Shown: in pieces, positions 1 through 64,000 of the stretch | How positions within the stretch are numbered: the stretch's first letter is position 1 | Layout of the letters: each line of letters opens with the position of its first letter | Virus record (IMG/VR): IMGVR_UViG_3300005613_000051 | Coordinates: 1-64,000 of that record | DNA from: a virus | DNA: 64,000 nt | Strand: one strand, 5' to 3' | Made by a program: the position numbers and the translations under genes | Notes under the pieces: generated by a model | Database searches by the model: none | What the model was told of the DNA's origin: nothing | Seen by the model: the letters and a program-made list of their open reading frames with translations, nothing else

Positions 1-201
1 CCTGGTGCTGCTTCAGGAAGCGTATCAGTAACTGGAATAAGTGCCAGAGCTACAGCTTTAGCTGCTTTTTATACTACTGGAACTTATGGTTGCGGATATA
101 TAGCGGGTAATGCTGTTTATTGGTCATTTAGTTCTGCTGGAACTGGCTATGCTTTTTCTGGTGATGTTGAACTTAATTCAAAACCAACTTTCGTACCCTA
201 A
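1..201 (+). CDS. C-terminal end of a probable tail fibre protein (5' truncated)
   Basis: The window opens inside a reading frame that stays open for 66 codons and ends in TAA. The visible part is rich in Gly, Ala, Ser, Thr and Tyr, as is usual for the beta-rich C-terminal ends of phage fibres, and it ends in KPTFVP. It lies 26 bp upstream of the first of three tail proteins on the same strand and is probably part of the same late transcription unit. Too little is present to name a family. The frame is clear, but the structural role rests only on composition and context. Confidence 0.6.
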   Translation, partial: PGAASGSVSVTGISARATALAAFYTTGTYGCGYIAGNAVYWSFSSAGTGYAFSGDVELNSKPTFVP

Positions 202-227
202 CAATAAGTAATTAAGGAGAATAGGTC

Positions 228-1307
228 ATGGATAGACCCGTAATGTTAGATAGACTAGATTATAATGCTGTTATTAATGGTGACTTTCCTTATTGGCAAC
301 GTCAAACTTCTTGGAATCCCACAACAGGGGTTACCTATGGTGCTCCTGATAGATTTGGTGTTTCTAGAAATGCAGGAGATGCTCAAATAACAAGGAGTAC
401 AGATGTTCCAACATATGCACAATCCAAACATTTTTCTAGTTATTCTTTAAACTTTTCTCCTAATGTTGCTATTTCCTCACCTACCTCTAGTCAAAATTTT
501 GATATAGTACATAACATCGAAGGTAACTTTTTAAAATCGTTTATAGGTCAAAATATCTTTCTATCTTTTTGGGCAAAATCTAATCTTACAGGTTCTTGTG
601 CAATATCTTTTCAAGAAGGTGCCTCTTCATTTAATAATAGTTTTGTAGCTTTGTATACCCTAGACCAAGCAGATACTTGGGAATACAAGTTAGTTTTACT
701 TAATTTACCTGATAATTTTTCTTGGGAAACAGGAACAGGAAGATCTTTGAGATTAAATTGGACTATGCTACCCGAAGGAGATTGGAATACTTCTACTCCA
801 AATCAATGGGTAACTGGAGATAAGCTTTCTTATTCTGGGATTCTTAATTTTTTTAGTTCAACAAGTAATTACTTAAGAATAGCTCAAGTAAAACTTGGTA
901 TTAATTATACGGGAACAACTTTAGCAGATGTAATATATAGTTACAGCGGAAAAAATATTTTAGAAGAATATTTCTTATGTAAAAGATATTATCAAAAGAG
1001 TTATCCTTTAGCTATATTTCCAGGAGCAACAGATCCTAGTGGAAGTGGTTACCATATCTGGACTCAATATAGAACAGGATCTGACTGGCAAAGTATTCGT
1101 TTGCCTGTATCCATGAGAACAACTCCAGTTATTACAATGTATAGTCCTTCTAACGGAGCAGCAGGATATGCTTATCAGGATGATGTAGCTCCCGGAAATA
1201 TCGCAGCAGTAGGAATATCTCGTACAGAAAAACATTTAGAATTTTTTACAGGTGGCAATGCTGGAGCACAGACCCGAGTGCATTGGGTAGTTGATTCTGA
1301 AATTTAA
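228..1307 (+). CDS. Tail fibre / receptor-binding protein with carbohydrate-binding-type jelly-roll (paralogue 1 of 3)
   Basis: This 359-residue protein is the first of three adjacent paralogues. Its N-terminal half has the layout of the jelly-roll (CBM-like) domain seen in many phage tail proteins: a VINGDFPYWQR start, a DRFGV motif, and a later FLSFWAKS strand. A short LCKRYYQKSYP hinge near residue 255 is also present in the other two copies. The part after it diverges and probably carries receptor specificity. The protein ends in DSEI, close to the DAEF and SEL ends of its neighbours. An AAGGAG ribosome binding site lies just upstream of the ATG. It probably sits at a fibre tip or baseplate periphery and binds host surface glycans. 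The sugar-binding role is inferred from fold resemblance. Confidence 0.72.
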   Translation: MDRPVMLDRLDYNAVINGDFPYWQRQTSWNPTTGVTYGAPDRFGVSRNAGDAQITRSTDVPTYAQSKHFSSYSLNFSPNVAISSPTSSQNFDIVHNIEGNFLKSFIGQNIFLSFWAKSNLTGSCAISFQEGASSFNNSFVALYTLDQADTWEYKLVLLNLPDNFSWETGTGRSLRLNWTMLPEGDWNTSTPNQWVTGDKLSYSGILNFFSSTSNYLRIAQVKLGINYTGTTLADVIYSYSGKNILEEYFLCKRYYQKSYPLAIFPGATDPSGSGYHIWTQYRTGSDWQSIRLPVSMRTTPVITMYSPSNGAAGYAYQDDVAPGNIAAVGISRTEKHLEFFTGGNAGAQTRVHWVVDSEI

Positions 1308-1325
1308 TTTAAGGAATATAAACTT

Positions 1326-2351
1326 ATGAAAACAATCGAAGTCGTATCAGGACAATCAGGACATAACTTATTTTTAAATTCTAATTTTGATATTGCTCAG
1401 AGAGGAACTAGTTTTCCAGCTATAGAAAATTATGCTTATAGTTTAGATAGATGGATTCATGCAAAAGCAGGAGATGTTTCCCTTAATATTACCCAAGATA
1501 CAGATGTACCTACAGGATTAGATAGTGCTATAAATTCTATTAAATTAGAAGTAGCTACTGCAGATACATCTATAGGAGCTACAGATTTTTGTGTGATAGG
1601 ACAAAAAATTGAAGGATATAATGCTAAGTATATGTATGGAAAAACATATACTTTATCTTTTTGGGTAAAAACTAGTGTCATAGGTACTTATTGTGTTTTT
1701 TTTAAAAGTGCTACTGGATATCGTCAATACGCTGGAGAATATACTACCACTACCACAGATTGGGAACCACATTATATTACTCTTACTCACGATACCACAG
1801 GAACTTGGAATACTACTAATGGAGTTGGCATACAAGTTTATTGGGTCTTGTCCTGTGGAAGTAGTTATACTATCCCCGGAGCTAATGCTTGGTATGATGG
1901 TAATTATATAGCTACTTCAAATCAAATAAATGCTACAGCTACAATTGGAAATACCTTTAAGCTTTCTCAAGTAATGTTACATGAAGGTAAAGCTCCTTTA
2001 TCCTCCTATATTCCAGCAGGAAGAAATATTACTGATGAATTAGCAATGTGCCAAAGATATTATCAAATATTGGATCAGGGAATAATTGGTGGATCTTATT
2101 CAACAACTCAAGCATTAATGGGAGGTATATTTCCAACTACAATGAGAGCAAGTGCGGTAATAACTCAGACAGGAGTAATTACAGTACATGATCCTGCTTA
2201 TGCTACCTATACACAAAGTGCTCCTGGTTTTGGAACATATTATGCAGACAATGTAGGAATGACTGTACTACTCATTAACTTTTCTGGATTAACTAACGGT
2301 CGCACTCTCAGAATACATGGTAATTCTTTAATAGCTACATCAGAATTATAA
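1326..2351 (+). CDS. Tail fibre / receptor-binding protein with carbohydrate-binding-type jelly-roll (paralogue 2 of 3)
   Basis: This 341-residue protein is the middle member of the tandem set. It shares the NSNFDIAQRGTSF start, the SLDRW motif, the TLSFWVK strand and the MCQRYYQ hinge with both neighbours. After the hinge (about residue 245) the sequence differs almost completely from them, apart from a shared pattern of a promoter-proximal 'RASAVIT' strand and a C-terminal SEL. It is 18 bp downstream of the preceding gene with AAGGA before the ATG, so it is probably co-transcribed and co-translated at a similar level. Surface-glycan recognition is inferred. An enzymatic role cannot be excluded, but no catalytic motif is evident. 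Confidence 0.72.
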   Translation: MKTIEVVSGQSGHNLFLNSNFDIAQRGTSFPAIENYAYSLDRWIHAKAGDVSLNITQDTDVPTGLDSAINSIKLEVATADTSIGATDFCVIGQKIEGYNAKYMYGKTYTLSFWVKTSVIGTYCVFFKSATGYRQYAGEYTTTTTDWEPHYITLTHDTTGTWNTTNGVGIQVYWVLSCGSSYTIPGANAWYDGNYIATSNQINATATIGNTFKLSQVMLHEGKAPLSSYIPAGRNITDELAMCQRYYQILDQGIIGGSYSTTQALMGGIFPTTMRASAVITQTGVITVHDPAYATYTQSAPGFGTYYADNVGMTVLLINFSGLTNGRTLRIHGNSLIATSEL

Positions 2352-2363
2352 GGACATAATACT

Positions 2364-3389
2364 ATGACACAATATTTTCCAAAAGTTTATATAGATGAAA
2401 ACACCACAGATATAACCCAAAATAGCAACGATATAGTTGCAAAACCTGGGTATAATTTTATTTTGAACGGAGATATGATGATCTCTCAGCGTGGAACTTA
2501 CACATCTCCCGTATCAACATCTAATACAGTATATAATCTTGATAGGTGGAAATCCTATTCTGACTATTCAGGTACTGCGGTCACTATGACCGTTCAACAG
2601 ATAGGCAGTGCACAGCCATCATCACTTCCAAATGGGAAATCTATAAGGTATACCCTGACTAATGTAGGAGGTGTTCCCCTTGGTAGAATAGGTTGTTATC
2701 AATATATAGAAGATATAAGTTATCTACAAGGAAAAGAAGTAACTTTATCCGCTTGGGTCAAGTCTAATACAACAAAAGTACATTTTATGCTTAATTGTAC
2801 TTCAACATCATTTTCAACATATAGTTATACTGATGTTGGTAATTGGCAATTGATAACTGTAACTGGAACAGTTCCAACTTCTGGAGTAACTTCTATAAGA
2901 GCATGGATAAGGTTATCTAGTAGTGAAGCAGGTGATATAGCACTTGACCAAGGTGACTATGTAGAAATGACTGCAGCAATGCTTACTATAGGGAAACCAC
3001 GTCAATTTGAGCCAAGATCATTATCTTTAGAATTACTTTTATGTCAAAGATATTATGAGAAAAGTTATCCTATTGCCACTCCCCCAGGATCAGATGCTGT
3101 GTCTGATGGATGTCTTTGGATACCCGAAAGGTTATCAGTTCCCCACAATTCTTGGTTGGGTTTCATAACATATAGAATCACTAAATATAAAATTCCAACA
3201 ATTACCATGTATTCATGGTCTGGTAATCCAGGAAGATGTTCTAATACTAGTGGAGTTGAACAGGGAGCAAATAGTGCTCTCACTGTTTGGACTGGAACTA
3301 ATAACTGCGTTATAAGAAATTACTCTGGTGTAACTATTTCCTCATCTGGTGGCTGGATCTGTCACTATACTGCAGACGCAGAATTTTAA
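2364..3389 (+). CDS. Tail fibre / receptor-binding protein with carbohydrate-binding-type jelly-roll (paralogue 3 of 3)
   Basis: This 341-residue protein is the third paralogue. It has a longer N-terminal lead (about 28 residues, with a DENTTDITQ segment) before the common FILNGDMMISQRGTY motif. The domain continues through NLDRW and TLSAWVKS to the LCQRYYEKSYP hinge near residue 230. The C-terminal part is specific to this copy but ends in the family-like ADAEF. The extra N-terminal segment may be an attachment peptide to another virion part. The start is preceded by AAGGA. A 130-bp stretch with no gene follows; it holds a short imperfect direct repeat (GATGAATT copies) and a T-rich region before the collagen gene. 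Confidence 0.72.
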   Translation: MTQYFPKVYIDENTTDITQNSNDIVAKPGYNFILNGDMMISQRGTYTSPVSTSNTVYNLDRWKSYSDYSGTAVTMTVQQIGSAQPSSLPNGKSIRYTLTNVGGVPLGRIGCYQYIEDISYLQGKEVTLSAWVKSNTTKVHFMLNCTSTSFSTYSYTDVGNWQLITVTGTVPTSGVTSIRAWIRLSSSEAGDIALDQGDYVEMTAAMLTIGKPRQFEPRSLSLELLLCQRYYEKSYPIATPPGSDAVSDGCLWIPERLSVPHNSWLGFITYRITKYKIPTITMYSWSGNPGRCSNTSGVEQGANSALTVWTGTNNCVIRNYSGVTISSSGGWICHYTADAEF

Positions 3390-3519
3390 GGGAATAGATG
3401 ATTGGTTGGATGAATTTTACATTGGACTGATGAATTAGAAATGTATTTTTAAAGTAAATTGTAATTAATTAATAATCTTTTTAAATTGAAGTATATAAAA
3501 GATTATTTAGGAGATATAT

Positions 3520-4587
3520 ATGGCAGGACCTAGAGGAGAAACTGGTCACACTGGATTAATGGGTCCAACTGGACTTCAGGGAAGTACTGGTATTAGAGGA
3601 GAAAAAGGAGAAAGAGGACCTTTTGGATGGACAGGTCTTCCTGGGATACCTGGTCAAGAGGGTTCTATCGGATTACAAGGAATTACTGGATTTATCGGTC
3701 CAAGAGGATATATAGGATCTACAGGACTTATTGGATTACAAGGTACTACTGGATTACAAGGTCCTAAAGGTGATTCTGGAACAAAAGGAAGCACTGGTGA
3801 GATTGGACCAAGAGGAGTAACGGGACCTAAAGGAATTGATGGTAAAGATGGTGAATATGGACAAATGGGTCATACTGGATTACGAGGTATTCCAGGAATA
3901 AGCATACAAGGTCAAAAAGGAGATACGGGTATCCAAGGAATACCCGGTAACACAGGATTAGGAGTTACAGGACCCAGAGGAGAAAGAGGATTAATTGGAG
4001 TTCAGGGATTACAAGGAACTACAGGATTACAAGGTATTGCTATAACAGGACCCCAAGGAATTTCTATACAAGGACCTATAGGTGTTACAGGTGTACAGGG
4101 ATTAACTGGAATTATAGGATTACAAGGAATTACAGGATTACAAGGTCAACGTGGAGATATTGGATTTAAAGGAAGTACAGGTATTCAAGGACAAATTGGA
4201 GTAACTGGTATTCAAGGAATACAAGGTCCCAGAGGTAATTTTGGATTTACGGGTACACAAGGAATAAGAGGTCAAACAGGTATTAGAGGTCAAACAGGTA
4301 TCATAGGATTGACTGGTATATCTGGACCAACAGGAATACAAGGGATTATAGGACTTACCGGAGAAACTGGAGTATACGGACCTAGAGGAGATACTGGTAT
4401 TAAAGGGGATACAGGATTACCTGGGATAATGATTCCTGAATCTGGAACTTCTAAACCAGTAGCTAGTGCCGCAGTTAGGGGACATATTTATATTACAGAG
4501 GGTGGTGCTGGTGTTGCTGATGAAGCAGAAATTTGTTTAAAGTCTTCTGCGGATACATATTCTTGGGTTAGTCTAGCTTCAGGTTAA
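3520..4587 (+). CDS. Collagen-like fibre protein, short form
   Basis: Residues 3 to about 302 of this 355-residue protein are Gly-X-Y triplets with a strong preference for GPTG, GLQG, GITG and GPRG. Such stretches are known to form trimeric collagen triple helices in phage fibres without hydroxyproline. Threonine is common in the Y position. The repeat is broken at four places (for example GISIQG, GLGVTG, GIAITG). There is almost no N-terminal domain; a 53-residue C-terminal tail with two short strand-like segments follows and may act as the trimer-registering end. A TAGGAG site precedes the ATG. The gene is separated from a second, longer collagen gene by an oppositely oriented hsp20 gene. 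It probably forms a thin shaft or a decoration of the virion. Confidence 0.88.
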
Positions 4588-4591
4588 CGGA

Positions 4592-4612
4592 AGGGTTCCA
4601 TGAGGGAACCCT
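4592..4612. terminator. Hairpin between the convergent collagen and hsp20 genes
   Basis: An 8-bp perfect inverted repeat (AGGGTTCC / GGAACCCT) with a 5-nt loop lies 5 bp after the collagen stop codon and 5 bp before the end of the opposite hsp20 gene. Its place between convergent stops suggests a bidirectional terminator. The following T-run is short (CTTTCT on the + strand), so termination strength is uncertain. Confidence 0.6.
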
Positions 4613-4616
4613 CTTT

Positions 4617-5045
4617 CTAATTAATTTTAATTTGTATTGATTTCTTTTCTTTTTTAGAAATTTGTAATTTAAGTTCTCCAGCATCATAGGATGTTCTTAT
4701 ATTTTTAGTATCAATATCTTTATCATCAAATTTAAAAGATCTAGAAAAATTAGATTTAATTAATTCTTTATATAAATAGTTCTCATTCTTTATCTCTTCT
4801 TTTTGATATTTTCCCTCAATAGATAAAACCCCATCTTCATAAGTTACATTTAAATCTTCTTTTTTAAAACCAGGTATCGCTGCTATAATTTCAAAAGAAT
4901 CTTTTTTTTCTATAAGATTAACTTTAGGATAAGTTTCTTTAAAATCCTTTAATAATAAATTTGTATGAGGTGCTAGTATTGTTTCAAAGAAAGGATTAAA
5001 AAAGTCATTAGCATAAGATTTTGAAATAGGTAGTAATTGGTTCAT
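4617..5045 (-). CDS. Small heat-shock protein, Hsp20/alpha-crystallin family
   Basis: This 142-residue protein is an ATP-independent holdase chaperone. The alpha-crystallin domain spans about residues 45-135, with PGFKKEDLNV and GVLSIEGKY in its first half. The diagnostic A-x(3)-G-x-L element appears as YDAGELKLQI. The C-terminal IQIKI is an I-x-I motif of the kind used for oligomer contacts. AGGAGG precedes the ATG on the minus strand. The gene points against both flanking collagen genes and has its own TATAAATA box 80 nt upstream, so it is probably a late gene. Its position suggests, but does not prove, a role in folding long fibres. Phage-borne Hsp20 is known from T4-like cyanophages. Confidence 0.92.
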   Translation of the reverse strand: MNQLLPISKSYANDFFNPFFETILAPHTNLLLKDFKETYPKVNLIEKKDSFEIIAAIPGFKKEDLNVTYEDGVLSIEGKYQKEEIKNENYLYKELIKSNFSRSFKFDDKDIDTKNIRTSYDAGELKLQISKKEKKSIQIKIN

Positions 5046-5125
5046 AATTGCCTCCTTTTAATTAGTTATCTATAAATTAAATTTGGTATCATATAAATCA
5101 AAGTCAAGAGGGAATATCTTATTAA

Positions 5126-5133
5126 TATTTATA
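5126..5133 (-). promoter_or_regulatory. Putative T4-type late promoter box for hsp20
   Basis: The minus strand reads TATAAATA, the exact T4 late promoter consensus, 80 nt upstream of the hsp20 ATG. Comparable boxes lie 70 and 72 nt upstream of two other virion genes or operons in this window, which makes chance less likely even in AT-rich DNA. Confidence 0.5.
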
Positions 5134-5173
5134 GTCTTTTGAAAAGTATTTTCATTAAAAAAGGTAAGTTATT

Positions 5174-5299
5174 ATGGATAAAGAGAAAATAATTTCTCAG
5201 AGTAAATCTAAAAAAATATCTAATAATAAATTTATAAAAAATACCTTAGACTTCAACAAGAATAGAATTTCAAGTACTTTGTTGAAAATAAAAGTTTGA
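5174..5299 (+). CDS. Possible 41-residue basic peptide
   Basis: This short frame starts at an ATG preceded by AAGG about 9 nt upstream and ends in TGA. The product is strongly basic and rich in Lys, Asn and Ser (it begins MDKEKIISQSKSKK and ends LLKIKV). It is the only reasonable coding candidate in the 336-bp space between hsp20 and the long collagen gene. No family is recognised. It could equally be chance in AT-rich DNA, because codon use gives little discrimination at this length. Confidence 0.3.
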   Translation: MDKEKIISQSKSKKISNNKFIKNTLDFNKNRISSTLLKIKV

Positions 5300-5321
5300 A
5301 ACATAAGATTAATTAAGCCAT

Positions 5322-5343
5322 CTAATAAATATATATTTATTAG
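5322..5343. repeat. 22-bp perfect palindrome upstream of the long collagen gene
   Basis: The sequence is a perfect 22-bp palindrome of A/T bases closed by C and G. It contains AATAAATA, one mismatch from the T4 late box, in both orientations. It lies 38 bp before the ATG of the 900-residue collagen gene. It may be a promoter element, a protein-binding operator or an RNA hairpin protecting the leader. Confidence 0.45.
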
Positions 5344-5381
5344 TAGAACGAGGTATAAGAGAGCTTAAGGATTAAGAAGTT

Positions 5382-8084
5382 ATGGGAATTAAAGAAGTCT
5401 ACGGAGAACCTCTACTATATACTGGACTTATTGGTGCAACAGGACCAATGGGTGCTACAGGTGTAAAAGGTCAAGGTTCTACAGGTTTACCTGGAATTCA
5501 AGGTTCTGTTGGTGAAACCGGAATAATGGGTCCTACTGGAGTTGGATTACAAGGAATTCAAGGTGAAACAGGTGTAGAGGGTCCTATAGGTGAAACTGGA
5601 TTAGGCTTTACAGGTATTGGTATTCAAGGTGAAACTGGATTATCAGGAGTAACAGGTCTAAAAGGAAATCAAGGAGAAACAGGTACTCCGGGTATTCAAG
5701 GAAATATTGGATATACTGGATTAATTGGTATAACAGGATTAGTTGGTCTTGTTGGTTATACTGGTCTACAAGGAATTCAAGGAACTACTGGATATAGAGG
5801 AATAAAAGGAGATAGGGGAAATACAGGACCTTTTGGACCAATTGGATATACGGGTTATACAGGATTAAGAGGTCCAACAGGAGTTGGTTTAAGAGGAGAA
5901 ACAGGATTACTTGGTCCTATTGGAAAAAGAGGAGAAACAGGATTATCTGGAGTAACTGGACTTATAGGTTCCACAGGTATTGTAGGACCTAGAGGGTATA
6001 CTGGTTTTGGTGTTACTGGAATAAAAGGTAGCACAGGATTACAAGGAATTCAAGGTAAAACAGGATTAATAGGAGTAACCGGTTTAAAAGGAATTCAAGG
6101 TAATCTGGGTAATACTGGTTTACCTGGTTCAACAGGAATTCAAGGTGTAACTGGACCAAAAGGTAAAGGAGAAACAGGATTAGTTGGTGCTACTGGTATG
6201 ATTGGGCACACTGGACCTTCTCTTAAAGGTGAAACGGGATTACGAGGTATTAGAGGAGAAACTGGTCTTCTTGGTCCCACAGGAATGATAGGTCCCACAG
6301 GTGCTGGAATTCAAGGTATCACTGGATTAATTGGAGAAAAAGGAGATCAAGGACATACCGGAGTTAGGGGTCCTGTAGGTTTCACCGGTTTACAAGGTAT
6401 TCAAGGTATCACAGGTATTGGTATTCAGGGTGATACTGGTGTAAGAGGATTTCAAGGATACATTGGAAGTACAGGTTTACCTGGACCTACGGGAATATTT
6501 GGTCCAGCAGGACAAACGGGACCACAAGGATATACCGGTTTACAGGGAGTTAAGGGAGATTCAGGAGATGATGGTGCAACGGGTATAATAGGAAGAACAG
6601 GACATACTGGAGCACAAGGATTAAAAGGAGATAAAGGTGTAAAAGGAGATCAGGGGATTCAAGGAATCACTGGTCTATTTGGTCTTCAGGGTCATACAGG
6701 TATCCAAGGTATAAAAGGAGATAAAGGAACTACTGGAATTCAAGGAATTCAAGGAGACACTGGATTACAAGGTATAAGAGGTTATACTGGGATCCAAGGT
6801 ATTCAAGGTCATACTGGAATGGGTGTGACTGGAATACAGGGACAAAGAGGAATAACGGGATTAGCTATAGTAGGTGCTACGGGACCTATGGGATTTACTG
6901 GAACTCGTGGAATTATAGGACAAACTGGAGCACAAGGTTATACAGGTTTAAGAGGAATAACTGGATTAAAGGGAGACACGGGTAGTACTGGTGTACAAGG
7001 ATTTAGAGGATTTAAAGGTGATCGGGGTACAACAGGTGTTCAGGGAATACAGGGATTAACAGGAGTAACTGGAGCTACAGGTATCCAAGGCTTGGGTTTA
7101 ACAGGACTTCAAGGAATTAGGGGAGCTACTGGAAGTAAAGGAGATCAGGGTTATACTGGTTTAAGAGGAATTAGAGGAGAGACTGGATTATTAGGACCCA
7201 CAGGTATGCCTGGTTATTCTGGCGACAAAATGTGTTTTCAGCCTAATAATTATATTAACTTTGCTCATTATGATATAGTAGAAGATCACTCCATTCTTTT
7301 AGGATATTCTCCAAGTCAGTTTGTATCTTCAGGAACTAGAGTAGCCTATCCTTCTGGAAATTATACAAATGAAATTGTTTATGGTGATGGTTTTTATAAT
7401 ACATATACTCAAAGTACTTTAAATAAAAGTACTTTTATATTATATCAATTTGATATAAGTACTCTAGTTTGGGATTTAGTTGATTTGAGTATGCTTTCTG
7501 CTCAGATATGGTGTTATACCCAAACCAATTCAATTTCAGTAGTTGTACCCCTTTTAGAAATATATAATAGTCTCACGGGTGTTTGGGAGATTATAGGTCA
7601 AGGGACATATAATCCCGGTGGTTATGAAAGAATAAAAAAACATTTAGATGAATATAACTATACAGTAAGAGATTATGCTGTAGGATTTAAGGTATATCTA
7701 AGATTAAGACCTTCTAGAGCAATAGAATCTGGTGAAAATTTTAATTTATATACGGACTATGTTCAATTATGTGCTGACACAAGAATCATAAACCCACCTT
7801 TTATAAAAAATGCAATAGAATTTGATTTTTTAACAACTGACTGGATTAATCATGAAATAAAAATACCACAAGCAATTATCACCGGAGCAGGTCAAATAGG
7901 ACCCCATCAGTTACCGGTAGGTTATAGTTATGATGTGACTACTTTTAAATATATAGATTCAGATACATTAAGACCTGTCTTTTGTGGTTATAGAATTGTT
8001 AAATCTTCAGGATTAATCACTATTTCAAAATCAGCTAAAGTTCCTAATTTTGATGGTGTAGTACTTATTGTTGTTGACCCGTAA
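5382..8084 (+). CDS. Collagen-like fibre protein, long form, with globular C-terminal head
   Basis: Residues 15-614 of this 900-residue protein are Gly-X-Y repeats (about 200 triplets), which would give a triple-helical rod of roughly 170 nm at 0.29 nm per residue. The repeat is interrupted about 13 times by GVGLQG- or GLAIVG-like breaks. Residues 615-900 form a non-collagenous head containing aromatic-rich beta segments and three Cys residues. The last about 90 residues share a module with the neighbouring 237-residue protein: both have a TTDW or TSDW strand, a GPH turn, and an ending K-x-P-(N/D)-F-(D/N)-G-V. The 14-residue N-terminus is probably the virion anchor. AAGGA precedes the start. 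The likely role is a long trimeric tail fibre or whisker with an adhesive tip. Confidence 0.88.
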   Translation: MGIKEVYGEPLLYTGLIGATGPMGATGVKGQGSTGLPGIQGSVGETGIMGPTGVGLQGIQGETGVEGPIGETGLGFTGIGIQGETGLSGVTGLKGNQGETGTPGIQGNIGYTGLIGITGLVGLVGYTGLQGIQGTTGYRGIKGDRGNTGPFGPIGYTGYTGLRGPTGVGLRGETGLLGPIGKRGETGLSGVTGLIGSTGIVGPRGYTGFGVTGIKGSTGLQGIQGKTGLIGVTGLKGIQGNLGNTGLPGSTGIQGVTGPKGKGETGLVGATGMIGHTGPSLKGETGLRGIRGETGLLGPTGMIGPTGAGIQGITGLIGEKGDQGHTGVRGPVGFTGLQGIQGITGIGIQGDTGVRGFQGYIGSTGLPGPTGIFGPAGQTGPQGYTGLQGVKGDSGDDGATGIIGRTGHTGAQGLKGDKGVKGDQGIQGITGLFGLQGHTGIQGIKGDKGTTGIQGIQGDTGLQGIRGYTGIQGIQGHTGMGVTGIQGQRGITGLAIVGATGPMGFTGTRGIIGQTGAQGYTGLRGITGLKGDTGSTGVQGFRGFKGDRGTTGVQGIQGLTGVTGATGIQGLGLTGLQGIRGATGSKGDQGYTGLRGIRGETGLLGPTGMPGYSGDKMCFQPNNYINFAHYDIVEDHSILLGYSPSQFVSSGTRVAYPSGNYTNEIVYGDGFYNTYTQSTLNKSTFILYQFDISTLVWDLVDLSMLSAQIWCYTQTNSISVVVPLLEIYNSLTGVWEIIGQGTYNPGGYERIKKHLDEYNYTVRDYAVGFKVYLRLRPSRAIESGENFNLYTDYVQLCADTRIINPPFIKNAIEFDFLTTDWINHEIKIPQAIITGAGQIGPHQLPVGYSYDVTTFKYIDSDTLRPVFCGYRIVKSSGLITISKSAKVPNFDGVVLIVVDP

Positions 8085-8122
8085 TATAATACTAATATTC
8101 TAGATATTGTAGATACAATTCT

Positions 8123-8332
8123 ATGGACACTGACAAGAAAAAAGTAAAAAAAGCAACTGAACAGTTATCGGAGAGGGTAGATGCTCTAGAGGTAGCTCTT
8201 CTTTTGCTCCTTAACAGTTTAAGAAATGTTAAGAGCATAGAAGGGAATAAAGAAGAATACTTAGTAATTGGAAAAATACCTGAAACTACACTACTCACGA
8301 TAGAAAGTATTATTGTGAAAAATAAAATTTAA
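8123..8332 (+). CDS. Small coiled-coil protein of unknown function
   Basis: This 69-residue protein begins with a Lys-rich segment, continues with a heptad-like helix (QLSERVDALEVALLLLL), and ends in a hydrophobic strand-like tail (TLLTIESIIV). No clear Shine-Dalgarno sequence is visible before the ATG. It fits neatly between the long collagen gene and the 237-residue protein on the same strand. It may be a trimerisation peptide or an assembly factor for the adjacent fibres; this rests only on its shape and location. Confidence 0.6.
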   Translation: MDTDKKKVKKATEQLSERVDALEVALLLLLNSLRNVKSIEGNKEEYLVIGKIPETTLLTIESIIVKNKI

Positions 8333-8345
8333 AATAGGAGGCTTT

Positions 8346-9059
8346 ATGGCAATCGCACATTACACACACATCTTTTCCGCAGCAGGCTTTTCTGGCGAGC
8401 AATTTGATATTGCAGCAGGACCAGAAGATACTGGAATTATTGATGTACTTTTAAGTGTTGGAGATGGTGCTTTAACAGAAGATGCACCCCATGTTTTAAT
8501 ATCTACTGGATCTTTAGGAGGAGCAAGAAATTTAGATATTTCTGGACTTGAATCCGAAAGTGCAGAGAAAGGTGGACAAGCTCTTGACGGTAGATTTTTC
8601 TATCTGTCTGTTCAAAATACAGATATCACTACTTATAGTATTACAGTTTCTGGTGGAGCTACTATTAATGGAAGTGCTACTTTTACTATCAGCAATGAAG
8701 GTGATTATCTTTTTCATCATGTCACTGGTGGAGTTTGGAGAGTTAACATACTTCCAAGACCTGCAGAAAAATTAGCTACTTTAGCTAGAATTCCTTTTAC
8801 TACTTCTGATTGGACTTCCGGAACTGCTGATATGATTAAGATTCTTCAAACAGGTAGTCCTGCAGCGGGTGAAGTAGGTCCACATGATATAACTGTAGCA
8901 GCTTCATATGTTGTTCAAGTTATCAATACTGACCTCACACCTGATGAATTAGTAGATGTTGAAGTACAATATGCCGCTAATGGTGATATTACTTTAAGAA
9001 AAGCTAAAAAAGCTCCTGATTTCAATGGTGTTGCTATTATTGTTGGAACTTTAGACTAA
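8346..9059 (+). CDS. Fibre-associated structural protein sharing the collagen-head C-terminal module
   Basis: This 237-residue protein has two parts. Residues 1-140 are beta-rich and Gly/Ser/Thr-rich, with a HHVTGGVWRVNIL turn. Residues about 145-237 match the C-terminal module of the long collagen protein upstream: both contain (F)-TTSDW/LTTDW, a GPHD/GPHQ turn and a final KAPDFNGVAIIV-type strand. A strong AGGAGG lies 5 nt before the ATG. The shared end suggests a common oligomerisation or receptor-contact fold. It could be a capping or companion protein of the collagen fibre. No enzymatic motif is visible. Confidence 0.7.
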   Translation: MAIAHYTHIFSAAGFSGEQFDIAAGPEDTGIIDVLLSVGDGALTEDAPHVLISTGSLGGARNLDISGLESESAEKGGQALDGRFFYLSVQNTDITTYSITVSGGATINGSATFTISNEGDYLFHHVTGGVWRVNILPRPAEKLATLARIPFTTSDWTSGTADMIKILQTGSPAAGEVGPHDITVAASYVVQVINTDLTPDELVDVEVQYAANGDITLRKAKKAPDFNGVAIIVGTLD

Positions 9060-9085
9060 TTTGAGACTTTAAACGGAGTTTAGAC

Positions 9086-9277
9086 ATGAGTATTTTAGAA
9101 AAAAATAAAGAATTAAAAGCATCAATTGAACAAATGACTATTGAAGAAAAAGCTATTAAAGCTAGAATAAATGAGCTTAAAAATTTAATTGAAGAGAAAA
9201 AAAGAAAAACTGTAGCATTAGATGCTGCAAAAAAAGAAGAAGCTGCTTTACTAAAAGAGTTAGAAAGCTTGATGTAA
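9086..9277 (+). CDS. Small coiled-coil protein
   Basis: This 63-residue protein is almost wholly predicted helix with heptad spacing of Leu, Ile and Ala and alternating Glu/Lys (for example IKARINELKNLIEEKK). It starts after CGGAG on the mRNA and ends just before a strong stem-loop, so it closes the collagen/fibre subcluster. A trimeric or dimeric coiled coil that aids fibre assembly is plausible. No family was recognised. Confidence 0.65.
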   Translation: MSILEKNKELKASIEQMTIEEKAIKARINELKNLIEEKKRKTVALDAAKKEEAALLKELESLM

Positions 9278-9290
9278 TATTTCTTTTGAA

Positions 9291-9324
9291 ATAAATGAAG
9301 GGGATTTTTATCCCCTTCATTTAT
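9291..9324 (+). terminator. Strong stem-loop (15-bp stem) after the fibre subcluster
   Basis: The arms ATAAATGAAGGGGAT and ATCCCCTTCATTTAT are perfectly complementary and enclose a TTTT loop. It lies 14 bp after the stop of the coiled-coil gene and 33 bp before the next ATG. There is no T-run directly after the stem, so it may act as a processing or stabilising hairpin or as an imperfect terminator that attenuates downstream genes. Confidence 0.65.
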
Positions 9325-9356
9325 ATACTTTAGAGATTTATATTTAGGGACAGTAC

Positions 9357-10226
9357 ATGGCTAAGGAATTTTATCAGCTCATTCGTAGTTTTGGTGGTTT
9401 GTCTCTAGAGTATTCTTCTATCAGCGAATCAGATTTTGCTGAATCCTCTGGAACAGCGTACACTCCACCAGAAAGAGGCGATTATAGACGAATTACAGGA
9501 TCAAGAGAAATACAATTACTCTCGGATGCTCCTGGTGTAATTGAAACTTTTCAGACATCTGCATCTGGGGATTTATTTCTTCCAGCAAATACTGTAGCAG
9601 ATAACACAAATGATGCTGGAAATGGTCGACTTTTCTTTGTAAAAAATTCAGGAACTCAAGATTTAGGAATAAAAGATTACTTAGGTAATTCTTTACAAGT
9701 AATGCCTGCAGATACTGTTGTCATAGCTGTTGGAAATGAAGCTAATAACTGGGATATTTATTTTAAAGCAGATGATATTTATTTTGATAATTCTATATTA
9801 AATTGGCCTATATCAGAGGATACTGTACAAAAAGCTATTGAGTATACATATAGTAATGCCACAGGAAACATTAAGCCAAGATTTACATTAACCTTAATTA
9901 ATAATGGTACTGTAAGTAATAATCAATGGATAACTTTTTCGGAACTTACTCCAGATGTCTGGATTCAATTTCCTTTAGATTGTGAAATAAAAGAATTTAC
10001 GTTTGATAATTCACGTTCTAACACTAGTTTTGATTTAGAATTTTATAAAAATTCTACAGTGGGTGCTCCTTATCGAACACTTTCCATCGTAACAACACAA
10101 TATGGTTATTATAGTGGTTGGTCAGATAGTTTTAATGCTGGGGATAGATTAAGAATTAGGTATACTGATCAAGGAGTAAACGCTAGTGACTTGGTTTGTG
10201 TACTTTATTGTGTAGCAAGGGTATAG
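9357..10226 (+). CDS. Tail/fibre structural protein with a shared C-terminal beta module
   Basis: This 289-residue protein has an N-terminal half that includes a beta-rich segment (DLFLPANTVADNTND to NNWDIYFKADD) of the sort found in fibre-like proteins. Its last about 115 residues align by eye with the C-terminus of the 197-residue protein two genes downstream: a (R)F-x-(L/I) opening, NN-x-W-(I/L)-(T/S), a Cys, LEFYKN and a later AGDRLRI/AGDTFKV strand. This implies duplication of a tip domain. The ribosome binding site is weak (AGGGA). It lies at the head of a five-gene run of related small fibre proteins. Function beyond virion structure is not indicated. Confidence 0.65.
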   Translation: MAKEFYQLIRSFGGLSLEYSSISESDFAESSGTAYTPPERGDYRRITGSREIQLLSDAPGVIETFQTSASGDLFLPANTVADNTNDAGNGRLFFVKNSGTQDLGIKDYLGNSLQVMPADTVVIAVGNEANNWDIYFKADDIYFDNSILNWPISEDTVQKAIEYTYSNATGNIKPRFTLTLINNGTVSNNQWITFSELTPDVWIQFPLDCEIKEFTFDNSRSNTSFDLEFYKNSTVGAPYRTLSIVTTQYGYYSGWSDSFNAGDRLRIRYTDQGVNASDLVCVLYCVARV

Positions 10227-10230
10227 GAAT

Positions 10231-11793
10231 ATGGATATTCTTATAAAAATTTTAAAGAATAATAGTGGTGCTCCTTTAGAACTTTTAGGAGTTTCAGATA
10301 TAGCTCATGGTGAGCAAATAGAAGTAAACCCTAGTAAATGGATTGAATTAATTGAAAGAGTAGAAATTCATGATTTGGTAGCTTCTGGGGACATCATCGT
10401 TAATGATGGTGTAAGTGATTTAAATATTGATGCTGCTTTAAGACATATTAAGAAATTGTTTGTTGATTATGCTCCATTAACAAAAGATCCTACTGGTTTT
10501 GAAAATCTAGAATATTCAAGTATATCTTTTAATGATAGCAATAGCACATTTTCTATTACTCCTACTAATGCTTCTGGTTTTGACTTTTATATAAGAGGTG
10601 TTCGTTATAATAAATCCTCAACAGATAACTTAGTTCTTCCGGATATTGAAGGCAATTTTCATATTTTTTATAATATGTCTGGAATTTTAAGTTATAGTGA
10701 AGGAATTGAACATGATGATGCAAACACTGAAACCGCTTCTATTGCAGACCTCTATTGGGATTCTACTAATAAAAAAGCAATTAATCTGTGTGAAGAAAGA
10801 CACGGTGTTTCTATGCCTTGGGCAACACATCGTAGATTTTCGGATATAGAGGGTTTACAAGTATCCGTTGGTGACTTTGAAGCTATAAACACCACTCCCA
10901 ATGGAGATGGTTCCTTGGATATTCATGCTCAAATGGGCTTTACCGAGGGAAGTATTTACGATGGGGGTTTACTACACCATGTTGTTACTTCTTCTACCCC
11001 AACCCTTCCTTTTGAACAAAGACTTCAAACTTATGCATATATTCCTTTATATTATATAGAGGGGAGTGGAACTATTAAATGGCGAAAATTAGAAGCTACC
11101 CCTTTCCCGATGGCTTGGGATGCGGGTAATCTAGTTAGATATAACTACTGGAATGGTTCTACTTGGTCTTTAGCTAATGCTGATGAAGGTTCTGTGCTTT
11201 GCACCTATATATTGGCTACGAATAACATACATGAACCTATTATTGGGTTGGTTGGCCAAGCTAAAAGTACTAATTTAATTCAAGCTTTGGAAGAAAACAG
11301 GCATAAAGATTTAGAACTTAATAATTTTCCTTTTGATGATTATCTCTTTTTAAGTAGAATATTCTTTGATACTAAAAATTCTTACACTAATCAACCAAAA
11401 GCATCTAATCTTATCCCTGCTGATTTAATTTATGGAATTGAAAATCCTGATAGATATGCTTTTCAGGGACAAATTAATGGTAATGCAGGGATAGGAAAAT
11501 ACTTAGAATTATTCTGGGGTATTGATTCTAATGAAGCTCCTTTTATTTTTCCAGAAAATTCATATATGAGAACAATTACCCTACATACTTCTGCACTTAG
11601 CACTGGAACTATAGGATTTTTTAATACCTTGGATTTAGTAAATCCTATTTTTGAATTATCTATGACTAATCAAGATAATCAAAGATATAATGTGTCCTAT
11701 TATTTTTATGCAGGAGACGAAATTTGTATGAGAATAACTGCAGGAAGTTTTCAAAAACCAACTTTAAGAATATGGATTCAAACTGATTTGTAA
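10231..11793 (+). CDS. Tail/fibre structural protein, 520 residues
   Basis: The N-terminal about 80 residues (LELLGVSDIAHGEQIEVNP, then a DIIVNDG segment and an AALRHI helix) match in layout the N-termini of the following 197-, 337- and 327-residue proteins. They probably form a common virion-docking domain. The centre contains aromatic, Asp- and Asn-rich beta segments. The C-terminus ends in a strand-rich domain with FYAGDEICMRI, resembling the AGDRLRI strand of the preceding protein. AAGGG lies 9 nt before the start and the spacing to the upstream stop is 4 bp, indicating an operon. It is probably a side fibre or baseplate decoration. Confidence 0.65.
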   Translation: MDILIKILKNNSGAPLELLGVSDIAHGEQIEVNPSKWIELIERVEIHDLVASGDIIVNDGVSDLNIDAALRHIKKLFVDYAPLTKDPTGFENLEYSSISFNDSNSTFSITPTNASGFDFYIRGVRYNKSSTDNLVLPDIEGNFHIFYNMSGILSYSEGIEHDDANTETASIADLYWDSTNKKAINLCEERHGVSMPWATHRRFSDIEGLQVSVGDFEAINTTPNGDGSLDIHAQMGFTEGSIYDGGLLHHVVTSSTPTLPFEQRLQTYAYIPLYYIEGSGTIKWRKLEATPFPMAWDAGNLVRYNYWNGSTWSLANADEGSVLCTYILATNNIHEPIIGLVGQAKSTNLIQALEENRHKDLELNNFPFDDYLFLSRIFFDTKNSYTNQPKASNLIPADLIYGIENPDRYAFQGQINGNAGIGKYLELFWGIDSNEAPFIFPENSYMRTITLHTSALSTGTIGFFNTLDLVNPIFELSMTNQDNQRYNVSYYFYAGDEICMRITAGSFQKPTLRIWIQTDL

Positions 11794-11807
11794 TGGAATA
11801 GTGATAT

Positions 11808-12401
11808 ATGGCTACTAAGAAAATAAAAAACAATGCAGAGATTTACAAAGTTTGGGGAGGGGTACACTTTACCCCAGATATGGAGTACTCTCTTCAACCG
11901 GGAGAAATATCTAAATTTGTAAAGGATTCCTCATTTAAAACTGCACTCTCTACGGGAGATGCCTCTATTATTAAAGGAACTGAAACACTATCAGTAAGTG
12001 AAGCTACTATTTTATCAGAAGCTAGATATAACTCAGAGGATGCCCTTCCTAGATTTGCTATTTCCTACGTACACCCTAATAATCTTAATAATGATTGGTT
12101 ATCTTTAACAGATAATTCTTCTTACTTAATAGAAAGAGTGATAACCACTGATTGTCAATTAATAGCTGCGGGTTTTTTAAACTTTACTAATGAAGTATCA
12201 TTAGACTTAGAATTTTATAAGAATGGAACAAAAGTTTATACTTGGGAAATTAGATTAGGTTCAGAAGAAAAAAAGAAAACACATAATTTAGTTTCTGAAC
12301 TTATTTTTGAAGCTGGAGATACTTTTAAAGTATTTGGAAGGGGACAAGGAATTACAGCACAAAATGTGACACTAGATATATTATTTCAAAATTTAGGTTA
12401 G
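11808..12401 (+). CDS. Small tail/fibre structural protein
   Basis: This 197-residue protein combines the docking domain of its neighbours (residues 1-75, with EYSLQPGEISKFV and STGDASIIKG) and the C-terminal beta module of the 289-residue protein (LDLEFYKNGTKVYTW, then EAGDTFKVFGRG). It is thus the shortest member of the local family and shows which two modules suffice. It is in the same operon as the flanking genes, with 14 to 19 bp gaps. No Cys or metal motif is obvious. Confidence 0.65.
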   Translation: MATKKIKNNAEIYKVWGGVHFTPDMEYSLQPGEISKFVKDSSFKTALSTGDASIIKGTETLSVSEATILSEARYNSEDALPRFAISYVHPNNLNNDWLSLTDNSSYLIERVITTDCQLIAAGFLNFTNEVSLDLEFYKNGTKVYTWEIRLGSEEKKKTHNLVSELIFEAGDTFKVFGRGQGITAQNVTLDILFQNLG

Positions 12402-12420
12402 TGATAGAGGATAAGATTTT

Positions 12421-13434
12421 ATGGCTATAACACTTTTTATAAAAAACATAGACACTGAAGTAAACACTTGGGTGAATCATGAATTTCAGCCTAATGAGGA
12501 ATGGGAAGTACCCTCTTCTAGACTTGAAGCTGCTAGAAATGATGTCCTTTTTTTACAAGATTTAGCTAATGGTAAAGCATCTATAAGCAATGGTTCATCA
12601 TATTTCAGTGATTTTTCTTTAGCTTCTAAATATTTATTTGGAGGTATCACAGAACTAACTAATATAGATATCACTTCATCAGAAAAAGCTCTTAAAGTTA
12701 CTCCAACAAAATTAGAGGGTAGTTCTACTCTTAAAATTTCTCATAATTATTGTGATAAAACTACTTGGTATACTGAAAGTGTTGAAGTAACCAGTGAAAC
12801 TCTTTCTGTAAGTGGTGCTGGTAATCTAGTATTCATGTCATTACATGAAGACTGGATTGATTTGACCCACGGTAAAGTTCCTTATGAAGCAAGAATAGCT
12901 GCGGATTATTCTCCTGTTATAAGTGTAGATGATGTTCCTTTAACAGGTGACGCTGCTTCTGGGTTTACTATAAATTATGAAGAAGGTAGTGTTACTTTCT
13001 TGTCAGAACAAACGGGAACAGTAAAAGCACACTATCACTATGCTGATGGCAGTGGTTGGTTTATTGAACCTGATCCTGGAAAAATATTAAAAATTATAGG
13101 TACTGAAGTAAAATTTACTGAGGATTCTGTAATTGATATGGATCATGCTATTATTTTTCAGTTATATATTTTTGGAGGAACCGTACCTTATGGCGAACCC
13201 ACTATTTATAATAATTTAGAAGATATAATCAAATGTTCTATGGGAGAATCTTATGTAATTCCTGCATTTGGAGTTATGCCTAAAAAAGTTATTGTACTTC
13301 CTTTTGATTATATTACTTCTAAAGATTTACCTAGCTCTTTAGGAGCAGTGATTAAAATAAAACTAGCAGAGGATACTCCTGTAGAAGGAACTTTTGGAAT
13401 TGTTTCAGCACATTGTATAAGTGTGAATGAATAA
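12421..13434 (+). CDS. Fibre-family structural protein, tandem duplicate A
   Basis: This 337-residue protein has an N-terminal docking-like segment (about 1-80). From about residue 85 to the end it is highly similar to the next gene: both have PTKLEGSSTLK, CDKTTWYT, HGKVPYE, GEPTIY, LPFDYITSKDL and a final GIVxAxC(I/L)SxNE. The fixed Cys residues (CDKTTW, IIKCSM and AHCISV) and conserved aromatic positions indicate a well-folded beta domain under selection. GAGGAT precedes the ATG. The likely role is receptor contact or decoration at the tail, with the two copies forming a mixed or alternative set. Confidence 0.68.
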   Translation: MAITLFIKNIDTEVNTWVNHEFQPNEEWEVPSSRLEAARNDVLFLQDLANGKASISNGSSYFSDFSLASKYLFGGITELTNIDITSSEKALKVTPTKLEGSSTLKISHNYCDKTTWYTESVEVTSETLSVSGAGNLVFMSLHEDWIDLTHGKVPYEARIAADYSPVISVDDVPLTGDAASGFTINYEEGSVTFLSEQTGTVKAHYHYADGSGWFIEPDPGKILKIIGTEVKFTEDSVIDMDHAIIFQLYIFGGTVPYGEPTIYNNLEDIIKCSMGESYVIPAFGVMPKKVIVLPFDYITSKDLPSSLGAVIKIKLAEDTPVEGTFGIVSAHCISVNE

Positions 13435-13446
13435 GGGGATATAAAA

Positions 13447-14430
13447 ATGGCAACATATAGTTATACTAAGTACATTGATGATGATCGTTTAGCATTAGAA
13501 ATTAGAAATAGTGCTATTACAATAGCATTAGATTCTGTGGAGATTACTGGAGAAGAAACAGTAGATATTGCTTTCAAAGCAAATTTACCAGAAGGAGATA
13601 AAGCACTTTTAGATTATCTTGTAGAAACACATATTAATCAACCTATTACGGTTAGGGATAGTGTAGTATTAGAAAATGTGGATATAACTTCAAATGTAGA
13701 GCGAGCTATAAAAATGGCTCCAACTAAGCTTGAAGGATCATCCACTCTAAAAGTTTCTCATGACTTTTGTGACAAAACTACATGGTATACTGGAAGTATT
13801 AGAATTGAGAATGAAATTCTTATTACACAGGATAGTCTCACCTATACTGCTCTTCATGATTTTTGGATAGATTTAGAACATGGTAAAGTTCCTTATGAAG
13901 ATCGTGTTTCTGCTGAATATGTACCTGTAGTTAAAGTTAATGGAGAAATAGTTACCGAGGGTTTTGTTATAGATTATGCTAATGGTGAAGTTATCTTTTC
14001 TCAAGATATGAGCGGTTCTGAGATTACTGCTAGCTATAGCTATGCTAATGAGTCTACTTGGAATATTGCTCCAGATTCAAATAAAATTTTAAAAATTTTA
14101 GGAACTACGCTTAAATTTACTAATGATATTCTTTTAGGAGAGGGACAGTATATTATGTTCCAACTTTTTGTTATGGGAAATCCTTATGGAGAACCTACTA
14201 TTTATAAAAATATTAAAGATATCGTTAAATGTACTATGGCATCCCCCACTACTATTCAGGGTTTCGGAGATATTACTTCTGAGGTAACTTTTTTACCATT
14301 TGATTATATTACTTCTAAGGATCTTAAAAGTTCTTTAAATATGGAAATAAGAATTTGGCTTAGTAATCATAACCCATGTTCTGGTGAATTTGGTATCGTT
14401 ACCGCAAATTGTTTAAGTATTAACGAATAA
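13447..14430 (+). CDS. Fibre-family structural protein, tandem duplicate B
   Basis: This 327-residue protein is the second copy of the duplication. The C-terminal about 245 residues keep all the motifs of copy A, while the first about 80 residues are unlike those of copy A. The difference lies in the presumed docking end, so the two proteins may occupy different sites on the same structure. It starts after AAGGGGAT, 12 bp downstream of copy A. It is the last structural gene before the accessory island. Confidence 0.68.
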   Translation: MATYSYTKYIDDDRLALEIRNSAITIALDSVEITGEETVDIAFKANLPEGDKALLDYLVETHINQPITVRDSVVLENVDITSNVERAIKMAPTKLEGSSTLKVSHDFCDKTTWYTGSIRIENEILITQDSLTYTALHDFWIDLEHGKVPYEDRVSAEYVPVVKVNGEIVTEGFVIDYANGEVIFSQDMSGSEITASYSYANESTWNIAPDSNKILKILGTTLKFTNDILLGEGQYIMFQLFVMGNPYGEPTIYKNIKDIVKCTMASPTTIQGFGDITSEVTFLPFDYITSKDLKSSLNMEIRIWLSNHNPCSGEFGIVTANCLSINE

Positions 14431-14445
14431 GGATATTAAACTATA

Positions 14446-14964
14446 ATGCAAATTATCGCTGCTGAAGGAAATACGTTTTCTTCTAAAGTTATTAAGTTTA
14501 TTTCAGGTTATGCTAAATCTCATGTAGCTCTACGTTATAGTGGTAATAAAGATCAATGGTTAATACATTCTAGAACTGGTGGAGTACAACCAGAATGGTG
14601 GCATAGATTTCAAGAGCATTTTATTAATTTATATCAATGGGAAACCCATATTCTAGTTGCGGAAGAAGCTGCAGATAATATTATTCAAAGTATTGGTATC
14701 AAAAAATATGATCATTTTTCCTTATATGGTTTTGGAATTTATCTTTTATTAAAAAGAATAGGAATTAAACTTTCTAAAAATCCTTTTGGAAATCCAAATA
14801 AATTCATGTGTACTGAAGTAATCATAGCTTGGATAAGAGAATGTAAAAAATTGGATCCTGCTTTAGAAATAGAAGAAAATTTTGATACGGAATTGACTAG
14901 TGTAGAAGATATTGTGAAATTCCTAGATTCTTACCCATTTTATTTTAAAAGGATTTTACAATGA
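14446..14964 (+). CDS. Permuted papain-like (NlpC/P60-YiiX type) hydrolase
   Basis: This 172-residue protein has the permuted NlpC/P60 order, with His before Cys: His26 in the AKSHVALRY strand and Cys122 in NKFMCTEVII at the start of a helix. These are the expected catalytic pair of YiiX/LRAT-like proteins, which act on amide or acyl bonds in peptidoglycan, lipids or proteins. No signal peptide is seen, so it probably acts in the cytoplasm or is carried in the virion. Its last codons overlap the next gene as ATGA, so the two products are translationally coupled. The substrate is unknown. The fold assignment is by motif only. Confidence 0.68.
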   Translation: MQIIAAEGNTFSSKVIKFISGYAKSHVALRYSGNKDQWLIHSRTGGVQPEWWHRFQEHFINLYQWETHILVAEEAADNIIQSIGIKKYDHFSLYGFGIYLLLKRIGIKLSKNPFGNPNKFMCTEVIIAWIRECKKLDPALEIEENFDTELTSVEDIVKFLDSYPFYFKRILQ

Positions 14965-15593
14965 AAATAACAATAGTCTCTGACATACATATAAATAGTT
15001 TTTTTACAAAAGAAAAAAAATTTTTAGAACTAATGGATACACTAGAAACAGATCTTTTAGTTATCAATGGAGATCTCTATGACCTTTATCTTGGTCCTCC
15101 AAAAAAAGATGTCATTAAAGACATAAAAAAGAATAAGAATATAAAAGATATAGTTTATATTCGAGGAAATCATGATTTTAGAATAAAGGATCATTTCACG
15201 GGTATAAAAATATATGACTTTTATGAAATTGGTGATTTGTATATCACTCATGGACACCAGTATGATTTTCTTTCTAAAGAAGAACCCCGAAAATATGGTT
15301 ATGGGGTGTGGACTGTTAAGATAAGAGATTGGATAGAGAGAGTTTTCAAATTTAATGTAAGGATATTTTTAAAGAAACTATCTTTTGGATCAATAGACAA
15401 GTTACTCTTTAGAGCACAGAAATTAGCTGTACTAGATAAACCTAATAAAAAGATTATCTTAGGACACACTCACCTTCCTATCAATGACCCCCCTTATTAT
15501 AATTGTGGATGTATGGTAGATGATTTTTTCACTTATATGGATATTGATATAGAGAATGGTGTAAGCAATATTAATTTAATAAGTGACCAATAA
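14961..15593 (+). CDS. Calcineurin-like metallophosphoesterase
   Basis: This 210-residue protein shows the full set of two-metal phosphoesterase motifs in order: SDIHIN (Asp8, His10), NGDLYD, RGNHD, THGH and GHTH. The overall layout, with a helical insert between THGH and GHTH, resembles the UDP-diacylglucosamine hydrolase (LpxH)/YfcE-like group. Substrates could be a nucleotide, a lipid pyrophosphate or a cyclic nucleotide. It is coupled to the papain-like gene by an ATGA overlap, and the following small gene starts immediately after its stop codon. That linkage suggests a joint action on a host envelope or signalling compound, which is inference. Confidence 0.87.
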   Translation: MKITIVSDIHINSFFTKEKKFLELMDTLETDLLVINGDLYDLYLGPPKKDVIKDIKKNKNIKDIVYIRGNHDFRIKDHFTGIKIYDFYEIGDLYITHGHQYDFLSKEEPRKYGYGVWTVKIRDWIERVFKFNVRIFLKKLSFGSIDKLLFRAQKLAVLDKPNKKIILGHTHLPINDPPYYNCGCMVDDFFTYMDIDIENGVSNINLISDQ

Positions 15594-15860
15594 ATGAAAA
15601 ATTTTAAACAAGAAAAATATAAACAAGATAGAAATAATTTAAGATATTTAATAACCGACCCCTTTTCAGAACATCCTTCTCTTACAATCCTTAATTTTAT
15701 TAAAAATAGAGTTTTTATTAAGAATAAGAGTGCCAATTATACCTCAGAAAATAGTAAATTTTGCTATGAATTAATTCTAGCTAATAAAACAGGATTTATA
15801 AGTGTCGGTATTAGTAAAGATCATTTAATTACTGCCAAAGTTTCTTATAATATAACTTAA
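15594..15860 (+). CDS. Small protein of unknown function
   Basis: This 88-residue protein begins at an ATG directly after the stop codon of the phosphoesterase gene, so it is read by re-initiation or coupling. The N-terminal half is basic and polar and includes DPFSEHPSLTILNFIKN. The C-terminal half (FCYELILANKTGFISVGISK) looks like a small beta sheet. No motif is recognised. A 72-bp leader without a gene separates it from the methyltransferase. Confidence 0.6.
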   Translation: MKNFKQEKYKQDRNNLRYLITDPFSEHPSLTILNFIKNRVFIKNKSANYTSENSKFCYELILANKTGFISVGISKDHLITAKVSYNIT

Positions 15861-15932
15861 GAAATTAAAACAAGAGATATAAAAGAAGTATTATCTTTGA
15901 TTAAAGAGGTGTTATTTACTTAGGAGAGACTT

Positions 15933-16529
15933 TTGAGACTAGAGATTGGAGGGGGATTGATACCTAGGGAAGGGTATGTAAATGTGGATTACATGGACCA
16001 TCCTTTAGTTGATTACCAAGTAGACCTAAACAACGACTCTTTACCTTTCCCGAATAGTTCTGTAGATGAGATATATTCTAATCATTGTTTAGAGCATTTA
16101 CAGCCGGGATTTAATGGATTTCTACATTGTATTGAAGAGATGTGGAGAGTAAGCAAACCTAATGCTCCTTGGTATATAAGAGTACCTTATTTTAATAGCC
16201 ATCACAGTTTAGCAAATCCTTTTCATTCAAATAACATATTTAATGAATACACCTTTTATTATTTTTCTGATGAGCATATAAATCAATATTGTAGTAATGT
16301 TTATATTAGAAAGGGAAGTTGTTTTGAACATAATCTTAAAGCAACTTTGATTGTAGATAAAATTTGTTTTGAATTTTTTGATAACTATAAGATGTTGGAA
16401 AAATATCCTTCTGAAAAGGTTACTGAAATAATTCATAAAGAAATGAATGTTGTAAATAATATTGTTTACTATTTAAGAGCAGAAAAACCTGATTTCTGGT
16501 TAAAAGAGGATTTTAGGAATAGAGGTTAA
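15933..16529 (+). CDS. SAM-dependent methyltransferase-like protein
   Basis: This 198-residue protein has a class I Rossmann methyltransferase core: motif I is LEIGGG at the extreme N-terminus, followed by GYVNVDY (acidic residue after strand 2) and SNHCLEHL, the common post-motif II/III element. The first strand begins at residue 2, so the start matters. The frame opens with TTG, preceded by TAGGAG at good spacing, and no ATG fits. The C-terminal half is helical and unusual. Small proteins of this sort modify small molecules, proteins or sugars. The substrate is unknown, and DNA-specific motifs (DPPY/NPPY) are absent. Confidence 0.78.
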   Translation: MRLEIGGGLIPREGYVNVDYMDHPLVDYQVDLNNDSLPFPNSSVDEIYSNHCLEHLQPGFNGFLHCIEEMWRVSKPNAPWYIRVPYFNSHHSLANPFHSNNIFNEYTFYYFSDEHINQYCSNVYIRKGSCFEHNLKATLIVDKICFEFFDNYKMLEKYPSEKVTEIIHKEMNVVNNIVYYLRAEKPDFWLKEDFRNRG

Positions 16530-16532
16530 GTC

Positions 16533-17018
16533 ATGAAAAATTTAATTAAAAAAATAGCTATGGGTCACCTAATGTCCCCTGAATATAAGGGAAATCTTCT
16601 TGAATATTTTGAAGAAAAACAAGAAGATGAAAAGAAAAAAGAATCTTTTTTATTAAATGTTGTTAAAATAGCACGTGCTTGGCATGAAACCCTTCAAGCT
16701 GTTAAAAAAACCTTAGACCAATTTATAGGACATACGGGATATAACGTGGAAAGAAGGGGAGGGAATTTTTATTTCCACCCCAAAGATGAATCTTTTCATG
16801 AAACTAGAAGTTATCCTATGCTTTTTGTTCTACCAGATGGAGATACTTTTATTTCTGATGCTTCACATAGAGAACGAGAACATGAGGAAAAAGCAAGTAA
16901 AAAAGAAACGCCTCAGCACGAACCTCCTATGGGAGCTAAGAAGTATACTATGACTAGGGGTATAAAGACTATGATTGATCAATTGTCTGAAAAAAAAGAC
17001 AAAGGAAGATATCAATAG
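16533..17018 (+). CDS. Unknown charged protein
   Basis: This 161-residue protein has an N-terminal helical part rich in Lys/Glu (YFEEKQEDEKKKES), a central compact segment (GHTGYNVERRGGNFYFHPKDE to FVLPDGDTFISDASH) that could be a small beta domain, and a disordered, His/Glu/Lys-rich tail. It is 3 bp downstream of the methyltransferase and its stop codon is followed at once by the next gene's GTG. No family was recognised. The GAGG-containing site before the ATG supports translation. Confidence 0.6.
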   Translation: MKNLIKKIAMGHLMSPEYKGNLLEYFEEKQEDEKKKESFLLNVVKIARAWHETLQAVKKTLDQFIGHTGYNVERRGGNFYFHPKDESFHETRSYPMLFVLPDGDTFISDASHREREHEEKASKKETPQHEPPMGAKKYTMTRGIKTMIDQLSEKKDKGRYQ

Positions 17019-17366
17019 GTGGTTCCTATCATTATTGAATCAAAAAATTTCTGTAAAGCTATTTCTTGGTTTATGCCTGTGGGAGCTATTACCTTATACC
17101 CCTTTATTATATGTCGAGATAAAAGTAATCAAGTGATGATTAATCATGAGTCTATCCACATTAAACAACAATTAGAATTATGTATATTGCCATTTTTTAT
17201 CCTTTATTTTTTAAATTGGATATACAATTTAATCAAGTATAGGGGTGACCCCAACAAATCCTATTTAGAAATAATTTTTGAAAAAGAAGCTTATGCTAAG
17301 GAACGTGATTTTAAATATTTGTTATCCCGACCTAAATGGTCCTGTTTTAAAAGAAATCTTAGCTGA
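17019..17366 (+). CDS. Membrane-associated HExxH protein (putative metallopeptidase-like)
   Basis: This 115-residue protein has two hydrophobic segments (about residues 10-30 and 55-73). Between them lies INHESIHIKQQLEL, an HExxH zinc-site motif, and a downstream FEKEAYAKERD could supply the third ligand (Glu). This arrangement resembles small membrane proteins known from Bacteroidetes and phages, with an HExxHxxQxxEL pattern and a C-terminal EREAYANE-like motif. Their function is not established. The start is GTG, abutting the previous stop, with AAGGAAG upstream. A proteolytic role in the inner membrane is possible but inferred. Confidence 0.62.
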   Translation: MVPIIIESKNFCKAISWFMPVGAITLYPFIICRDKSNQVMINHESIHIKQQLELCILPFFILYFLNWIYNLIKYRGDPNKSYLEIIFEKEAYAKERDFKYLLSRPKWSCFKRNLS

Positions 17367-17518
17367 TACTTTCTAGTTTATTAATTTTCCTTTAAACATA
17401 AGCATTTCAGAATAAATCTTATTAAAAACAAGTTTACTATAATCTAGTTATATCCTTGAAATCAGGTATTAGAAAATTTTTTATTAATAATCTCGTTAAA
17501 GAGTATAGGAGAAATTAT

Positions 17519-17665
17519 ATGTCATTTATTAAGCGATGTGTGAGTACCATAATTAAGTGTGGTTGTGGAAAACCAAGTGTAATTAATTATAGAGGAAAAT
17601 GGTATTGTGTTGATTGTTTAAATAATTTAAAAAAATCCAAAAAAACTCTTAAAAAAACCTTATAG
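17519..17665 (+). CDS. Small zinc-ribbon-like protein
   Basis: A 48-residue product starts at the ATG that follows AGGAGAAATT. A longer TTG-initiated reading is possible but has no ribosome binding site. Cys pairs in KCGCGKP and WYCVDCL, 16 residues apart, form a treble-clef or ribbon-like metal site, and the tail is Lys-rich, so nucleic-acid or ribosome contact is plausible. It is followed by the HELGH gene after 15 bp. Confidence 0.6.
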   Translation: MSFIKRCVSTIIKCGCGKPSVINYRGKWYCVDCLNNLKKSKKTLKKTL

Positions 17666-17680
17666 GTTTTGGAGGCTTCG

Positions 17681-17986
17681 ATGAAATATGATCTCACTGT
17701 AGGTATTTTTGAGTGGGAATTAGATGATGAAGTTGGAGAAGAGGAAATGGATGGGGATTTAGGTTTATGTGATTATGAGACATTGAAAATTTCTATTAAA
17801 GAAGGATTAAAGGATCAAATTAAAAAAGTCACAGTTCTTCATGAATTAGGTCATGCTTTTTTTTCTTCAGCAGGATTTGACCCAGAAGAGGAAGAGAGGG
17901 TAGTAGACATCATGGCAGTTCAAATGATTGGGTTCATTCAAAAAAACAAAGAATTTTTTAAATATTATTTTCTAGAGGAAGAATAG
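17681..17986 (+). CDS. Small HExxH metallopeptidase-like protein (ImmA/IrrE-type signature)
   Basis: This 101-residue protein carries VLHELGHAFF, a classic HExxH zinc-binding and catalytic motif, in a helix. It is followed about 20 residues on by an acidic EERVVDIMAVQM helix that could supply the third ligand, as in ImmA/IrrE-like peptidases. It is shorter than usual for that family and lacks a DNA-binding domain. The ATG is chosen because GGAGG lies 6 nt upstream; a TTG 12 nt further upstream overlaps that site. It may cleave a host regulator or a phage protein, but the substrate is unknown. Acidic residues dominate the N-terminus (DDEVGEEEMDGD). Confidence 0.68.
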   Translation: MKYDLTVGIFEWELDDEVGEEEMDGDLGLCDYETLKISIKEGLKDQIKKVTVLHELGHAFFSSAGFDPEEEERVVDIMAVQMIGFIQKNKEFFKYYFLEEE

Positions 17987-18087
17987 GATATTTAAAGTTA
18001 TCTTACCGTTATAATCATATAGTTGTTATCTATTAATATTAAGGGTTTCAGTAGTATTAACTTTTGAGGACATATGAGGAGAGATCA

Positions 18088-18504
18088 ATGGACAAAGTAC
18101 TAAAAGACTTAAAGAAACTTAAGAACATTTATTATGAGACTGAAAAGTGTAAACTTGGAGACGAATTAGAGGTTACTCTAAGATTACTAACTTCAGAAGA
18201 AGAAACCGAAGTACATAGTTTTTCTACTAAGTATGAGCAAGGTATTGCTTATCTTTATTCTGTAAAAAGAGAAACTTTAGCAAGATCTATTGTTGAATTA
18301 AATGGGAGTCTCATTCCTGAAATTATTGAAGATGATGACCTTGGTAAAGTTCAGAAACATGTTTGGCTTCGTGATAATATTATTAAGGGGTGGAGTCAAG
18401 TTTTAATTGACGAGTTGTGGCAAAAATATGCGAAACTTCTTCTTAGAGTGGAAGAGAAGATTGGAGTTTCATTTAAGGAAGAAGACGAAAAAGAGAAGGA
18501 ATGA
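18088..18504 (+). CDS. Putative tail assembly chaperone / baseplate assembly protein
   Basis: This 138-residue acidic helical protein lies two genes upstream of the tape measure gene, the usual site for tail assembly chaperones. The segment LGDELEVTLRLLTSEEETEV resembles the opening of several such proteins, and the C-terminus is a charged helix (GVSFKEEDEKEKE). The ATG follows GAGGAGAG, and an in-frame TTG 24 nt earlier overlaps that site and is less likely. Its TGA overlaps the next ATG (ATGA). No standard slippery heptamer was found in the overlap. Assignment rests on position more than on sequence. Confidence 0.6.
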   Translation: MDKVLKDLKKLKNIYYETEKCKLGDELEVTLRLLTSEEETEVHSFSTKYEQGIAYLYSVKRETLARSIVELNGSLIPEIIEDDDLGKVQKHVWLRDNIIKGWSQVLIDELWQKYAKLLLRVEEKIGVSFKEEDEKEKE

Positions 18505-19709
18505 AAAAGAATAGGTATAAGGACTTAGAGGATCTATTATATATTGGCTTTATACCCTATAAAACTAGAATAGGTAACTTAGATTTTGTTTTTAAATCGG
18601 TCAGTGATTTAGAATACCAAAAAACTAGTTTAATGAGTGGTATAAAAGATGACTTTTTTTATAACTCTAAGTTTCATCGTAATTATTTATATCATTCTAT
18701 TTTCATGATTAATGGGACAAATGTATTAGAAAAAAGGGAGTTTTATTATAATGATCTTATAGATATTTTTAAAGAGTCACCTTCTTTTTTAATCAATAAA
18801 ATATTTAATATTTTAGATAAATTAGCAACTAGATTAAATAAGTGTATAAATTTAGTAGAACCTTATGCTTATGAAAATAATTCTAGATATAGCTGGTTGA
18901 GTAAAAGAAATAGTATACTCAATAGTTATCAGCACACCGGAATAAAAGGTACCGAAGAATTAGGATTAAATCAGTTTCAAAAGTATTGGTCAGTTTTAAA
19001 TATAAGAGAAGATGAAAAAGAATCTTTTGAAGAAAGATATAGCCTAGCTAAATTTTTAGCATCTTTTACAGACCCCAAATCAATTAGAAAAATTGATGGT
19101 CAGGATAAAGCTAAAAAAGAAGAAGAAGAGAAAAAAAGAGAAAGAATAAAATTATATGGTACTGAAGAAGAAAAATTAAAATATTTGGATCCAACTTCTA
19201 CCCGAGACGGCATTATAGCTGAATTAGAAAAACAAATGAGAGGAGATAAGGATGCTCATGATAAAGCTATAGAAGAACATGAGAAAAAACTTCGAGCTAA
19301 TATGCTGAAACAGATGCAAGAACTTAAAAATATGCAAGAATCTAGAAAGAAAGAAAATATTTTTATTGATGAAGCAAGACCTATCTCTAAAGAAGAAATG
19401 TTAGAAAGAATTAATAAAAATAAAAAATCTCCAAAAGTATTCTTAAAGTCTATAGATGAAAATGAATCAAAGTATATGGAAATGTCCAATGTAAAAACAG
19501 AAGATATTTTAGAAGAATCTGGACTTACTACAGAAGGTTATAATCATTTAGTTAATAATGAGATGTTTAAAGATAAATACAAAAAGATAGAAGATAGAGA
19601 AGATAATACCACTCAGAAATATTTAGAAGAACAGAAAAGATTAGCAGCATATGCTGGCATAGATGATGAGGAAACTAATTTTGATTTTCCAAATTTGAGG
19701 AATAGATAA
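18501..19709 (+). CDS. Putative tail assembly protein preceding the tape measure
   Basis: This 402-residue protein has an N-terminal globular part (1-180, rich in Phe, Tyr and Leu) and a long charged, coiled-coil-rich C-terminal part with Lys/Glu runs such as AKKEEEEKKRERIK and KAIEEHEKKL. It is coupled to the preceding gene by ATGA and to the tape measure gene by TAATG. That position, between a small acidic protein and the tape measure, suits a chaperone or baseplate-hub assembly factor that coats or delivers the tape measure. No family was recognised directly. Confidence 0.6.
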   Translation: MKKNRYKDLEDLLYIGFIPYKTRIGNLDFVFKSVSDLEYQKTSLMSGIKDDFFYNSKFHRNYLYHSIFMINGTNVLEKREFYYNDLIDIFKESPSFLINKIFNILDKLATRLNKCINLVEPYAYENNSRYSWLSKRNSILNSYQHTGIKGTEELGLNQFQKYWSVLNIREDEKESFEERYSLAKFLASFTDPKSIRKIDGQDKAKKEEEEKKRERIKLYGTEEEKLKYLDPTSTRDGIIAELEKQMRGDKDAHDKAIEEHEKKLRANMLKQMQELKNMQESRKKENIFIDEARPISKEEMLERINKNKKSPKVFLKSIDENESKYMEMSNVKTEDILEESGLTTEGYNHLVNNEMFKDKYKKIEDREDNTTQKYLEEQKRLAAYAGIDDEETNFDFPNLRNR

Positions 19710-22700
19710 TGGCTGATAACAATGTTAAAAAAATAAACCAAATTGCTAAAAATTTAGAAAATCTTACAAAGCATCTTAGAGATACGGATAATACACAAAA
19801 AAGAACATTTAATAATATTGATAGTAATGCTAAAAAAGCTAGTAAGACTACCAAAGAACTTACAAAAAACTTTGAGAATTTTGATAAAGTATTATCAGGA
19901 ATAACTTCTCAAGAGTTTACCAAGTCATTAAAAGATATGCCTAATTACATTAAAGGTGTAAGTAAACTTACCTCATCTTATACAAAGTATACTCGTGAGG
20001 TAGGGCGTACTAATGAAATGTTCAAAACTTTAGGTATTTCTTTTAATAAAACAATGCATGATTTAGAAGGTAAATCTAAGAATGTTGCTAACGCAATGTC
20101 TGATTTAATGAATCGTGCTAATAAATTTGCAAATATAAAAGATAATATCTCTGGAATACCAAAAAAACTTAAAGAGATTCAAGATGCTATGGGTGATTCC
20201 CCTGAAATTAAGGTGGGTTCTATAGAAAAACTTAATTCTTTAGTAGATAATCTTGAGGGTAAAGTAAGTAAGGTTGATTTTGACGATATTAAAAAGAGCT
20301 TATCTAAAATAGGAAAAGGAGAAGAAATTTCTGATGTTACTAAAGAAATTCAAGATAAGTTAAACAATGTAAAAATAGAACCATTAATAATAGGTGGAGA
20401 AGAAACTGGTAAACAACTAGTTAATGAAATTAGTACTGAATTAAATAAAATGGGGAATCTTGCCCCTGGAGATTCCTTAATAGATACTTTTCGTGAAAGT
20501 ATAAAAGAATTAAGTAAAGATGATTCTTTTAAACAAGTTGTAGAAAATAATAAAGAAGCAATTGATGAATTTGAAAAAATCTTAAAAAAACCTGGTGTTA
20601 CCTATACAGAAGTATCCGATAAAATGATGCAAATTAATAGTGCATTAAAAGAATCCATGAATGGTTTTTTTGAAAATTTTCGTAAAGATGCTGCTAACTT
20701 AGAAAATGATCAAAATCTTATAATTAAAAAACAAGAAGAACTTTCTGATAAATTTAAAAAAGGATATCAGTTAACTTTTTTAACTGAAGAAGCAATATCC
20801 CAATTTCAAGGGGTCATGGCACAACTTTCTGCAGATACACTTGACCTTCAAGCTAATAACATTATTCCTGATGAACAATTACTTAAAACTGGGGAAATGG
20901 AAAAAGCTTTAAAAAAATTAGTTCAACTTAATGAAGAAAATAAAGAGATACAACAAGATTTATCTGTTCCAGAAGAAAAAAGAAAAAAGACTATTGAACA
21001 AATTAAGCAAGCTGAACAAAAGAATATAAGTGCTATTAAAGATCAGATTAGATATATGAAAGATCTTGAAAAGAGTTCAGAAGGATATGCTAAGAATTTA
21101 ATAGCTGGTGCAGAAAAAGGTTTTGGAGAAGATAAAGCTGAAGGATTTTCTAACGAATTATTTAAAATAAATGGTTATCTTCAGAAAACAGGAAATTCTT
21201 TAGGAGAAAATAGTCTTATAGGAAAGGGACTTAAAAGTCTCGGAGGTTTAGCAGGTAGCTTTGGTGGTAAATTAAAACAACTAGCTTTTCCAGTAGGTTT
21301 GATTACAGGAGCTATTTCCTTAACTAAATTTCTATTAAAAGTAGAATCACAATATGCAAAAATGAGTCAAGAAATTGTTGGAACAGGTGCTTTAATGACT
21401 ACCTCTGCTAAGGATATGGGTTCCGCTTTAGATTCTCTTAATATCAAAGCAAGTAATATGGAAGGACTTCTAGCAGCAGCTATGGGAAGTAAAGATTTAG
21501 CTCTAGCTAGAGGAGAAATATTAGATGTAGTAAATACTTTAAATAGTGCTGGTATTCCTGCAAAAAAATTAAAAGAACAAATGAAAGGAGTCGCTACAAC
21601 TGCTGCTGAAGCAAAAAATGAATTTTTAGGTGCTGCAGCACAAGTAACTACTTTTTCTTATAATCTAGGTATAAGTAAAGGACAAGTTGCAGGAATGATT
21701 GGTGAGATGGGACATGAATTCGGTTCTACTATGGGTAGTGTAAAAGATACCTTTGCAAATATCACTGCTTCTGCTCAAGCTTCGGATATGAGTACTAATA
21801 GATTTTTAGCTACAGTACAAACAACTACTGCAGGTATGAGTTTTTATGAAGAACAAGTAAGTGATGTGGCGAAGATAATGGGTCATCTAAGTAAAACCAC
21901 CAATATGTCTGGAACTGATCTAGAAAAATTTGGTAAAGCTATGGGTGGTATGTCCGAAAGTACCGATCAAGCTATGAAAGGTTTAGCTATGATGCAGGCT
22001 ATGGGCGGTAAAGCTTCTTTATCCGGTCTTGCAGATAAAGTTACTAAGTCTATGGCTGGTTTGGATGAGAAAATAGCTAAAGCTAGATCAAGAGGGGATA
22101 CTGATACTGTAAAAACACTAGAAGCTCAAAAGAGAAATTCAGAAGAATTGAGATCTGCTTTACAATCTGGAGATTTACCTAAAGCTGCATATATGATGAA
22201 GATGGCATCGGGGGATGTGAAAAAAGCCTTAACAGCAGGTCAATTGGAGTTTGTAGCTAAAGCTTCCGGCGGAGATAGAATGGTCGGAGAAAAATTAGCT
22301 GGAAGTTTTGGAAATGAATTAAAAGATTTCTATAATACTATGCAAGCTAAAGGAATAACTGTTTCACAATTACAAACAGATCCTGAAATTGTAGGAAAAT
22401 TTGATGAGCAGAGAGATGCTGCTAAAGAAGCCGATAAAAAAGCAGGAGATGTTCGTAATAAAACTTTAGTTGCTGCGCAAGAAACAGCTACTATTCTAGG
22501 AGGAAAAATTTTACCTCTTCTTTATGGTATGACAGCTATGATGGCAGCAGGTGGGGGATTGTCAGGTCTAATCAAACTCTTCAAAGGAGGAGGATTATTT
22601 GGTAAAGGTGGTGTTGGTGGAGGACTCTTAGATAAACTCTCCGGCATGGGCAAAATGGGTGCTGGAACTGCTATTAGACAAGGTGCTGGAGGAATGCTGA

Positions 22701-23356
22701 GAGGAATTGGGGGAATGGCAAAAGGAGCTAGAGGTTTATTAAATACTGCGGGTGGAGGTGTTGCTGCTTTTGGATTATTAACCTCTTCCCTTGAAAATGT
22801 TTGGACTATGATATCCGATGGTCCAGAAAAATTTGAAAAAGATTTAAAAGATAAATATGATGCTCGTTCTTTTGCAGAAAAGTTAATGCACCCTATAGAT
22901 ACCCTTACAACTTTGGGTCACAAAGTTGGGGATTGGATGTTAGATACTTTTAATCTAGGTGGTATGGATAAAGATGTTAAAGAAGGTTTTGATAAAAAAG
23001 ATAAAGAATTAAAAGATAAGAAAGCTAAAATGTTAGCAGATGCTAATTTAGCAAGAAAAGAACAAGGTCTTGAAGAGTTTGGTAGTTATGAAGCTTGGAA
23101 AACACATAAACGAGCTAATAAGATCATTCCTCCAGCTACAGATTTAAATCCTGCAATAGATATTACTAGATTGGGAAGAAATCCTGAAAAAAATATATCT
23201 TTAGCAAGACCATCCATTTCAAATAATAAAAGCATTACCAGTAATTCTGATAATAAAGTAGTTAATAATATTACTATTAATGGAGTGGATACTGAAAAAG
23301 CAATGAAATATGTAGATCATAAAATTAATCGAACAGATATTCAGGTGAATAAATGA
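19709..23356 (+). CDS. Tape measure protein
   Basis: This 1215-residue protein sets tail length. The first about 550 residues are charged, coiled-coil-rich helix. A hydrophobic stretch (FPVGLITGAISLTKFLLKV) appears near residue 535. A second, Gly/Ala/Met-rich hydrophobic region near residues 935-1035 (MTAMMAAGGGLSGLI and following) is of the type that inserts into the host membrane on DNA delivery. At the usual ratio of about 0.15 nm per residue the tail would be about 180 nm. The gene starts inside TAATG, and its end overlaps the next gene as ATGA. No lysozyme or peptidase domain is evident inside it. Confidence 0.9.
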   Translation: MADNNVKKINQIAKNLENLTKHLRDTDNTQKRTFNNIDSNAKKASKTTKELTKNFENFDKVLSGITSQEFTKSLKDMPNYIKGVSKLTSSYTKYTREVGRTNEMFKTLGISFNKTMHDLEGKSKNVANAMSDLMNRANKFANIKDNISGIPKKLKEIQDAMGDSPEIKVGSIEKLNSLVDNLEGKVSKVDFDDIKKSLSKIGKGEEISDVTKEIQDKLNNVKIEPLIIGGEETGKQLVNEISTELNKMGNLAPGDSLIDTFRESIKELSKDDSFKQVVENNKEAIDEFEKILKKPGVTYTEVSDKMMQINSALKESMNGFFENFRKDAANLENDQNLIIKKQEELSDKFKKGYQLTFLTEEAISQFQGVMAQLSADTLDLQANNIIPDEQLLKTGEMEKALKKLVQLNEENKEIQQDLSVPEEKRKKTIEQIKQAEQKNISAIKDQIRYMKDLEKSSEGYAKNLIAGAEKGFGEDKAEGFSNELFKINGYLQKTGNSLGENSLIGKGLKSLGGLAGSFGGKLKQLAFPVGLITGAISLTKFLLKVESQYAKMSQEIVGTGALMTTSAKDMGSALDSLNIKASNMEGLLAAAMGSKDLALARGEILDVVNTLNSAGIPAKKLKEQMKGVATTAAEAKNEFLGAAAQVTTFSYNLGISKGQVAGMIGEMGHEFGSTMGSVKDTFANITASAQASDMSTNRFLATVQTTTAGMSFYEEQVSDVAKIMGHLSKTTNMSGTDLEKFGKAMGGMSESTDQAMKGLAMMQAMGGKASLSGLADKVTKSMAGLDEKIAKARSRGDTDTVKTLEAQKRNSEELRSALQSGDLPKAAYMMKMASGDVKKALTAGQLEFVAKASGGDRMVGEKLAGSFGNELKDFYNTMQAKGITVSQLQTDPEIVGKFDEQRDAAKEADKKAGDVRNKTLVAAQETATILGGKILPLLYGMTAMMAAGGGLSGLIKLFKGGGLFGKGGVGGGLLDKLSGMGKMGAGTAIRQGAGGMLRGIGGMAKGARGLLNTAGGGVAAFGLLTSSLENVWTMISDGPEKFEKDLKDKYDARSFAEKLMHPIDTLTTLGHKVGDWMLDTFNLGGMDKDVKEGFDKKDKELKDKKAKMLADANLARKEQGLEEFGSYEAWKTHKRANKIIPPATDLNPAIDITRLGRNPEKNISLARPSISNNKSITSNSDNKVVNNITINGVDTEKAMKYVDHKINRTDIQVNK

Positions 23357-23868
23357 GTGTAAGAATACCGGTAGCACCTAAGTATGAGACTAGGAGATTA
23401 GCTATTAATATCATAGAAGATTTTTATGAACCTACGGTTATGCTTCCTCCCTTATACTTTCATATAAATCCTCAAAATTTTAATATAAACTATGCTAAAA
23501 AGATAAATCGATATCAAACTTTTAATGCTTATGTAGAGGAATATTGGGGGGATGAATTAGATACAATTACCTGTAATGCCTCAACGGGAGCATTTATATC
23601 TGAAGATTTAGGATTGGACACTATTGGAAGATCTAAAACAGATCCTTATTTTAAATTTAAAGATATTTTGGATGTTTATAGAAATAATGGATGTATCTAT
23701 GACGCTAAAGGAAGAGTTTTAAGAAAAGGAAAAGTAGTTGTTTTCTTTGATCCAGGAACATACTTTGGTTATTTTGAAAATTTTACCTATTCAGAAAGTG
23801 GGGATAGTCCTTTTAAATTTATTTTTAGTTTTTCATTTAAAGTTCAAAAGTCTTATACAGGTGTTTAA
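23353..23868 (+). CDS. Baseplate / tail-tube initiator-like protein (short paralogue)
   Basis: This 171-residue protein has the NPQNF-x-I-x-YAKKIN opening followed by a VEEYWGDELDTI core and a STGAFI strand. This layout occurs in a baseplate/tail-tube connecting family in myoviruses. The final GDSPFKFIFSFSFKVQ strand is also found in the next gene. It lacks the long C-terminal extension of that neighbour. It lies right after the tape measure gene, consistent with the tube-baseplate junction, where it would start tail-tube polymerisation. Family assignment is from recalled motifs. Confidence 0.68.
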   Translation: MSVRIPVAPKYETRRLAINIIEDFYEPTVMLPPLYFHINPQNFNINYAKKINRYQTFNAYVEEYWGDELDTITCNASTGAFISEDLGLDTIGRSKTDPYFKFKDILDVYRNNGCIYDAKGRVLRKGKVVVFFDPGTYFGYFENFTYSESGDSPFKFIFSFSFKVQKSYTGV

Positions 23869-23870
23869 TA

Positions 23871-25109
23871 ATGACAATTAAATCTAGTTTAAATCCCGAT
23901 ATAAAAGGAATCACATTTCCTTCTGATCACCAGTATGTTATTATTGATACTTCAGAAACTCCCAAATATAAAGATTTGCCTAGATTAGCCATGTCTTTTT
24001 GGATTGAATATTCGGGAAATAATATAAAAGATGTCCCCCAACTAACTCTTCTAATTAATCCTCAGAATATGAGTCTTACTTTTGCTAAAAAAATAAATTC
24101 TTCTTTTGCTAGAGATGGTTACATCGTAGAAGAATGGGGAGAAGAACAGGATGTAATCCAATGCTCTGGTAAAATTGGAGGATATTATGTTATACGAGGA
24201 TCTGATTTTAACGGTCCTTCAAAAATTTCAGGATTAAATCGTTATAATAGGAGTAAATCCCTCTCTTTTAAAAATCTTTATAAATTATTATATATTTTTC
24301 GAAATAATGGAGCAATTTATCAAAATGAAACAATGCCAAGAGAAAGCACAAAATTGATACAGCAATCTGGGTATCCCTATATTAATCATAGAATTCCTAA
24401 AGTCATAGAAAATGAAAAAAATAGAATTGATAGACTAGGTGATGTTAAGATGTATTATGATCAAACTATTTATGTAGGAGCTTTTGACACGTTTTCGATA
24501 AATGAAGATGCTAATTCTCCTTATACTCTTGAATATAATTTTCAGTTCACAGTTCAAAGAACAGATACCACTGATTATAGAACATTTGATTCAACAATAC
24601 GTGCTACTCTAGAAAATTCAGATGTTGCTAAAAATTCTAGAGAGGTTAGAACTTTGGTTGAAAACGCTATTAGCATTCAGAAAGAATCAAGAGCACTAGA
24701 AGATAAAAATCTTTCAGAAGTAACTGATTCAGTAGCAGACGTAGCTCTTTCGAAAGATAGCATAGCATCTAATGTAACCCCAAAACAGTTAGCTCAAAGA
24801 GGAGTAAGTCTATTACGAAGTAATGATATGAATCCTACTATTGAAGATAAAGAAAAATATGAAAAAGCTATAGAGACTATAAATAATGGACGAATACAGA
24901 AAAACGTTAGTCTTACTAATCAAGGAAAACAACAATTACGAGATGCTATAAACGATACCGCTGTAAGGGAAAATAGATGGTCAACTACAGAAGCAAGATC
25001 AAAAGCAAATAATTTAGCAGAAGTAATGATTAAAGATCTTCCTAAACCTAAATCTCAAATAAATAAAGAGATTACAGAAAGTACAGGTAAATCTATAAAA
25101 CAGTTATAG
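23871..25109 (+). CDS. Baseplate / tail-tube initiator-like protein (long paralogue)
   Basis: The first about 240 residues of this 412-residue protein repeat the architecture of the preceding one: LLINPQNMSLTFAKKIN, VEEWGEEQDVIQ, KIGGYYV, an FRNNG helix and NSPYTLEYNFQFTVQRT. The extra about 170 C-terminal residues are polar and helical and may extend into the hub. Two related proteins next to each other suggest two stacked rings at the tube-baseplate joint. It is translated 3 nt after the upstream stop codon. Confidence 0.68.
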   Translation: MTIKSSLNPDIKGITFPSDHQYVIIDTSETPKYKDLPRLAMSFWIEYSGNNIKDVPQLTLLINPQNMSLTFAKKINSSFARDGYIVEEWGEEQDVIQCSGKIGGYYVIRGSDFNGPSKISGLNRYNRSKSLSFKNLYKLLYIFRNNGAIYQNETMPRESTKLIQQSGYPYINHRIPKVIENEKNRIDRLGDVKMYYDQTIYVGAFDTFSINEDANSPYTLEYNFQFTVQRTDTTDYRTFDSTIRATLENSDVAKNSREVRTLVENAISIQKESRALEDKNLSEVTDSVADVALSKDSIASNVTPKQLAQRGVSLLRSNDMNPTIEDKEKYEKAIETINNGRIQKNVSLTNQGKQQLRDAINDTAVRENRWSTTEARSKANNLAEVMIKDLPKPKSQINKEITESTGKSIKQL

Positions 25110-25118
25110 GATAATAGA

Positions 25119-27467
25119 ATGTTATATAAAGCAACCCATAAACAAAAAAAGATAATTAAACTTGCTCCTGATGCTTTAGTGCGAATTAATGGTAGTTCAA
25201 GAGTGACTATCTGCCCCAACCCGGATTGTCAAGCTTCCATAAATTTATCAAAATATATAACCAATATTTCTTCTAGCTTAGCAAATAATACTACAATAGG
25301 TAATGCTCAGTTTAATATAGCTATGCCACGGCATGGAGATGATGGAATATATATGGTACGAGGAGGCAAGGTACATGGCATATATCTGATGGATGAAGTT
25401 GAGATTTTTATAAAAGGTAGATTTTTAAGTTTAGATAATAAATATAAATATCATAAAGTTTTTTGGGGAGTAATAAGCAATATCAGTGAATCCTATAGTG
25501 GTGGTGTTCAAAATATCTCAGTTAGTTGTGAATCAATGTTAAAATGGCTTCAATTAATGAAAACTAATGAAAATCCCGCAATCTTAGCTTATGAAGATAC
25601 TACCTCTCGAATAGGAGTAGAATCTCAATTAATTACGGGTAAGGTTTATGCTAATAAAAATCCATATGAAATAATATATTCTTTAGTAAAACTCTCCGCA
25701 GGGAACATGGTAATTCCGACGGGTTTAGATTCCGAGACCCAATCCATAAATGAAGGACTATCTAAAGAACAGAGATCCCTTATTCCTGTAGGAAACGGAG
25801 CTATTATAGGTGCTCAAGATATACAACTTTTAAATAAATGGAGAGATAAATTTGCTAGTATTAAAAGTTCTTTGAAGATGTTTGGTACATCAGAAGAATC
25901 TTTTATAGATAATAATGATGCTAAACAAACGGAAGCAAGTACAAAAGAAAAATCAGTAAATGCTGGAGGTAAAACAAGAAATACTCCTATTCAAATATTT
26001 TATAATTCTAGAGCTTTGATGGATTTTAAACCATTTTTTAAACCAGAAAATGCAGGAGAAATTGATCCATTTAAGAGTACCTATAAAAATAACTTAGAAA
26101 TTGCAAGTGAAGTTAAACTTATGACAGGTTTTGAATTTTATTTAGATACCACAGGAGATATTATTTTTAAACCTCCGTTTTGGAATGTAGATACAAGAAA
26201 AAATCCTGTTTTTGTTATAAAGGATGAAGATATTGTAAGCTGGGATTTTCAAGAATCTGACGAGACTATTGTTACTCGAATGGAAATCACAGGTAGCTTT
26301 GATCAATGGCTCAACCCCGATAGTGATTTAGTACCCAGAGGTATTTTTACTAATTATAATTTAGCTAGACAATTTGGGATGAGAACTGAACAACAAAGTA
26401 TGAGATTCTTCACAACTTCAGCTATGTGTTATTATTATGCAATAAATGAGATGGATCGAATAAATTCAGGAAGATATAAAGCATCTCTTACTATAATTGG
26501 TAGACCTGAATTGAGATTAGGATTACCTGTATATATTGAAAGTAGAGATATCTTTGGATACCTTGACAATATTAGTCATAACTTTACTTTTGGAGGACCT
26601 TACCAAACACAAATACATATTTCTGCTATACGTAAAAAGTATTTAGGAGAAGACCCTATGTTAGGAGGTTTTGAATTTGAGAAACAGAAAGATTCTTTTA
26701 TGGCTTATAAGTATAAAGGGGATCCTGTTATGCTTGTATACCAAGATGCCTCAGATAAAAGTAATGAATTTATTAGAAGTATTAATCCGAAGTATAGGAA
26801 TCAGAATAAGACAATAGCAGAAACACAATCCAAACAAGCTACCGTTGCTGCTGAAAAACTTCAAGAACATAGTCGGGATCTTCTTAGAACAAATAGAGCA
26901 GGTATTTATAAAGAAGTTTCCTTAAGAAGTGATGAAGCTCAAAAAATATTAAAAGAATTTGATTTCGCAAAAGAAAAAGAAAATAAGGATTCTTATTTAG
27001 ATTTTTTACAAAAAGCTATACCTGTTTCTGATGAAGAAGGCTATGAATTAATTGGTATATTTGAAAACGGAAGATCCTTATATCTAGATGATGATGGTAT
27101 TTTAAAAAAGAAAGGTAGAAGTTTTTCAGAAATATTAAGTAATACCTTAAATAAAGTTACAAATAAAAAACAAACTTTTGATGCTCCAACCTTAACCACT
27201 GTCAAGATAAAGAATGATCCTACAGATAATGCTAATTATCTCCAATCATATTTTGATACTCCAGATGAAACAACCAATACTGCAAAAGAAATAAAAAATT
27301 ATTATGCAGATAAATCTTTAGAATTAGCAAAATTAAATCCTAAAATGGATAGAACTAGAAAAGAAGGATGTTCTTGTTATGATAGTGCTATAACAGGAGT
27401 ATCATTAAGAGATACTGTTTCTTCTGGAAACAAACAAAGAATTATAGCAAAAGTTAATACTAAATAA
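25119..27467 (+). CDS. Baseplate hub protein (gp27 / gpD-like)
   Basis: This 782-residue protein has a hub-type N-terminal half: early strands ending in VEIFIKGRFL, then VFWGVISNISESYSGGVQ and SVSCESMLKWLQL, which match the tube-like domain of late-control D/gp27 hubs. A second such domain follows (about 330-500, with FEFYLDTTGDIIFKPP and RMEITGSFDQW). The C-terminal third is charged and helical and ends in GCSCYDS, which may be a metal site or disulphide. It lies between the tube-initiator proteins and the spike gene, as hubs do. AGGAT precedes the ATG. Confidence 0.78.
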   Translation: MLYKATHKQKKIIKLAPDALVRINGSSRVTICPNPDCQASINLSKYITNISSSLANNTTIGNAQFNIAMPRHGDDGIYMVRGGKVHGIYLMDEVEIFIKGRFLSLDNKYKYHKVFWGVISNISESYSGGVQNISVSCESMLKWLQLMKTNENPAILAYEDTTSRIGVESQLITGKVYANKNPYEIIYSLVKLSAGNMVIPTGLDSETQSINEGLSKEQRSLIPVGNGAIIGAQDIQLLNKWRDKFASIKSSLKMFGTSEESFIDNNDAKQTEASTKEKSVNAGGKTRNTPIQIFYNSRALMDFKPFFKPENAGEIDPFKSTYKNNLEIASEVKLMTGFEFYLDTTGDIIFKPPFWNVDTRKNPVFVIKDEDIVSWDFQESDETIVTRMEITGSFDQWLNPDSDLVPRGIFTNYNLARQFGMRTEQQSMRFFTTSAMCYYYAINEMDRINSGRYKASLTIIGRPELRLGLPVYIESRDIFGYLDNISHNFTFGGPYQTQIHISAIRKKYLGEDPMLGGFEFEKQKDSFMAYKYKGDPVMLVYQDASDKSNEFIRSINPKYRNQNKTIAETQSKQATVAAEKLQEHSRDLLRTNRAGIYKEVSLRSDEAQKILKEFDFAKEKENKDSYLDFLQKAIPVSDEEGYELIGIFENGRSLYLDDDGILKKKGRSFSEILSNTLNKVTNKKQTFDAPTLTTVKIKNDPTDNANYLQSYFDTPDETTNTAKEIKNYYADKSLELAKLNPKMDRTRKEGCSCYDSAITGVSLRDTVSSGNKQRIIAKVNTK

Positions 27468-27479
27468 GGAATAAGAGAG

Positions 27480-29543
27480 ATGAGTGGATACTATGACGTA
27501 ATACATAAGGGACATAAAAACCACGCAAACAGGTCAATAAATTCTAATAATGAGGGACAGTTTCTTAGATTAGCTAAGATTACTCGTGTAGACTATGAAA
27601 AATTTGTCGTTGACTTAACATATATAGATTCTATAGGTAGTTACCCAAGTGTAGGTATCTCTGCTGCTTATGGTGGGTATCGTTCTTTTTTAGGTGCAAT
27701 GCCTAGAGCAGGTGACTGGGTTATTGTAGGATATGCACGATCAGGATCTTTTACAGAACCCGTAATTATACAGTTCCTACCAAGAGGATATTCTCAAGGT
27801 CTAGCAAATGATATAGTAGGTTCTCCTAAATATCATGAAGAACAAGGTATATATAAACCCCTTAGATTTAAGATGAAAAAAATTTATGAAGGAGAGATAT
27901 ATGGCAGTTCTTCTTATGGTAGCGAAATTTATCTTGATAAAAGTGTTAGTATCTCCAACAGTAAGTTAAATGAAATTATTCTAAAATCTTCTGATCAATC
28001 CTTAAATATAACTGCTCTAAATGCCTACCTATCTTATTGTGGTGTGAGAACAACCACAGGATTAATTCATAGAAATGCTCTTATAAATGATCCTGAATTT
28101 ATAAGTATAGGAGGAGATAGCCAATTTCCAACATATATTAATGAAGACGGAAATCCTTGTTATACAGTACCCTATACAGGAACTATAAACTCCTCCGCAC
28201 CATATGGTAGTGAAACAATTGATATGGGTCGTCAGGGTTTTATAGAACATAGAACTGAAGTAAAAGAATTAGAATATCCCCTGATAAGTGTAACTGAAGC
28301 TAATAGTGGTGTAGATATAGATAGTCTTTATAAATTAAAATCTGATGGTAAAGAATCAAATCAACCCTTGGTAATTCAAGTTTTAGGTACTCTCGTAGGT
28401 AATGACCCTATAGGAAATGCTGGAAAGAAAAAATATGGCAAAATTTTAAAACCTACTCTTTTTAAGGATAATGTTAATTTAATTGGATCAGAAATAAGAG
28501 AAGATGCTTGTATAAGTGATAATGGTATTAACGAAGCTATCTCCTTAGCAGCAGCTTATACCCTTAAATTTCCTAATTCTGGAACGGGTTTTTACGTAAA
28601 TAAACAAGGTAAATATTTTGCTAATATTGGAGCTTCAACTTCAGTAGATCCTGCTGGTCCCGGAGAGTCTGTTGAAATTAATACCATGGGTCATAGCAAA
28701 TTATACTTTGGAGCAAATCAACGATTTAATAGATCTTTAACAGTGGGAACTCGTGGGGGTATAAAAACTTCTTTTGGTTCTGACAACGATAAACTTAGAT
28801 CGTGGGAAGCTACCTTTAAGAAAGGAATTTACTGGAATATCCTATCTGGGGATAAGGATGGCTTAGCTTTATTTCATAAAATTAAAGGGGATGTTCGCTA
28901 TGAAATATCGGGTAATCGTCATACCGTAGTCACAGGTAACGATATCCGACTTGTACATGGAATCCTAGAGGATAGAGTATTTGGTAAAAAAGTAGATAAT
29001 TTTGTTCAAGATAAAGCAACCAATTATGGTGGAGCTTATGCTGAAACATCTGTAGGGCATTTCTCCCAAACATTAGCTTCTGGACAATCTAAGACTATTG
29101 CAGCTCCAGATGTTGCTGCAGGAGATACTGTAGCAGAGAAAACCGATGTTCTTTTAGGAGATGTGATCCATAGTATGCTTTTGGGGAATAAAACCGAAGA
29201 TATAAAAGTAGGTAATTATGATACCAGTATGCTAGCAGGAAATAGAACTATAGATATTAAAGTAGGTAATTATACCTTAAGTATAGGTCTTGGTAATATT
29301 GAGATCAAAACAATGCTGGGATCTATTGATATAAAAACTACTACAGGTAATGTGACGATTAGTGGGACTTTAGGTGTGAAAGTCAAAAGTGCAGTTAAGG
29401 TGGATATTGAAGCTCCTCAAGTTAAAATAGGAGGACTTCCTATGCAGGGAGGAGTTGTCAATGATGGACCAGCCGGTCATAAGTGTTACATAACGGGAGG
29501 TCCCCACTTAGGATCTAAAACTGTTACCTGCAATAACATGTAG
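27480..29543 (+). CDS. Baseplate spike protein (gp5/VgrG-like) with OB fold and beta-helix needle
   Basis: In this 687-residue protein, residues about 25-105 form an OB-fold-like domain (LRLAKITRVDYEKFVVDLTY to MPRAGDWVIVGY). The middle is beta-rich and variable. From about residue 555 a series of strand repeats (GDVIHSMLLGNKTEDIKVGN, TSMLAGNRTIDIKVGN and so on) matches the trimeric beta-helix of gp5 and VgrG needles. The end (GHKCYITGGPHLGSKTVTC) contains His and Cys residues able to bind a metal at the tip. There is no lysozyme domain as in T4 gp5. The trimer should pierce the outer membrane at contraction. Confidence 0.84.
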   Translation: MSGYYDVIHKGHKNHANRSINSNNEGQFLRLAKITRVDYEKFVVDLTYIDSIGSYPSVGISAAYGGYRSFLGAMPRAGDWVIVGYARSGSFTEPVIIQFLPRGYSQGLANDIVGSPKYHEEQGIYKPLRFKMKKIYEGEIYGSSSYGSEIYLDKSVSISNSKLNEIILKSSDQSLNITALNAYLSYCGVRTTTGLIHRNALINDPEFISIGGDSQFPTYINEDGNPCYTVPYTGTINSSAPYGSETIDMGRQGFIEHRTEVKELEYPLISVTEANSGVDIDSLYKLKSDGKESNQPLVIQVLGTLVGNDPIGNAGKKKYGKILKPTLFKDNVNLIGSEIREDACISDNGINEAISLAAAYTLKFPNSGTGFYVNKQGKYFANIGASTSVDPAGPGESVEINTMGHSKLYFGANQRFNRSLTVGTRGGIKTSFGSDNDKLRSWEATFKKGIYWNILSGDKDGLALFHKIKGDVRYEISGNRHTVVTGNDIRLVHGILEDRVFGKKVDNFVQDKATNYGGAYAETSVGHFSQTLASGQSKTIAAPDVAAGDTVAEKTDVLLGDVIHSMLLGNKTEDIKVGNYDTSMLAGNRTIDIKVGNYTLSIGLGNIEIKTMLGSIDIKTTTGNVTISGTLGVKVKSAVKVDIEAPQVKIGGLPMQGGVVNDGPAGHKCYITGGPHLGSKTVTCNNM

Positions 29544-29594
29544 GTAATTAAGAAGTAATATTACAATAAATTATCATAAAACAGTAAAATAAAT

Positions 29595-30203
29595 ATGGCT
29601 TTAAATGGTGGACAATTAGGAAAATTAATCTTAGCTCAGTGTTCTGCAAAAGGAATTGTTGGTACTGAAATGCCAAAATTTAGTGCAGCAATGGGTGAAG
29701 GTATTGTTGAATCATTTAAAGAAATGAATAAGGTACAGACAATTGATGTTGGGGTGATGACTTCAGGAAAAGGTAAGGGAAAAATGATAGGAATTATTCC
29801 TGATGTACTTGTTCAAATTACTATCCCCCTATTAATGGCTCAAGGTGTCTTAGGCACTAGAATGAAAGATATCGCTGAAGGGGTTTGTTTTGCTTGTGCT
29901 CTTCATTTTAATACAATGAGTGAAGTAGAGACATCCCACAGTACTGTTGCTTTAGGATCTGGTACAGGAAAAGTTTTAGGTTTGACTCCTGCTAAGATGG
30001 AAAAAAAAGTAATGGAGAAGATGAAAGCACAGAATTATGATGGAACAATGTTAAAACCTCTTGTGAAGGCTTTTTCTACAGGATTCTGTCTCAATGTTAT
30101 GGCAACAGGTATAGTGAATGTAGTTATAACAGGTGCTCCATCTCCTCTGATTTTAGGTGTTCCTGTTCCATCAGGTGGTTCTGGAAAAGGCAAAGTGAAA
30201 TAA
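29595..30203 (+). CDS. Putative baseplate-associated structural protein
   Basis: This 202-residue protein is rich in Gly, Met, Val and Ile, with several amphipathic segments (VQITIPLLMAQGVLG and VCFACALHF) and a Gly/Lys tail (GGSGKGKVK). It begins after a 51-bp spacer with no clear Shine-Dalgarno site, so translation may depend on another signal. It lies between the spike and a giant baseplate gene, suggesting a hub or wedge accessory. Some mid segments are hydrophobic enough to insert into membranes, but no signal peptide is seen. The family was not recognised. Confidence 0.6.
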   Translation: MALNGGQLGKLILAQCSAKGIVGTEMPKFSAAMGEGIVESFKEMNKVQTIDVGVMTSGKGKGKMIGIIPDVLVQITIPLLMAQGVLGTRMKDIAEGVCFACALHFNTMSEVETSHSTVALGSGTGKVLGLTPAKMEKKVMEKMKAQNYDGTMLKPLVKAFSTGFCLNVMATGIVNVVITGAPSPLILGVPVPSGGSGKGKVK

Positions 30204-30215
30204 AGGACAATAATT

Positions 30216-33200
30216 ATGCCTATGAATTTAGGATTCTTTTTTATAAGAAAACCAAGAGTTAGTCAGTATAACGCAGTATCTACCCTACCCCCCACTTCTC
30301 AAGGTACTTTTGCATTAGAGCAATGTTTTAAAGTATCCTATACTGGAGCTGGAGCTTCTTCTGTTTTATTATCTATTACTGGTAAAAAATTTCTAACTCT
30401 TGTTAATGAAACTATGGATCATGCAGATAATTTGATCATAGATGTAATTGGAAGAACTATTCAAGAATTAGTAGATGAAATAAATAATAATTCTAATTAT
30501 ACTGCAACCATACTAACCTCAACTAAAGAAGATTTATGTTTATTAGAAGGAACAGTTCGAACAAACATAAATAATACCTTATACACCGTGTATTATAATA
30601 GAGAAATAGAGTATATGATAGATACCTCTGTAGAAGGTAAACTAGGAAACTGTTCAATTTCCTATAAAGAAGAAGATTTTATATTTAGTGGAGAGAACAG
30701 CAAATGGATGATTGATGAGGGATTCACTTATGATGCTCTTGATGTTCCTATTCCTGTGAATGGTTTAGTGAATTTAGGTAATTTAGGAGTACAAATAAAG
30801 TTTTTTCCAGCTATAGATGCTACGGATAATGACTTAAATAGAATAGTTACTTTTAATGATTTAGAACTTGTCCAATCTTTAGATTCTCCTATATCTGAAG
30901 CTACTTTTTCTGCTGCACCGCTACTTATACCTGATACCCTTGAATTAAAAATAAATCAACAAATTAAAGAGGAAGGAATAGATTATATAGTAGATTATGG
31001 TGTTCCTGCAGAACTTAGAACTGTAAATTCATCCCCATATATTTTTGATAATACCAACAATATTTTTAAAATAAGACATAATAGTTTGCCAATACAAGAA
31101 TTTGTTATTCCAATAGGAAGCATTACAGCAGAAGATTTAGCAGATTTTATTAATCAAGAGGCTCTTGGATTTACAGCATATTCTTACTTGGATGTAGAAA
31201 CTAGACTTGAATATTTTTCTGTTAAAGCAGATAGAGGGACTTTTTATCATCAAATAAAAATAGAGGATGGCACTGCTAATTCAGTTCTGGGGTACACTGA
31301 TCAACTTGCATCAAAAGGGGAAGCAAACGGTAAGTTATTATTTATGACACATATCCCCTCAGAGGATATTACTCCTTCTGAAAGAATAAGTACTCTAGCT
31401 GTTAATGCTATTGCTTCTGCTACAGATAATCCTTTTTTAGGTATTTATACGGATAATTTTAAATTACAAGAAAATGGACAAGAGTTAGAAAAGGATAAGG
31501 ATTTTCTTGTTACAGATAATGGGAATATTCAACTAGTAGCAAAAATAGAAGAAGAAAATTTATTAAGTGGAGTTTTAACTGAAGATAATAATTTATTCCC
31601 AGATAGTTTTAATGTTTACGATAATGGTGAAAAATTAATTTTAAATACAGATTATAAAATCAATCCCCAAGGGGGTTGGATTACTCTAGCAACTTCTGCT
31701 TTTCCAGGACATGTGTACACTGCTGATTATTCACATAAGACACAAGGACTTATTAAAGGAGAAGTTATTTTAGGAGAAAAAGCTTTTTTAGAAGGTACTC
31801 GTAATGCTCCCTATTCTATTTCTTTAAATCAGTCTACTTTTAAGGTATCTATAAATAATAATTCTGCACAATCCTTTGATTTTCCTCAAGGAAATGGAAT
31901 TATTCTAGAAGATGTTATTTCAATTATCAACTCTTCAGCAACAGGGTTTGAAGCATACTCCTCTAATAACAAGCTTGCTGTAAGAACATTACTCTCTGGA
32001 CCAGAAGTTTCTATAACTATATTAGATGGATCTTTTAATTCTATTGCGGGGTTTGAAGATTACACAAGTGTTACTGGATCAGGAGCAAAAGGTGGAGAGC
32101 AAGCTTTAGAAGTAACTCATAGTCCTATGGAAATAAAAGGATTTTCGGCTCCTGCAGGAGGAGATACTATCATTATAAAAAATAATGATATTACTAATAG
32201 ATATTCTCCTGGTACTATTATAAAACTTTTAAATGATTATTATCAAGTTAGAGATACTTACTTAGAAAATAGAGCTAATATAATCAATTCCGTTTCAGAA
32301 CCCTATACCTTAATTGAAACTTCCAATACTACTTTTAAATTCACTATAGATGATAATGAAGAGACCACAGTAACTTTTTCACCAGGAAAAGAAATAGGAG
32401 TAGATTTACTTATTGATCAAATTAATAGAGTACATCCAAATGCTTCAAAAGCAATGTTTATTAATGGAATGAAACGTATTCAATTATTAGGGGAAGTCTA
32501 TGTTAAAATAGGTAATGGTAATGCTAACAGAACATTAGGATTTGAAAATAATTCAGAAGATACTGATACTCCTGATACTTTTTTATTCACTACAAGTGTT
32601 TTTAAAACAATATATATTAATCCCAAGATGTACACTACTGTTAATCCTGTAGTATTTGTAGATGAAGTATTATTCAAAAAAGAAGTACCTCAAAATACAA
32701 ATGAAATTACATTTTATGGTGATGCTACTCCCACTTATCAAAGTAACATAGTTCTTAGATTGGATAACAAATATTTTTATACAGTTAAAAGTTCTAGTTA
32801 TGATGTTGATAACAATGAAACCCTTGTAACCCTTACATCAAAAATTGATATTCCTATTTTTAAAGATACTGTTATAGCTTATACTGAAAATCCAATTTTA
32901 TTTGAAGGAGATAATAAATTAAAAACAAATTTATTTCCTGTTCTTTCTGAACCCTTTACACTTTATAAAAATAATAATCTTTTAACTTTTGAAGAAGATT
33001 ACGAAATATCTGATATGGGAGGTATAGAACTTACTAAAGGTTTAGTAAATGGTGATAAGTTCTATATAAATTATTTTGGCAAACGATATATAGATGCAGG
33101 TACTTCAGTTATTGCTGATTATACTTATTTTGATTTTTTAAGAATAGGTTCTAATATTAAAATAAGTTTTCAAGCAGATAATCCAGATAATTTTTATCTA

Positions 33201-34664
33201 AATGTTATCCATGCTTCTACTCTGATGAATTCTTTTCAAAAAGAAGCTATAGATAAGATACAACAAACTTCCAATTCTAGTTCAACGGGATTTCCTACTG
33301 GAGAAATTCCAGTAACTAATAATGCTGAAAGTGGTAATGGTTCTTTTGAATATGATCTAGGAGATTATGATGATAAAATTGTCTTGACACTTACTTGGTT
33401 TAACTTTTTTGATAATAGAATTAAATATTTTGAAGAAGAAAAACGTTTATTAAAAGGATTTAGAATTGGTGCAGAAGATGGTAGATTGACTCAAAGTCAA
33501 ATTGAAGATTCAGCTAATAATCCTCCGACTAGATTATTTCCTTCTCCGGATAATAGACCTGAAGAAGAAAGAGCAGAACCTCTTCTCTTACCTTGTCTAT
33601 TTGGTGAAAATAAAAATGATGAGGGTATTGATTCTATGGGTTGGTTTTCTGATCATATCCTTAAGGTACTTAATGATGAACTTACAAAGATTAATGAAGA
33701 AAAAACAAAATTAAATCAGTTATTAGGTAAGAGTACTACCTCTGGATCTACAGCTAGTACTGGAAGTTTTGATATATATGGTTCTGAACAGATGCAGTTG
33801 TATGTTGAAAGAAATTCAGGTGGAACTTTAATTCAAAATAACTATACAATTACTTTTACTGAAAAATTCAACACTTTTCCTCTTGTAGTACATCGACCAA
33901 ATTCTGCTGCTGAAATTGCTAGTGATATTAATACTCAAACTGGATTAAGCATAGCTTCTAGTTCAGGAAGTACTGTCTATCTTAATTCTAATGCCTCTAC
34001 TCCCTGTGTATATGTTATATCAGATGCTTCTAGTGTGGGATTTGGAAATGATTCTGATGCCTCAGTAAGAAGTAGAAGTCCTTGGTGGACTGGAGGATAT
34101 TCCTACTCTTTAGTAGTTCCTGGAAGTTACTCTGTACACTTAGATATCTTAGAGGAAAATTCAATAAGAACTGATAATAATAATAGACACAATGAACAAA
34201 TTCAACAATTGAATGGTATAATGGAAGAATGGGTACCCCCTTTAGATACGGCTTTTAATCCAGCTAAAACAGAAAAAGATAATTCTCAAAATTGGATTAA
34301 TACATCTAACAGTTTTACGACAAATAGTAATACCTTTGATAATTTAAAATCTATTTCAGGGGGACATCTTTTTGATTCAATAGACGATCCTTCTATACTT
34401 AATAGTAGAATAGCAGAAATAGATACTAGGATAAGCACTCTTAATACTAGAATAAGTAATGTACACACAAGATATTCTGAAATAGATGCTACTCTTTTAA
34501 ACGAACAATTATTTGATCAAAGATACGCTTGGTTAATCATACTCACACATCGAAATAATGGTTATTATGCTGATAGAAAAAGAGCAATTGATACCCATAA
34601 CCAAAATATAAGAGAAGCTGAAAATAGTTCGACTGTTTTAAGTTCAATGAGTATGTTTGGATAA
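30216..34664 (+). CDS. Giant modular baseplate/tail protein (1482 residues)
   Basis: The protein is built from repeated beta modules. One module of about 85-100 residues occurs about five times: a strand with F-x-I/V, a P-x-G turn, a helix ending in I-N, then an aromatic strand and a final N-x-x-(L/I)-G-F (for example NSVLGY, NSIAGF, NRTLGF). A second, shorter module occurs three times with a 'NG..L....DY' core (NGQELEKDKDF, NGEKLILNTDY, NNLLTFEEDY). The C-terminal about 270 residues are polar helix with coiled-coil character. It is probably a structural arm of the baseplate. AAGGAC precedes the ATG. No catalytic motif was noticed. Confidence 0.7.
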   Translation: MPMNLGFFFIRKPRVSQYNAVSTLPPTSQGTFALEQCFKVSYTGAGASSVLLSITGKKFLTLVNETMDHADNLIIDVIGRTIQELVDEINNNSNYTATILTSTKEDLCLLEGTVRTNINNTLYTVYYNREIEYMIDTSVEGKLGNCSISYKEEDFIFSGENSKWMIDEGFTYDALDVPIPVNGLVNLGNLGVQIKFFPAIDATDNDLNRIVTFNDLELVQSLDSPISEATFSAAPLLIPDTLELKINQQIKEEGIDYIVDYGVPAELRTVNSSPYIFDNTNNIFKIRHNSLPIQEFVIPIGSITAEDLADFINQEALGFTAYSYLDVETRLEYFSVKADRGTFYHQIKIEDGTANSVLGYTDQLASKGEANGKLLFMTHIPSEDITPSERISTLAVNAIASATDNPFLGIYTDNFKLQENGQELEKDKDFLVTDNGNIQLVAKIEEENLLSGVLTEDNNLFPDSFNVYDNGEKLILNTDYKINPQGGWITLATSAFPGHVYTADYSHKTQGLIKGEVILGEKAFLEGTRNAPYSISLNQSTFKVSINNNSAQSFDFPQGNGIILEDVISIINSSATGFEAYSSNNKLAVRTLLSGPEVSITILDGSFNSIAGFEDYTSVTGSGAKGGEQALEVTHSPMEIKGFSAPAGGDTIIIKNNDITNRYSPGTIIKLLNDYYQVRDTYLENRANIINSVSEPYTLIETSNTTFKFTIDDNEETTVTFSPGKEIGVDLLIDQINRVHPNASKAMFINGMKRIQLLGEVYVKIGNGNANRTLGFENNSEDTDTPDTFLFTTSVFKTIYINPKMYTTVNPVVFVDEVLFKKEVPQNTNEITFYGDATPTYQSNIVLRLDNKYFYTVKSSSYDVDNNETLVTLTSKIDIPIFKDTVIAYTENPILFEGDNKLKTNLFPVLSEPFTLYKNNNLLTFEEDYEISDMGGIELTKGLVNGDKFYINYFGKRYIDAGTSVIADYTYFDFLRIGSNIKISFQADNPDNFYLNVIHASTLMNSFQKEAIDKIQQTSNSSSTGFPTGEIPVTNNAESGNGSFEYDLGDYDDKIVLTLTWFNFFDNRIKYFEEEKRLLKGFRIGAEDGRLTQSQIEDSANNPPTRLFPSPDNRPEEERAEPLLLPCLFGENKNDEGIDSMGWFSDHILKVLNDELTKINEEKTKLNQLLGKSTTSGSTASTGSFDIYGSEQMQLYVERNSGGTLIQNNYTITFTEKFNTFPLVVHRPNSAAEIASDINTQTGLSIASSSGSTVYLNSNASTPCVYVISDASSVGFGNDSDASVRSRSPWWTGGYSYSLVVPGSYSVHLDILEENSIRTDNNNRHNEQIQQLNGIMEEWVPPLDTAFNPAKTEKDNSQNWINTSNSFTTNSNTFDNLKSISGGHLFDSIDDPSILNSRIAEIDTRISTLNTRISNVHTRYSEIDATLLNEQLFDQRYAWLIILTHRNNGYYADRKRAIDTHNQNIREAENSSTVLSSMSMFG

Positions 34665-34669
34665 TTATT

Positions 34670-34855
34670 ATGAATTTAAGTTTTAGGAACACCCCTAGTA
34701 AACTACTAATAGACTCTAAAGATGAGAGAGAAAAATTACATAAAGTAGGAGGTTTCTTAAGATGCATAAACCCAAAAAGAAATGCAATCACTCCAAGATT
34801 ACTGAAACATGGAAAAATAGAAGAAGATGTAAACTTCGAGGAATTCCTAAGTTAA
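34670..34855 (+). CDS. Small unknown protein
   Basis: This 61-residue basic protein begins 5 bp after the preceding stop with only a weak ribosome binding site. Its codons favour A/T in third position, as in the neighbours, which supports coding. It contains SKDEREKLHKVGGFLRC in the middle. It overlaps for 94 nt an alternative frame that has a much better ribosome binding site; that frame is entered separately. No function can be suggested beyond possible baseplate assembly. Confidence 0.5.
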   Translation: MNLSFRNTPSKLLIDSKDEREKLHKVGGFLRCINPKRNAITPRLLKHGKIEEDVNFEEFLS

Positions 34856-34908
34856 TCCTGGAGAAGGAGAAGAGATATGAATCAAGAAAAGAAACCTCAA
34901 AATCTTAA
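34762..34908 (+). CDS. Alternative overlapping small ORF: basic Cys/His peptide
   Basis: A 48-residue frame begins at an ATG preceded by a perfect AGGAGG with 9-nt spacing, far stronger than the site of the ORF it overlaps. The product is very basic and begins MHKPKKKCNHSK; a later WKNRRRCK adds a second Cys. It resembles small nucleic-acid-binding peptides with CxH...C sites. It overlaps the start of the next gene by 32 nt. Third-position base use is less typical of this phage, so it may be spurious. Confidence 0.35.
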   Translation: MHKPKKKCNHSKITETWKNRRRCKLRGIPKLILEKEKRYESRKETSKS

Positions 34909-35092
34909 TATAAACGAAAAAAAAGATACTCCTCTCAAATGGGAAAGGAAAGTTAGAAGTAAAGGTGTTTTTGATCTAATACAACCTATACTAGGTAATT
35001 TTGTTTTATTAATTGAAGAAGAAAGAAAAAGAACTATAGAAAAAATGGAAAGAGCTAAAAAAGTTTTAGAGAGGATGAAAAACAATAGATGA
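34877..35092 (+). CDS. Small helical unknown protein
   Basis: This 71-residue basic protein starts after GGAGAAGGAGAAG, a strong ribosome binding region. Its C-terminal half is a long Lys/Glu/Arg helix (EERKRTIEKMERAKKVL) that may form a coiled coil. The stop codon overlaps the ATG of the 1495-residue gene, so it is translationally coupled to a giant baseplate protein and may assist its folding or attachment. Confidence 0.6.
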   Translation: MNQEKKPQNLNINEKKDTPLKWERKVRSKGVFDLIQPILGNFVLLIEEERKRTIEKMERAKKVLERMKNNR

Positions 35093-38000
35093 ATGTTCCT
35101 ATAATTTACCCTTATGATAGTTTATTAGCTTGGGATGATTCTTTACAAATTATCCTTTCTGGTTCTGCAGATACTAGCACTGTATCTGTTAGTGCTGTAG
35201 AGAATGGAATACCCACTGTAGCTTATTATAATCCAATTACATTTGAATGGAGTTATACAACAAGTATCACGGGATATGCTAATAACTTTGTAATTATTTC
35301 TGAAGATATTTTAGGTAATACTGCATCAGCAAATGCATATATTGCTGTTGATAGTCCACTTATTATTGACACTGCATCTAGCTATACTCGATTAAATCCT
35401 TCTTTACAAGGGCGTACTAGCGAAATAACTTTGAGTCTTGAAGCTAGTTCTGATGGTATAACTTATTCACCTTCAGGTTTTATACACGATCCTTATACAA
35501 ATAATTTTATCTATAATAATTTTAATTTTAATAGCCCTACTCAAACATATTACTTTATAGGTAGGGATTTAAGTGGAGGAACAAGTGTTCCTAAACCTAT
35601 AACATTAAATTATTTAATGCATGATCCTATTATTTATACAGAAATATCTGATCCTTATGATTCAAGAACAGTTTCTATAGCAGGAAGTGCTGATTATGAT
35701 ATTTCTGGATTTACTTATAGTCCTACAGGAGGACAATTTACTAGTAGAAATATAGAAACTTCTGGAGGATATACTGAGTGGGATTATAGATTTGTAATGA
35801 TGGAACCTTCTGAAGAATTCAGTATAAAAACTGTGGATGTCTTTGGAAATGAAAGTTCAGAACAAAAATTACAAATAAATTATGGTGTAGAAAAACCAAT
35901 TATTCTACTCCCAGGAAATATCAAAGCTATTTCTGATGATACTGCTATCACAGGAAGTACTGACGAATATTTTGTAACTTTAAATGGTGATTTTAAAGCT
36001 GATGGTATAATTCTTAGTGACATGGTTCTTGCTACTACAGGTAAGAATATTGGTGAATATCGAGAAATTGTCCAAGTAGAAGATAAATATATAGTCACAG
36101 ATCCTTTTCCCTATCCTTGGGACTTAGAAGATAAAATAAAGATATATCCAAAAGAAGATAGACCTGTGATGTTTACTGATCAGGATAAAATATCTATATC
36201 TGGTAAATGTAATAAAAATATTGCTAAAGTAAGATATACTACAGAAGAACTGAAACCCGTTAAAGTCTATGCTAAAAATATACAAGGTTATTCAGTCAAT
36301 CTAACTAATAATAATCTTGTTATTAATGTAAATGGAAAACTAGAACTGATAGTTTTACCCTCTGGGATTCTCACTGCTCAAGAAGTAGCTGCTCAAATAA
36401 ATAATGCTTTTAGCTCCACTTTTGATTATGATGTAGCTTTTTCTGATGGTGAAAGATTTTATTTAGAAGCATTACATATTCAGATTTATCCTAGCACTGC
36501 TAATTCCACTATTGGATTAGTTGAGGGAGAAGTAAATTATTCTCTTGAGATAGATGTTCCTGATACTATTACTTTTTTAAATAGTGCGGTAGGTGGTGCG
36601 GACTGTTCAGAAGAAGTTGTTGAGAGTGGTCTTCTCTTCTGCATGAATTTAGATGGTATTTTTGTTAGATTCACACTGAATACTAATGTTGAATACACTA
36701 AAGACTGGATAATAGAAAAGATAAACTTTTTAGCAGGAAAAGAAGTATCTACTAATATAGGTCCAAAGATTGTATTTAATGTTGCTAAGAATCTTTGGGT
36801 AGGGGATCCTTTAGAGGATTTAAATCTTAGTGAACAATTAAATGGTGATGCTAATTTTAATAATGATTTAAATTTAAGTACGGATATAAGTAGAGATCCA
36901 GACAGTATTGATAGTGGTATTGCTGATGACATCATAGGATATGATGGCAATGACGGGGTTGGAGCAGGCGATTGGAACATAAATCTTAGTATTGTACAGC
37001 CTTCAAATGATATTAAAATTTATGGATTAAGCGAATTTTACGAACTTTCTCCCCCAGTATCTTTGAATGTTGAGTATCAAATACCTCCACCACAAATAAA
37101 CGATTATCCAAGTATTGTATCAAATAATTTTATAGATCTTAGTGGTACTTTTAATGGTAGTGCTGGGGATGTTTTAATTAATGATGTTTCTGCGGATTTA
37201 GCTAGCAACGGTCAATGGGTACACCAAGTTCCAGATTTAGATTTAGGAAATAATAACTTAAGTATTATTGCTAAAGATCGATTTGGTAGAAATTCGGGTC
37301 CTTTAGAAATAAAGATCACATATAGAGATGATAGCGATGTACCCTTTCCAAGTCAAGATGGCAGTATTCCACTTGAATGGCAATCTATAAGTACTCCTTC
37401 TTTTGGTCCTGATACTGTTAAGAAAGTAGCAGATTTTATTGATTCTGTTTTTGAACCAATCATAGGTGTACTTGATTTTGTTAGTGGTCTTTTGGATATT
37501 GCTAAAGCATTTATAGTAGATAATATTTTAGGTCCTATTAATGCATTAAGAGCTGCTATACAAGCTATTATAGATAATATCACTGAGCTTCTTGATAGGT
37601 TAGTCAATGGAGCAGGATTATATACCCTATCTACATTGCCTAAATACTCTGATATTTTACCAGCTTTATTACGAGATGGTTTAAGTTTTATTAAAGGTGA
37701 TTTTTTTGATTTTTTCAATAAAATCGAAGCTAGTTTTGATGATCCTTTAGATGCTAATCGACCCCAATTGAGTTCTGATTCTATTGTGGGGGGAGCAATT
37801 TTAGCAATAGGAGATTTTGCTGGTATTGACGATTTTATGAAAGCATTTAAATCTCTTTGTGAACTCTATAATAAACAAACCATGGATTATGGTTTAGAAC
37901 CTGTTAATAATTTAAAAGCTGAAGGACAAAATAGACGAAATATTTTAACTTGGACTGCACCAGATGGAGGATCCAATATCTTTCCATATGATTATGTCAT

Positions 38001-39576
38001 TCTAAGATCTGAAGTTTCTGGTGGGGTTGTAAAAACACAACAAGTAAAATCTCAGATAGATGAACAAGATCAAAATTATCGCTATTTTGAAGAAATATAC
38101 TATGATCCTTCTACTGGAGAATCAGAAGGTGAATATGAAATAATCGGTAAAATAACAAATTACCGAGTTATGAAAGAGTTTAAGTTTATTGATGGATCTC
38201 CAACACAATCTGAACTTGAAAATGAAGAAGGGGTTGACAAATATGTAAATGGAGCTTTAGATTTTTTTAAAGCTGTAGAAGAATTTGTTCTTGTTCGAAC
38301 AGAATCAACCAATATTCCAATAGAAAATGGAAAAACTTATTATTATAAGGTTGTTCCAACAACTAATTTAAATAGCTTGACTTGGGAAGATTTTAAATTA
38401 GCTACTCGGGGTAATAGTATAGAAGTAGTAGCTACCGCAGCATTTACACACTTAGAAGAAAGAACAGAGTATTTAGATGATCAAATAACTAAAACTAAAC
38501 TAGGTTATTATAAATTAAGTGGTAGTATCTATGATAAAGATACAGGTCTTTTTGCTGATAATGTGTCTTCTTTAAAAGTTACGGTAGACGGAGCTAGAAC
38601 AGCTCCTGCTAAGATATACTCAGAAAAGGGTTTAATTATATTGAATAGTCCTCCCAACAATTCTTTGGAAGTTACTTACTGGGGTAAAAAAATACAATCT
38701 ACCACAAGAGCTTCTATAGTTAGTTTGCATCAAGGACCCTTCACATTTAAAGATACTAATAATATTCTAGGTATTCAGGTGGGTAGAGGAGCAACTGTAA
38801 CGGAAACTTTTGGACTTGACCCAATTACTAGAACACAAAACGTAACCTTAACTCGATTTAAAGAAGGTGAAACAGAAATAACTATGTCAGCTACTGACGT
38901 AGCAAGTGTTATTAGATCTCAAACTGGAGGTTTAAAAGTTTTTGTTGATCATCTTAATAGAGTTGTTTTAGAAGAAGATCAAAACCCGGATCCTTATGTA
39001 GGATCCTATCTAGAAATAAAAATCACTAACAGTGTATTAGGTTTTATATCCGTTGAAGATTTACCCCTCTATGGTTTACCTCCTAAAGTAACCTATAGTT
39101 TTAATGGTCAAGGAGAGGAACCTGATTATTCTCATACTAAATCTGAAGCAGGACCCTTGGGCGGGGTACCTCCAGATTGGAAGAGTTTAAGAATTTCTGA
39201 TTTATTTCCTGAAATTAATGATGTTCTAAGATATATCAATGAAACTTTTAATAAGTTATCTAAAGGTTTAGAATCTGCTACAGATTCTTTAATTAAATTT
39301 ATAGATCTATTACAAGCTAAGATTAATGCCCTTTCTGATATGCTAAAAGAAGCTCAAGAACTTTTAAAAAGAATGGCTAATATCCTAACACTCCAAGGAG
39401 GATTCTATTATTTGAGTATACCCCCTAATAGTGGTGGGGTGGAATATTTTAAAGAAGCAGTTAGAACATCTATAGGATATCCTCCAGATTCAGAATATAC
39501 AGGTGGAATAGTCTTTTTGTATACCGATGGGGGGACAGCAACAGCGTTGGATTGGATATTAAGTTCTATTGGATGA
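35089..39576 (+). CDS. Giant modular baseplate/tail protein with Ig-like and FnIII domains (1495 residues)
   Basis: The N-terminal about 270 residues hold Ig-like repeats (ILSGSADTSTVSVSAV and similar). Two copies of the 'IN ... LG' beta module of the preceding giant protein follow (about residues 400-500 and 1215-1325). Another Ig-like domain (FIDLSGTFNGSAGDVLIND) and an FnIII-like domain (about 940-1120, RNILTWTAPDG) occur later. Two long helical bundles, about 779-845 and 1369-1440, are each followed by a GxYYLS/GLYTLS-type strand, so this unit is duplicated. The protein is probably a large baseplate arm or side-fibre base that contacts the cell surface. The gene starts inside the previous stop (ATGA). 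Confidence 0.7.
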   Translation: MNVPIIYPYDSLLAWDDSLQIILSGSADTSTVSVSAVENGIPTVAYYNPITFEWSYTTSITGYANNFVIISEDILGNTASANAYIAVDSPLIIDTASSYTRLNPSLQGRTSEITLSLEASSDGITYSPSGFIHDPYTNNFIYNNFNFNSPTQTYYFIGRDLSGGTSVPKPITLNYLMHDPIIYTEISDPYDSRTVSIAGSADYDISGFTYSPTGGQFTSRNIETSGGYTEWDYRFVMMEPSEEFSIKTVDVFGNESSEQKLQINYGVEKPIILLPGNIKAISDDTAITGSTDEYFVTLNGDFKADGIILSDMVLATTGKNIGEYREIVQVEDKYIVTDPFPYPWDLEDKIKIYPKEDRPVMFTDQDKISISGKCNKNIAKVRYTTEELKPVKVYAKNIQGYSVNLTNNNLVINVNGKLELIVLPSGILTAQEVAAQINNAFSSTFDYDVAFSDGERFYLEALHIQIYPSTANSTIGLVEGEVNYSLEIDVPDTITFLNSAVGGADCSEEVVESGLLFCMNLDGIFVRFTLNTNVEYTKDWIIEKINFLAGKEVSTNIGPKIVFNVAKNLWVGDPLEDLNLSEQLNGDANFNNDLNLSTDISRDPDSIDSGIADDIIGYDGNDGVGAGDWNINLSIVQPSNDIKIYGLSEFYELSPPVSLNVEYQIPPPQINDYPSIVSNNFIDLSGTFNGSAGDVLINDVSADLASNGQWVHQVPDLDLGNNNLSIIAKDRFGRNSGPLEIKITYRDDSDVPFPSQDGSIPLEWQSISTPSFGPDTVKKVADFIDSVFEPIIGVLDFVSGLLDIAKAFIVDNILGPINALRAAIQAIIDNITELLDRLVNGAGLYTLSTLPKYSDILPALLRDGLSFIKGDFFDFFNKIEASFDDPLDANRPQLSSDSIVGGAILAIGDFAGIDDFMKAFKSLCELYNKQTMDYGLEPVNNLKAEGQNRRNILTWTAPDGGSNIFPYDYVILRSEVSGGVVKTQQVKSQIDEQDQNYRYFEEIYYDPSTGESEGEYEIIGKITNYRVMKEFKFIDGSPTQSELENEEGVDKYVNGALDFFKAVEEFVLVRTESTNIPIENGKTYYYKVVPTTNLNSLTWEDFKLATRGNSIEVVATAAFTHLEERTEYLDDQITKTKLGYYKLSGSIYDKDTGLFADNVSSLKVTVDGARTAPAKIYSEKGLIILNSPPNNSLEVTYWGKKIQSTTRASIVSLHQGPFTFKDTNNILGIQVGRGATVTETFGLDPITRTQNVTLTRFKEGETEITMSATDVASVIRSQTGGLKVFVDHLNRVVLEEDQNPDPYVGSYLEIKITNSVLGFISVEDLPLYGLPPKVTYSFNGQGEEPDYSHTKSEAGPLGGVPPDWKSLRISDLFPEINDVLRYINETFNKLSKGLESATDSLIKFIDLLQAKINALSDMLKEAQELLKRMANILTLQGGFYYLSIPPNSGGVEYFKEAVRTSIGYPPDSEYTGGIVFLYTDGGTATALDWILSSIG

Positions 39577-39588
39577 TAAGGAATATTT

Positions 39589-40377
39589 ATGGCTTTTGAT
39601 TTTTTAGGAACAATACCCTCTTTTGAACATTTTGAAGAATTAGAAGAATTTATACAAATTGAGGCAATTAATCTTGAAAACCGCATTAATCATCTTGTTG
39701 AAGAAAATAAAAGATATATTGAATTATTGGATAAATTTCTACAAGCAGATACTCAATTAAGAGCAGAATATAAGAAATCTTATCGACCTGATCGACTTTG
39801 GTTATTACGACCTAGAACAAGACCTACAAAGCGGGTAAACACAATTGATGCTCTTAATGCTATTGATGTGGATACTCTTAAAAAAACATTTTTAGATACA
39901 ATTAAATCAAAAAGAGAAAATAATGAATTTAAAATTAAAAGATTAAGAGATTTATCTGATCAGATTCAAAAAGAGATAGAATTTTTAACTGAAATGAAGG
40001 ATACTTATGAGTCTTACTTAAATAGAGTAAGAGTTAGATTTGATTTAGACGACTTTCCTGAAAATCAAAGAAATAAAGAGCAAGATCAAGCTGAAATTCA
40101 AGAAAATATGACTGCAGTCCCTGTAGATAAAGGAATAATAACTGAAAATGGAGTGAAATATTATCTGATTACTAGTATTAACCCCCAATTTGGCACAATA
40201 TCCTTTGATGGTCAGACTCCCCCAATAAAAGAAGGAGATGTGATTGTTCTTTCTGGGGGTAAAAATAATGGTAATAAAACAATTATGTCTATAAGATCTA
40301 GCCGTTCTGTTGTAGTACACGAATCCTTAGTTGAAGAGACTAATTCTAAATCTAGAGCAAATATTTTGAATAATTAA
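39589..40377 (+). CDS. Coiled-coil baseplate-associated protein
   Basis: This 262-residue protein is mostly charged helix for its first about 165 residues (FEELEEFIQIEAINLENRI and following). A small beta domain of about 60 residues follows (ISFDGQTPPIKEGDVIVLSG, then a KTIMSIRSS strand), which looks like an SH3- or OB-like tip. It ends with a short polar tail. AAGGA precedes the ATG, 12 bp after the giant gene. It is probably a linker between baseplate parts; no known family was recognised. Confidence 0.6.
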   Translation: MAFDFLGTIPSFEHFEELEEFIQIEAINLENRINHLVEENKRYIELLDKFLQADTQLRAEYKKSYRPDRLWLLRPRTRPTKRVNTIDALNAIDVDTLKKTFLDTIKSKRENNEFKIKRLRDLSDQIQKEIEFLTEMKDTYESYLNRVRVRFDLDDFPENQRNKEQDQAEIQENMTAVPVDKGIITENGVKYYLITSINPQFGTISFDGQTPPIKEGDVIVLSGGKNNGNKTIMSIRSSRSVVVHESLVEETNSKSRANILNN

Positions 40378-40419
40378 GTAATTTTTGTGTCTTTAGTAAC
40401 TTACTAGAAGGATACATTT

Positions 40420-41196
40420 ATGTCGATAGATTCTAAAATAGAAAGTATTTGTGATCATTTAATCCATGAAGAACAATTAGAAATAGATAGTGATTTAAAA
40501 ACTTTAAGGATTCCAAGGACTTTAGCATCTATCAAGGTTACTTTATATGTAAATGGCTATAAAATAGAGTCAGATCATGAAAAATTTGGATGGTCAATTC
40601 AAAACGATGAAAATGCTATATATACAAAAAGATCAAAATTAGTTTTTAAACATAAACGAAAATCAGAAGATGATTTTTATACAGTGAGTTATTCTGCAGT
40701 ACCTGAATTTTGTCCCAAGTGTCAAGGATTGAGAATACATAATGATGAAGCTTATACAACTCTTGGTAAAATTCGTACAGTTAGAAATGAAGATAAATTA
40801 TTGCAAGAAGTAAAAAAAGGATTAGCTACACATTTGGGTTCTAATCCTTTTCATATCTGGATAGGTACTCAAATACATACTCTGATTGGAACTAAAATTT
40901 ATAATGTTGATTTAATTAGAGCTAGAATAATAGAAGAAATTTCTCGATATTTGGAGAAATACATAGATATTCAACTTCAACAAGGAAATTATCAAGAAGT
41001 AACTTCTAGGGAAGCGTTTGGTCAAATATTATCTATTGATGTAGTACCCCAAGAAGATATTGATATCTCTTACTGGATAATTTCTATTATTTTTAATAAC
41101 AGAACTGGAGCAGATATGCTCTATGAGAAAAAAATAGATATTCCTGGACCTAAAAATATTCTATATGGGTCACAACAACCTAATATTAATTATTAA
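40420..41196 (+). CDS. Baseplate wedge protein, gp25-like with zinc-ribbon knuckle
   Basis: This 258-residue protein carries a FCPKCQGLRIHND segment, a single CxxC knuckle common in myovirus baseplate proteins, near residue 97. It is followed by LLQEVKKGLATHLGSNPFH and IGTQIHTLIGTKI, the typical core of gp25-like wedge proteins. The N-terminal about 90 residues are beta-rich. It is the last structural gene on the + strand before a gap of 121 bp. AAGGAT precedes the ATG. It should act as the wedge nucleus that starts sheath assembly. Family membership is recalled, not computed. Confidence 0.7.
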   Translation: MSIDSKIESICDHLIHEEQLEIDSDLKTLRIPRTLASIKVTLYVNGYKIESDHEKFGWSIQNDENAIYTKRSKLVFKHKRKSEDDFYTVSYSAVPEFCPKCQGLRIHNDEAYTTLGKIRTVRNEDKLLQEVKKGLATHLGSNPFHIWIGTQIHTLIGTKIYNVDLIRARIIEEISRYLEKYIDIQLQQGNYQEVTSREAFGQILSIDVVPQEDIDISYWIISIIFNNRTGADMLYEKKIDIPGPKNILYGSQQPNINY

Positions 41197-41208
41197 GTTT
41201 TTTGAAAC

Positions 41209-41276
41209 GTGAAATACGTAGAAGAATCTATATAATTTCATATATAATCTTGATCTTTTCTTATATAGTCTATAAT
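41209..41276 (+). promoter_or_regulatory. Candidate sigma70-like promoter region before the dUTPase cluster
   Basis: Two TATAAT boxes occur, at 41231-41236 and 41271-41276. The first has GTGAAA 16 nt upstream and the second has TTGATC 15 nt upstream. The dUTPase, epimerase and radical SAM genes that follow are metabolic rather than structural, so a separate early or middle promoter is expected here. Both pairs are imperfect, and AT-rich DNA gives such boxes easily. Confidence 0.35.
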
Positions 41277-41317
41277 ATCTAGACATTAACTTGTATAAGC
41301 TATATAGGAGAATACCA

Positions 41318-41743
41318 ATGTTTGAAATTGAAAAAATTCACGATGATGCTATACCCCCAAAAAGATCAAATCCTAGTGATTCTGGATTAGATTTAATTAG
41401 TGTAGAAAATCTAACCCTTAATCCAGAAGAAGTAAAACTAGTACCTACTGGTTGGAAAATGTCGGTTCCAAAGGGATATGAAATTCAAATAAGACCTAGA
41501 TCCGGATTAGCTTACAAAAATAAGATTATGGTACTTAATTCTCCAGGAACTGTGGATGCCTCCTACCGGGGTGAAGTAAAAGTTATCCTATATAATGAAG
41601 GCAAAGAACCTTTTGAAATTAAAAAAGGGGATCGTATTGCTCAGATGGTAATTAACAAAGTAGAATTATGGGAACCTGTTTTAACTGAAAAGCTTTCGGA
41701 CACAGTTCGAGGTGATGGTGGTTTTGGATCTACAGGGATCTAA
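41318..41743 (+). CDS. dut: dUTP diphosphatase (dUTPase)
   Basis: This 141-residue enzyme hydrolyses dUTP to dUMP and pyrophosphate, keeping uracil out of phage DNA and feeding dTMP synthesis. All five trimeric dUTPase motifs are present in order: DSGLDL, PRSGLAYK, an NSPGTVDASYRGEV active-site hairpin, GDRIAQMVI, and the C-terminal RGDGGFGSTG arm that closes over the substrate. The ATG after TAGGAG is used; a TTG 27 nt upstream would overlap that site. It opens the small + strand metabolic cluster. Confidence 0.95.
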   Translation: MFEIEKIHDDAIPPKRSNPSDSGLDLISVENLTLNPEEVKLVPTGWKMSVPKGYEIQIRPRSGLAYKNKIMVLNSPGTVDASYRGEVKVILYNEGKEPFEIKKGDRIAQMVINKVELWEPVLTEKLSDTVRGDGGFGSTGI

Positions 41744-41787
41744 TGTGGGAAAACTTGATAAATGATTTTTTTAATTAGGAGATAAGG

Positions 41788-42357
41788 ATGCCTTTTACTT
41801 TTGAGAAATTAAGTTTAGAAGAAGTAATTTTAGTCACCCCAAAAGTATTTGGAGATGACAGAGGTTTCTTTTTAGAAACATATAAAACCAGTGATTTTTA
41901 TGCTGGTGGAATAAAAGAAATTTTTACTCAGGATAATCATTCTTATTCTTCTTCTTCTTTTTCAACAAAAAAAGTATTGAGGGGAATTCATTTTCAGAAT
42001 CATCCTAAACCCCAGGGTAAATTAGTAAGATGTATTCAGGGAACTATTTATGATGTTGCTGTAGATTTAAGACCCAATTCTAACTCATTTATGAAATGGG
42101 TAGGAGTAGAGCTTAATAGTAAAAATCATCAAATGTTGTATATTCCACCAGGATTTGGACATGGTTTTTCTACATTAAGTTATGAAGCTGAGATAGTATA
42201 TAAATGTACTAATGAATATGATTTTCATTTAGATAGTGGAATTACTTGGGATGACCCTGACTTAGGAATTGATTGGAAAATTAAGGATCCTCTTATTTCT
42301 GAAAAAGATGCTAAACTTCCTACACTAAAGGAGTACTTAAATGGAAATAACAATTGA
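41788..42357 (+). CDS. rfbC: dTDP-4-dehydrorhamnose 3,5-epimerase-like protein (RmlC family)
   Basis: This 189-residue protein matches the RmlC cupin fold. The substrate-binding arm is FGDDRGFFLETYK, the catalytic His68 lies in LRGIHFQ, PQGKLVRCIQGTIYDVAVDLR follows, and the IPPGFGHGF and VYKCTNEY strands carry further active-site residues. The C-terminal ITWDDPDLGIDW is also typical. The enzyme makes dTDP-L-rhamnose precursors. No rfbA, rfbB or rfbD genes are seen near, so it probably acts with host enzymes, changing O-antigen sugars or supplying a sugar for DNA or protein decoration. The last 17 bp overlap the radical SAM gene. Confidence 0.9.
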   Translation: MPFTFEKLSLEEVILVTPKVFGDDRGFFLETYKTSDFYAGGIKEIFTQDNHSYSSSSFSTKKVLRGIHFQNHPKPQGKLVRCIQGTIYDVAVDLRPNSNSFMKWVGVELNSKNHQMLYIPPGFGHGFSTLSYEAEIVYKCTNEYDFHLDSGITWDDPDLGIDWKIKDPLISEKDAKLPTLKEYLNGNNN

Positions 42358-42844
42358 AATTACTCAATTCTGTGAACATGACTGTTTTTACTGTTCCTCT
42401 AAAGCTTCTCCACAGGGAAAACATTTAGATATTAAATATATTGAAACATGGTTACGGGAATTAAAAGAAGACCCCGATATAATAAACATTTCAGGAGGAG
42501 AGCCTCTATCTCATCCTAATTTTTATCAAATTTTAAATCTTTGTAAAAAATATACTAAAGATGTGAGAGTATATACTAATGCTTTGAGTTATATTATATA
42601 TAATACTGATATTGTTCAGGAAATAAAACTTGAAGCGAATGTATGCTTAACCCCAGGAAATAGATATATCCCATCTAATGCTGATAATGTTCGCCTATTA
42701 AAATTGGTACCTAAAGGAAGAGGCAAAGATATTAAACCTGTAAATATCACTTTTTCTGGTAAGGATTGTAAAGATTGTAATCATTCTGTCTTACAAGCAG
42801 ATGGTAAAACAGTTAAAGCTCCTTGTAAAAAGAGTTATGATTAA
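42341..42844 (+). CDS. Small radical SAM protein
   Basis: This 167-residue protein has the CEHDCFYC motif (Cys11, Cys15, Cys18) that binds the 4Fe-4S cluster, and ISGGEPL, the SAM-binding GGE element. It is shorter than most radical SAM enzymes, about the size of a minimal QueE-like or activase-like core. The C-terminal end has a CKDC pair (143, 146) and Cys162, a possible second cluster. AAGGAG lies inside the end of the epimerase gene. It is followed by a Cys-rich protein. The substrate is unknown; nucleotide or peptide modification is possible. Confidence 0.82.
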   Translation: MEITIEITQFCEHDCFYCSSKASPQGKHLDIKYIETWLRELKEDPDIINISGGEPLSHPNFYQILNLCKKYTKDVRVYTNALSYIIYNTDIVQEIKLEANVCLTPGNRYIPSNADNVRLLKLVPKGRGKDIKPVNITFSGKDCKDCNHSVLQADGKTVKAPCKKSYD

Positions 42845-43295
42845 AAAAGTTATACCCGTAATTGATTATTCCGTCAGGGGTTTATGTGCTAAGAGTTATC
42901 CTAATCATCCAAAGGGATGCCCTAACTTTAATAAACGCAAGGAATGCCCACCTAAAGCTAAATTGATTGACCAAATTTTAGATTTAGAAAAACCCATATA
43001 TTGCATCGTAAATAAGTTTGATTTTAAAAAACATACAGATAAAATGAGAAACAGACATCCTGAATGGTCAGAGCGTCAAATAGAATGTTGCTTATATTGG
43101 CAAGGAACCGCTAGAAAACAACTCCGTGAAAAAATAAAAATTTTTTCAATAGAAAAACCAGAATATAAGATATTGACTTGTCCAGAGGCATGTGGGGTAA
43201 ATGTTACTGCAACAGTAAAAAAATTGGGTATAGTACTTGAATGGTCTCCCAAAAAATGGGTCTATCAGGTAGCTTTAGCTGGAATAGAGCTTTAA
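42837..43295 (+). CDS. Cys-rich metal-binding protein (DUF2284-like)
   Basis: The 152-residue product begins at the ATG overlapping the end of the radical SAM gene by 8 bp. An earlier in-frame ATG at 42801 has no ribosome binding site and would add a Lys-rich tail. Cys17, Cys28 and Cys37 lie in RGLCAKSYPNHPKGCPNF and KECPPKA. QIECCLYWQG and LTCPEACG add four more, enough for one or two Fe-S or Zn sites. The CPP motif and layout recall DUF2284-type proteins. Coupling to the radical SAM gene suggests they work together, perhaps as electron donor or scaffold. The function is unproven. Confidence 0.65.
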   Translation: MIKKVIPVIDYSVRGLCAKSYPNHPKGCPNFNKRKECPPKAKLIDQILDLEKPIYCIVNKFDFKKHTDKMRNRHPEWSERQIECCLYWQGTARKQLREKIKIFSIEKPEYKILTCPEACGVNVTATVKKLGIVLEWSPKKWVYQVALAGIEL

Positions 43296-43720
43296 CTTAG
43301 ATAAGCTAAAATCTCAAAAGTTTTATCCTTAACAACATCTGTTACCTTTTTTTCATGAAGCAAATGCCAGGAAAAAGCTATTAAACTATTCTTTATTTCT
43401 ACTGGGGAATAAGGATCTTTATGTTTTTTTCTAGCAATATGAAGTTCTATTCTTCCTTTATCTTCTCTAAATTTATCTGAACTGGTAACTTCATCTAATT
43501 CCAAACCATTATCAGCTAAAATTTCATTAATTTTACTAATACCCTGATCTATTTTTTTAAAACGACCATTTCCGTCTAAACCAGCTTTTTTAAACTCTTC
43601 ATTTATTTTTTTTCTTTCTTTGGGTTTTATTTTATCAGGCTTATGATCCTCGGTAATAAAGTCTATAGATTTTAATCCAAGTTTAGTCATGGTTTTAGCT
43701 ATGATTTTTGATCTTTTCAT
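43292..43720 (-). CDS. Unknown helical protein downstream of the nuclease-methyltransferase
   Basis: This 142-residue basic protein is predicted helical in its N-terminal half (Lys-rich, with IKPKERKKINEEFKKAG), followed by SKINEILADNGLELDEV and a strand (RIELHIARKK). Its stop codon shares the TTAA sequence with the stop of the convergent Cys-rich gene. It lies 24 bp downstream of the repeat/nuclease/methyltransferase gene on the same strand and has a TATAAATA box just upstream. It may be an accessory of that system, or an unrelated late gene. No family was recognised. Confidence 0.55.
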   Translation of the reverse strand: MKRSKIIAKTMTKLGLKSIDFITEDHKPDKIKPKERKKINEEFKKAGLDGNGRFKKIDQGISKINEILADNGLELDEVTSSDKFREDKGRIELHIARKKHKDPYSPVEIKNSLIAFSWHLLHEKKVTDVVKDKTFEILAYLS

Positions 43721-43735
43721 TAGTTTACCTATTGA

Positions 43736-43743
43736 TATTTATA
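43736..43743 (-). promoter_or_regulatory. TATAAATA box just upstream of the 142-residue gene
   Basis: The minus strand reads the exact T4 late promoter consensus 15 nt before the ATG, so a transcript would have a leader of only a few bases. It lies between the two minus-strand genes and may give the small gene its own late expression. The spacing differs from the 70-80 nt seen at other sites, so support is weaker. Confidence 0.3.
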
Positions 43744-43744
43744 T

Positions 43745-46024
43745 TTATTTTAATTTAAATATTAATAGATTCTCACCTTTAGTAAATGTTTTTCTTGTTC
43801 TCTGAAAATGATTTAAAGAATTATGACCCACGGGTATTTCTTCTAAAAAAATTAATTTTTCTTGAATACAGATACTTTTCATATCTTCTTTATACCTATT
43901 ATTAACTACAAAAGAAAAATAATGAGGATTCTTCTTTAAACAATTACAAATTATTTTTCGCCACCATACATTTAACCAAGATTTATAAGTAGGATACTTT
44001 AAGGTTGATGTCTCATCTCCGTCATATAACTCAGTATCAAAATAAGGTGGACAAGTAAATACAGCATCAAAATATTCTTTAGGAATAAAATCCTCAGCAG
44101 GATTATTATAAAAATATTTATTTTGCATTTTAAAATACTCTGCTATAGCTTTATTTCCTTGATAGGTTTCTAGGCAAATATCATTACCTATATAAGTAAT
44201 GTTCTTAGCTCCTAGAAGTCTATGCCCCCAACCCATGCAAGGATCATAAATTGATTTTATATTATATTTTTCAATAAAAGCTTTAATCCAAAAAGGACTA
44301 AAAAAAGAATACCCTATATGAATTCCAGATATCTTAAATCCCTGAAGATACTGCTTTATCGAAATTTTAAATTTATCTTTAACTTTATACTTTTCCCTAT
44401 TTGCTACTAGTCTTTCTCGGATTATGGGGTTATTCCAAAGTTCTCTTTCCTTTCTATAAAAGTGAGGTTGAAAATGTTCTATAATCTTATTCTGATAGGG
44501 ATTTTTTGAAAAATCCCCAGGTAATTTAGTAATTCTTTTATATTCTTTTTGAAGAGTTCTTTCTGAATAGGATAGGGGTAATCCTTGTTTTAAGAGTAAA
44601 AAAGTTAACCAATCTGGACCAAGTTCTATGTCTGACATCCAAATTTCTAAATAGTTTAAGCAATATTGAGATGCATAAATTCGTTTTAAAGGATCACTCT
44701 CTGTATATACTTTTAAAGCATTCTTATAATGTTCAGATATTTCTGCTTTTTTCTTCCAATTATCTAAAAATTCTTTATCGGGAGTATAAGGTTCTTTACC
44801 ATGACTCCAATATCCTTGTAACTCAATAAAACAGTCATTCTTAGCAATATAAAAATCACATGCAAAAGGATAACGAGGATCTTCATTATATTGTCGCTCA
44901 ATATCTTTTTCCAAAAGCTGTTCTAGTAAGGACCAAATTAGAAAATATAAGTCATCTTCAATTTTTGAAGTACCATAAGTTCCATTATCTAGTTTTGTTT
45001 GATGAATCTTATCTTGAATTTCTTTAGATTGTGCTGGATATTTCACCCCATATCTTTTTAAACTAGTCTGAATAATTTTATCTTGAATTTCTTTAGATTG
45101 TCTTGGATATTTCACCCCATATCTTTTTAAACTAGTCTGAATAATTTTATCTTGAATTTCTTTAGATTGTCTTGGATATTCCACCCCATATCTTTTTAGA
45201 AAAGTTTTTCTTATTTTATCTTTAACTTCTTCAGATTGAAAAACATAGTTAACACCATATTTTTTTAAGCAAGTTTTTTTAGAAGCTTCTTTAAAAGGAG
45301 AGAAATGTTGAGGATTTTCTACTCCATATTTTTTTAAATTAGTTTGTTTTGTTTTTTCTTTAATGAGGTTAGATTTTGTAGGATGATCATACCCAAATCT
45401 ATTCATATTAGTTTCTTTAAATTTTTCTTTTAGAATATCAGATTGCAGAGGATATTCACAGCCATAGCGTTTTATCATTGTTTTTTTTATTTTTGCACTA
45501 AGCTGCTCTGAGCTAAATGCTCCTATAGCACCATATTTCTTTATAAAAGAATTCTGAGTTTTCTTTTGAATTTTTTTAGATTCTAAAGGATATTCTACAT
45601 GGTATCTCTCTAAATTAGTCTTTTTAATTTTATTCTTTATTTCTTCGGAATAAATTGGATTAGAAACACCGTATCTCTTTAGATTAGTTTTTTTAATTTT
45701 ATTTTTGATTTCTTCATTTTCTAAGGGAGATTTACTTTGAAATTTTTTTAAACAAGTTTGGGTTTGTTTTTCTTTGACCCAAGGAAGTTTTGCTACGTTA
45801 GAAACACCGTACTTTTTTTGTACTGTTTTTTGGCAATTTTCAATTCTTCGCTTAATATCTTTTTGAATTTTATGTTTTTTAAGATATCTTTTGACTGTAG
45901 TTTTACCTACCGCTAGGTCCTTAGCTATGTCTGTGCCTGTCTTATTTAATATTATATATTCCTGATATAGCCAGGAAAAGCTATCCAATTTTTTTAGAAT
46001 ATTAGAATTAAATTTTTTAACCAC
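43745..46024 (-). CDS. Fusion of HTH, twelve 23-residue repeats, PD-(D/E)XK-like nuclease and DNA methyltransferase
   Basis: This 759-residue protein has four parts. Residues 14-50 look like a helix-turn-helix (GTDIAKDLAVGKTTVKRYL). Residues 65-340 are twelve gapless 23-residue repeats with core K-T-N-L-K-R-Y-G-V and end Q-S-x-E-I. A nuclease-like part follows, with Glu356, Asp390 in FACDFYI and Glu401 in FIELQG, then SHG. Residues 560-759 are a methyltransferase with DPCMGWG (motif I, 594) and TCPPY (motif IV, 657). This order suits DNA recognition, cleavage and self-protection in one chain. The start is GTG without a clear ribosome binding site. It lies alone between + strand metabolic and - strand baseplate genes. 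A homing endonuclease or restriction-modification role is inferred; no target is known. Confidence 0.82.
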   Translation of the reverse strand: MVKKFNSNILKKLDSFSWLYQEYIILNKTGTDIAKDLAVGKTTVKRYLKKHKIQKDIKRRIENCQKTVQKKYGVSNVAKLPWVKEKQTQTCLKKFQSKSPLENEEIKNKIKKTNLKRYGVSNPIYSEEIKNKIKKTNLERYHVEYPLESKKIQKKTQNSFIKKYGAIGAFSSEQLSAKIKKTMIKRYGCEYPLQSDILKEKFKETNMNRFGYDHPTKSNLIKEKTKQTNLKKYGVENPQHFSPFKEASKKTCLKKYGVNYVFQSEEVKDKIRKTFLKRYGVEYPRQSKEIQDKIIQTSLKRYGVKYPRQSKEIQDKIIQTSLKRYGVKYPAQSKEIQDKIHQTKLDNGTYGTSKIEDDLYFLIWSLLEQLLEKDIERQYNEDPRYPFACDFYIAKNDCFIELQGYWSHGKEPYTPDKEFLDNWKKKAEISEHYKNALKVYTESDPLKRIYASQYCLNYLEIWMSDIELGPDWLTFLLLKQGLPLSYSERTLQKEYKRITKLPGDFSKNPYQNKIIEHFQPHFYRKERELWNNPIIRERLVANREKYKVKDKFKISIKQYLQGFKISGIHIGYSFFSPFWIKAFIEKYNIKSIYDPCMGWGHRLLGAKNITYIGNDICLETYQGNKAIAEYFKMQNKYFYNNPAEDFIPKEYFDAVFTCPPYFDTELYDGDETSTLKYPTYKSWLNVWWRKIICNCLKKNPHYFSFVVNNRYKEDMKSICIQEKLIFLEEIPVGHNSLNHFQRTRKTFTKGENLLIFKLK
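45013..45219. repeat. 69-bp tandem DNA repeat encoding protein repeats 9-11
   Basis: Three units of exactly 69 bp lie head to tail inside the fusion gene. The first two differ at only two bases; the third matches over its first two-thirds and then diverges. One unit encodes one 23-residue repeat. The near identity shows very recent duplication or gene conversion, in contrast with the other nine repeats, which differ greatly in sequence. Confidence 0.9.
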
Positions 46025-46070
46025 AACATCTTGCGTAAAAGTAGTCTTCTTCTACACTAAGCAGTATAGA

Positions 46071-46685
46071 TTACATTGTCAATCTGAAAATAACACTTAA
46101 TGTTGCGGTATTAGGTTTATTGATTACTTGAATTGTTCGATAATTGATTAAGTTATCTTTTGCTTCATCAATCACATTTTCCTCTGCGTCACCCCCGTAT
46201 AATCCCAATTCCATGATAGGACCAACCGCTTCAGATTCCGAAAAAACGGTTTGAAAATCAATAATATTAGTTATCTCTGTCGCAGGTAGTCCAGAACCAT
46301 CAGTTTTTACAAAATTGACATTAGCAAATCTTTTTCTTGCTAATTCAGCTTCAAGTTTTGTTTGAGTAGTTGTAGCCACAGGTGGATTTTGAGGATCCCA
46401 AGAAGAGTGTCCAGTTCCCACAGCTAGAACCCAGATACCGTGAGCAGGACCTACTGGATCTAAAGTAGTTTGTCCATCTGCTAAAAGACGAGCAATAAGT
46501 AATGAGGCTGAATCTACTATAACATTTTGGTAATATTTTTCAACTTTACCGTCATTATGATTTAAAATAAGAAAGAATTCACCTTTCATTTTACTTCTAT
46601 TATTTTCTTCATATTTTGTACCAAAACTCATTCTTCCACTAGTTTCTGATGTTTTCTTTAAAACTTCCTTGTTAATATTTGCCAT
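46071..46685 (-). CDS. Virion structural protein, baseplate/tail region
   Basis: This 204-residue protein has a layout common in large myoviruses: NVIVDSASLLIARLLADGQ, then IWVLAVGTG, PPVATTTQTKLEAELARKRF and a VGPIMELGLYGGDA turn, with NYRTIQVINKPNTATLSV at the C-terminus. Such proteins accompany baseplate wedge genes; the role is probably structural. GGAGG precedes the ATG. It is the last gene of the minus-strand baseplate operon, with 56 bp between it and the larger gene upstream. Confidence 0.7.
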   Translation of the reverse strand: MANINKEVLKKTSETSGRMSFGTKYEENNRSKMKGEFFLILNHNDGKVEKYYQNVIVDSASLLIARLLADGQTTLDPVGPAHGIWVLAVGTGHSSWDPQNPPVATTTQTKLEAELARKRFANVNFVKTDGSGLPATEITNIIDFQTVFSESEAVGPIMELGLYGGDAEENVIDEAKDNLINYRTIQVINKPNTATLSVIFRLTM

Positions 46686-46741
46686 GTCTCTATTCCTCCA
46701 AAATTCATATTTTTATTGTATATATACATTATATTAATTAA

Positions 46742-49700
46742 TTATACAGGTACCACTTCGATTGCTGTGGTAATAAAATTATTATTACTTTGAGTTAACA
46801 CAGGAGATGGATTTTCATATTCATTTACAGTAATATAAGTTGCAAAAATAATATCCTCTTGGTCTAAACCTATGCTACTATTATTACCTGCAGAAGGGTC
46901 TAAATGTATTAACTTATTTGATTCTAGGTAGGAATTTCCACTAAGATCATATTCGAATCCTTTAGTATAATTAAATACTTTATATACTAAAGAAACCTCA
47001 GTAGAACTAAATAATATGAAGTTATCTGGGTCATGCACTGAAATCAGATGTTCATATTCATTAGTATGATCCACAGCTTCATAGTCCACTCTAACTATAT
47101 CCCCATAATCTAACCCCTGAGGATTTAAATTGAAATCTAAGTCAATAACTTGATCATTAATAATATTCATACCAGTTAAATCATAATAAAAACTTTGAGT
47201 TTCATTATAAACACTATTTACTATTCCATTTAATATCTTTTTAGGAGTTAGAAATAGAAGTGGAGATAACGTTGGAATATTGTTATTTATGGATGCTACT
47301 TTTACACCATAAGCATTAATAGAAGGATCTATTAATTGTAAATCTTCTATGCCATACCCATTCATCATAAAAGGTATGTAATCTGTCAATTTTACATAAG
47401 AAGTTTCAACATCAGCTTCTTTAAGTTTAGTTCCTGATAATATATCGCTTTCTGTGTTGGTTAAACCCTCATTAGCTATTAACCAAGCTTCTTCTTTATA
47501 ATAATCTCTTGAAACATCATCTAGATGAATAGGAACTACTGGATCTGGATTAATATATCCTGAAACTGAACCAACCTCAAAAGTATGTAATAAATATCCT
47601 CGGTCAGAAGAATTACCAACTCCTTGATCTTCAAAGTAAATACTTCCTGAATTAGCAAAAGCTTCAAAACTTTCATCATTTGCTAAAATTGGAGTACTAT
47701 ATACTGGATTTTCACTGGGGTCTCTATTCCACAAAACTTCCCAAAGTTCATCTATACCCCCATATTCCTCTTCTTTCACATCATCAATAAGCATATGAGC
47801 AGTGGTATGTGTTCCTCCAAGATGATACTCAGGAACTGTGGGTAAAGGATGTTCAAAAACATCCCAACTACCATTGCCCCCATGTAATGTGCAATTTAAA
47901 TCATTGATGACATTAAAGGTAGCTTCAACAAAACCTGTTCCTGAGTATAGCTCTGGAGTTATGGGATAGGTAAATAATTGACAATCATAATCTCTCTTAA
48001 TGGTTGTTTCTGTACCACCATATGTGAAATCTAACTCTATTAATCGGCGAAAATCCATCATCATTCCATTTTTAGGATCTTCACAAAGAGTTTGCACTAT
48101 GTTAGCAGTACCCCCGTTATCTAGATACTCAAATTCAAGAGCACTATAAAAAGGATGATATGAATCATAATGAATTTCACTATACATCCTATCTTCAGGA
48201 GTATTCATTATGAACTCATTGTTATTCATTCTAAATTCTTGAAAGGGAAGTCTTCTCCAAACATCCTTTTTATCTAGAGATCGGGGAAAAAGTTCTTGAC
48301 CATCAACTAGAGTAGTTGAGTATATATCGGAATCATAACCATGAGATTTAAAAATGTCATAATCATTTATTCTGTTTCTTAAGCTTAACTCATTCATATT
48401 AAGAGTTAAGGCATCGTTGAATACAGAAGAATTAAATAAGTTAAAACCTTTATAGCGATAACTTTTTTCAAGAGGAATTTGTTCTTCTATGGAATACTCT
48501 GAAGGAAACAATACTGTTCTATAACTTAATTCTGTAGCTTGATTTTTCCAGTTATTAATAACAGAATCAAAATCATTCGTAATTAAGGCACCAATATATT
48601 GCCTTAGATAGTAATATGTTACAGTTATTGTAGATGTATCAGAAGGTATGTCTCTTAATTTAAAAGAAGCAGAAAGTGGATATATTTCTTGTACTTCAAC
48701 TCTTATTCCATCTACATAAACTTGAATATCACTAGTTTCATCTGCTAAAGAACCGTCCTCTTTACCAAAGGGACCAAAACGTGTATGATATATAGCAATA
48801 TCATAAGTATCCCAAGTACCTCCTGAGATAGACCTCGCCCATCTGGGAGAAGATTGTCTAAAAGAACCTTCCGAAGTAACTTCTTGAGCTATTTCATCTT
48901 CTATTAATAAATAGTTATCTCCAGCACATTTTTTTCTAAAATCTTCATAATAGTAATTATAAAGATCAACATGAGATACCTCACAAATAGCAGTATTTGC
49001 TATTTTTTGCTTTGTTTCAAAACCGTCATGTGTTATGACAGGATCGTTATTCTCGTCAGTAACAAGAAGACATCCTTTTCTAAAAATATCAAATAATTCT
49101 GAAAAGATAAATTTAGTAACATATGTAGTATGAGCTGGTTTGATAATATTTAATAAAAATTCGATATCTTTTTGAAGTTGATTTACATCTTTTATACGAG
49201 GGTCATCAACTTGAATAACAATATCAAAAGTAAATTTTTTAATGATGGAATCAAGTGAAGGATCTTCTCTAGATAATAAAAAATTTTCAACAATACCTAC
49301 GGGTACTTCTACAAATTTTAAAAGGGATCTTTCAATATTAGCTTTAGTACTTCCTCCAAAGTAAGCTTCAATAATTGATAGATAAAAATTTCTTACTTTT
49401 TCATCAGTGGAGGTAGTTTGGGCAAATCTTTGTCTAGGGAAAAGAAAAGATGCTATATTTTGAGAAAGGTATTCTCCTCTAGTAGTATCAAAAATAATAT
49501 CATCGGTTACTTGTTTAGTAATACATAGAAATCGAGCTGATTCAAAAGCAATAGCTTTTAAATGCATAGCATAATTAGTGCTAGGTACATCAGATTTGTA
49601 GCTAGAATCTAATAGACCCAACATACCTCTATCTTTAGGAACATATGTTCCATTTTCTCCATTAGATAGAGATTTTACAATAAGTCCAAGACGTTCATTT

Positions 49701-49771
49701 GCTCTTTCGAGAATATCTTTTCGAAATTGTTTAGTATCTAAAAAACCGTTTGTGTTACCACCGAATGACAT
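46742..49771 (-). CDS. Large baseplate wedge-type structural protein (1009 residues)
   Basis: The first about 240 residues are helical and contain a wedge-like core (NERLGLIVKSL and FDIVIQVDDPRIKDV). The middle and C-terminal parts are beta-rich. Two modules near the end, YDLTGMNIINDQVIDL and YDLSGNSYLESNKLIHL, each followed by a (G)-D/E-I-(V/I)-x-x-x-Y strand, also appear in the J-like protein upstream (YDVTGAVIIGEGQVIDL), showing a shared domain. Its position after the J-like gene suits a gp7-like wedge arm, but sequence evidence for that is lacking. It is 3 bp from the upstream gene. Confidence 0.68.
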   Translation of the reverse strand: MSFGGNTNGFLDTKQFRKDILERANERLGLIVKSLSNGENGTYVPKDRGMLGLLDSSYKSDVPSTNYAMHLKAIAFESARFLCITKQVTDDIIFDTTRGEYLSQNIASFLFPRQRFAQTTSTDEKVRNFYLSIIEAYFGGSTKANIERSLLKFVEVPVGIVENFLLSREDPSLDSIIKKFTFDIVIQVDDPRIKDVNQLQKDIEFLLNIIKPAHTTYVTKFIFSELFDIFRKGCLLVTDENNDPVITHDGFETKQKIANTAICEVSHVDLYNYYYEDFRKKCAGDNYLLIEDEIAQEVTSEGSFRQSSPRWARSISGGTWDTYDIAIYHTRFGPFGKEDGSLADETSDIQVYVDGIRVEVQEIYPLSASFKLRDIPSDTSTITVTYYYLRQYIGALITNDFDSVINNWKNQATELSYRTVLFPSEYSIEEQIPLEKSYRYKGFNLFNSSVFNDALTLNMNELSLRNRINDYDIFKSHGYDSDIYSTTLVDGQELFPRSLDKKDVWRRLPFQEFRMNNNEFIMNTPEDRMYSEIHYDSYHPFYSALEFEYLDNGGTANIVQTLCEDPKNGMMMDFRRLIELDFTYGGTETTIKRDYDCQLFTYPITPELYSGTGFVEATFNVINDLNCTLHGGNGSWDVFEHPLPTVPEYHLGGTHTTAHMLIDDVKEEEYGGIDELWEVLWNRDPSENPVYSTPILANDESFEAFANSGSIYFEDQGVGNSSDRGYLLHTFEVGSVSGYINPDPVVPIHLDDVSRDYYKEEAWLIANEGLTNTESDILSGTKLKEADVETSYVKLTDYIPFMMNGYGIEDLQLIDPSINAYGVKVASINNNIPTLSPLLFLTPKKILNGIVNSVYNETQSFYYDLTGMNIINDQVIDLDFNLNPQGLDYGDIVRVDYEAVDHTNEYEHLISVHDPDNFILFSSTEVSLVYKVFNYTKGFEYDLSGNSYLESNKLIHLDPSAGNNSSIGLDQEDIIFATYITVNEYENPSPVLTQSNNNFITTAIEVVPV

Positions 49772-49774
49772 ATC

Positions 49775-52700
49775 TTAGAACCCTGTAAATTTTTTGGAAA
49801 AATCGTATGTTATAATTAAATTACCAACAGCTCCATACTCAATGTCACTAAAAGTAATATCTCTAGCACCAGTAGCATCTACTACAAGATATGTTGTTGT
49901 AATTGTAGCATCATGTATATTTCCTATTTTTGGAGAAACATAGAGGTAACCCTCTGAATCAATAAAAGCTCGTCCTGCTGCTTCAGCTACTTTAGATAAA
50001 TCATCCGTTAGGAATAATTCAATATCATTTTCAAAAACTCCTCTGAAAGCGGTATTTGATCCACCCCCTTCTAAGGTTTTCCACTGCAGTGTTCCTACAC
50101 TTTTGTATGCAGTAACATTCACTGTTTGATAAGGTACCCATTCATCTGCATAAACTTCTTTAATTACCAAGCTATTATTTGCCTTTACCATTTTTGTGAA
50201 AGGAACAATCACATAATCCACTCCATTGATTCCTTCTATTACATGAATTATATCAGATTGATAGATGGATTGACCTATGAGTTTTTCTGACAAAACTTTT
50301 GCTATAGCAGTTCTAACTTGTCTATCGATGCTTGTTTGATCACTACCATCATATAACATAATCTTAATATCAAAATCAATATAAGTTTTTAAAGCAGATT
50401 TAACAACAACATCTGCAGTAAGATGTCTCATGGTATCTATTCTTGATTTAACAGAATGAAGCAGAGTATTCACGGTATAAGTAACCGTAAAATTTTCACC
50501 TGCTTCATAATCCACAAGTACTTTTGCTCCATTGGGGATAGAGCTAGTCACAGTTCTTTTTAGGGTAGTAAGTTTTTTCATGCTACCTGGGGTAACCAAA
50601 TAATCAATAGCTCTTTGATAGGTAGTAGTATTTGTCTCATCTGTAACTACTACAGTATCTACATCAACACCAAATCTTTCTAGAGATACTTCATTTTCTC
50701 CAAATAATAGGTGATCTTCATCAACTACTACTTTTATACTACCGTTGGGAAGACCATTAGCAAAATTCAAAGACATCTGATCTTTGGAAGACGTTGAGTT
50801 TCCAAATTTAAGAGGATCTTCTAATTTTTGAAGAATAATATTTTCTGATGTTAAATGACCAGAATTTTCTCCTATACAAGAGACAATGGAATCCACGGGT
50901 TGATTAGCAAAGACATAGGGTTCTGAATCTCGATATCTATAGGATACACTTATAACATCTGTAGGACTTAAACCTATAGCTTGATTAGCTTGAAGTGATT
51001 CATTCAAATCAATTACTTGTCCTTCACCGATTATTACAGCACCTGTTACATCATATAAAGCTTGTTTAGTTAAATTTTTTACTTCAAGTACTTGGAAGAT
51101 AGGTTTTTCATAAGTTACGTTAGAATTATATATTCTGAAATGAAAGAATTGAACACTTTGAATAAGAGCTTGTTCTCCTTTAACCGTATTATAGGTAAAT
51201 CCAAAATTTTCTGAATAATTAGTAGTTAAGCTACCTTGTACATAAATATCTACTTTTCCAAAAGTATGTACTAATCGAAGGGGATCTATATCCCTTTGCA
51301 TAAGTTCTTCACCTGCACTAATAATCTTAGTTCTTTGGACATTAGGAGTTCCTAAAGTAGTAGCTAAATATCCTGCTTCAGTTCCTGCATCAACACTAAC
51401 AAAAGCAAGCATTGCTCTTTCAGCTAAATCATTATTAGATTCTATATCTTGACCAAATTCAGTTGGATTAGGATTAGTTACTCCAAAGATAGAATCAATA
51501 CCACTTACAATAAGTCTAATCTTGCTAGCATCAACATTACCCACATCCCCTGGTTGAAGAGCACGTATATCTAATCTAACTTCATACCTATTAGTACTTC
51601 TGTTGTAGTAATTTTCTAAATCATCTACAGATAGTATAAAGTCGGTTAATACTTCAAATTGAACGGGTTCTGTGGTTTCATCTGAAATAGTTTCAACAAT
51701 ACCACCTGAGTTAATAACTGCATCTCTAGTGGGAGTTTTTAAAGTATAAAATAAAGCTTGTCCTATAGCATTTTGAGCTGCTTTTCTACGATAATTCACA
51801 TTTCCAGCTAATTTGGTAAAAGCATTATCAATTAAAACTTGTACTCGATCCGCATTTTCATCAGATAGAAGTAAAGCTTCTTTTAATCTAAGTTTATTAG
51901 CTGTCGTCAAAACATCGTCTGATACCCCATCTCCATTTGGATCATCAAACTCAATTAATGTTAAAAAAGATTGGGAACGATGCATAAAATCAAGAATAAT
52001 ATATAATCTTTCAAATTCATCACTAGGGGGGTTAATATGCACGTCTCTCGTAATAGTTCCGGGCTTAACATCTATTTCAGAATTATTTTGTAAAATTTGA
52101 TCAATCAAACTTGCTTGGATATCAACCGTATTTCTAGCAGGAAGATCTCGGATAGTTGTATCTAATAATAGTGGATTTGTTCCTAATTCAGCACTGTATA
52201 TAGATTCTACTTGTTTTTGAGAAGTTGAATCAAAAGCTACTGCAGTTGCGACATAGTGATTTGGTTCTGATAGAGGAATCGTTCCTAATGGTTGATTTAA
52301 TCTGTTATGTTCATAGGAATAATAGTAATCCCTTACTACTTTTTCAATAATATTTGTTGTTCTGATGTCTCCTGAAGTATCAACAGTTTCACTAAGAACA
52401 ATGGTATTTTCTTTAAAAAAGTCAGGAGCTGTAACCAGAGTACTATTTAATAAAGTAAACCCCTTAGTTCCTCCACCAGGTTTTTCACTTCCATAAAAGT
52501 TATAGCCTATAACTTCAGGTTCACTATTCTCAATCACTGATATTTTAACTGAATTTCTACTTCTTTCTAGAGTAATACCTGTGGGAGCATCTACAATTAA
52601 ATTTAAGTTATCATCAGTGATATAAGTTACTGTTAAAGTGTCTGGAGAACTAGTTATTCCATCACCATCTATTGCTGTAACATTAAATTGATTTTCACCT

Positions 52701-52885
52701 TCAGATAATAAGGTAACAAAGGTCCAGTCTGTTGCTCCGGAGGCGTAAGTCACCCCAGTTGTACTTCCGTTCACCAATATTTTTTCGGTGGTTGGATCCG
52801 ACCAACCTTTTATAGTCTGATTGACTAAATTGGTTGAATATCCTGGAGCATTTGTTGGAAATGTAATTTCAGGTATAATAGCCAC
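49775..52885 (-). CDS. Baseplate J-like wedge protein (gp6-like) with N-terminal Ig domain
   Basis: Residues about 420-520 of this 1036-residue protein hold the baseplate J signature: RALQPGDVGNVDA, then VTNPNPTEFGQDIESNNDL and RAML. Before it, residues 1-95 form an Ig-like domain (FVTLLSEGENQFNVTAID), and about 98-235 an FnIII-like one. A DPNGDGVSDD loop (315-324) resembles a calcium-binding EF-hand/dockerin loop. The C-terminal part contains one YDVTG module shared with the next gene. The start is GTG with GGGGAG upstream. As in T4 gp6 it should link wedges into the ring. It heads the minus-strand baseplate operon. Confidence 0.82.
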   Translation of the reverse strand: MAIIPEITFPTNAPGYSTNLVNQTIKGWSDPTTEKILVNGSTTGVTYASGATDWTFVTLLSEGENQFNVTAIDGDGITSSPDTLTVTYITDDNLNLIVDAPTGITLERSRNSVKISVIENSEPEVIGYNFYGSEKPGGGTKGFTLLNSTLVTAPDFFKENTIVLSETVDTSGDIRTTNIIEKVVRDYYYSYEHNRLNQPLGTIPLSEPNHYVATAVAFDSTSQKQVESIYSAELGTNPLLLDTTIRDLPARNTVDIQASLIDQILQNNSEIDVKPGTITRDVHINPPSDEFERLYIILDFMHRSQSFLTLIEFDDPNGDGVSDDVLTTANKLRLKEALLLSDENADRVQVLIDNAFTKLAGNVNYRRKAAQNAIGQALFYTLKTPTRDAVINSGGIVETISDETTEPVQFEVLTDFILSVDDLENYYNRSTNRYEVRLDIRALQPGDVGNVDASKIRLIVSGIDSIFGVTNPNPTEFGQDIESNNDLAERAMLAFVSVDAGTEAGYLATTLGTPNVQRTKIISAGEELMQRDIDPLRLVHTFGKVDIYVQGSLTTNYSENFGFTYNTVKGEQALIQSVQFFHFRIYNSNVTYEKPIFQVLEVKNLTKQALYDVTGAVIIGEGQVIDLNESLQANQAIGLSPTDVISVSYRYRDSEPYVFANQPVDSIVSCIGENSGHLTSENIILQKLEDPLKFGNSTSSKDQMSLNFANGLPNGSIKVVVDEDHLLFGENEVSLERFGVDVDTVVVTDETNTTTYQRAIDYLVTPGSMKKLTTLKRTVTSSIPNGAKVLVDYEAGENFTVTYTVNTLLHSVKSRIDTMRHLTADVVVKSALKTYIDFDIKIMLYDGSDQTSIDRQVRTAIAKVLSEKLIGQSIYQSDIIHVIEGINGVDYVIVPFTKMVKANNSLVIKEVYADEWVPYQTVNVTAYKSVGTLQWKTLEGGGSNTAFRGVFENDIELFLTDDLSKVAEAAGRAFIDSEGYLYVSPKIGNIHDATITTTYLVVDATGARDITFSDIEYGAVGNLIITYDFSKKFTGF

Positions 52886-52955
52886 AAAAGTCTCCCCTCT
52901 CTATTATTTTAAAGTATGTCCCTATGCTTAGATAAAATTAGTAAAAAAATTGTCT

Positions 52956-52963
52956 TGTTTATA
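52956..52963 (-). promoter_or_regulatory. Putative late promoter box (TATAAACA) for the minus baseplate operon
   Basis: The minus strand reads TATAAACA, one base from the T4 late consensus, 70 nt upstream of the GTG of the J-like gene. The same distance class (70-80 nt) is found for two exact boxes. The 148-bp space between the ligase and this operon holds nothing else recognisable. Confidence 0.42.
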
Positions 52964-53033
52964 ATAACTTAATAGTAAATTATGAGATTATTTAGATGGG
53001 AGTTTTTAAAGATTGAAAAGGATTTACTAATGC

Positions 53034-54974
53034 TTAAAATAGACAGTTATGAAGAATACCATGTAAATCATCAGGATCTAGAATTTGTATTCCATAATCC
53101 TGAGCTTTTTTTATTTTAGAAGTGGTGCTATTTTTATTTTTTACTACTAAATAATCTAGCTTTTTGCTTACCCCAGAAGCAATTCTACCACCTTTTGCTT
53201 TGATATTTTTTTCTAAAGAATCATCACGAAATCCTGAAAAACAAAAGCTTTTATCAGTTAGGGCACCTTCTATTTTCTTTTTTATATTAACATATTTTAA
53301 AATTTCTTTAATCAAGGGAGCTTTAGCTTTTAGACCAGTCACAATAAAAGTAGCTAGTTTTATTTCAAAACCCTCAATATTAACTATATCCTTAATTTTT
53401 AATGCTAGGATATGTTCTAAATCTCCAAAGTTATCTTCAAGGATTTCTGCTCTTTTTACAGAAAGAGACCTAATATTTAAGCCTGAAAGTAGTTCTGAAA
53501 CAGTAATTACTGTTTTACTGTTTATTTCTTTTAAAATTTTGGTAGCATTTTTAATGCCCTGTCTATCTAGTTCTGCAATATCTTCTATTTTTAATTTATA
53601 AAAATCAGGAATAGATTTAAGTTTTCCAGCATCTATGAGAGCTTCCACAAGTTTTTCACCCATGTTCTTTAAACCTAATACATTTAACCAGTGTAATAAA
53701 GCTTTAGCTACTCTGGCACCACAATATTCATTTCGACAATAATAAATAGTATCTTCTTTTTCTAAAATAGAAGCACAAACTGGACATTTTTTAGGTCTCT
53801 TTATTGGGGTACTATATTCATTTTTTCTAATTACCTTAGTAATCTTTGGAATAACATCTTTACTCCTAATTACCTGAATAATATCTCCTGCTTCTATGCC
53901 TAAACGATCTATTTCATCATAATTATGTAGTGTTGCTTTAGATATAAGAGTTCCACCACAAAGAACAGGGTCAAGTATTGCTAGGGGAGTGATTGCTCCA
54001 GTTCTTCCTACTTGAGAAACTACTTGCAATAATTCTGTTTCTGCTTTTTCAGCTTCAAATTTAAATTTTCTTGCATATTCGGGGAATAATTCATTATCTG
54101 TAATTTCAGTTTGTCTTGAAATATTATCAATATTTACTACTAGACCATCAATCAAATAATCCAATTTTTCTCTAACTCCTTCTTCATATTTTTTATGGAG
54201 AGCTAGAAGAGTTTGTAATCCAGTTGTATAGTATCTAGGGGTTTGAAGATTTAAATCTTTTTTTATAAAATCTAAAATTTGTGTTTCGGAATCAAAAGTT
54301 ATTATGTAATGTGAGTTTTTTGAATAAGCTTTATAGAAAAAGATATCCAAATGCTCACAACCTTCCCCATTCTTTCTTTTAGTAATACCCACAGCAGCGT
54401 TTCTTTCATTTGCCATTTCTGGAAAATATTCTAATTTTATTGATTTTCTTAGGGCAATCTCTCCTCGGGTATAACCACTAAAAGCAATTGGTAATCTTTC
54501 AGGAATGTTTCTCATCTTTTTTACATTTTCAGTAATATCATCTCCCTCAAAACCATCTCCACGAGTCAAGGCTTGTATTAGATATCCCTGTTCCCACTCT
54601 ACGGAAACTGAGAGTCCATCTATTTTTTCACTAGTACAGAAAACATCTTCTTTAGCATTTTTATCAACCCATTTTTTTATATCAGCAGTTACGTCTATAG
54701 TAGTGTCAAATTCTATTAAAGACCCCATGGGGATACTATGAGCTGCTTTTGAAAAACCCTTTAAAGTATTTTTGGTTCCTATTTGGAATTTTTCTTTATA
54801 AGTATCTTGATAAAGTTTTTTAACAAAATCAAATTCATCATCTGATATAAAAGATTCTTGGGTATAATAAGAATCTGCAGCTTTAGTCAAAAAAGAGAAT
54901 ACTTCTTCTTTTTTTAAATTTTCAATATCCCAAAGCATTAATTTTTTATAAGTTATTTTATCCTGAAGATCCAT
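53034..54974 (-). CDS. ligA: NAD-dependent DNA ligase
   Basis: This 646-residue enzyme seals nicks with NAD as adenylate donor. The adenylation domain has the catalytic Lys117 in EKIDGLSV and the upstream HSIPMGSL element. Domain order is complete: OB fold (about 315-395), zinc finger with Cys397, 400, 413 and 418, helix-hairpin-helix region (about 425-560, with LNVLGLKNMG) and a BRCT domain (from about 570, GALTDKSFCFSGF). The N-terminal Ia domain is shortened but recognisable. Jumbo phages often carry this type, unlike the ATP ligase of T4. GAGG precedes the ATG, 1 bp from the HD gene, so it is the last gene of the repair operon. Confidence 0.95.
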   Translation of the reverse strand: MDLQDKITYKKLMLWDIENLKKEEVFSFLTKAADSYYTQESFISDDEFDFVKKLYQDTYKEKFQIGTKNTLKGFSKAAHSIPMGSLIEFDTTIDVTADIKKWVDKNAKEDVFCTSEKIDGLSVSVEWEQGYLIQALTRGDGFEGDDITENVKKMRNIPERLPIAFSGYTRGEIALRKSIKLEYFPEMANERNAAVGITKRKNGEGCEHLDIFFYKAYSKNSHYIITFDSETQILDFIKKDLNLQTPRYYTTGLQTLLALHKKYEEGVREKLDYLIDGLVVNIDNISRQTEITDNELFPEYARKFKFEAEKAETELLQVVSQVGRTGAITPLAILDPVLCGGTLISKATLHNYDEIDRLGIEAGDIIQVIRSKDVIPKITKVIRKNEYSTPIKRPKKCPVCASILEKEDTIYYCRNEYCGARVAKALLHWLNVLGLKNMGEKLVEALIDAGKLKSIPDFYKLKIEDIAELDRQGIKNATKILKEINSKTVITVSELLSGLNIRSLSVKRAEILEDNFGDLEHILALKIKDIVNIEGFEIKLATFIVTGLKAKAPLIKEILKYVNIKKKIEGALTDKSFCFSGFRDDSLEKNIKAKGGRIASGVSKKLDYLVVKNKNSTTSKIKKAQDYGIQILDPDDLHGILHNCLF

Positions 54975-54975
54975 T

Positions 54976-55590
54976 TTAAGCCTCTACTTTAAAATCATGG
55001 TAAAGAATTGCTTCTCTTTTTGCAGAATACAACATAAAAATTAATTTGTGGGTTTTTTGTGCTCGTTTAAGGGTATTCCATAGATGCTGCGGTTGGTCAT
55101 ATACCCCCTGATGCCATTGTATTGCTAAATCTTCTAATTTTGTTAATTTTAAATATTTTTTAATTAGCATTGTAGAAAGAGTTCCGTGGGGATAGGGTAA
55201 TTGAGCTTCAGGATAAAGGTCATACCCATCCTTTTCAATAAAAAGGAGTTTTCCATTTTCTTTTACTCTATTACGACCATCAGGTCCTTTCACTGTCACA
55301 TTTTTAGAAACTTTTTGAAAAATACCAATACAACAAAGATCGTGTAGTAATCCTATAATTTTTATACTTTCTTTAAATTTAGCTAAATCGGGATGTAAGC
55401 TACTATTTCTTTCTAAAATTTGATATACATTTAGACTATGTTCCGCTAACCCACCTTCATAAGCATTATGTTCATTACAGCTAGCGGGATCGATAAAAAA
55501 AGATGATCCTTCTAAATATTCAATCACTTTTTTTATACCAGGACGTTCTACAGAATTTAAAAGGTCAAGTATACTTTCTTTTACATTCAT
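54976..55590 (-). CDS. HD-domain hydrolase
   Basis: This 204-residue protein contains HNAYEGGLAEHSLNVY, with His41 and His51, and LLHDLC with the His83-Asp84 doublet, so a metal-dependent phosphohydrolase site is complete. A later WHQG may be another ligand. HD enzymes act on nucleotides or cyclic/signal nucleotides. Phage examples remove dNTP pools or host alarmones; the substrate is unknown here. It is coupled to the upstream Zn-ribbon gene by an ATGA overlap and to ligA with almost no spacer. Confidence 0.85.
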   Translation of the reverse strand: MNVKESILDLLNSVERPGIKKVIEYLEGSSFFIDPASCNEHNAYEGGLAEHSLNVYQILERNSSLHPDLAKFKESIKIIGLLHDLCCIGIFQKVSKNVTVKGPDGRNRVKENGKLLFIEKDGYDLYPEAQLPYPHGTLSTMLIKKYLKLTKLEDLAIQWHQGVYDQPQHLWNTLKRAQKTHKLIFMLYSAKREAILYHDFKVEA

Positions 55591-55910
55591 ATTTTTCTTC
55601 TTTGTTTATAGTCTATATCTTTACATAGTCTATGTTTTTTAGCACAATCTGTACAGATCTTATCTATTTCGGTAGACCCAAAGATTAACTCTTTTCCACA
55701 AATACTGCAGTTAGTCTTAGTCATAGCAGCACCAGCCCAAACTGCTCCCATTAGATAGAAACAATGGATACAGAGATTGCTTTTTAGACGATTTTTTCTT
55801 TCAATATCTTTTTGAGCTGCATAAGCTAACCTGATATATCTGTGGGTGTTTTCTTTACTTTGAAGTGTTATTTTTTGTACTTTTTCAAGAAAATCTTGGG
55901 GATTATTCAT
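55587..55910 (-). CDS. Small zinc-ribbon protein
   Basis: This 107-residue protein has CIHC, CSIC and CTDC pairs plus one further Cys (HRLCKD), suitable for one or two zinc sites. The N-terminal about 45 residues are basic helix (YAAQKDIERKNRLKS). It is the second gene in the exonuclease-to-ligase operon and overlaps both neighbours. This suggests a DNA- or protein-binding cofactor in replication or repair. It is not recognised as a known family. Confidence 0.72.
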   Translation of the reverse strand: MNNPQDFLEKVQKITLQSKENTHRYIRLAYAAQKDIERKNRLKSNLCIHCFYLMGAVWAGAAMTKTNCSICGKELIFGSTEIDKICTDCAKKHRLCKDIDYKQRRKI

Positions 55911-56499
55911 TATTGGGTTTGAATACTTGACCTAATTTAGTTCTAATTATTTTTATCACATCAAAAGCATCATCAATTGCAGTATGAGCAATTTCTTTTT
56001 CAATTCCTATTCTTTTCAAGCATTCTTGGGTATCCGGAACAGATTGATCTGATTTTTCTAAACATAAAATACTTGGGTCAATAATTCTATGTCTTATTCT
56101 GACAAAATCTAAAAAATTGGTTTGATGTTTCAAAAAAGGTAGATCAAAAGATCCAAAGTTTTTTCCTGCAACATTGATTATTGTATATTTTTTAGATTTT
56201 CCCTGAAGTTCATACCCATTACTGAGAAGAAACTTTAAGAAAATTTTACCCAAAGTATTGGGGTATAGATAGTTATACCCTTCTTCTCTAAGCGCAATTC
56301 TTCTAAAGATAGAAGGATGCATAGATAATGCATAGGGTTGTCCCCTATATTCATCCATACAGACATAAGCATGAAATTGAGGTAATTGTTCTAGGGGTTT
56401 TTGTATAGATAAATCATCGAGAACTGCTCCAAATTCCACAATATTATTATTTACAGGGTCTAATCCAGTTGTTTCCAAATCAATTGAAATATACTTCAT
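55903..56499 (-). CDS. DEDDh 3'-5' exonuclease (DnaQ/ExoX-like)
   Basis: This 198-residue protein has the exonuclease I motif SIDLETTG (Asp7, Glu9), a central GKNFGSFDLPFL for motif II, and HTAIDDAFDVIKI for motif III (His-x4-Asp). These supply the four metal-binding acidic residues and the His that activates water. No polymerase domain is attached. It may proofread, degrade single strands or trim RNA primers. It is the first gene of the repair operon, with the sigma70-like promoter close upstream. AGGAT precedes the ATG. Confidence 0.9.
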   Translation of the reverse strand: MKYISIDLETTGLDPVNNNIVEFGAVLDDLSIQKPLEQLPQFHAYVCMDEYRGQPYALSMHPSIFRRIALREEGYNYLYPNTLGKIFLKFLLSNGYELQGKSKKYTIINVAGKNFGSFDLPFLKHQTNFLDFVRIRHRIIDPSILCLEKSDQSVPDTQECLKRIGIEKEIAHTAIDDAFDVIKIIRTKLGQVFKPNNE

Positions 56500-56542
56500 A
56501 GTTTATCCTTTTAATAAGTATCTTTCAGAATCTATATAGATT

Positions 56543-56569
56543 ATTATATAACCTATAAGTATTTGTCAA
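56543..56569 (-). promoter_or_regulatory. Sigma70-like promoter for the exonuclease/ligase operon
   Basis: Reading on the minus strand, a perfect TTGACA is followed after 15 nt by a perfect TATAAT, 43 nt before the exonuclease ATG. The spacer is 2 nt below optimum, but TAATAA at 17-nt spacing is an alternative. This fits host-polymerase early expression of the repair genes. Confidence 0.6.
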
Positions 56570-56594
56570 AAGTTAAGTACCTCTAATTTATTAA

Positions 56595-56602
56595 TATAAA
56601 TA
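56595..56602 (+). promoter_or_regulatory. Putative T4-type late promoter box for the 889-residue fibre gene
   Basis: The + strand reads TATAAATA, the exact T4 late consensus, 72 nt upstream of the ATG. It stands in a divergent 175-bp region whose opposite side carries a sigma70-like promoter, so the two transcription programmes diverge here. Confidence 0.55.
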
Positions 56603-56674
56603 TATTTTATCAGATTTTCTATTAATATCTCACATATCTTGAATCAAGATATTACAGATCACGGAGATTAATAA

Positions 56675-59344
56675 ATGGCAGACATATCAAGAGATACTTA
56701 TGATAGAAGTAAAGGACAAAGTAAAGTTGTCTTCCAGCAAAAAAAGCCTTTATTAAATTATGAACTCAATTTATTACAAGATATTCTCAATGAGAAATCT
56801 ATTGATATATCTAGATATGGTTTGGGGGATAATTTTATAGGGGATAGTTTCACTCTATATCCTTCAACTTTACCTAATGAAATTTTTATTAAAAAGGGAC
56901 TTTTTTATCATAAAGGGTACCCAATCGAATTAACAGAAGATGTTAGAATTAATGGTTTATCGACTCCTGGAGCTAATAGAGTTGATTCTGTTTTTGCTGA
57001 ATGGTATCTAGATGAAATAGATGGAACAGACGATCCAAGTATAAAAGACAGTAATCTTGGTTTTGAGACATCAAATCAAGAAAGAATTATCTTAGAAATC
57101 AAAATAAGAGAAAATGCAGAGGATACTAATACTTCAGATCCGAGTATAACTACAGATATTAATCCAGACCCTGTACTTGAAACCATAACTTATGATGGTA
57201 CTGATAAAACAATTTCTTTAGATCCTTTGAGTGGTAATGTTTTTCCTGATTGGTTATTGAATAACTTTTCTTCAGGGGTAACTTTTACCACAAGCGATCC
57301 TTATAATCCTGGTCCTTTTACAATTAATTCTTCTTCAGTTCTTTTAAATAAAAAAACCTTAGTTGTAAATGAGGCTCTTTTTGACACAGTTCCTCATAAT
57401 ACGGTTAAAAAACTTACTTTTTATGATTCTAACAGTTCAAAAAGCTGGGTAGCTAATAGAAGAAATTTTTTCAAGATTGCTAATATAAATAGAACAAGTA
57501 CTGCGACAATAACAGAATCAATGATTGAAGATGTTAGGGATAAAACAGTCTATAATTATGTTATAGATGGTTGTTCTATTGAAAAAGTGACTACTACATC
57601 AGTTAAGGTAAATCCAGGAAGATTGTTAGTCGGGGGTATAGAACATTTTATTGAAGATAATAATGAAATTTTAGATTTCACTACCAAAACCCCAGTATCT
57701 GGTATTCCTCCTGTTTTTGGCAAATTAGAAGATGGCACTATAAATTTTGTTTTTATTAATAAAGCGGGTAATTTAGAGTGTAGTCAAACAGAACCTTTAG
57801 AATTCCATGTTTTATTAGCAGAAGTTTATACTTATAGTGGTTCCGTTTATTCTATCATTGATAGACGAAATTTTATTCCTTTTGCTTGGAAAAATAAATT
57901 TTCAGAAGGAAATTCAGGAGAAACAGGGTTTCCAGCATATTCGCACCAGTATAAAGCTGCTGAAGATATTGGAGCTTACGAGGTTGTCACAATTGTACCT
58001 GGTACTACTAAGGATATTGTAAAAGCAACTGCTTTTGATCTTTCTCCAAATCCTATTAAGGTACCTGTGATTGGTATTGCTGGGCAAGCAATAAGAGAAG
58101 GTCATATTGATAATGTTGTCACTTTTGGAGAAATCAAGAATACGGCTTGGAGTTTTACAGTTAATCAAAGTGTCTTTTTAGATACTGCTTATGGTCAACT
58201 TACTCAGACTCCCCCATCTCTTCTCGGTACTTTCACTTTAAGAGTGGGTGTAGCGGTAGCTTCTGATATTTTATTTGTAAATCCAGAGTTTAGTTATATC
58301 AAGAATAACCCACCACATCCTTTTGATACTAACTTTTTAGTAAAAAGAAGTACTGGGTTAATCGAAGAATCTAATGATGCTGATAAGATTAGTCCTGATA
58401 AGATGAGCTTTTTAGCATCTGTTGCTCAAAGTACAAACGATAAAACTTTTGATATTTTCCCAGGAAGATATTTTGTAAATGATACTGAATATGTTGATTA
58501 TTCTGGAGAAACAGTTAATTTAGGTTCTGGAACTTATCAGACATCTCCTCTTACAGCTTTTTATTATAATAAAGCATATTTTACTTTAGATGATGTGGGC
58601 ACTGTCCACATGTATGAAAGTTTAGAAAAGAGTGCTTCTTCCACTGTTGAAGATCCTGAAATTCCCGATAATGAGTTACCTCTATCTATGGTTGTTTTTC
58701 AGGACAATGGTTCTGGTGGTGCTGGGACCATTAAATCTATTGCCCAAGAGCATATTCTAGATAAAAGAACTTGGTTAAATTTAGGAAATCTGGATAATAC
58801 CGCTTTTAAACCCGTGTATCGAGATGATCAAACTTTTCTTATTCAAAAAGGAGAAGGTTGGTATAATAACCTCTATGTAGAATCTTTAAATAATCTCTCA
58901 ATTACAGCGGACACTACTGCTTCAGGATCCACATATTACATATACATGGATCTTGTAAATGCTTCTGGTTCTGTATCAGTAGGAAGTTTTACTACAATGC
59001 TATCTACTCCATCTCAATTAGATAGAAGAAGATATATTCCTTTAGGAAAATATTCTGTTGATGGAAACAATAAAATTGTTAGAAATAATTTTAAAGTTTA
59101 TAAGAGTAAATTTTGGAAATATAGAGATACTCCTTATACTAATGAAGAGACTATCACTTTAACAGGAGATCAATCCTCTTTTTCTTTAACTACTCTTACT
59201 TTTTTAGATACTGATTATTTAGACATTAAAATAAATGGTAGACAAGTTTATGAAATAGACGACTATACTAAAACAGCTCCCAATTCAATTAATTTTGGAT
59301 ATACCGTGAAGAAAGGTGCCAAGATAAAAATTAGAAAAGTATAA
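56675..59344 (+). CDS. Large baseplate/fibre connector protein (889 residues)
   Basis: The N-terminus (RDTYDRSKGQSKVVFQQKKP with LLNYELN) matches the opening of a baseplate-associated family in phages and contractile systems that includes DUF4815/DUF6519-type proteins. The middle is beta-rich. Toward the C-terminus it shares with the next gene a module with FEKSAS/YESLEKSAS and a (Y)IPLGKY/YVAIGEY strand, and it ends in an IKINGRQVYEIDDY-type module. It is the first gene after the late box and probably joins the long fibre to the baseplate. AACGGAG lies before the ATG. Confidence 0.7.
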   Translation: MADISRDTYDRSKGQSKVVFQQKKPLLNYELNLLQDILNEKSIDISRYGLGDNFIGDSFTLYPSTLPNEIFIKKGLFYHKGYPIELTEDVRINGLSTPGANRVDSVFAEWYLDEIDGTDDPSIKDSNLGFETSNQERIILEIKIRENAEDTNTSDPSITTDINPDPVLETITYDGTDKTISLDPLSGNVFPDWLLNNFSSGVTFTTSDPYNPGPFTINSSSVLLNKKTLVVNEALFDTVPHNTVKKLTFYDSNSSKSWVANRRNFFKIANINRTSTATITESMIEDVRDKTVYNYVIDGCSIEKVTTTSVKVNPGRLLVGGIEHFIEDNNEILDFTTKTPVSGIPPVFGKLEDGTINFVFINKAGNLECSQTEPLEFHVLLAEVYTYSGSVYSIIDRRNFIPFAWKNKFSEGNSGETGFPAYSHQYKAAEDIGAYEVVTIVPGTTKDIVKATAFDLSPNPIKVPVIGIAGQAIREGHIDNVVTFGEIKNTAWSFTVNQSVFLDTAYGQLTQTPPSLLGTFTLRVGVAVASDILFVNPEFSYIKNNPPHPFDTNFLVKRSTGLIEESNDADKISPDKMSFLASVAQSTNDKTFDIFPGRYFVNDTEYVDYSGETVNLGSGTYQTSPLTAFYYNKAYFTLDDVGTVHMYESLEKSASSTVEDPEIPDNELPLSMVVFQDNGSGGAGTIKSIAQEHILDKRTWLNLGNLDNTAFKPVYRDDQTFLIQKGEGWYNNLYVESLNNLSITADTTASGSTYYIYMDLVNASGSVSVGSFTTMLSTPSQLDRRRYIPLGKYSVDGNNKIVRNNFKVYKSKFWKYRDTPYTNEETITLTGDQSSFSLTTLTFLDTDYLDIKINGRQVYEIDDYTKTAPNSINFGYTVKKGAKIKIRKV

Positions 59345-59381
59345 GATAAGCAACTTTCAATTAAGGATAGGATAATAAGAT

Positions 59382-62300
59382 ATGAGTGATGCAACTAGAC
59401 CACAAACCTGGGAAATAGTTAATGAGAATTCTTTAGATATTCTTGAGACAAGTAATCGAGAATCTCTTGATAATCTCTTAGTAATTTTAAATTCTAAGAT
59501 TAACTATCCCTTTAGAATATCTTTAGTAGGTACTGTTCTAACTATTAATGAATCCGAGATACAGACTTATAAATCGGATGGTTCTGAATGGGGAGGTACT
59601 GAAGACAGTTTTAAATATGCTACTGCTCCTATTGATGGACAGTATGCAACCTCTGCTGCATCTACTATAGACCTTTCTGATGGTTTAAATTCTGGAGATT
59701 TTGCTTCAGGAATTGAATTTACTTGTCCCACTCTTCTTGCTGGAGATTATATTTGGTTAGGCATTGAAGTGAAAACAGGTGGGGAATTAAATTTAGTCTG
59801 GGGAAATCCCGGAGCAACTTTAGGTACAGCTACTTATCCTACATTTACAGGTACTGCTGTATGTCTAATTAAGTTACAAGCTAATATTGGAACATTAGCT
59901 CCTTTATGGGGATCTTTTAATTCTGTTACTAGCTCTGATGTTATAATTTTTAAAGGATCTGGCGGTGGCGGTGGTGGAGCAGGATCAAATGATTTTGTTC
60001 CTATTTATAAGTCATCTTCAGAATATAGATTTCAAGGCACTCAAGGACGATCCACTCGTTTTAATGAACAATATTTTTCAATTGATGAAGACTTAGATTT
60101 TTCTTATAATCTAGTTACTGATAAGATTTGGTATATTGCACTTGATACAAATCAAGTTCCGGGATTAATTACTCCTTCTAATAAAGATGACTATATAGTT
60201 GAGACAGACCTAGAACCCAATTCTCCTTCATTTCCTCAAAATTTAATTGTTTTAGGGTATTATGAGGTTATTGGAGGTGCAGTTACTCAACAAAATCTAG
60301 GCACATTTTCACCTAGAGCAGTGGATACCTTTATTGGAGATTTGACTGCAAGTTTTTCATCTCCAACTTCTTATCGAATTCAAAATACAAGAGGTAGATT
60401 AGTCAGATGTAATCATAAATACTTTTATTTAGATGAAAACAGTGATCTTATAAAATCTTTTGACCCCGGATCAACTGGAGCAACAGGAACTTGGTTTATC
60501 TGTATAAATACTGAGGGTGCTGGGGAAGAATTAACGGTATCCCACTTAATAGAAACACAACTTAATCCTAGTGAAATTTCTTTTCCACAGCATTATGCTC
60601 CTTTAGCAAAATGTGAGGTATCTGCTACGGGAATGGAAATATCCTCTTTTAAATCTGTATCTGATAGAGATGTGTATACTTTATTAGGAGATTTTACTCC
60701 CAGTTATATAGATAATGATACCTTTGTCATTAACCATACTTTTGGAAAGAAAATAAAGTTAATGTCTCAATATTTTTATAGTGAGAATAATCTTTATAAA
60801 TCTTTTGAAAAAAGTGCTTCTGGTACTTGGTATATCATTATAGATACTGCGGATCCAACAGGTCCAGGACAACTAACTACAACTCATATTAAATTTACCC
60901 AAGATGACCCTGCATTACCCTCATTTGATGTGGATTATGTAGCTATTGGAGAATATTTTGTAGAATCTGATTTGACTACTATAGATTATACTAAGTTTAT
61001 ACCTTATTTAGTAGGTGGAGCTGGTGGTGCTGCTGGTGGTGGTGGGGATTTCATACCTACAAATTTAAATGATGATACCTTTTCAATAAGACCTACTGTA
61101 GGAAGAAAAGTTCTTTTAAATGATAAGTATTATTATACTTTAGAAGAATTAGTAGTTAGTTATGAGAAGAGTGCTTCAGGTACTTGGTATATTGATGTTG
61201 ATACCACTCAACCTGCTGGAGAAATTACTCAAGCTAATCATACTGATTATATTGTAATGACTCAAGAAGCTCCGTTTTCAACATTATATAATCCACTACA
61301 TGTCACAATAGGTCAATACGAAGTAGATGGTACTTTAACCGTAGATAAAACCACACATGTGGGTTATTCAACAAGAGAACATGCTAATTGGATGAATGGT
61401 ATTCCAAATATTTGGAAAAAAGCAGACATGCAGTATGCTTCTGGTAATAATATCAGTTTAACACATAATTTCGGGATGACTCCTGATTTAGTAACTTTTA
61501 AATATTGGGATGAAAGTGCATCTAAATTTTTAAATCTATATAGTGCTGATATAGAACAATATCGAAATGATACTGTAGTTGTATATAATATACCTGATTA
61601 TACCACTCATCCTTTTATTACTTGGGATACTGGAGATTATTTTTTAGTTGAAGCAATTAAATATGCTTATCCTCAATCAGGTGGTTTTGTAAGTCCTAAA
61701 ACAGATTATGCTACAGATTGGTATTCTACACAACCCGCAACAGTAATCACACATCCCTTAGTTACAAGACCCCAAAATATTTCTTTAGAATTTTTAGATC
61801 TAACAGGTACACCGGTTTATTATGTAGAAGATGGTTTACAATATGTAGATAAAGATACTGGGGGTATAAACGAAAATTCTGTAACTTTTAATTGGACTGC
61901 TTTAGATACACTTAGTGCTACTCTTAAAATGAGGATTCATTTTAATGTCAGTAAAGTAAGTGCAGGAGCTTTTGAAGCAACTAGAACAGAAAGAGGGACA
62001 GTTTCTATAACTGGTGATAGTTCTAAAGTAGTATCTCCTGATTTAATCCTTACTTCAGCAGATACAGATTTTGCTACGATTATTAATGGAATGGGAAATA
62101 ATATTTCTGTATTAGTTACGGAAGATATTACTGTCTCTTCCGAGCAAGATATCTCTGTTACGGGGGTAAAATTTGATATGATTCCAGGAACATACATTCA
62201 GTGTGCTACTTCAGGATTAGCTTCAATAGTTAAATTCTCTGGAAAAGATTACGAAATTGAAAACATCAGAATTCAAGCACAAGAGACAATCACTTCGGGG

Positions 62301-62777
62301 TTAAAATTAAATGCTAAAGGTATTGTTAAGAATATGTATGTTTCCCAAAATATTGGTGGAAAAATTTTAACAAATGCTCTTGAAGTAACTACAGGAAATA
62401 TAATTACTGCAATTGGCAGAGTGGAAGAAATAGCAGGAACAATCACTAATAAGAAAATAGATGTAGACGGTAATTCTGAAATTTTAATTTCATTTAAACC
62501 GGATACTAGACTAATTTCTACTAACGACAATATGACTTCTAACGATAAAGTAATACTTCTTAACGGAGCAAGTAATCCTGTAGCAATATCTTTGGTATCT
62601 GCAGTAGGTTATACTGATAAAGTAACTATAATTGCTTATAATATTACTAATGAAGTTAAGATAATTACTAATGGTTCTGAAGAAATTAATGGTGACTCGG
62701 GTGATTACGTCCTAGAGACATATTATGAACAATTAACCTTATTACCTTATGCAGGTAATTGGATAATTATAGGATAA
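59382..62777 (+). CDS. Long tail-fibre protein with four repeated modules (1131 residues)
   Basis: After an N-terminal beta domain (1-200), four modules of about 115-120 residues follow. Each has a (Y)R-(I)Q or FVINHTFG-type opening, a (K)YFYLDE or KYYYTLEE strand, GTWYIxxDT and a final (Y)VAIGEY/NLIVLGYYEV strand. Gly-rich linkers (GSGGGGGGAGS and GGAGGAAGGGG) join the parts. The C-terminal about 350 residues include a region of short strands (IVKFSGKDYEIENIRIQA) resembling a beta-helix. The start follows AAGGAT. It is likely the shaft of a tail fibre, with the next gene adding the tip. Confidence 0.72.
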   Translation: MSDATRPQTWEIVNENSLDILETSNRESLDNLLVILNSKINYPFRISLVGTVLTINESEIQTYKSDGSEWGGTEDSFKYATAPIDGQYATSAASTIDLSDGLNSGDFASGIEFTCPTLLAGDYIWLGIEVKTGGELNLVWGNPGATLGTATYPTFTGTAVCLIKLQANIGTLAPLWGSFNSVTSSDVIIFKGSGGGGGGAGSNDFVPIYKSSSEYRFQGTQGRSTRFNEQYFSIDEDLDFSYNLVTDKIWYIALDTNQVPGLITPSNKDDYIVETDLEPNSPSFPQNLIVLGYYEVIGGAVTQQNLGTFSPRAVDTFIGDLTASFSSPTSYRIQNTRGRLVRCNHKYFYLDENSDLIKSFDPGSTGATGTWFICINTEGAGEELTVSHLIETQLNPSEISFPQHYAPLAKCEVSATGMEISSFKSVSDRDVYTLLGDFTPSYIDNDTFVINHTFGKKIKLMSQYFYSENNLYKSFEKSASGTWYIIIDTADPTGPGQLTTTHIKFTQDDPALPSFDVDYVAIGEYFVESDLTTIDYTKFIPYLVGGAGGAAGGGGDFIPTNLNDDTFSIRPTVGRKVLLNDKYYYTLEELVVSYEKSASGTWYIDVDTTQPAGEITQANHTDYIVMTQEAPFSTLYNPLHVTIGQYEVDGTLTVDKTTHVGYSTREHANWMNGIPNIWKKADMQYASGNNISLTHNFGMTPDLVTFKYWDESASKFLNLYSADIEQYRNDTVVVYNIPDYTTHPFITWDTGDYFLVEAIKYAYPQSGGFVSPKTDYATDWYSTQPATVITHPLVTRPQNISLEFLDLTGTPVYYVEDGLQYVDKDTGGINENSVTFNWTALDTLSATLKMRIHFNVSKVSAGAFEATRTERGTVSITGDSSKVVSPDLILTSADTDFATIINGMGNNISVLVTEDITVSSEQDISVTGVKFDMIPGTYIQCATSGLASIVKFSGKDYEIENIRIQAQETITSGLKLNAKGIVKNMYVSQNIGGKILTNALEVTTGNIITAIGRVEEIAGTITNKKIDVDGNSEILISFKPDTRLISTNDNMTSNDKVILLNGASNPVAISLVSAVGYTDKVTIIAYNITNEVKIITNGSEEINGDSGDYVLETYYEQLTLLPYAGNWIIIG

Positions 62778-62786
62778 GGAGAATTT

Positions 62787-63935
62787 ATGAAATTTTATTT
62801 AGTTATTTTATTTTTTATTTCTTTTGTAGCTGGAGCAGCACAACCTCCCATTATGCTCAGAGATAAAGACAGGGATACACTAATCGAAGTAGACACTGGA
62901 TTTTTCGGTGATAATGATGAAATTCTTTTCACAACACTAGGTCTTCCAAGAATGACTATTGAGAGTGATGGTGACATTGTGATGAAACAAGACTTACTAG
63001 TTGAAGGAACGCTTCAACTGGGGGTATCAGGATCTCCGATTTCAAGTGTCATTGGTGGTGGTGGTACTGATAATTTTGTACCTTTGTTTAACGGAACAAA
63101 CCAGATTGATACTTCTGTGATTAGTGAAGCAGAATTAAACTTATTAAATGGAAGAACTACTTTGATAAGTGGTGTAGGAGTTAATGCTACTGTACCCGTT
63201 TTTCAAGGAACTGAGGGTATAACTTCTACCTCAATTTCTTCTACTGAGCTTAGTTTACTAGATGGAAGAACTTCTCTTATTGGTGGTACTGGAACTAATG
63301 ATTTTGTACCTCTGTTTGACGGTACCGCTAATCTCAACGCTTCAGCGATTAGTGAAGCCGAGATTAATTTACTGAACGGGAAAACAGATGTTGTAACAGG
63401 TTCCACAAATAACGCTTCGCTAGTCACTAGAGGTTACGTGGATGATGCTGTAACTAACTCTGAAGTAAAAGTGTGTGGGGTTGCTTATTACCCCGCAACA
63501 ACTAATTGTGTTTTCTCAAGAGCTGCTTCTTCGTCTTGGGGTGACTTATATGATGCAGACTGTGTGAGTCCCGTTATAGAACAGTCATATTCATGTGGCA
63601 CGTGGTCTACAGCAGATGCTAATGCACCCCAGATAACAATAAGTAATTTACCTGCTGGAACTTATCAAGTGATAGTTCAAGCTTGGCTTATTATTAACAA
63701 CTACGGTACTTATAGACTAACCGATGGAACTAACCACAGAGCTTATCAGGGTTTTGTTAACGAACCCCCCAAAGGTACAACTCTCACAGGAATTTTTAGG
63801 TATACCTCTGCAGGAACTAGAACTTTTAAAATTCAATCAAAAGGAGTAGTTACTCAAAGTGTAAGGAATGACGATGGTCCTGTTGGTTATAGTGAAGGTC
63901 GGACTACTTTTACTATAATCAAGTATCCTTTATAA
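62787..63935 (+). CDS. Tail-fibre-like protein with an N-terminal signal peptide (382 residues)
   Basis: The first 19 residues (MKFYLVILFFISFVAGAAQ) form a canonical Sec signal peptide with an AxA-like cleavage site, unusual for a phage fibre. Then come three copies of an about 45-residue unit ending in 'ISEAELNLLNGRT' (also STELSLLDGRT and AEINLLNGKT), typical of fibre shafts. The C-terminal domain (about 235-382) is beta-rich with four Cys residues and a 'NLPAGTYQVIVQAW' strand. Base use looks somewhat richer in G+C than in the neighbours. It may be a fibre tip, a secreted protein or a recent acquisition from a host. GGAGAA precedes the ATG. Confidence 0.72.
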   Translation: MKFYLVILFFISFVAGAAQPPIMLRDKDRDTLIEVDTGFFGDNDEILFTTLGLPRMTIESDGDIVMKQDLLVEGTLQLGVSGSPISSVIGGGGTDNFVPLFNGTNQIDTSVISEAELNLLNGRTTLISGVGVNATVPVFQGTEGITSTSISSTELSLLDGRTSLIGGTGTNDFVPLFDGTANLNASAISEAEINLLNGKTDVVTGSTNNASLVTRGYVDDAVTNSEVKVCGVAYYPATTNCVFSRAASSSWGDLYDADCVSPVIEQSYSCGTWSTADANAPQITISNLPAGTYQVIVQAWLIINNYGTYRLTDGTNHRAYQGFVNEPPKGTTLTGIFRYTSAGTRTFKIQSKGVVTQSVRNDDGPVGYSEGRTTFTIIKYPL

Positions 63936-63968
63936 GAATAGCTTAAAATAGATGTAGGAGAGAATTAA

Positions 63969-64000
63969 ATGAGTAACAGAAGAATGGAAAGTCCGGAGAA
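63969..64000 (+). CDS. Start of another gene, truncated at the window edge
   Basis: An ATG follows TAGGAGAG with good spacing and the frame is open to the end of the window (it begins MSNRRMESPE). It lies 33 bp after the signal-peptide gene on the same strand and is probably co-transcribed. Only ten codons are visible, so no product can be named. Confidence 0.5.
   Translation, partial: MSNRRMESPE

What the first reader, a model, noticed from the sequence alone, without database searches (positions are those of the whole stretch)
43745..46024. Single-chain repeat-array nuclease-methyltransferase: a possible self-protecting sequence-reading system
One protein joins an HTH-like segment, twelve gapless 23-residue repeats, a PD-(D/E)XK-like core (Glu356, Asp390, Glu401-x-Gln403) and a complete-looking DNA methyltransferase (DPCMGWG, TCPPY). 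Nuclease plus methyltransferase in one chain is known for type IIG restriction enzymes. There, however, specificity comes from a C-terminal recognition domain; here the only obvious recognition part is an N-terminal tandem array. Each repeat has a constant core (YGV, then QS-x-EI) and variable positions, as expected if each unit reads a fixed DNA step. The gene stands alone between unrelated clusters, as homing genes do. The Gln in place of Lys in the nuclease motif is a known variant but could also mean altered activity.
Basis: partly seen in the sequence, partly recalled or inferred. Interest (0 to 1): 0.88.

Follow-up and report, generated by a model that had tools for sequence, protein, structure and literature searches.

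The report
Homing nuclease fused to DNA methyltransferase
A large phage carries a mobile "homing" gene whose single protein is predicted both to cut and to chemically mark DNA; many other phages have the same pairing built from different cutters, usually right behind their coat or tail-sheath gene, as expected if the mark protects the carrier's own conserved gene from its own cutter.

Summary
Window 43745-46024 (-) is one 759-aa ORF: weak HTH-like start, twelve gapless 23-aa repeats (72-347), a nuclease (353-467) and an amino-methyltransferase (MTase, 478-759). Repeats plus nuclease are a DUF7487, Vsr-type (EDxHD) homing endonuclease: E356, D390, H408 and D444 are invariant, and Foldseek picks Vsr. 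The MTase models confidently (pLDDT 89) as a class I enzyme.

The protein is not a singleton. About 48 viral loci join this MTase family to homing nucleases of several kinds (Vsr/EDxHD, HNH, LAGLIDADG, other PD-(D/E)XK). In 37 of 47 other loci the module starts within about 210 bp behind a major-capsid or tail-sheath gene; standalone MTases sit by replication genes (1 of 45). In the window it follows a predicted virion/baseplate gene instead. Two relatives (70-76% nt) lack the gene at this site, and their records give no other match. In one allele pair the repeat array differs while the MTase is 98-100% identical.

Best explanation: a free-standing homing gene whose array steers both cutting and marking, so the carrier's intact target is spared. 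Composition and mobility are well supported; self-protection is inferred. Mom-nuclease fusions with the same logic were already predicted, so this is a new variant of a known kind.

The parts
43745..46024 (-). Homing endonuclease-methyltransferase fusion gene, 759 aa, GTG start
45851..45946 (-). HTH-like segment, residues 27-58 (weak)
   Evidence: Pfam HTH hits below cutoff; PHROG HNH-endonuclease N-terminus E=5e-5
44984..45811 (-). Twelve gapless 23-residue DUF7487 repeats, residues 72-347; presumed DNA-binding array
   Evidence: DUF7487 E=7.5e-75; mostly helical but low-confidence model
44624..44968 (-). Vsr-type (EDxHD) nuclease, residues 353-467; E356, D390, H408, D444 invariant
   Evidence: alignment A4; Foldseek Vsr 1cw0 and 1vsr, prob 0.99, TM 0.50/0.48 to target, E 0.11/0.24; block pLDDT about 71-88
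43748..44593 (-). Class I amino-methyltransferase domain, residues 478-759, including a helical N-terminal extension shared with standalone relatives
44225..44245 (-). AdoMet-binding motif I, DPCMGWG, residues 594-600
44039..44056 (-). Catalytic motif IV, TCPPYF, residues 657-662
43721..46070 (-). Segment present here and absent in relatives L152 and L153 (empty site)
   Evidence: no match to the fusion elsewhere in those two records
46071..46685 (-). Upstream flanking gene, predicted virion/baseplate protein; the analogue of the capsid/sheath neighbour in other fusions
   Evidence: Pfam BW3TFN E=5.5e-6, just under cutoff; PHROG 5417 E=1.4e-23 and 1394 virion structural protein E=5e-5
43292..43720 (-). 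Downstream flanking gene, 142 aa, unknown function; adjacent to the baseplate-like gene in L152 and L153

Best explanation
A free-standing phage homing gene whose product is a single-chain cutter and marker. The N-terminal HTH/DUF7487 array binds a long target, probably in or near a neighbouring conserved virion gene; the Vsr/EDxHD nuclease breaks unmarked copies in co-infecting phages, whose repair copies in the homing gene; the fused amino-methyltransferase marks the same target in the carrier. Homing genes that interrupt their own target site need no such protection; one that sits beside an intact target gene would. Shown by sequence: domain make-up, empty site, recurrence, placement, array exchange. 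Inferred: DNA as MTase substrate, shared target, protection, homing.
For: Domains. Recurrence: the same MTase family is joined to Vsr/EDxHD, HNH, LAGLIDADG and other PD-(D/E)XK nucleases; on an 81-row tree fused versus not fused needs at least 5 changes and architecture at least 12, and the window's own fully supported 15-row clade mixes Vsr (10), HNH (3), standalone (1) and nuclease-less (1). Mobility as a unit: relatives L152 and L153 have the flanking genes adjacent, without HEN or MTase, and no match elsewhere in their records. Placement: 35 of 47 fused ORFs plus 2 split modules begin within about 210 bp behind a capsid or sheath gene, against 1 of 45 standalone MTases with such a gene anywhere in the locus; standalone ones lie by helicase, primase and clamp-loader genes. 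Array exchange: L110 and L111 share about 92% DNA identity in flanks and in the nuclease-MTase part, MTase 98-100% aa with dN/dS 0.03, while the array differs. Split pair: in L105 a Vsr homing endonuclease ORF and a nuclease-less MTase ORF overlap and share a homologous N-terminal DNA-binding region (36% over 146 aa, E=1e-23). Parallel: the C-terminal domain of a Vsr-type homing endonuclease (L010) matches Mom-like DNA modification proteins, E=2.6e-9; jumbo-phage Mom domains fused to REase-fold nucleases were predicted to protect phage DNA while the nuclease attacks competitors (PMC7824862).
Against: No methylation, cleavage or homing data exist here for any member. A shared target for nuclease and MTase is shown for none. 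Standalone MTases have the same N-terminal extension, so the MTase may have its own specificity. The window's neighbour is a virion/baseplate gene, not capsid or sheath. In clade B (L005, L156-L160) motif IV reads TSIPY, so some fused MTases may be altered or inactive. A Mom-bearing homing endonuclease (L010) follows what looks like a 5' fragment of a DNA polymerase gene, a site where modification should not be needed if that gene is interrupted. The Mom relation reaches significance for one of two domains tested. M463 could start a separate MTase product.
Confidence: 0.6

Rival explanations
1. Phage R-M-like weapon without homing: the fusion cuts the DNA of superinfecting phages or the host and the MTase protects the carrier, but the gene does not move by homing. 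This is the view published for Mom-REase fusions.
For: PMC7824862 proposes this for Mom-REase fusions; nuclease and MTase in one chain works like Type IIG (PMC4081073).
Against: Arrays and nucleases are homing-endonuclease families; the gene is absent at this site in relatives; the placement behind conserved virion genes resembles homing genes, which are reported near essential phage genes (PMC10448857).
Confidence: 0.2
2. Hitch-hiking: the MTase serves general phage DNA modification or anti-restriction and a homing gene became fused to it; the two parts do not share a target.
For: The MTase family is common as a standalone phage gene; PADLOC Type II MTase and MADS mad2 models match members.
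Against: The whole unit, MTase included, is missing at the empty site; fused MTases sit beside virion genes and standalone ones beside replication genes; nuclease type changes while the fusion persists; the nuclease-less MTase of L105 keeps a DNA-binding region homologous to that of its partner nuclease.
Confidence: 0.13
3. Decayed or regulatory protein: the nuclease is inactive and the array targets the MTase, or simply binds DNA.
For: Homing genes often decay (background knowledge); nuclease-less forms exist (L105, L109); the first half of the protein models poorly.
Against: All four EDxHD residues are intact; L105 and L109 have a separate nuclease ORF directly upstream; the N-terminal, pre-MTase and MTase parts are under purifying selection in L098/L099 and the L170 group.
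Confidence: 0.07

Closest known systems
EDxHD (Vsr-type) homing endonucleases, e.g. I-Bth0305I; PHROG 559, 3339, 12131
   Same: Vsr-type nuclease with E, D, H, D residues; elongated array of DNA-binding units; phage gene. PHROG 559 is reported as a VSR-superfamily intron-encoded endonuclease (PMC11878797).
   Different: Nuclease is in the middle and followed by a methyltransferase; free-standing in an intergenic site, no intron or intein seen.
Mom domains fused to REase-fold nucleases in jumbo phages (PMC7824862)
   Same: Nuclease and DNA-modifying enzyme in one chain; Vsr-type homing endonuclease L010 carries a Mom-like C-terminal domain in the place of our MTase.
   Different: The modifying enzyme is an unrelated amino-methyltransferase; the nuclease part varies over several classes.
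Type IIG restriction-modification enzymes (e.g. MmeI, BcgI, BpuSI)
   Same: Cleavage and methylation in one chain, presumed to share one specificity module; specificity part exchanges while catalytic parts stay (L110/L111).
   Different: N-terminal homing-type array instead of a C-terminal or separate S module; Vsr nuclease; T(C/S)PPY rather than the gamma-class NPPY motif; carried by a phage beside a virion gene.
Standalone phage amino-MTases (PHROG 12517, 498) and ParB-MTase proteins
   Same: Same MTase domain, including the N-terminal extension in the standalone ones.
   Different: No nuclease; replication-gene neighbourhoods.

Membership tests
EDxHD (Vsr-type) homing endonucleases | E, D, H, D catalytic residues in a Vsr-like fold | tested here: met
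   E356, D390, H408, D444 invariant in ten homologues; Foldseek Vsr prob 0.99 but E 0.11-0.24 on a moderate-confidence model
EDxHD (Vsr-type) homing endonucleases | Array of modular DNA-binding units from homing-endonuclease families | tested here: met
   DUF7487 E=7.5e-75; PHROG 12131 and 3339
EDxHD (Vsr-type) homing endonucleases | Gene is a mobile insertion with an empty counterpart | tested here: met
   L152 and L153 have the flanking genes adjacent without it; direction, gain here or loss there, is not shown
EDxHD (Vsr-type) homing endonucleases | Specific cleavage of the empty allele and homing | not testable with these tools
   needs purified protein and mixed infections
Type IIG restriction-modification enzymes | Nuclease and methyltransferase in one chain | tested here: met
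Type IIG restriction-modification enzymes | Gamma-class MTase with N-P-P-Y/F/W motif | tested here: not met
   motif is TCPPYF; family T(S/C)PPY; class description from PMC4081073
Type IIG restriction-modification enzymes | C-terminal or separate S (specificity) module | tested here: not met
   no domain follows the MTase; the array is N-terminal and of homing type
Type IIG restriction-modification enzymes | Both activities at one recognition sequence | not testable with these tools
   array exchange with a constant MTase in L110/L111 fits it but does not show it
Mom-nuclease fusions | Mom-like GNAT modifying domain | tested here: not met
   C-terminal domain is a class I methyltransferase

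The most novel reading that the evidence does not exclude
A distinct class of self-immune homing endonucleases: mobile genes that carry their own site-specific DNA-marking enzyme and can therefore live beside, and repeatedly attack, the most conserved virion genes without needing an intron, intein or altered site; assembled several times from different nucleases, with array exchange re-targeting cutting and marking together.
Probability: 0.5. Interest if true: 0.85.

Novelty: new variant of a known kind. Interest (0 to 1): 0.7.

Why it matters
It joins two fields that are usually separate, homing genes and restriction-modification, and offers a testable answer to how a free-standing homing gene can target a conserved gene that its carrier keeps intact. 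If right, phages hold a large reservoir of long-site nuclease-methyltransferases whose specificity changes by array exchange, and capsid and sheath genes would be sites of epigenetically policed gene conversion. The Mom-nuclease parallel suggests that adding a modifying enzyme to a homing nuclease is a general solution.

Tried and rejected
Closest relatives of the nuclease-linker region alone: none in viral or genome collections; MTase subfamily in bacterial genomes: none found. Solved-structure sequence search: nothing above noise. Type IIG membership rejected on motif and module order. Direct hhalign of two homing-endonuclease C-terminal domains with Mu Mom was not significant (P=0.096); the PHROG scan was, for one of the two. 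My label 'sheath' for the neighbours of five PD-(D/E)XK fusions rests only on a sub-threshold Pfam hit (E=0.03) and is not counted among the 35. An earlier Fisher test that counted them was replaced. A search for papers naming DUF7487 gave none; the full-text searches found no paper describing homing endonuclease-methyltransferase fusions, but most subscription journals are not held. The 2009 paper on Vsr-like homing endonucleases that I recall was not held. Neighbour control: the capsid/sheath models were built from neighbours of the fused loci, so unrelated capsid families near standalone MTases could be missed; the independent PHROG scan shows mainly replication genes there, with one head protease.

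Full report
What is there. The window is most of a 68.8-kb IMG/VR virus record. ORF 43745-46024 (-) encodes 759 aa from a GTG. Residues 72-347 are twelve gapless 23-mers (lag-23 identity 46.6%, shuffled maximum 15.4%; repeats 10 and 11 are 99% identical in DNA). Pfam calls the array DUF7487 and PHROGs call the N-terminal half homing endonuclease. Conserved positions in the repeat are Y1, G2, P6, S9, K15 and T19; positions 4, 5, 7, 8, 10, 11, 14, 17 and 20 vary. That pattern suits a scaffold with variable contacts, but no DNA code can be read from it.

Nuclease. In alignment A4 the invariant residues include E356, D390, H408 and D444, which is the E-D-H-D set of the EDxHD homing endonucleases (family named in PMC3943268; the residue match to Vsr is from general knowledge). 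The model of residues 1-480 is poor overall (pLDDT 64) but better over the nuclease (about 71-88), and the only plausible globular match in the PDB is Vsr (1cw0, 1vsr; prob 0.99, E 0.11-0.24). In four phages (Lak-A1, Lak-B5, Lak-C1 and LR756500) the same array-nuclease module occurs without an MTase; in L010 and L013 the homing ORF directly follows a DNA polymerase reading frame that appears to stop early.

Methyltransferase. Residues 478-759 belong to a phage amino-MTase family with motifs DPCxG(W/F/Y)G and T(S/C)PPY(F/W/Y). The model is confident (pLDDT 89, pTM 0.87) and matches class I MTases: Trm11, METTL5, HsdM. This does not fix the substrate; DNA is inferred from the fusion partners and from Type II MTase models hit by relatives.

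Not a singleton. Scans with MTase alignments found about 48 viral loci, the window included, in which this MTase is joined to homing-type modules (ORFs): zinc-finger/DUF7487 plus Vsr (e.g. L095, L102, L108, L110, L157), HTH plus Vsr (L094), HNH (L096, L098), LAGLIDADG (L170 and about 16 others), zinc-finger plus an ExHG-type PD-(D/E)XK (L165 group), and homing-associated HNH repeats plus PD-(D/E)XK (L162, L163). Pfam and PHROGs support representatives; Vsr and PD-(D/E)XK labels of the others are by motif and eye. On an 81-row tree (quick method, some long branches) fused versus unfused needs at least 5 changes and architecture at least 12; the window's clade (15 rows, full support) holds Vsr 10, HNH 3, one standalone and one nuclease-less member.

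Mobility. Relatives L152 and L153 (70-76% nt identity over the neighbourhood) have the baseplate-like gene and the 142-aa gene side by side, with 60 and 124 bp between them, where the window has the fusion. A search of those two records (192.7 and 42.4 kb) found no match; the same search finds the gene in the window's own record. So nuclease and MTase are present or absent together. Gain here and loss there cannot be told apart.

Placement. For 47 other fused loci, 35 have a major capsid or tail sheath gene ending within about 210 bp upstream, and 2 more (L105, L109) have it just before a two-ORF nuclease + MTase module; five have a large protein that may be a sheath; the rest are at contig edges or unclear. 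Of 45 standalone MTase loci one has such a gene anywhere in the locus, and their upstream genes are mainly helicases, primases and clamp loaders. Fisher p is about 5e-14, but the loci are related, so the p-value overstates independence; at least four combinations of MTase clade and neighbour family are involved. The window fits loosely: its neighbour is a predicted virion/baseplate protein.

One target for both activities? Three hints. (a) L110 and L111, from one sample and behind the same sheath gene, are about 92% identical in DNA in flanks and in the nuclease-MTase part; their MTases are 98-100% identical in protein over most of their length (dN/dS 0.03), while the arrays differ. (b) In L105 the nuclease and the MTase are separate, overlapping ORFs, and both carry a homologous zinc-finger/repeat N-terminus (36% over 146 aa, E=1e-23). 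In L109 the same split occurs, but homology of the two DNA-binding parts was not detected by BLAST. (c) In L010 a Mom-like DNA-modifying domain (E=2.6e-9) stands where the MTase stands here. Iyer and colleagues (PMC7824862) already described jumbo-phage Mom domains fused to REase-fold nucleases and proposed protection of self and attack on others; what seems new here is the unrelated methyltransferase, the range of homing nucleases, the site behind virion genes and the array exchange.

Mechanism. A homing gene inside its own target site is safe from its own cutter. A free-standing gene beside an intact conserved gene is not, unless the site differs or is marked. The data fit marking: a fused modifier, placement beside virion genes that stay intact, and array exchange that would re-target both activities. 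Cleavage, methylation, shared target and homing all remain untested.

Limits. Arrays and the first 350 residues model poorly. Some fused MTases (clade B) have TSIPY instead of TSPPY. Standalone MTases share the N-terminal extension, so MTase specificity may be partly its own. An internal start at M463 is possible. The literature search covers open-access papers only.

Noticed in passing
L010:2749-4692; L005:77-1612: Vsr-type homing endonucleases without MTase carry a C-terminal GNAT-like domain; L010's matches Mom-like DNA modification proteins (E=2.6e-9), L005's only homing-endonuclease profiles and a weak acetyltransferase hit. L005 also has a Vsr-MTase fusion as the next gene.
   Followed up: partly
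L105:3488-5759; L109:2465-4694: Nuclease and methyltransferase encoded as two overlapping ORFs behind a major capsid gene, like a two-gene R-M system made of homing parts.
   Followed up: partly
L010:1334-2752; L013:1307-2854: DNA polymerase reading frame ends early, directly followed by a homing endonuclease ORF, at what looks like the same position in two phages; possible fractured gene, intron or intein.
   Followed up: no
L005, L156, L157, L158, L160: One MTase subclade has TSIPY(F/Y) instead of TSPPYF in motif IV; activity may be altered.
   Followed up: no
window 42341-43295: Radical SAM ORF and DUF2284-like ORF overlap; the relative L153 has the dTDP-sugar epimerase directly after the 142-aa gene, so this segment also looks like an insertion.
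   Followed up: no
L152:9123-12412: The corresponding place in L152 holds a collagen-like repeat protein and a subtilisin-like protease; the region after the 142-aa gene is variable.
   Followed up: no
window 53034-54974: NAD-dependent DNA ligase gene inside the minus-strand cluster with baseplate genes.
   Followed up: no
L180:1903-2868: An ORF with homing-endonuclease-like HTH ends lies between the capsid gene and the LAGLIDADG-MTase fusion.
   Followed up: no
L105:6362-8344, 9113-10438: Further homing endonuclease-like ORFs, one with the Mom-like type of C-terminus by eye, in the same contig stretch.
   Followed up: no
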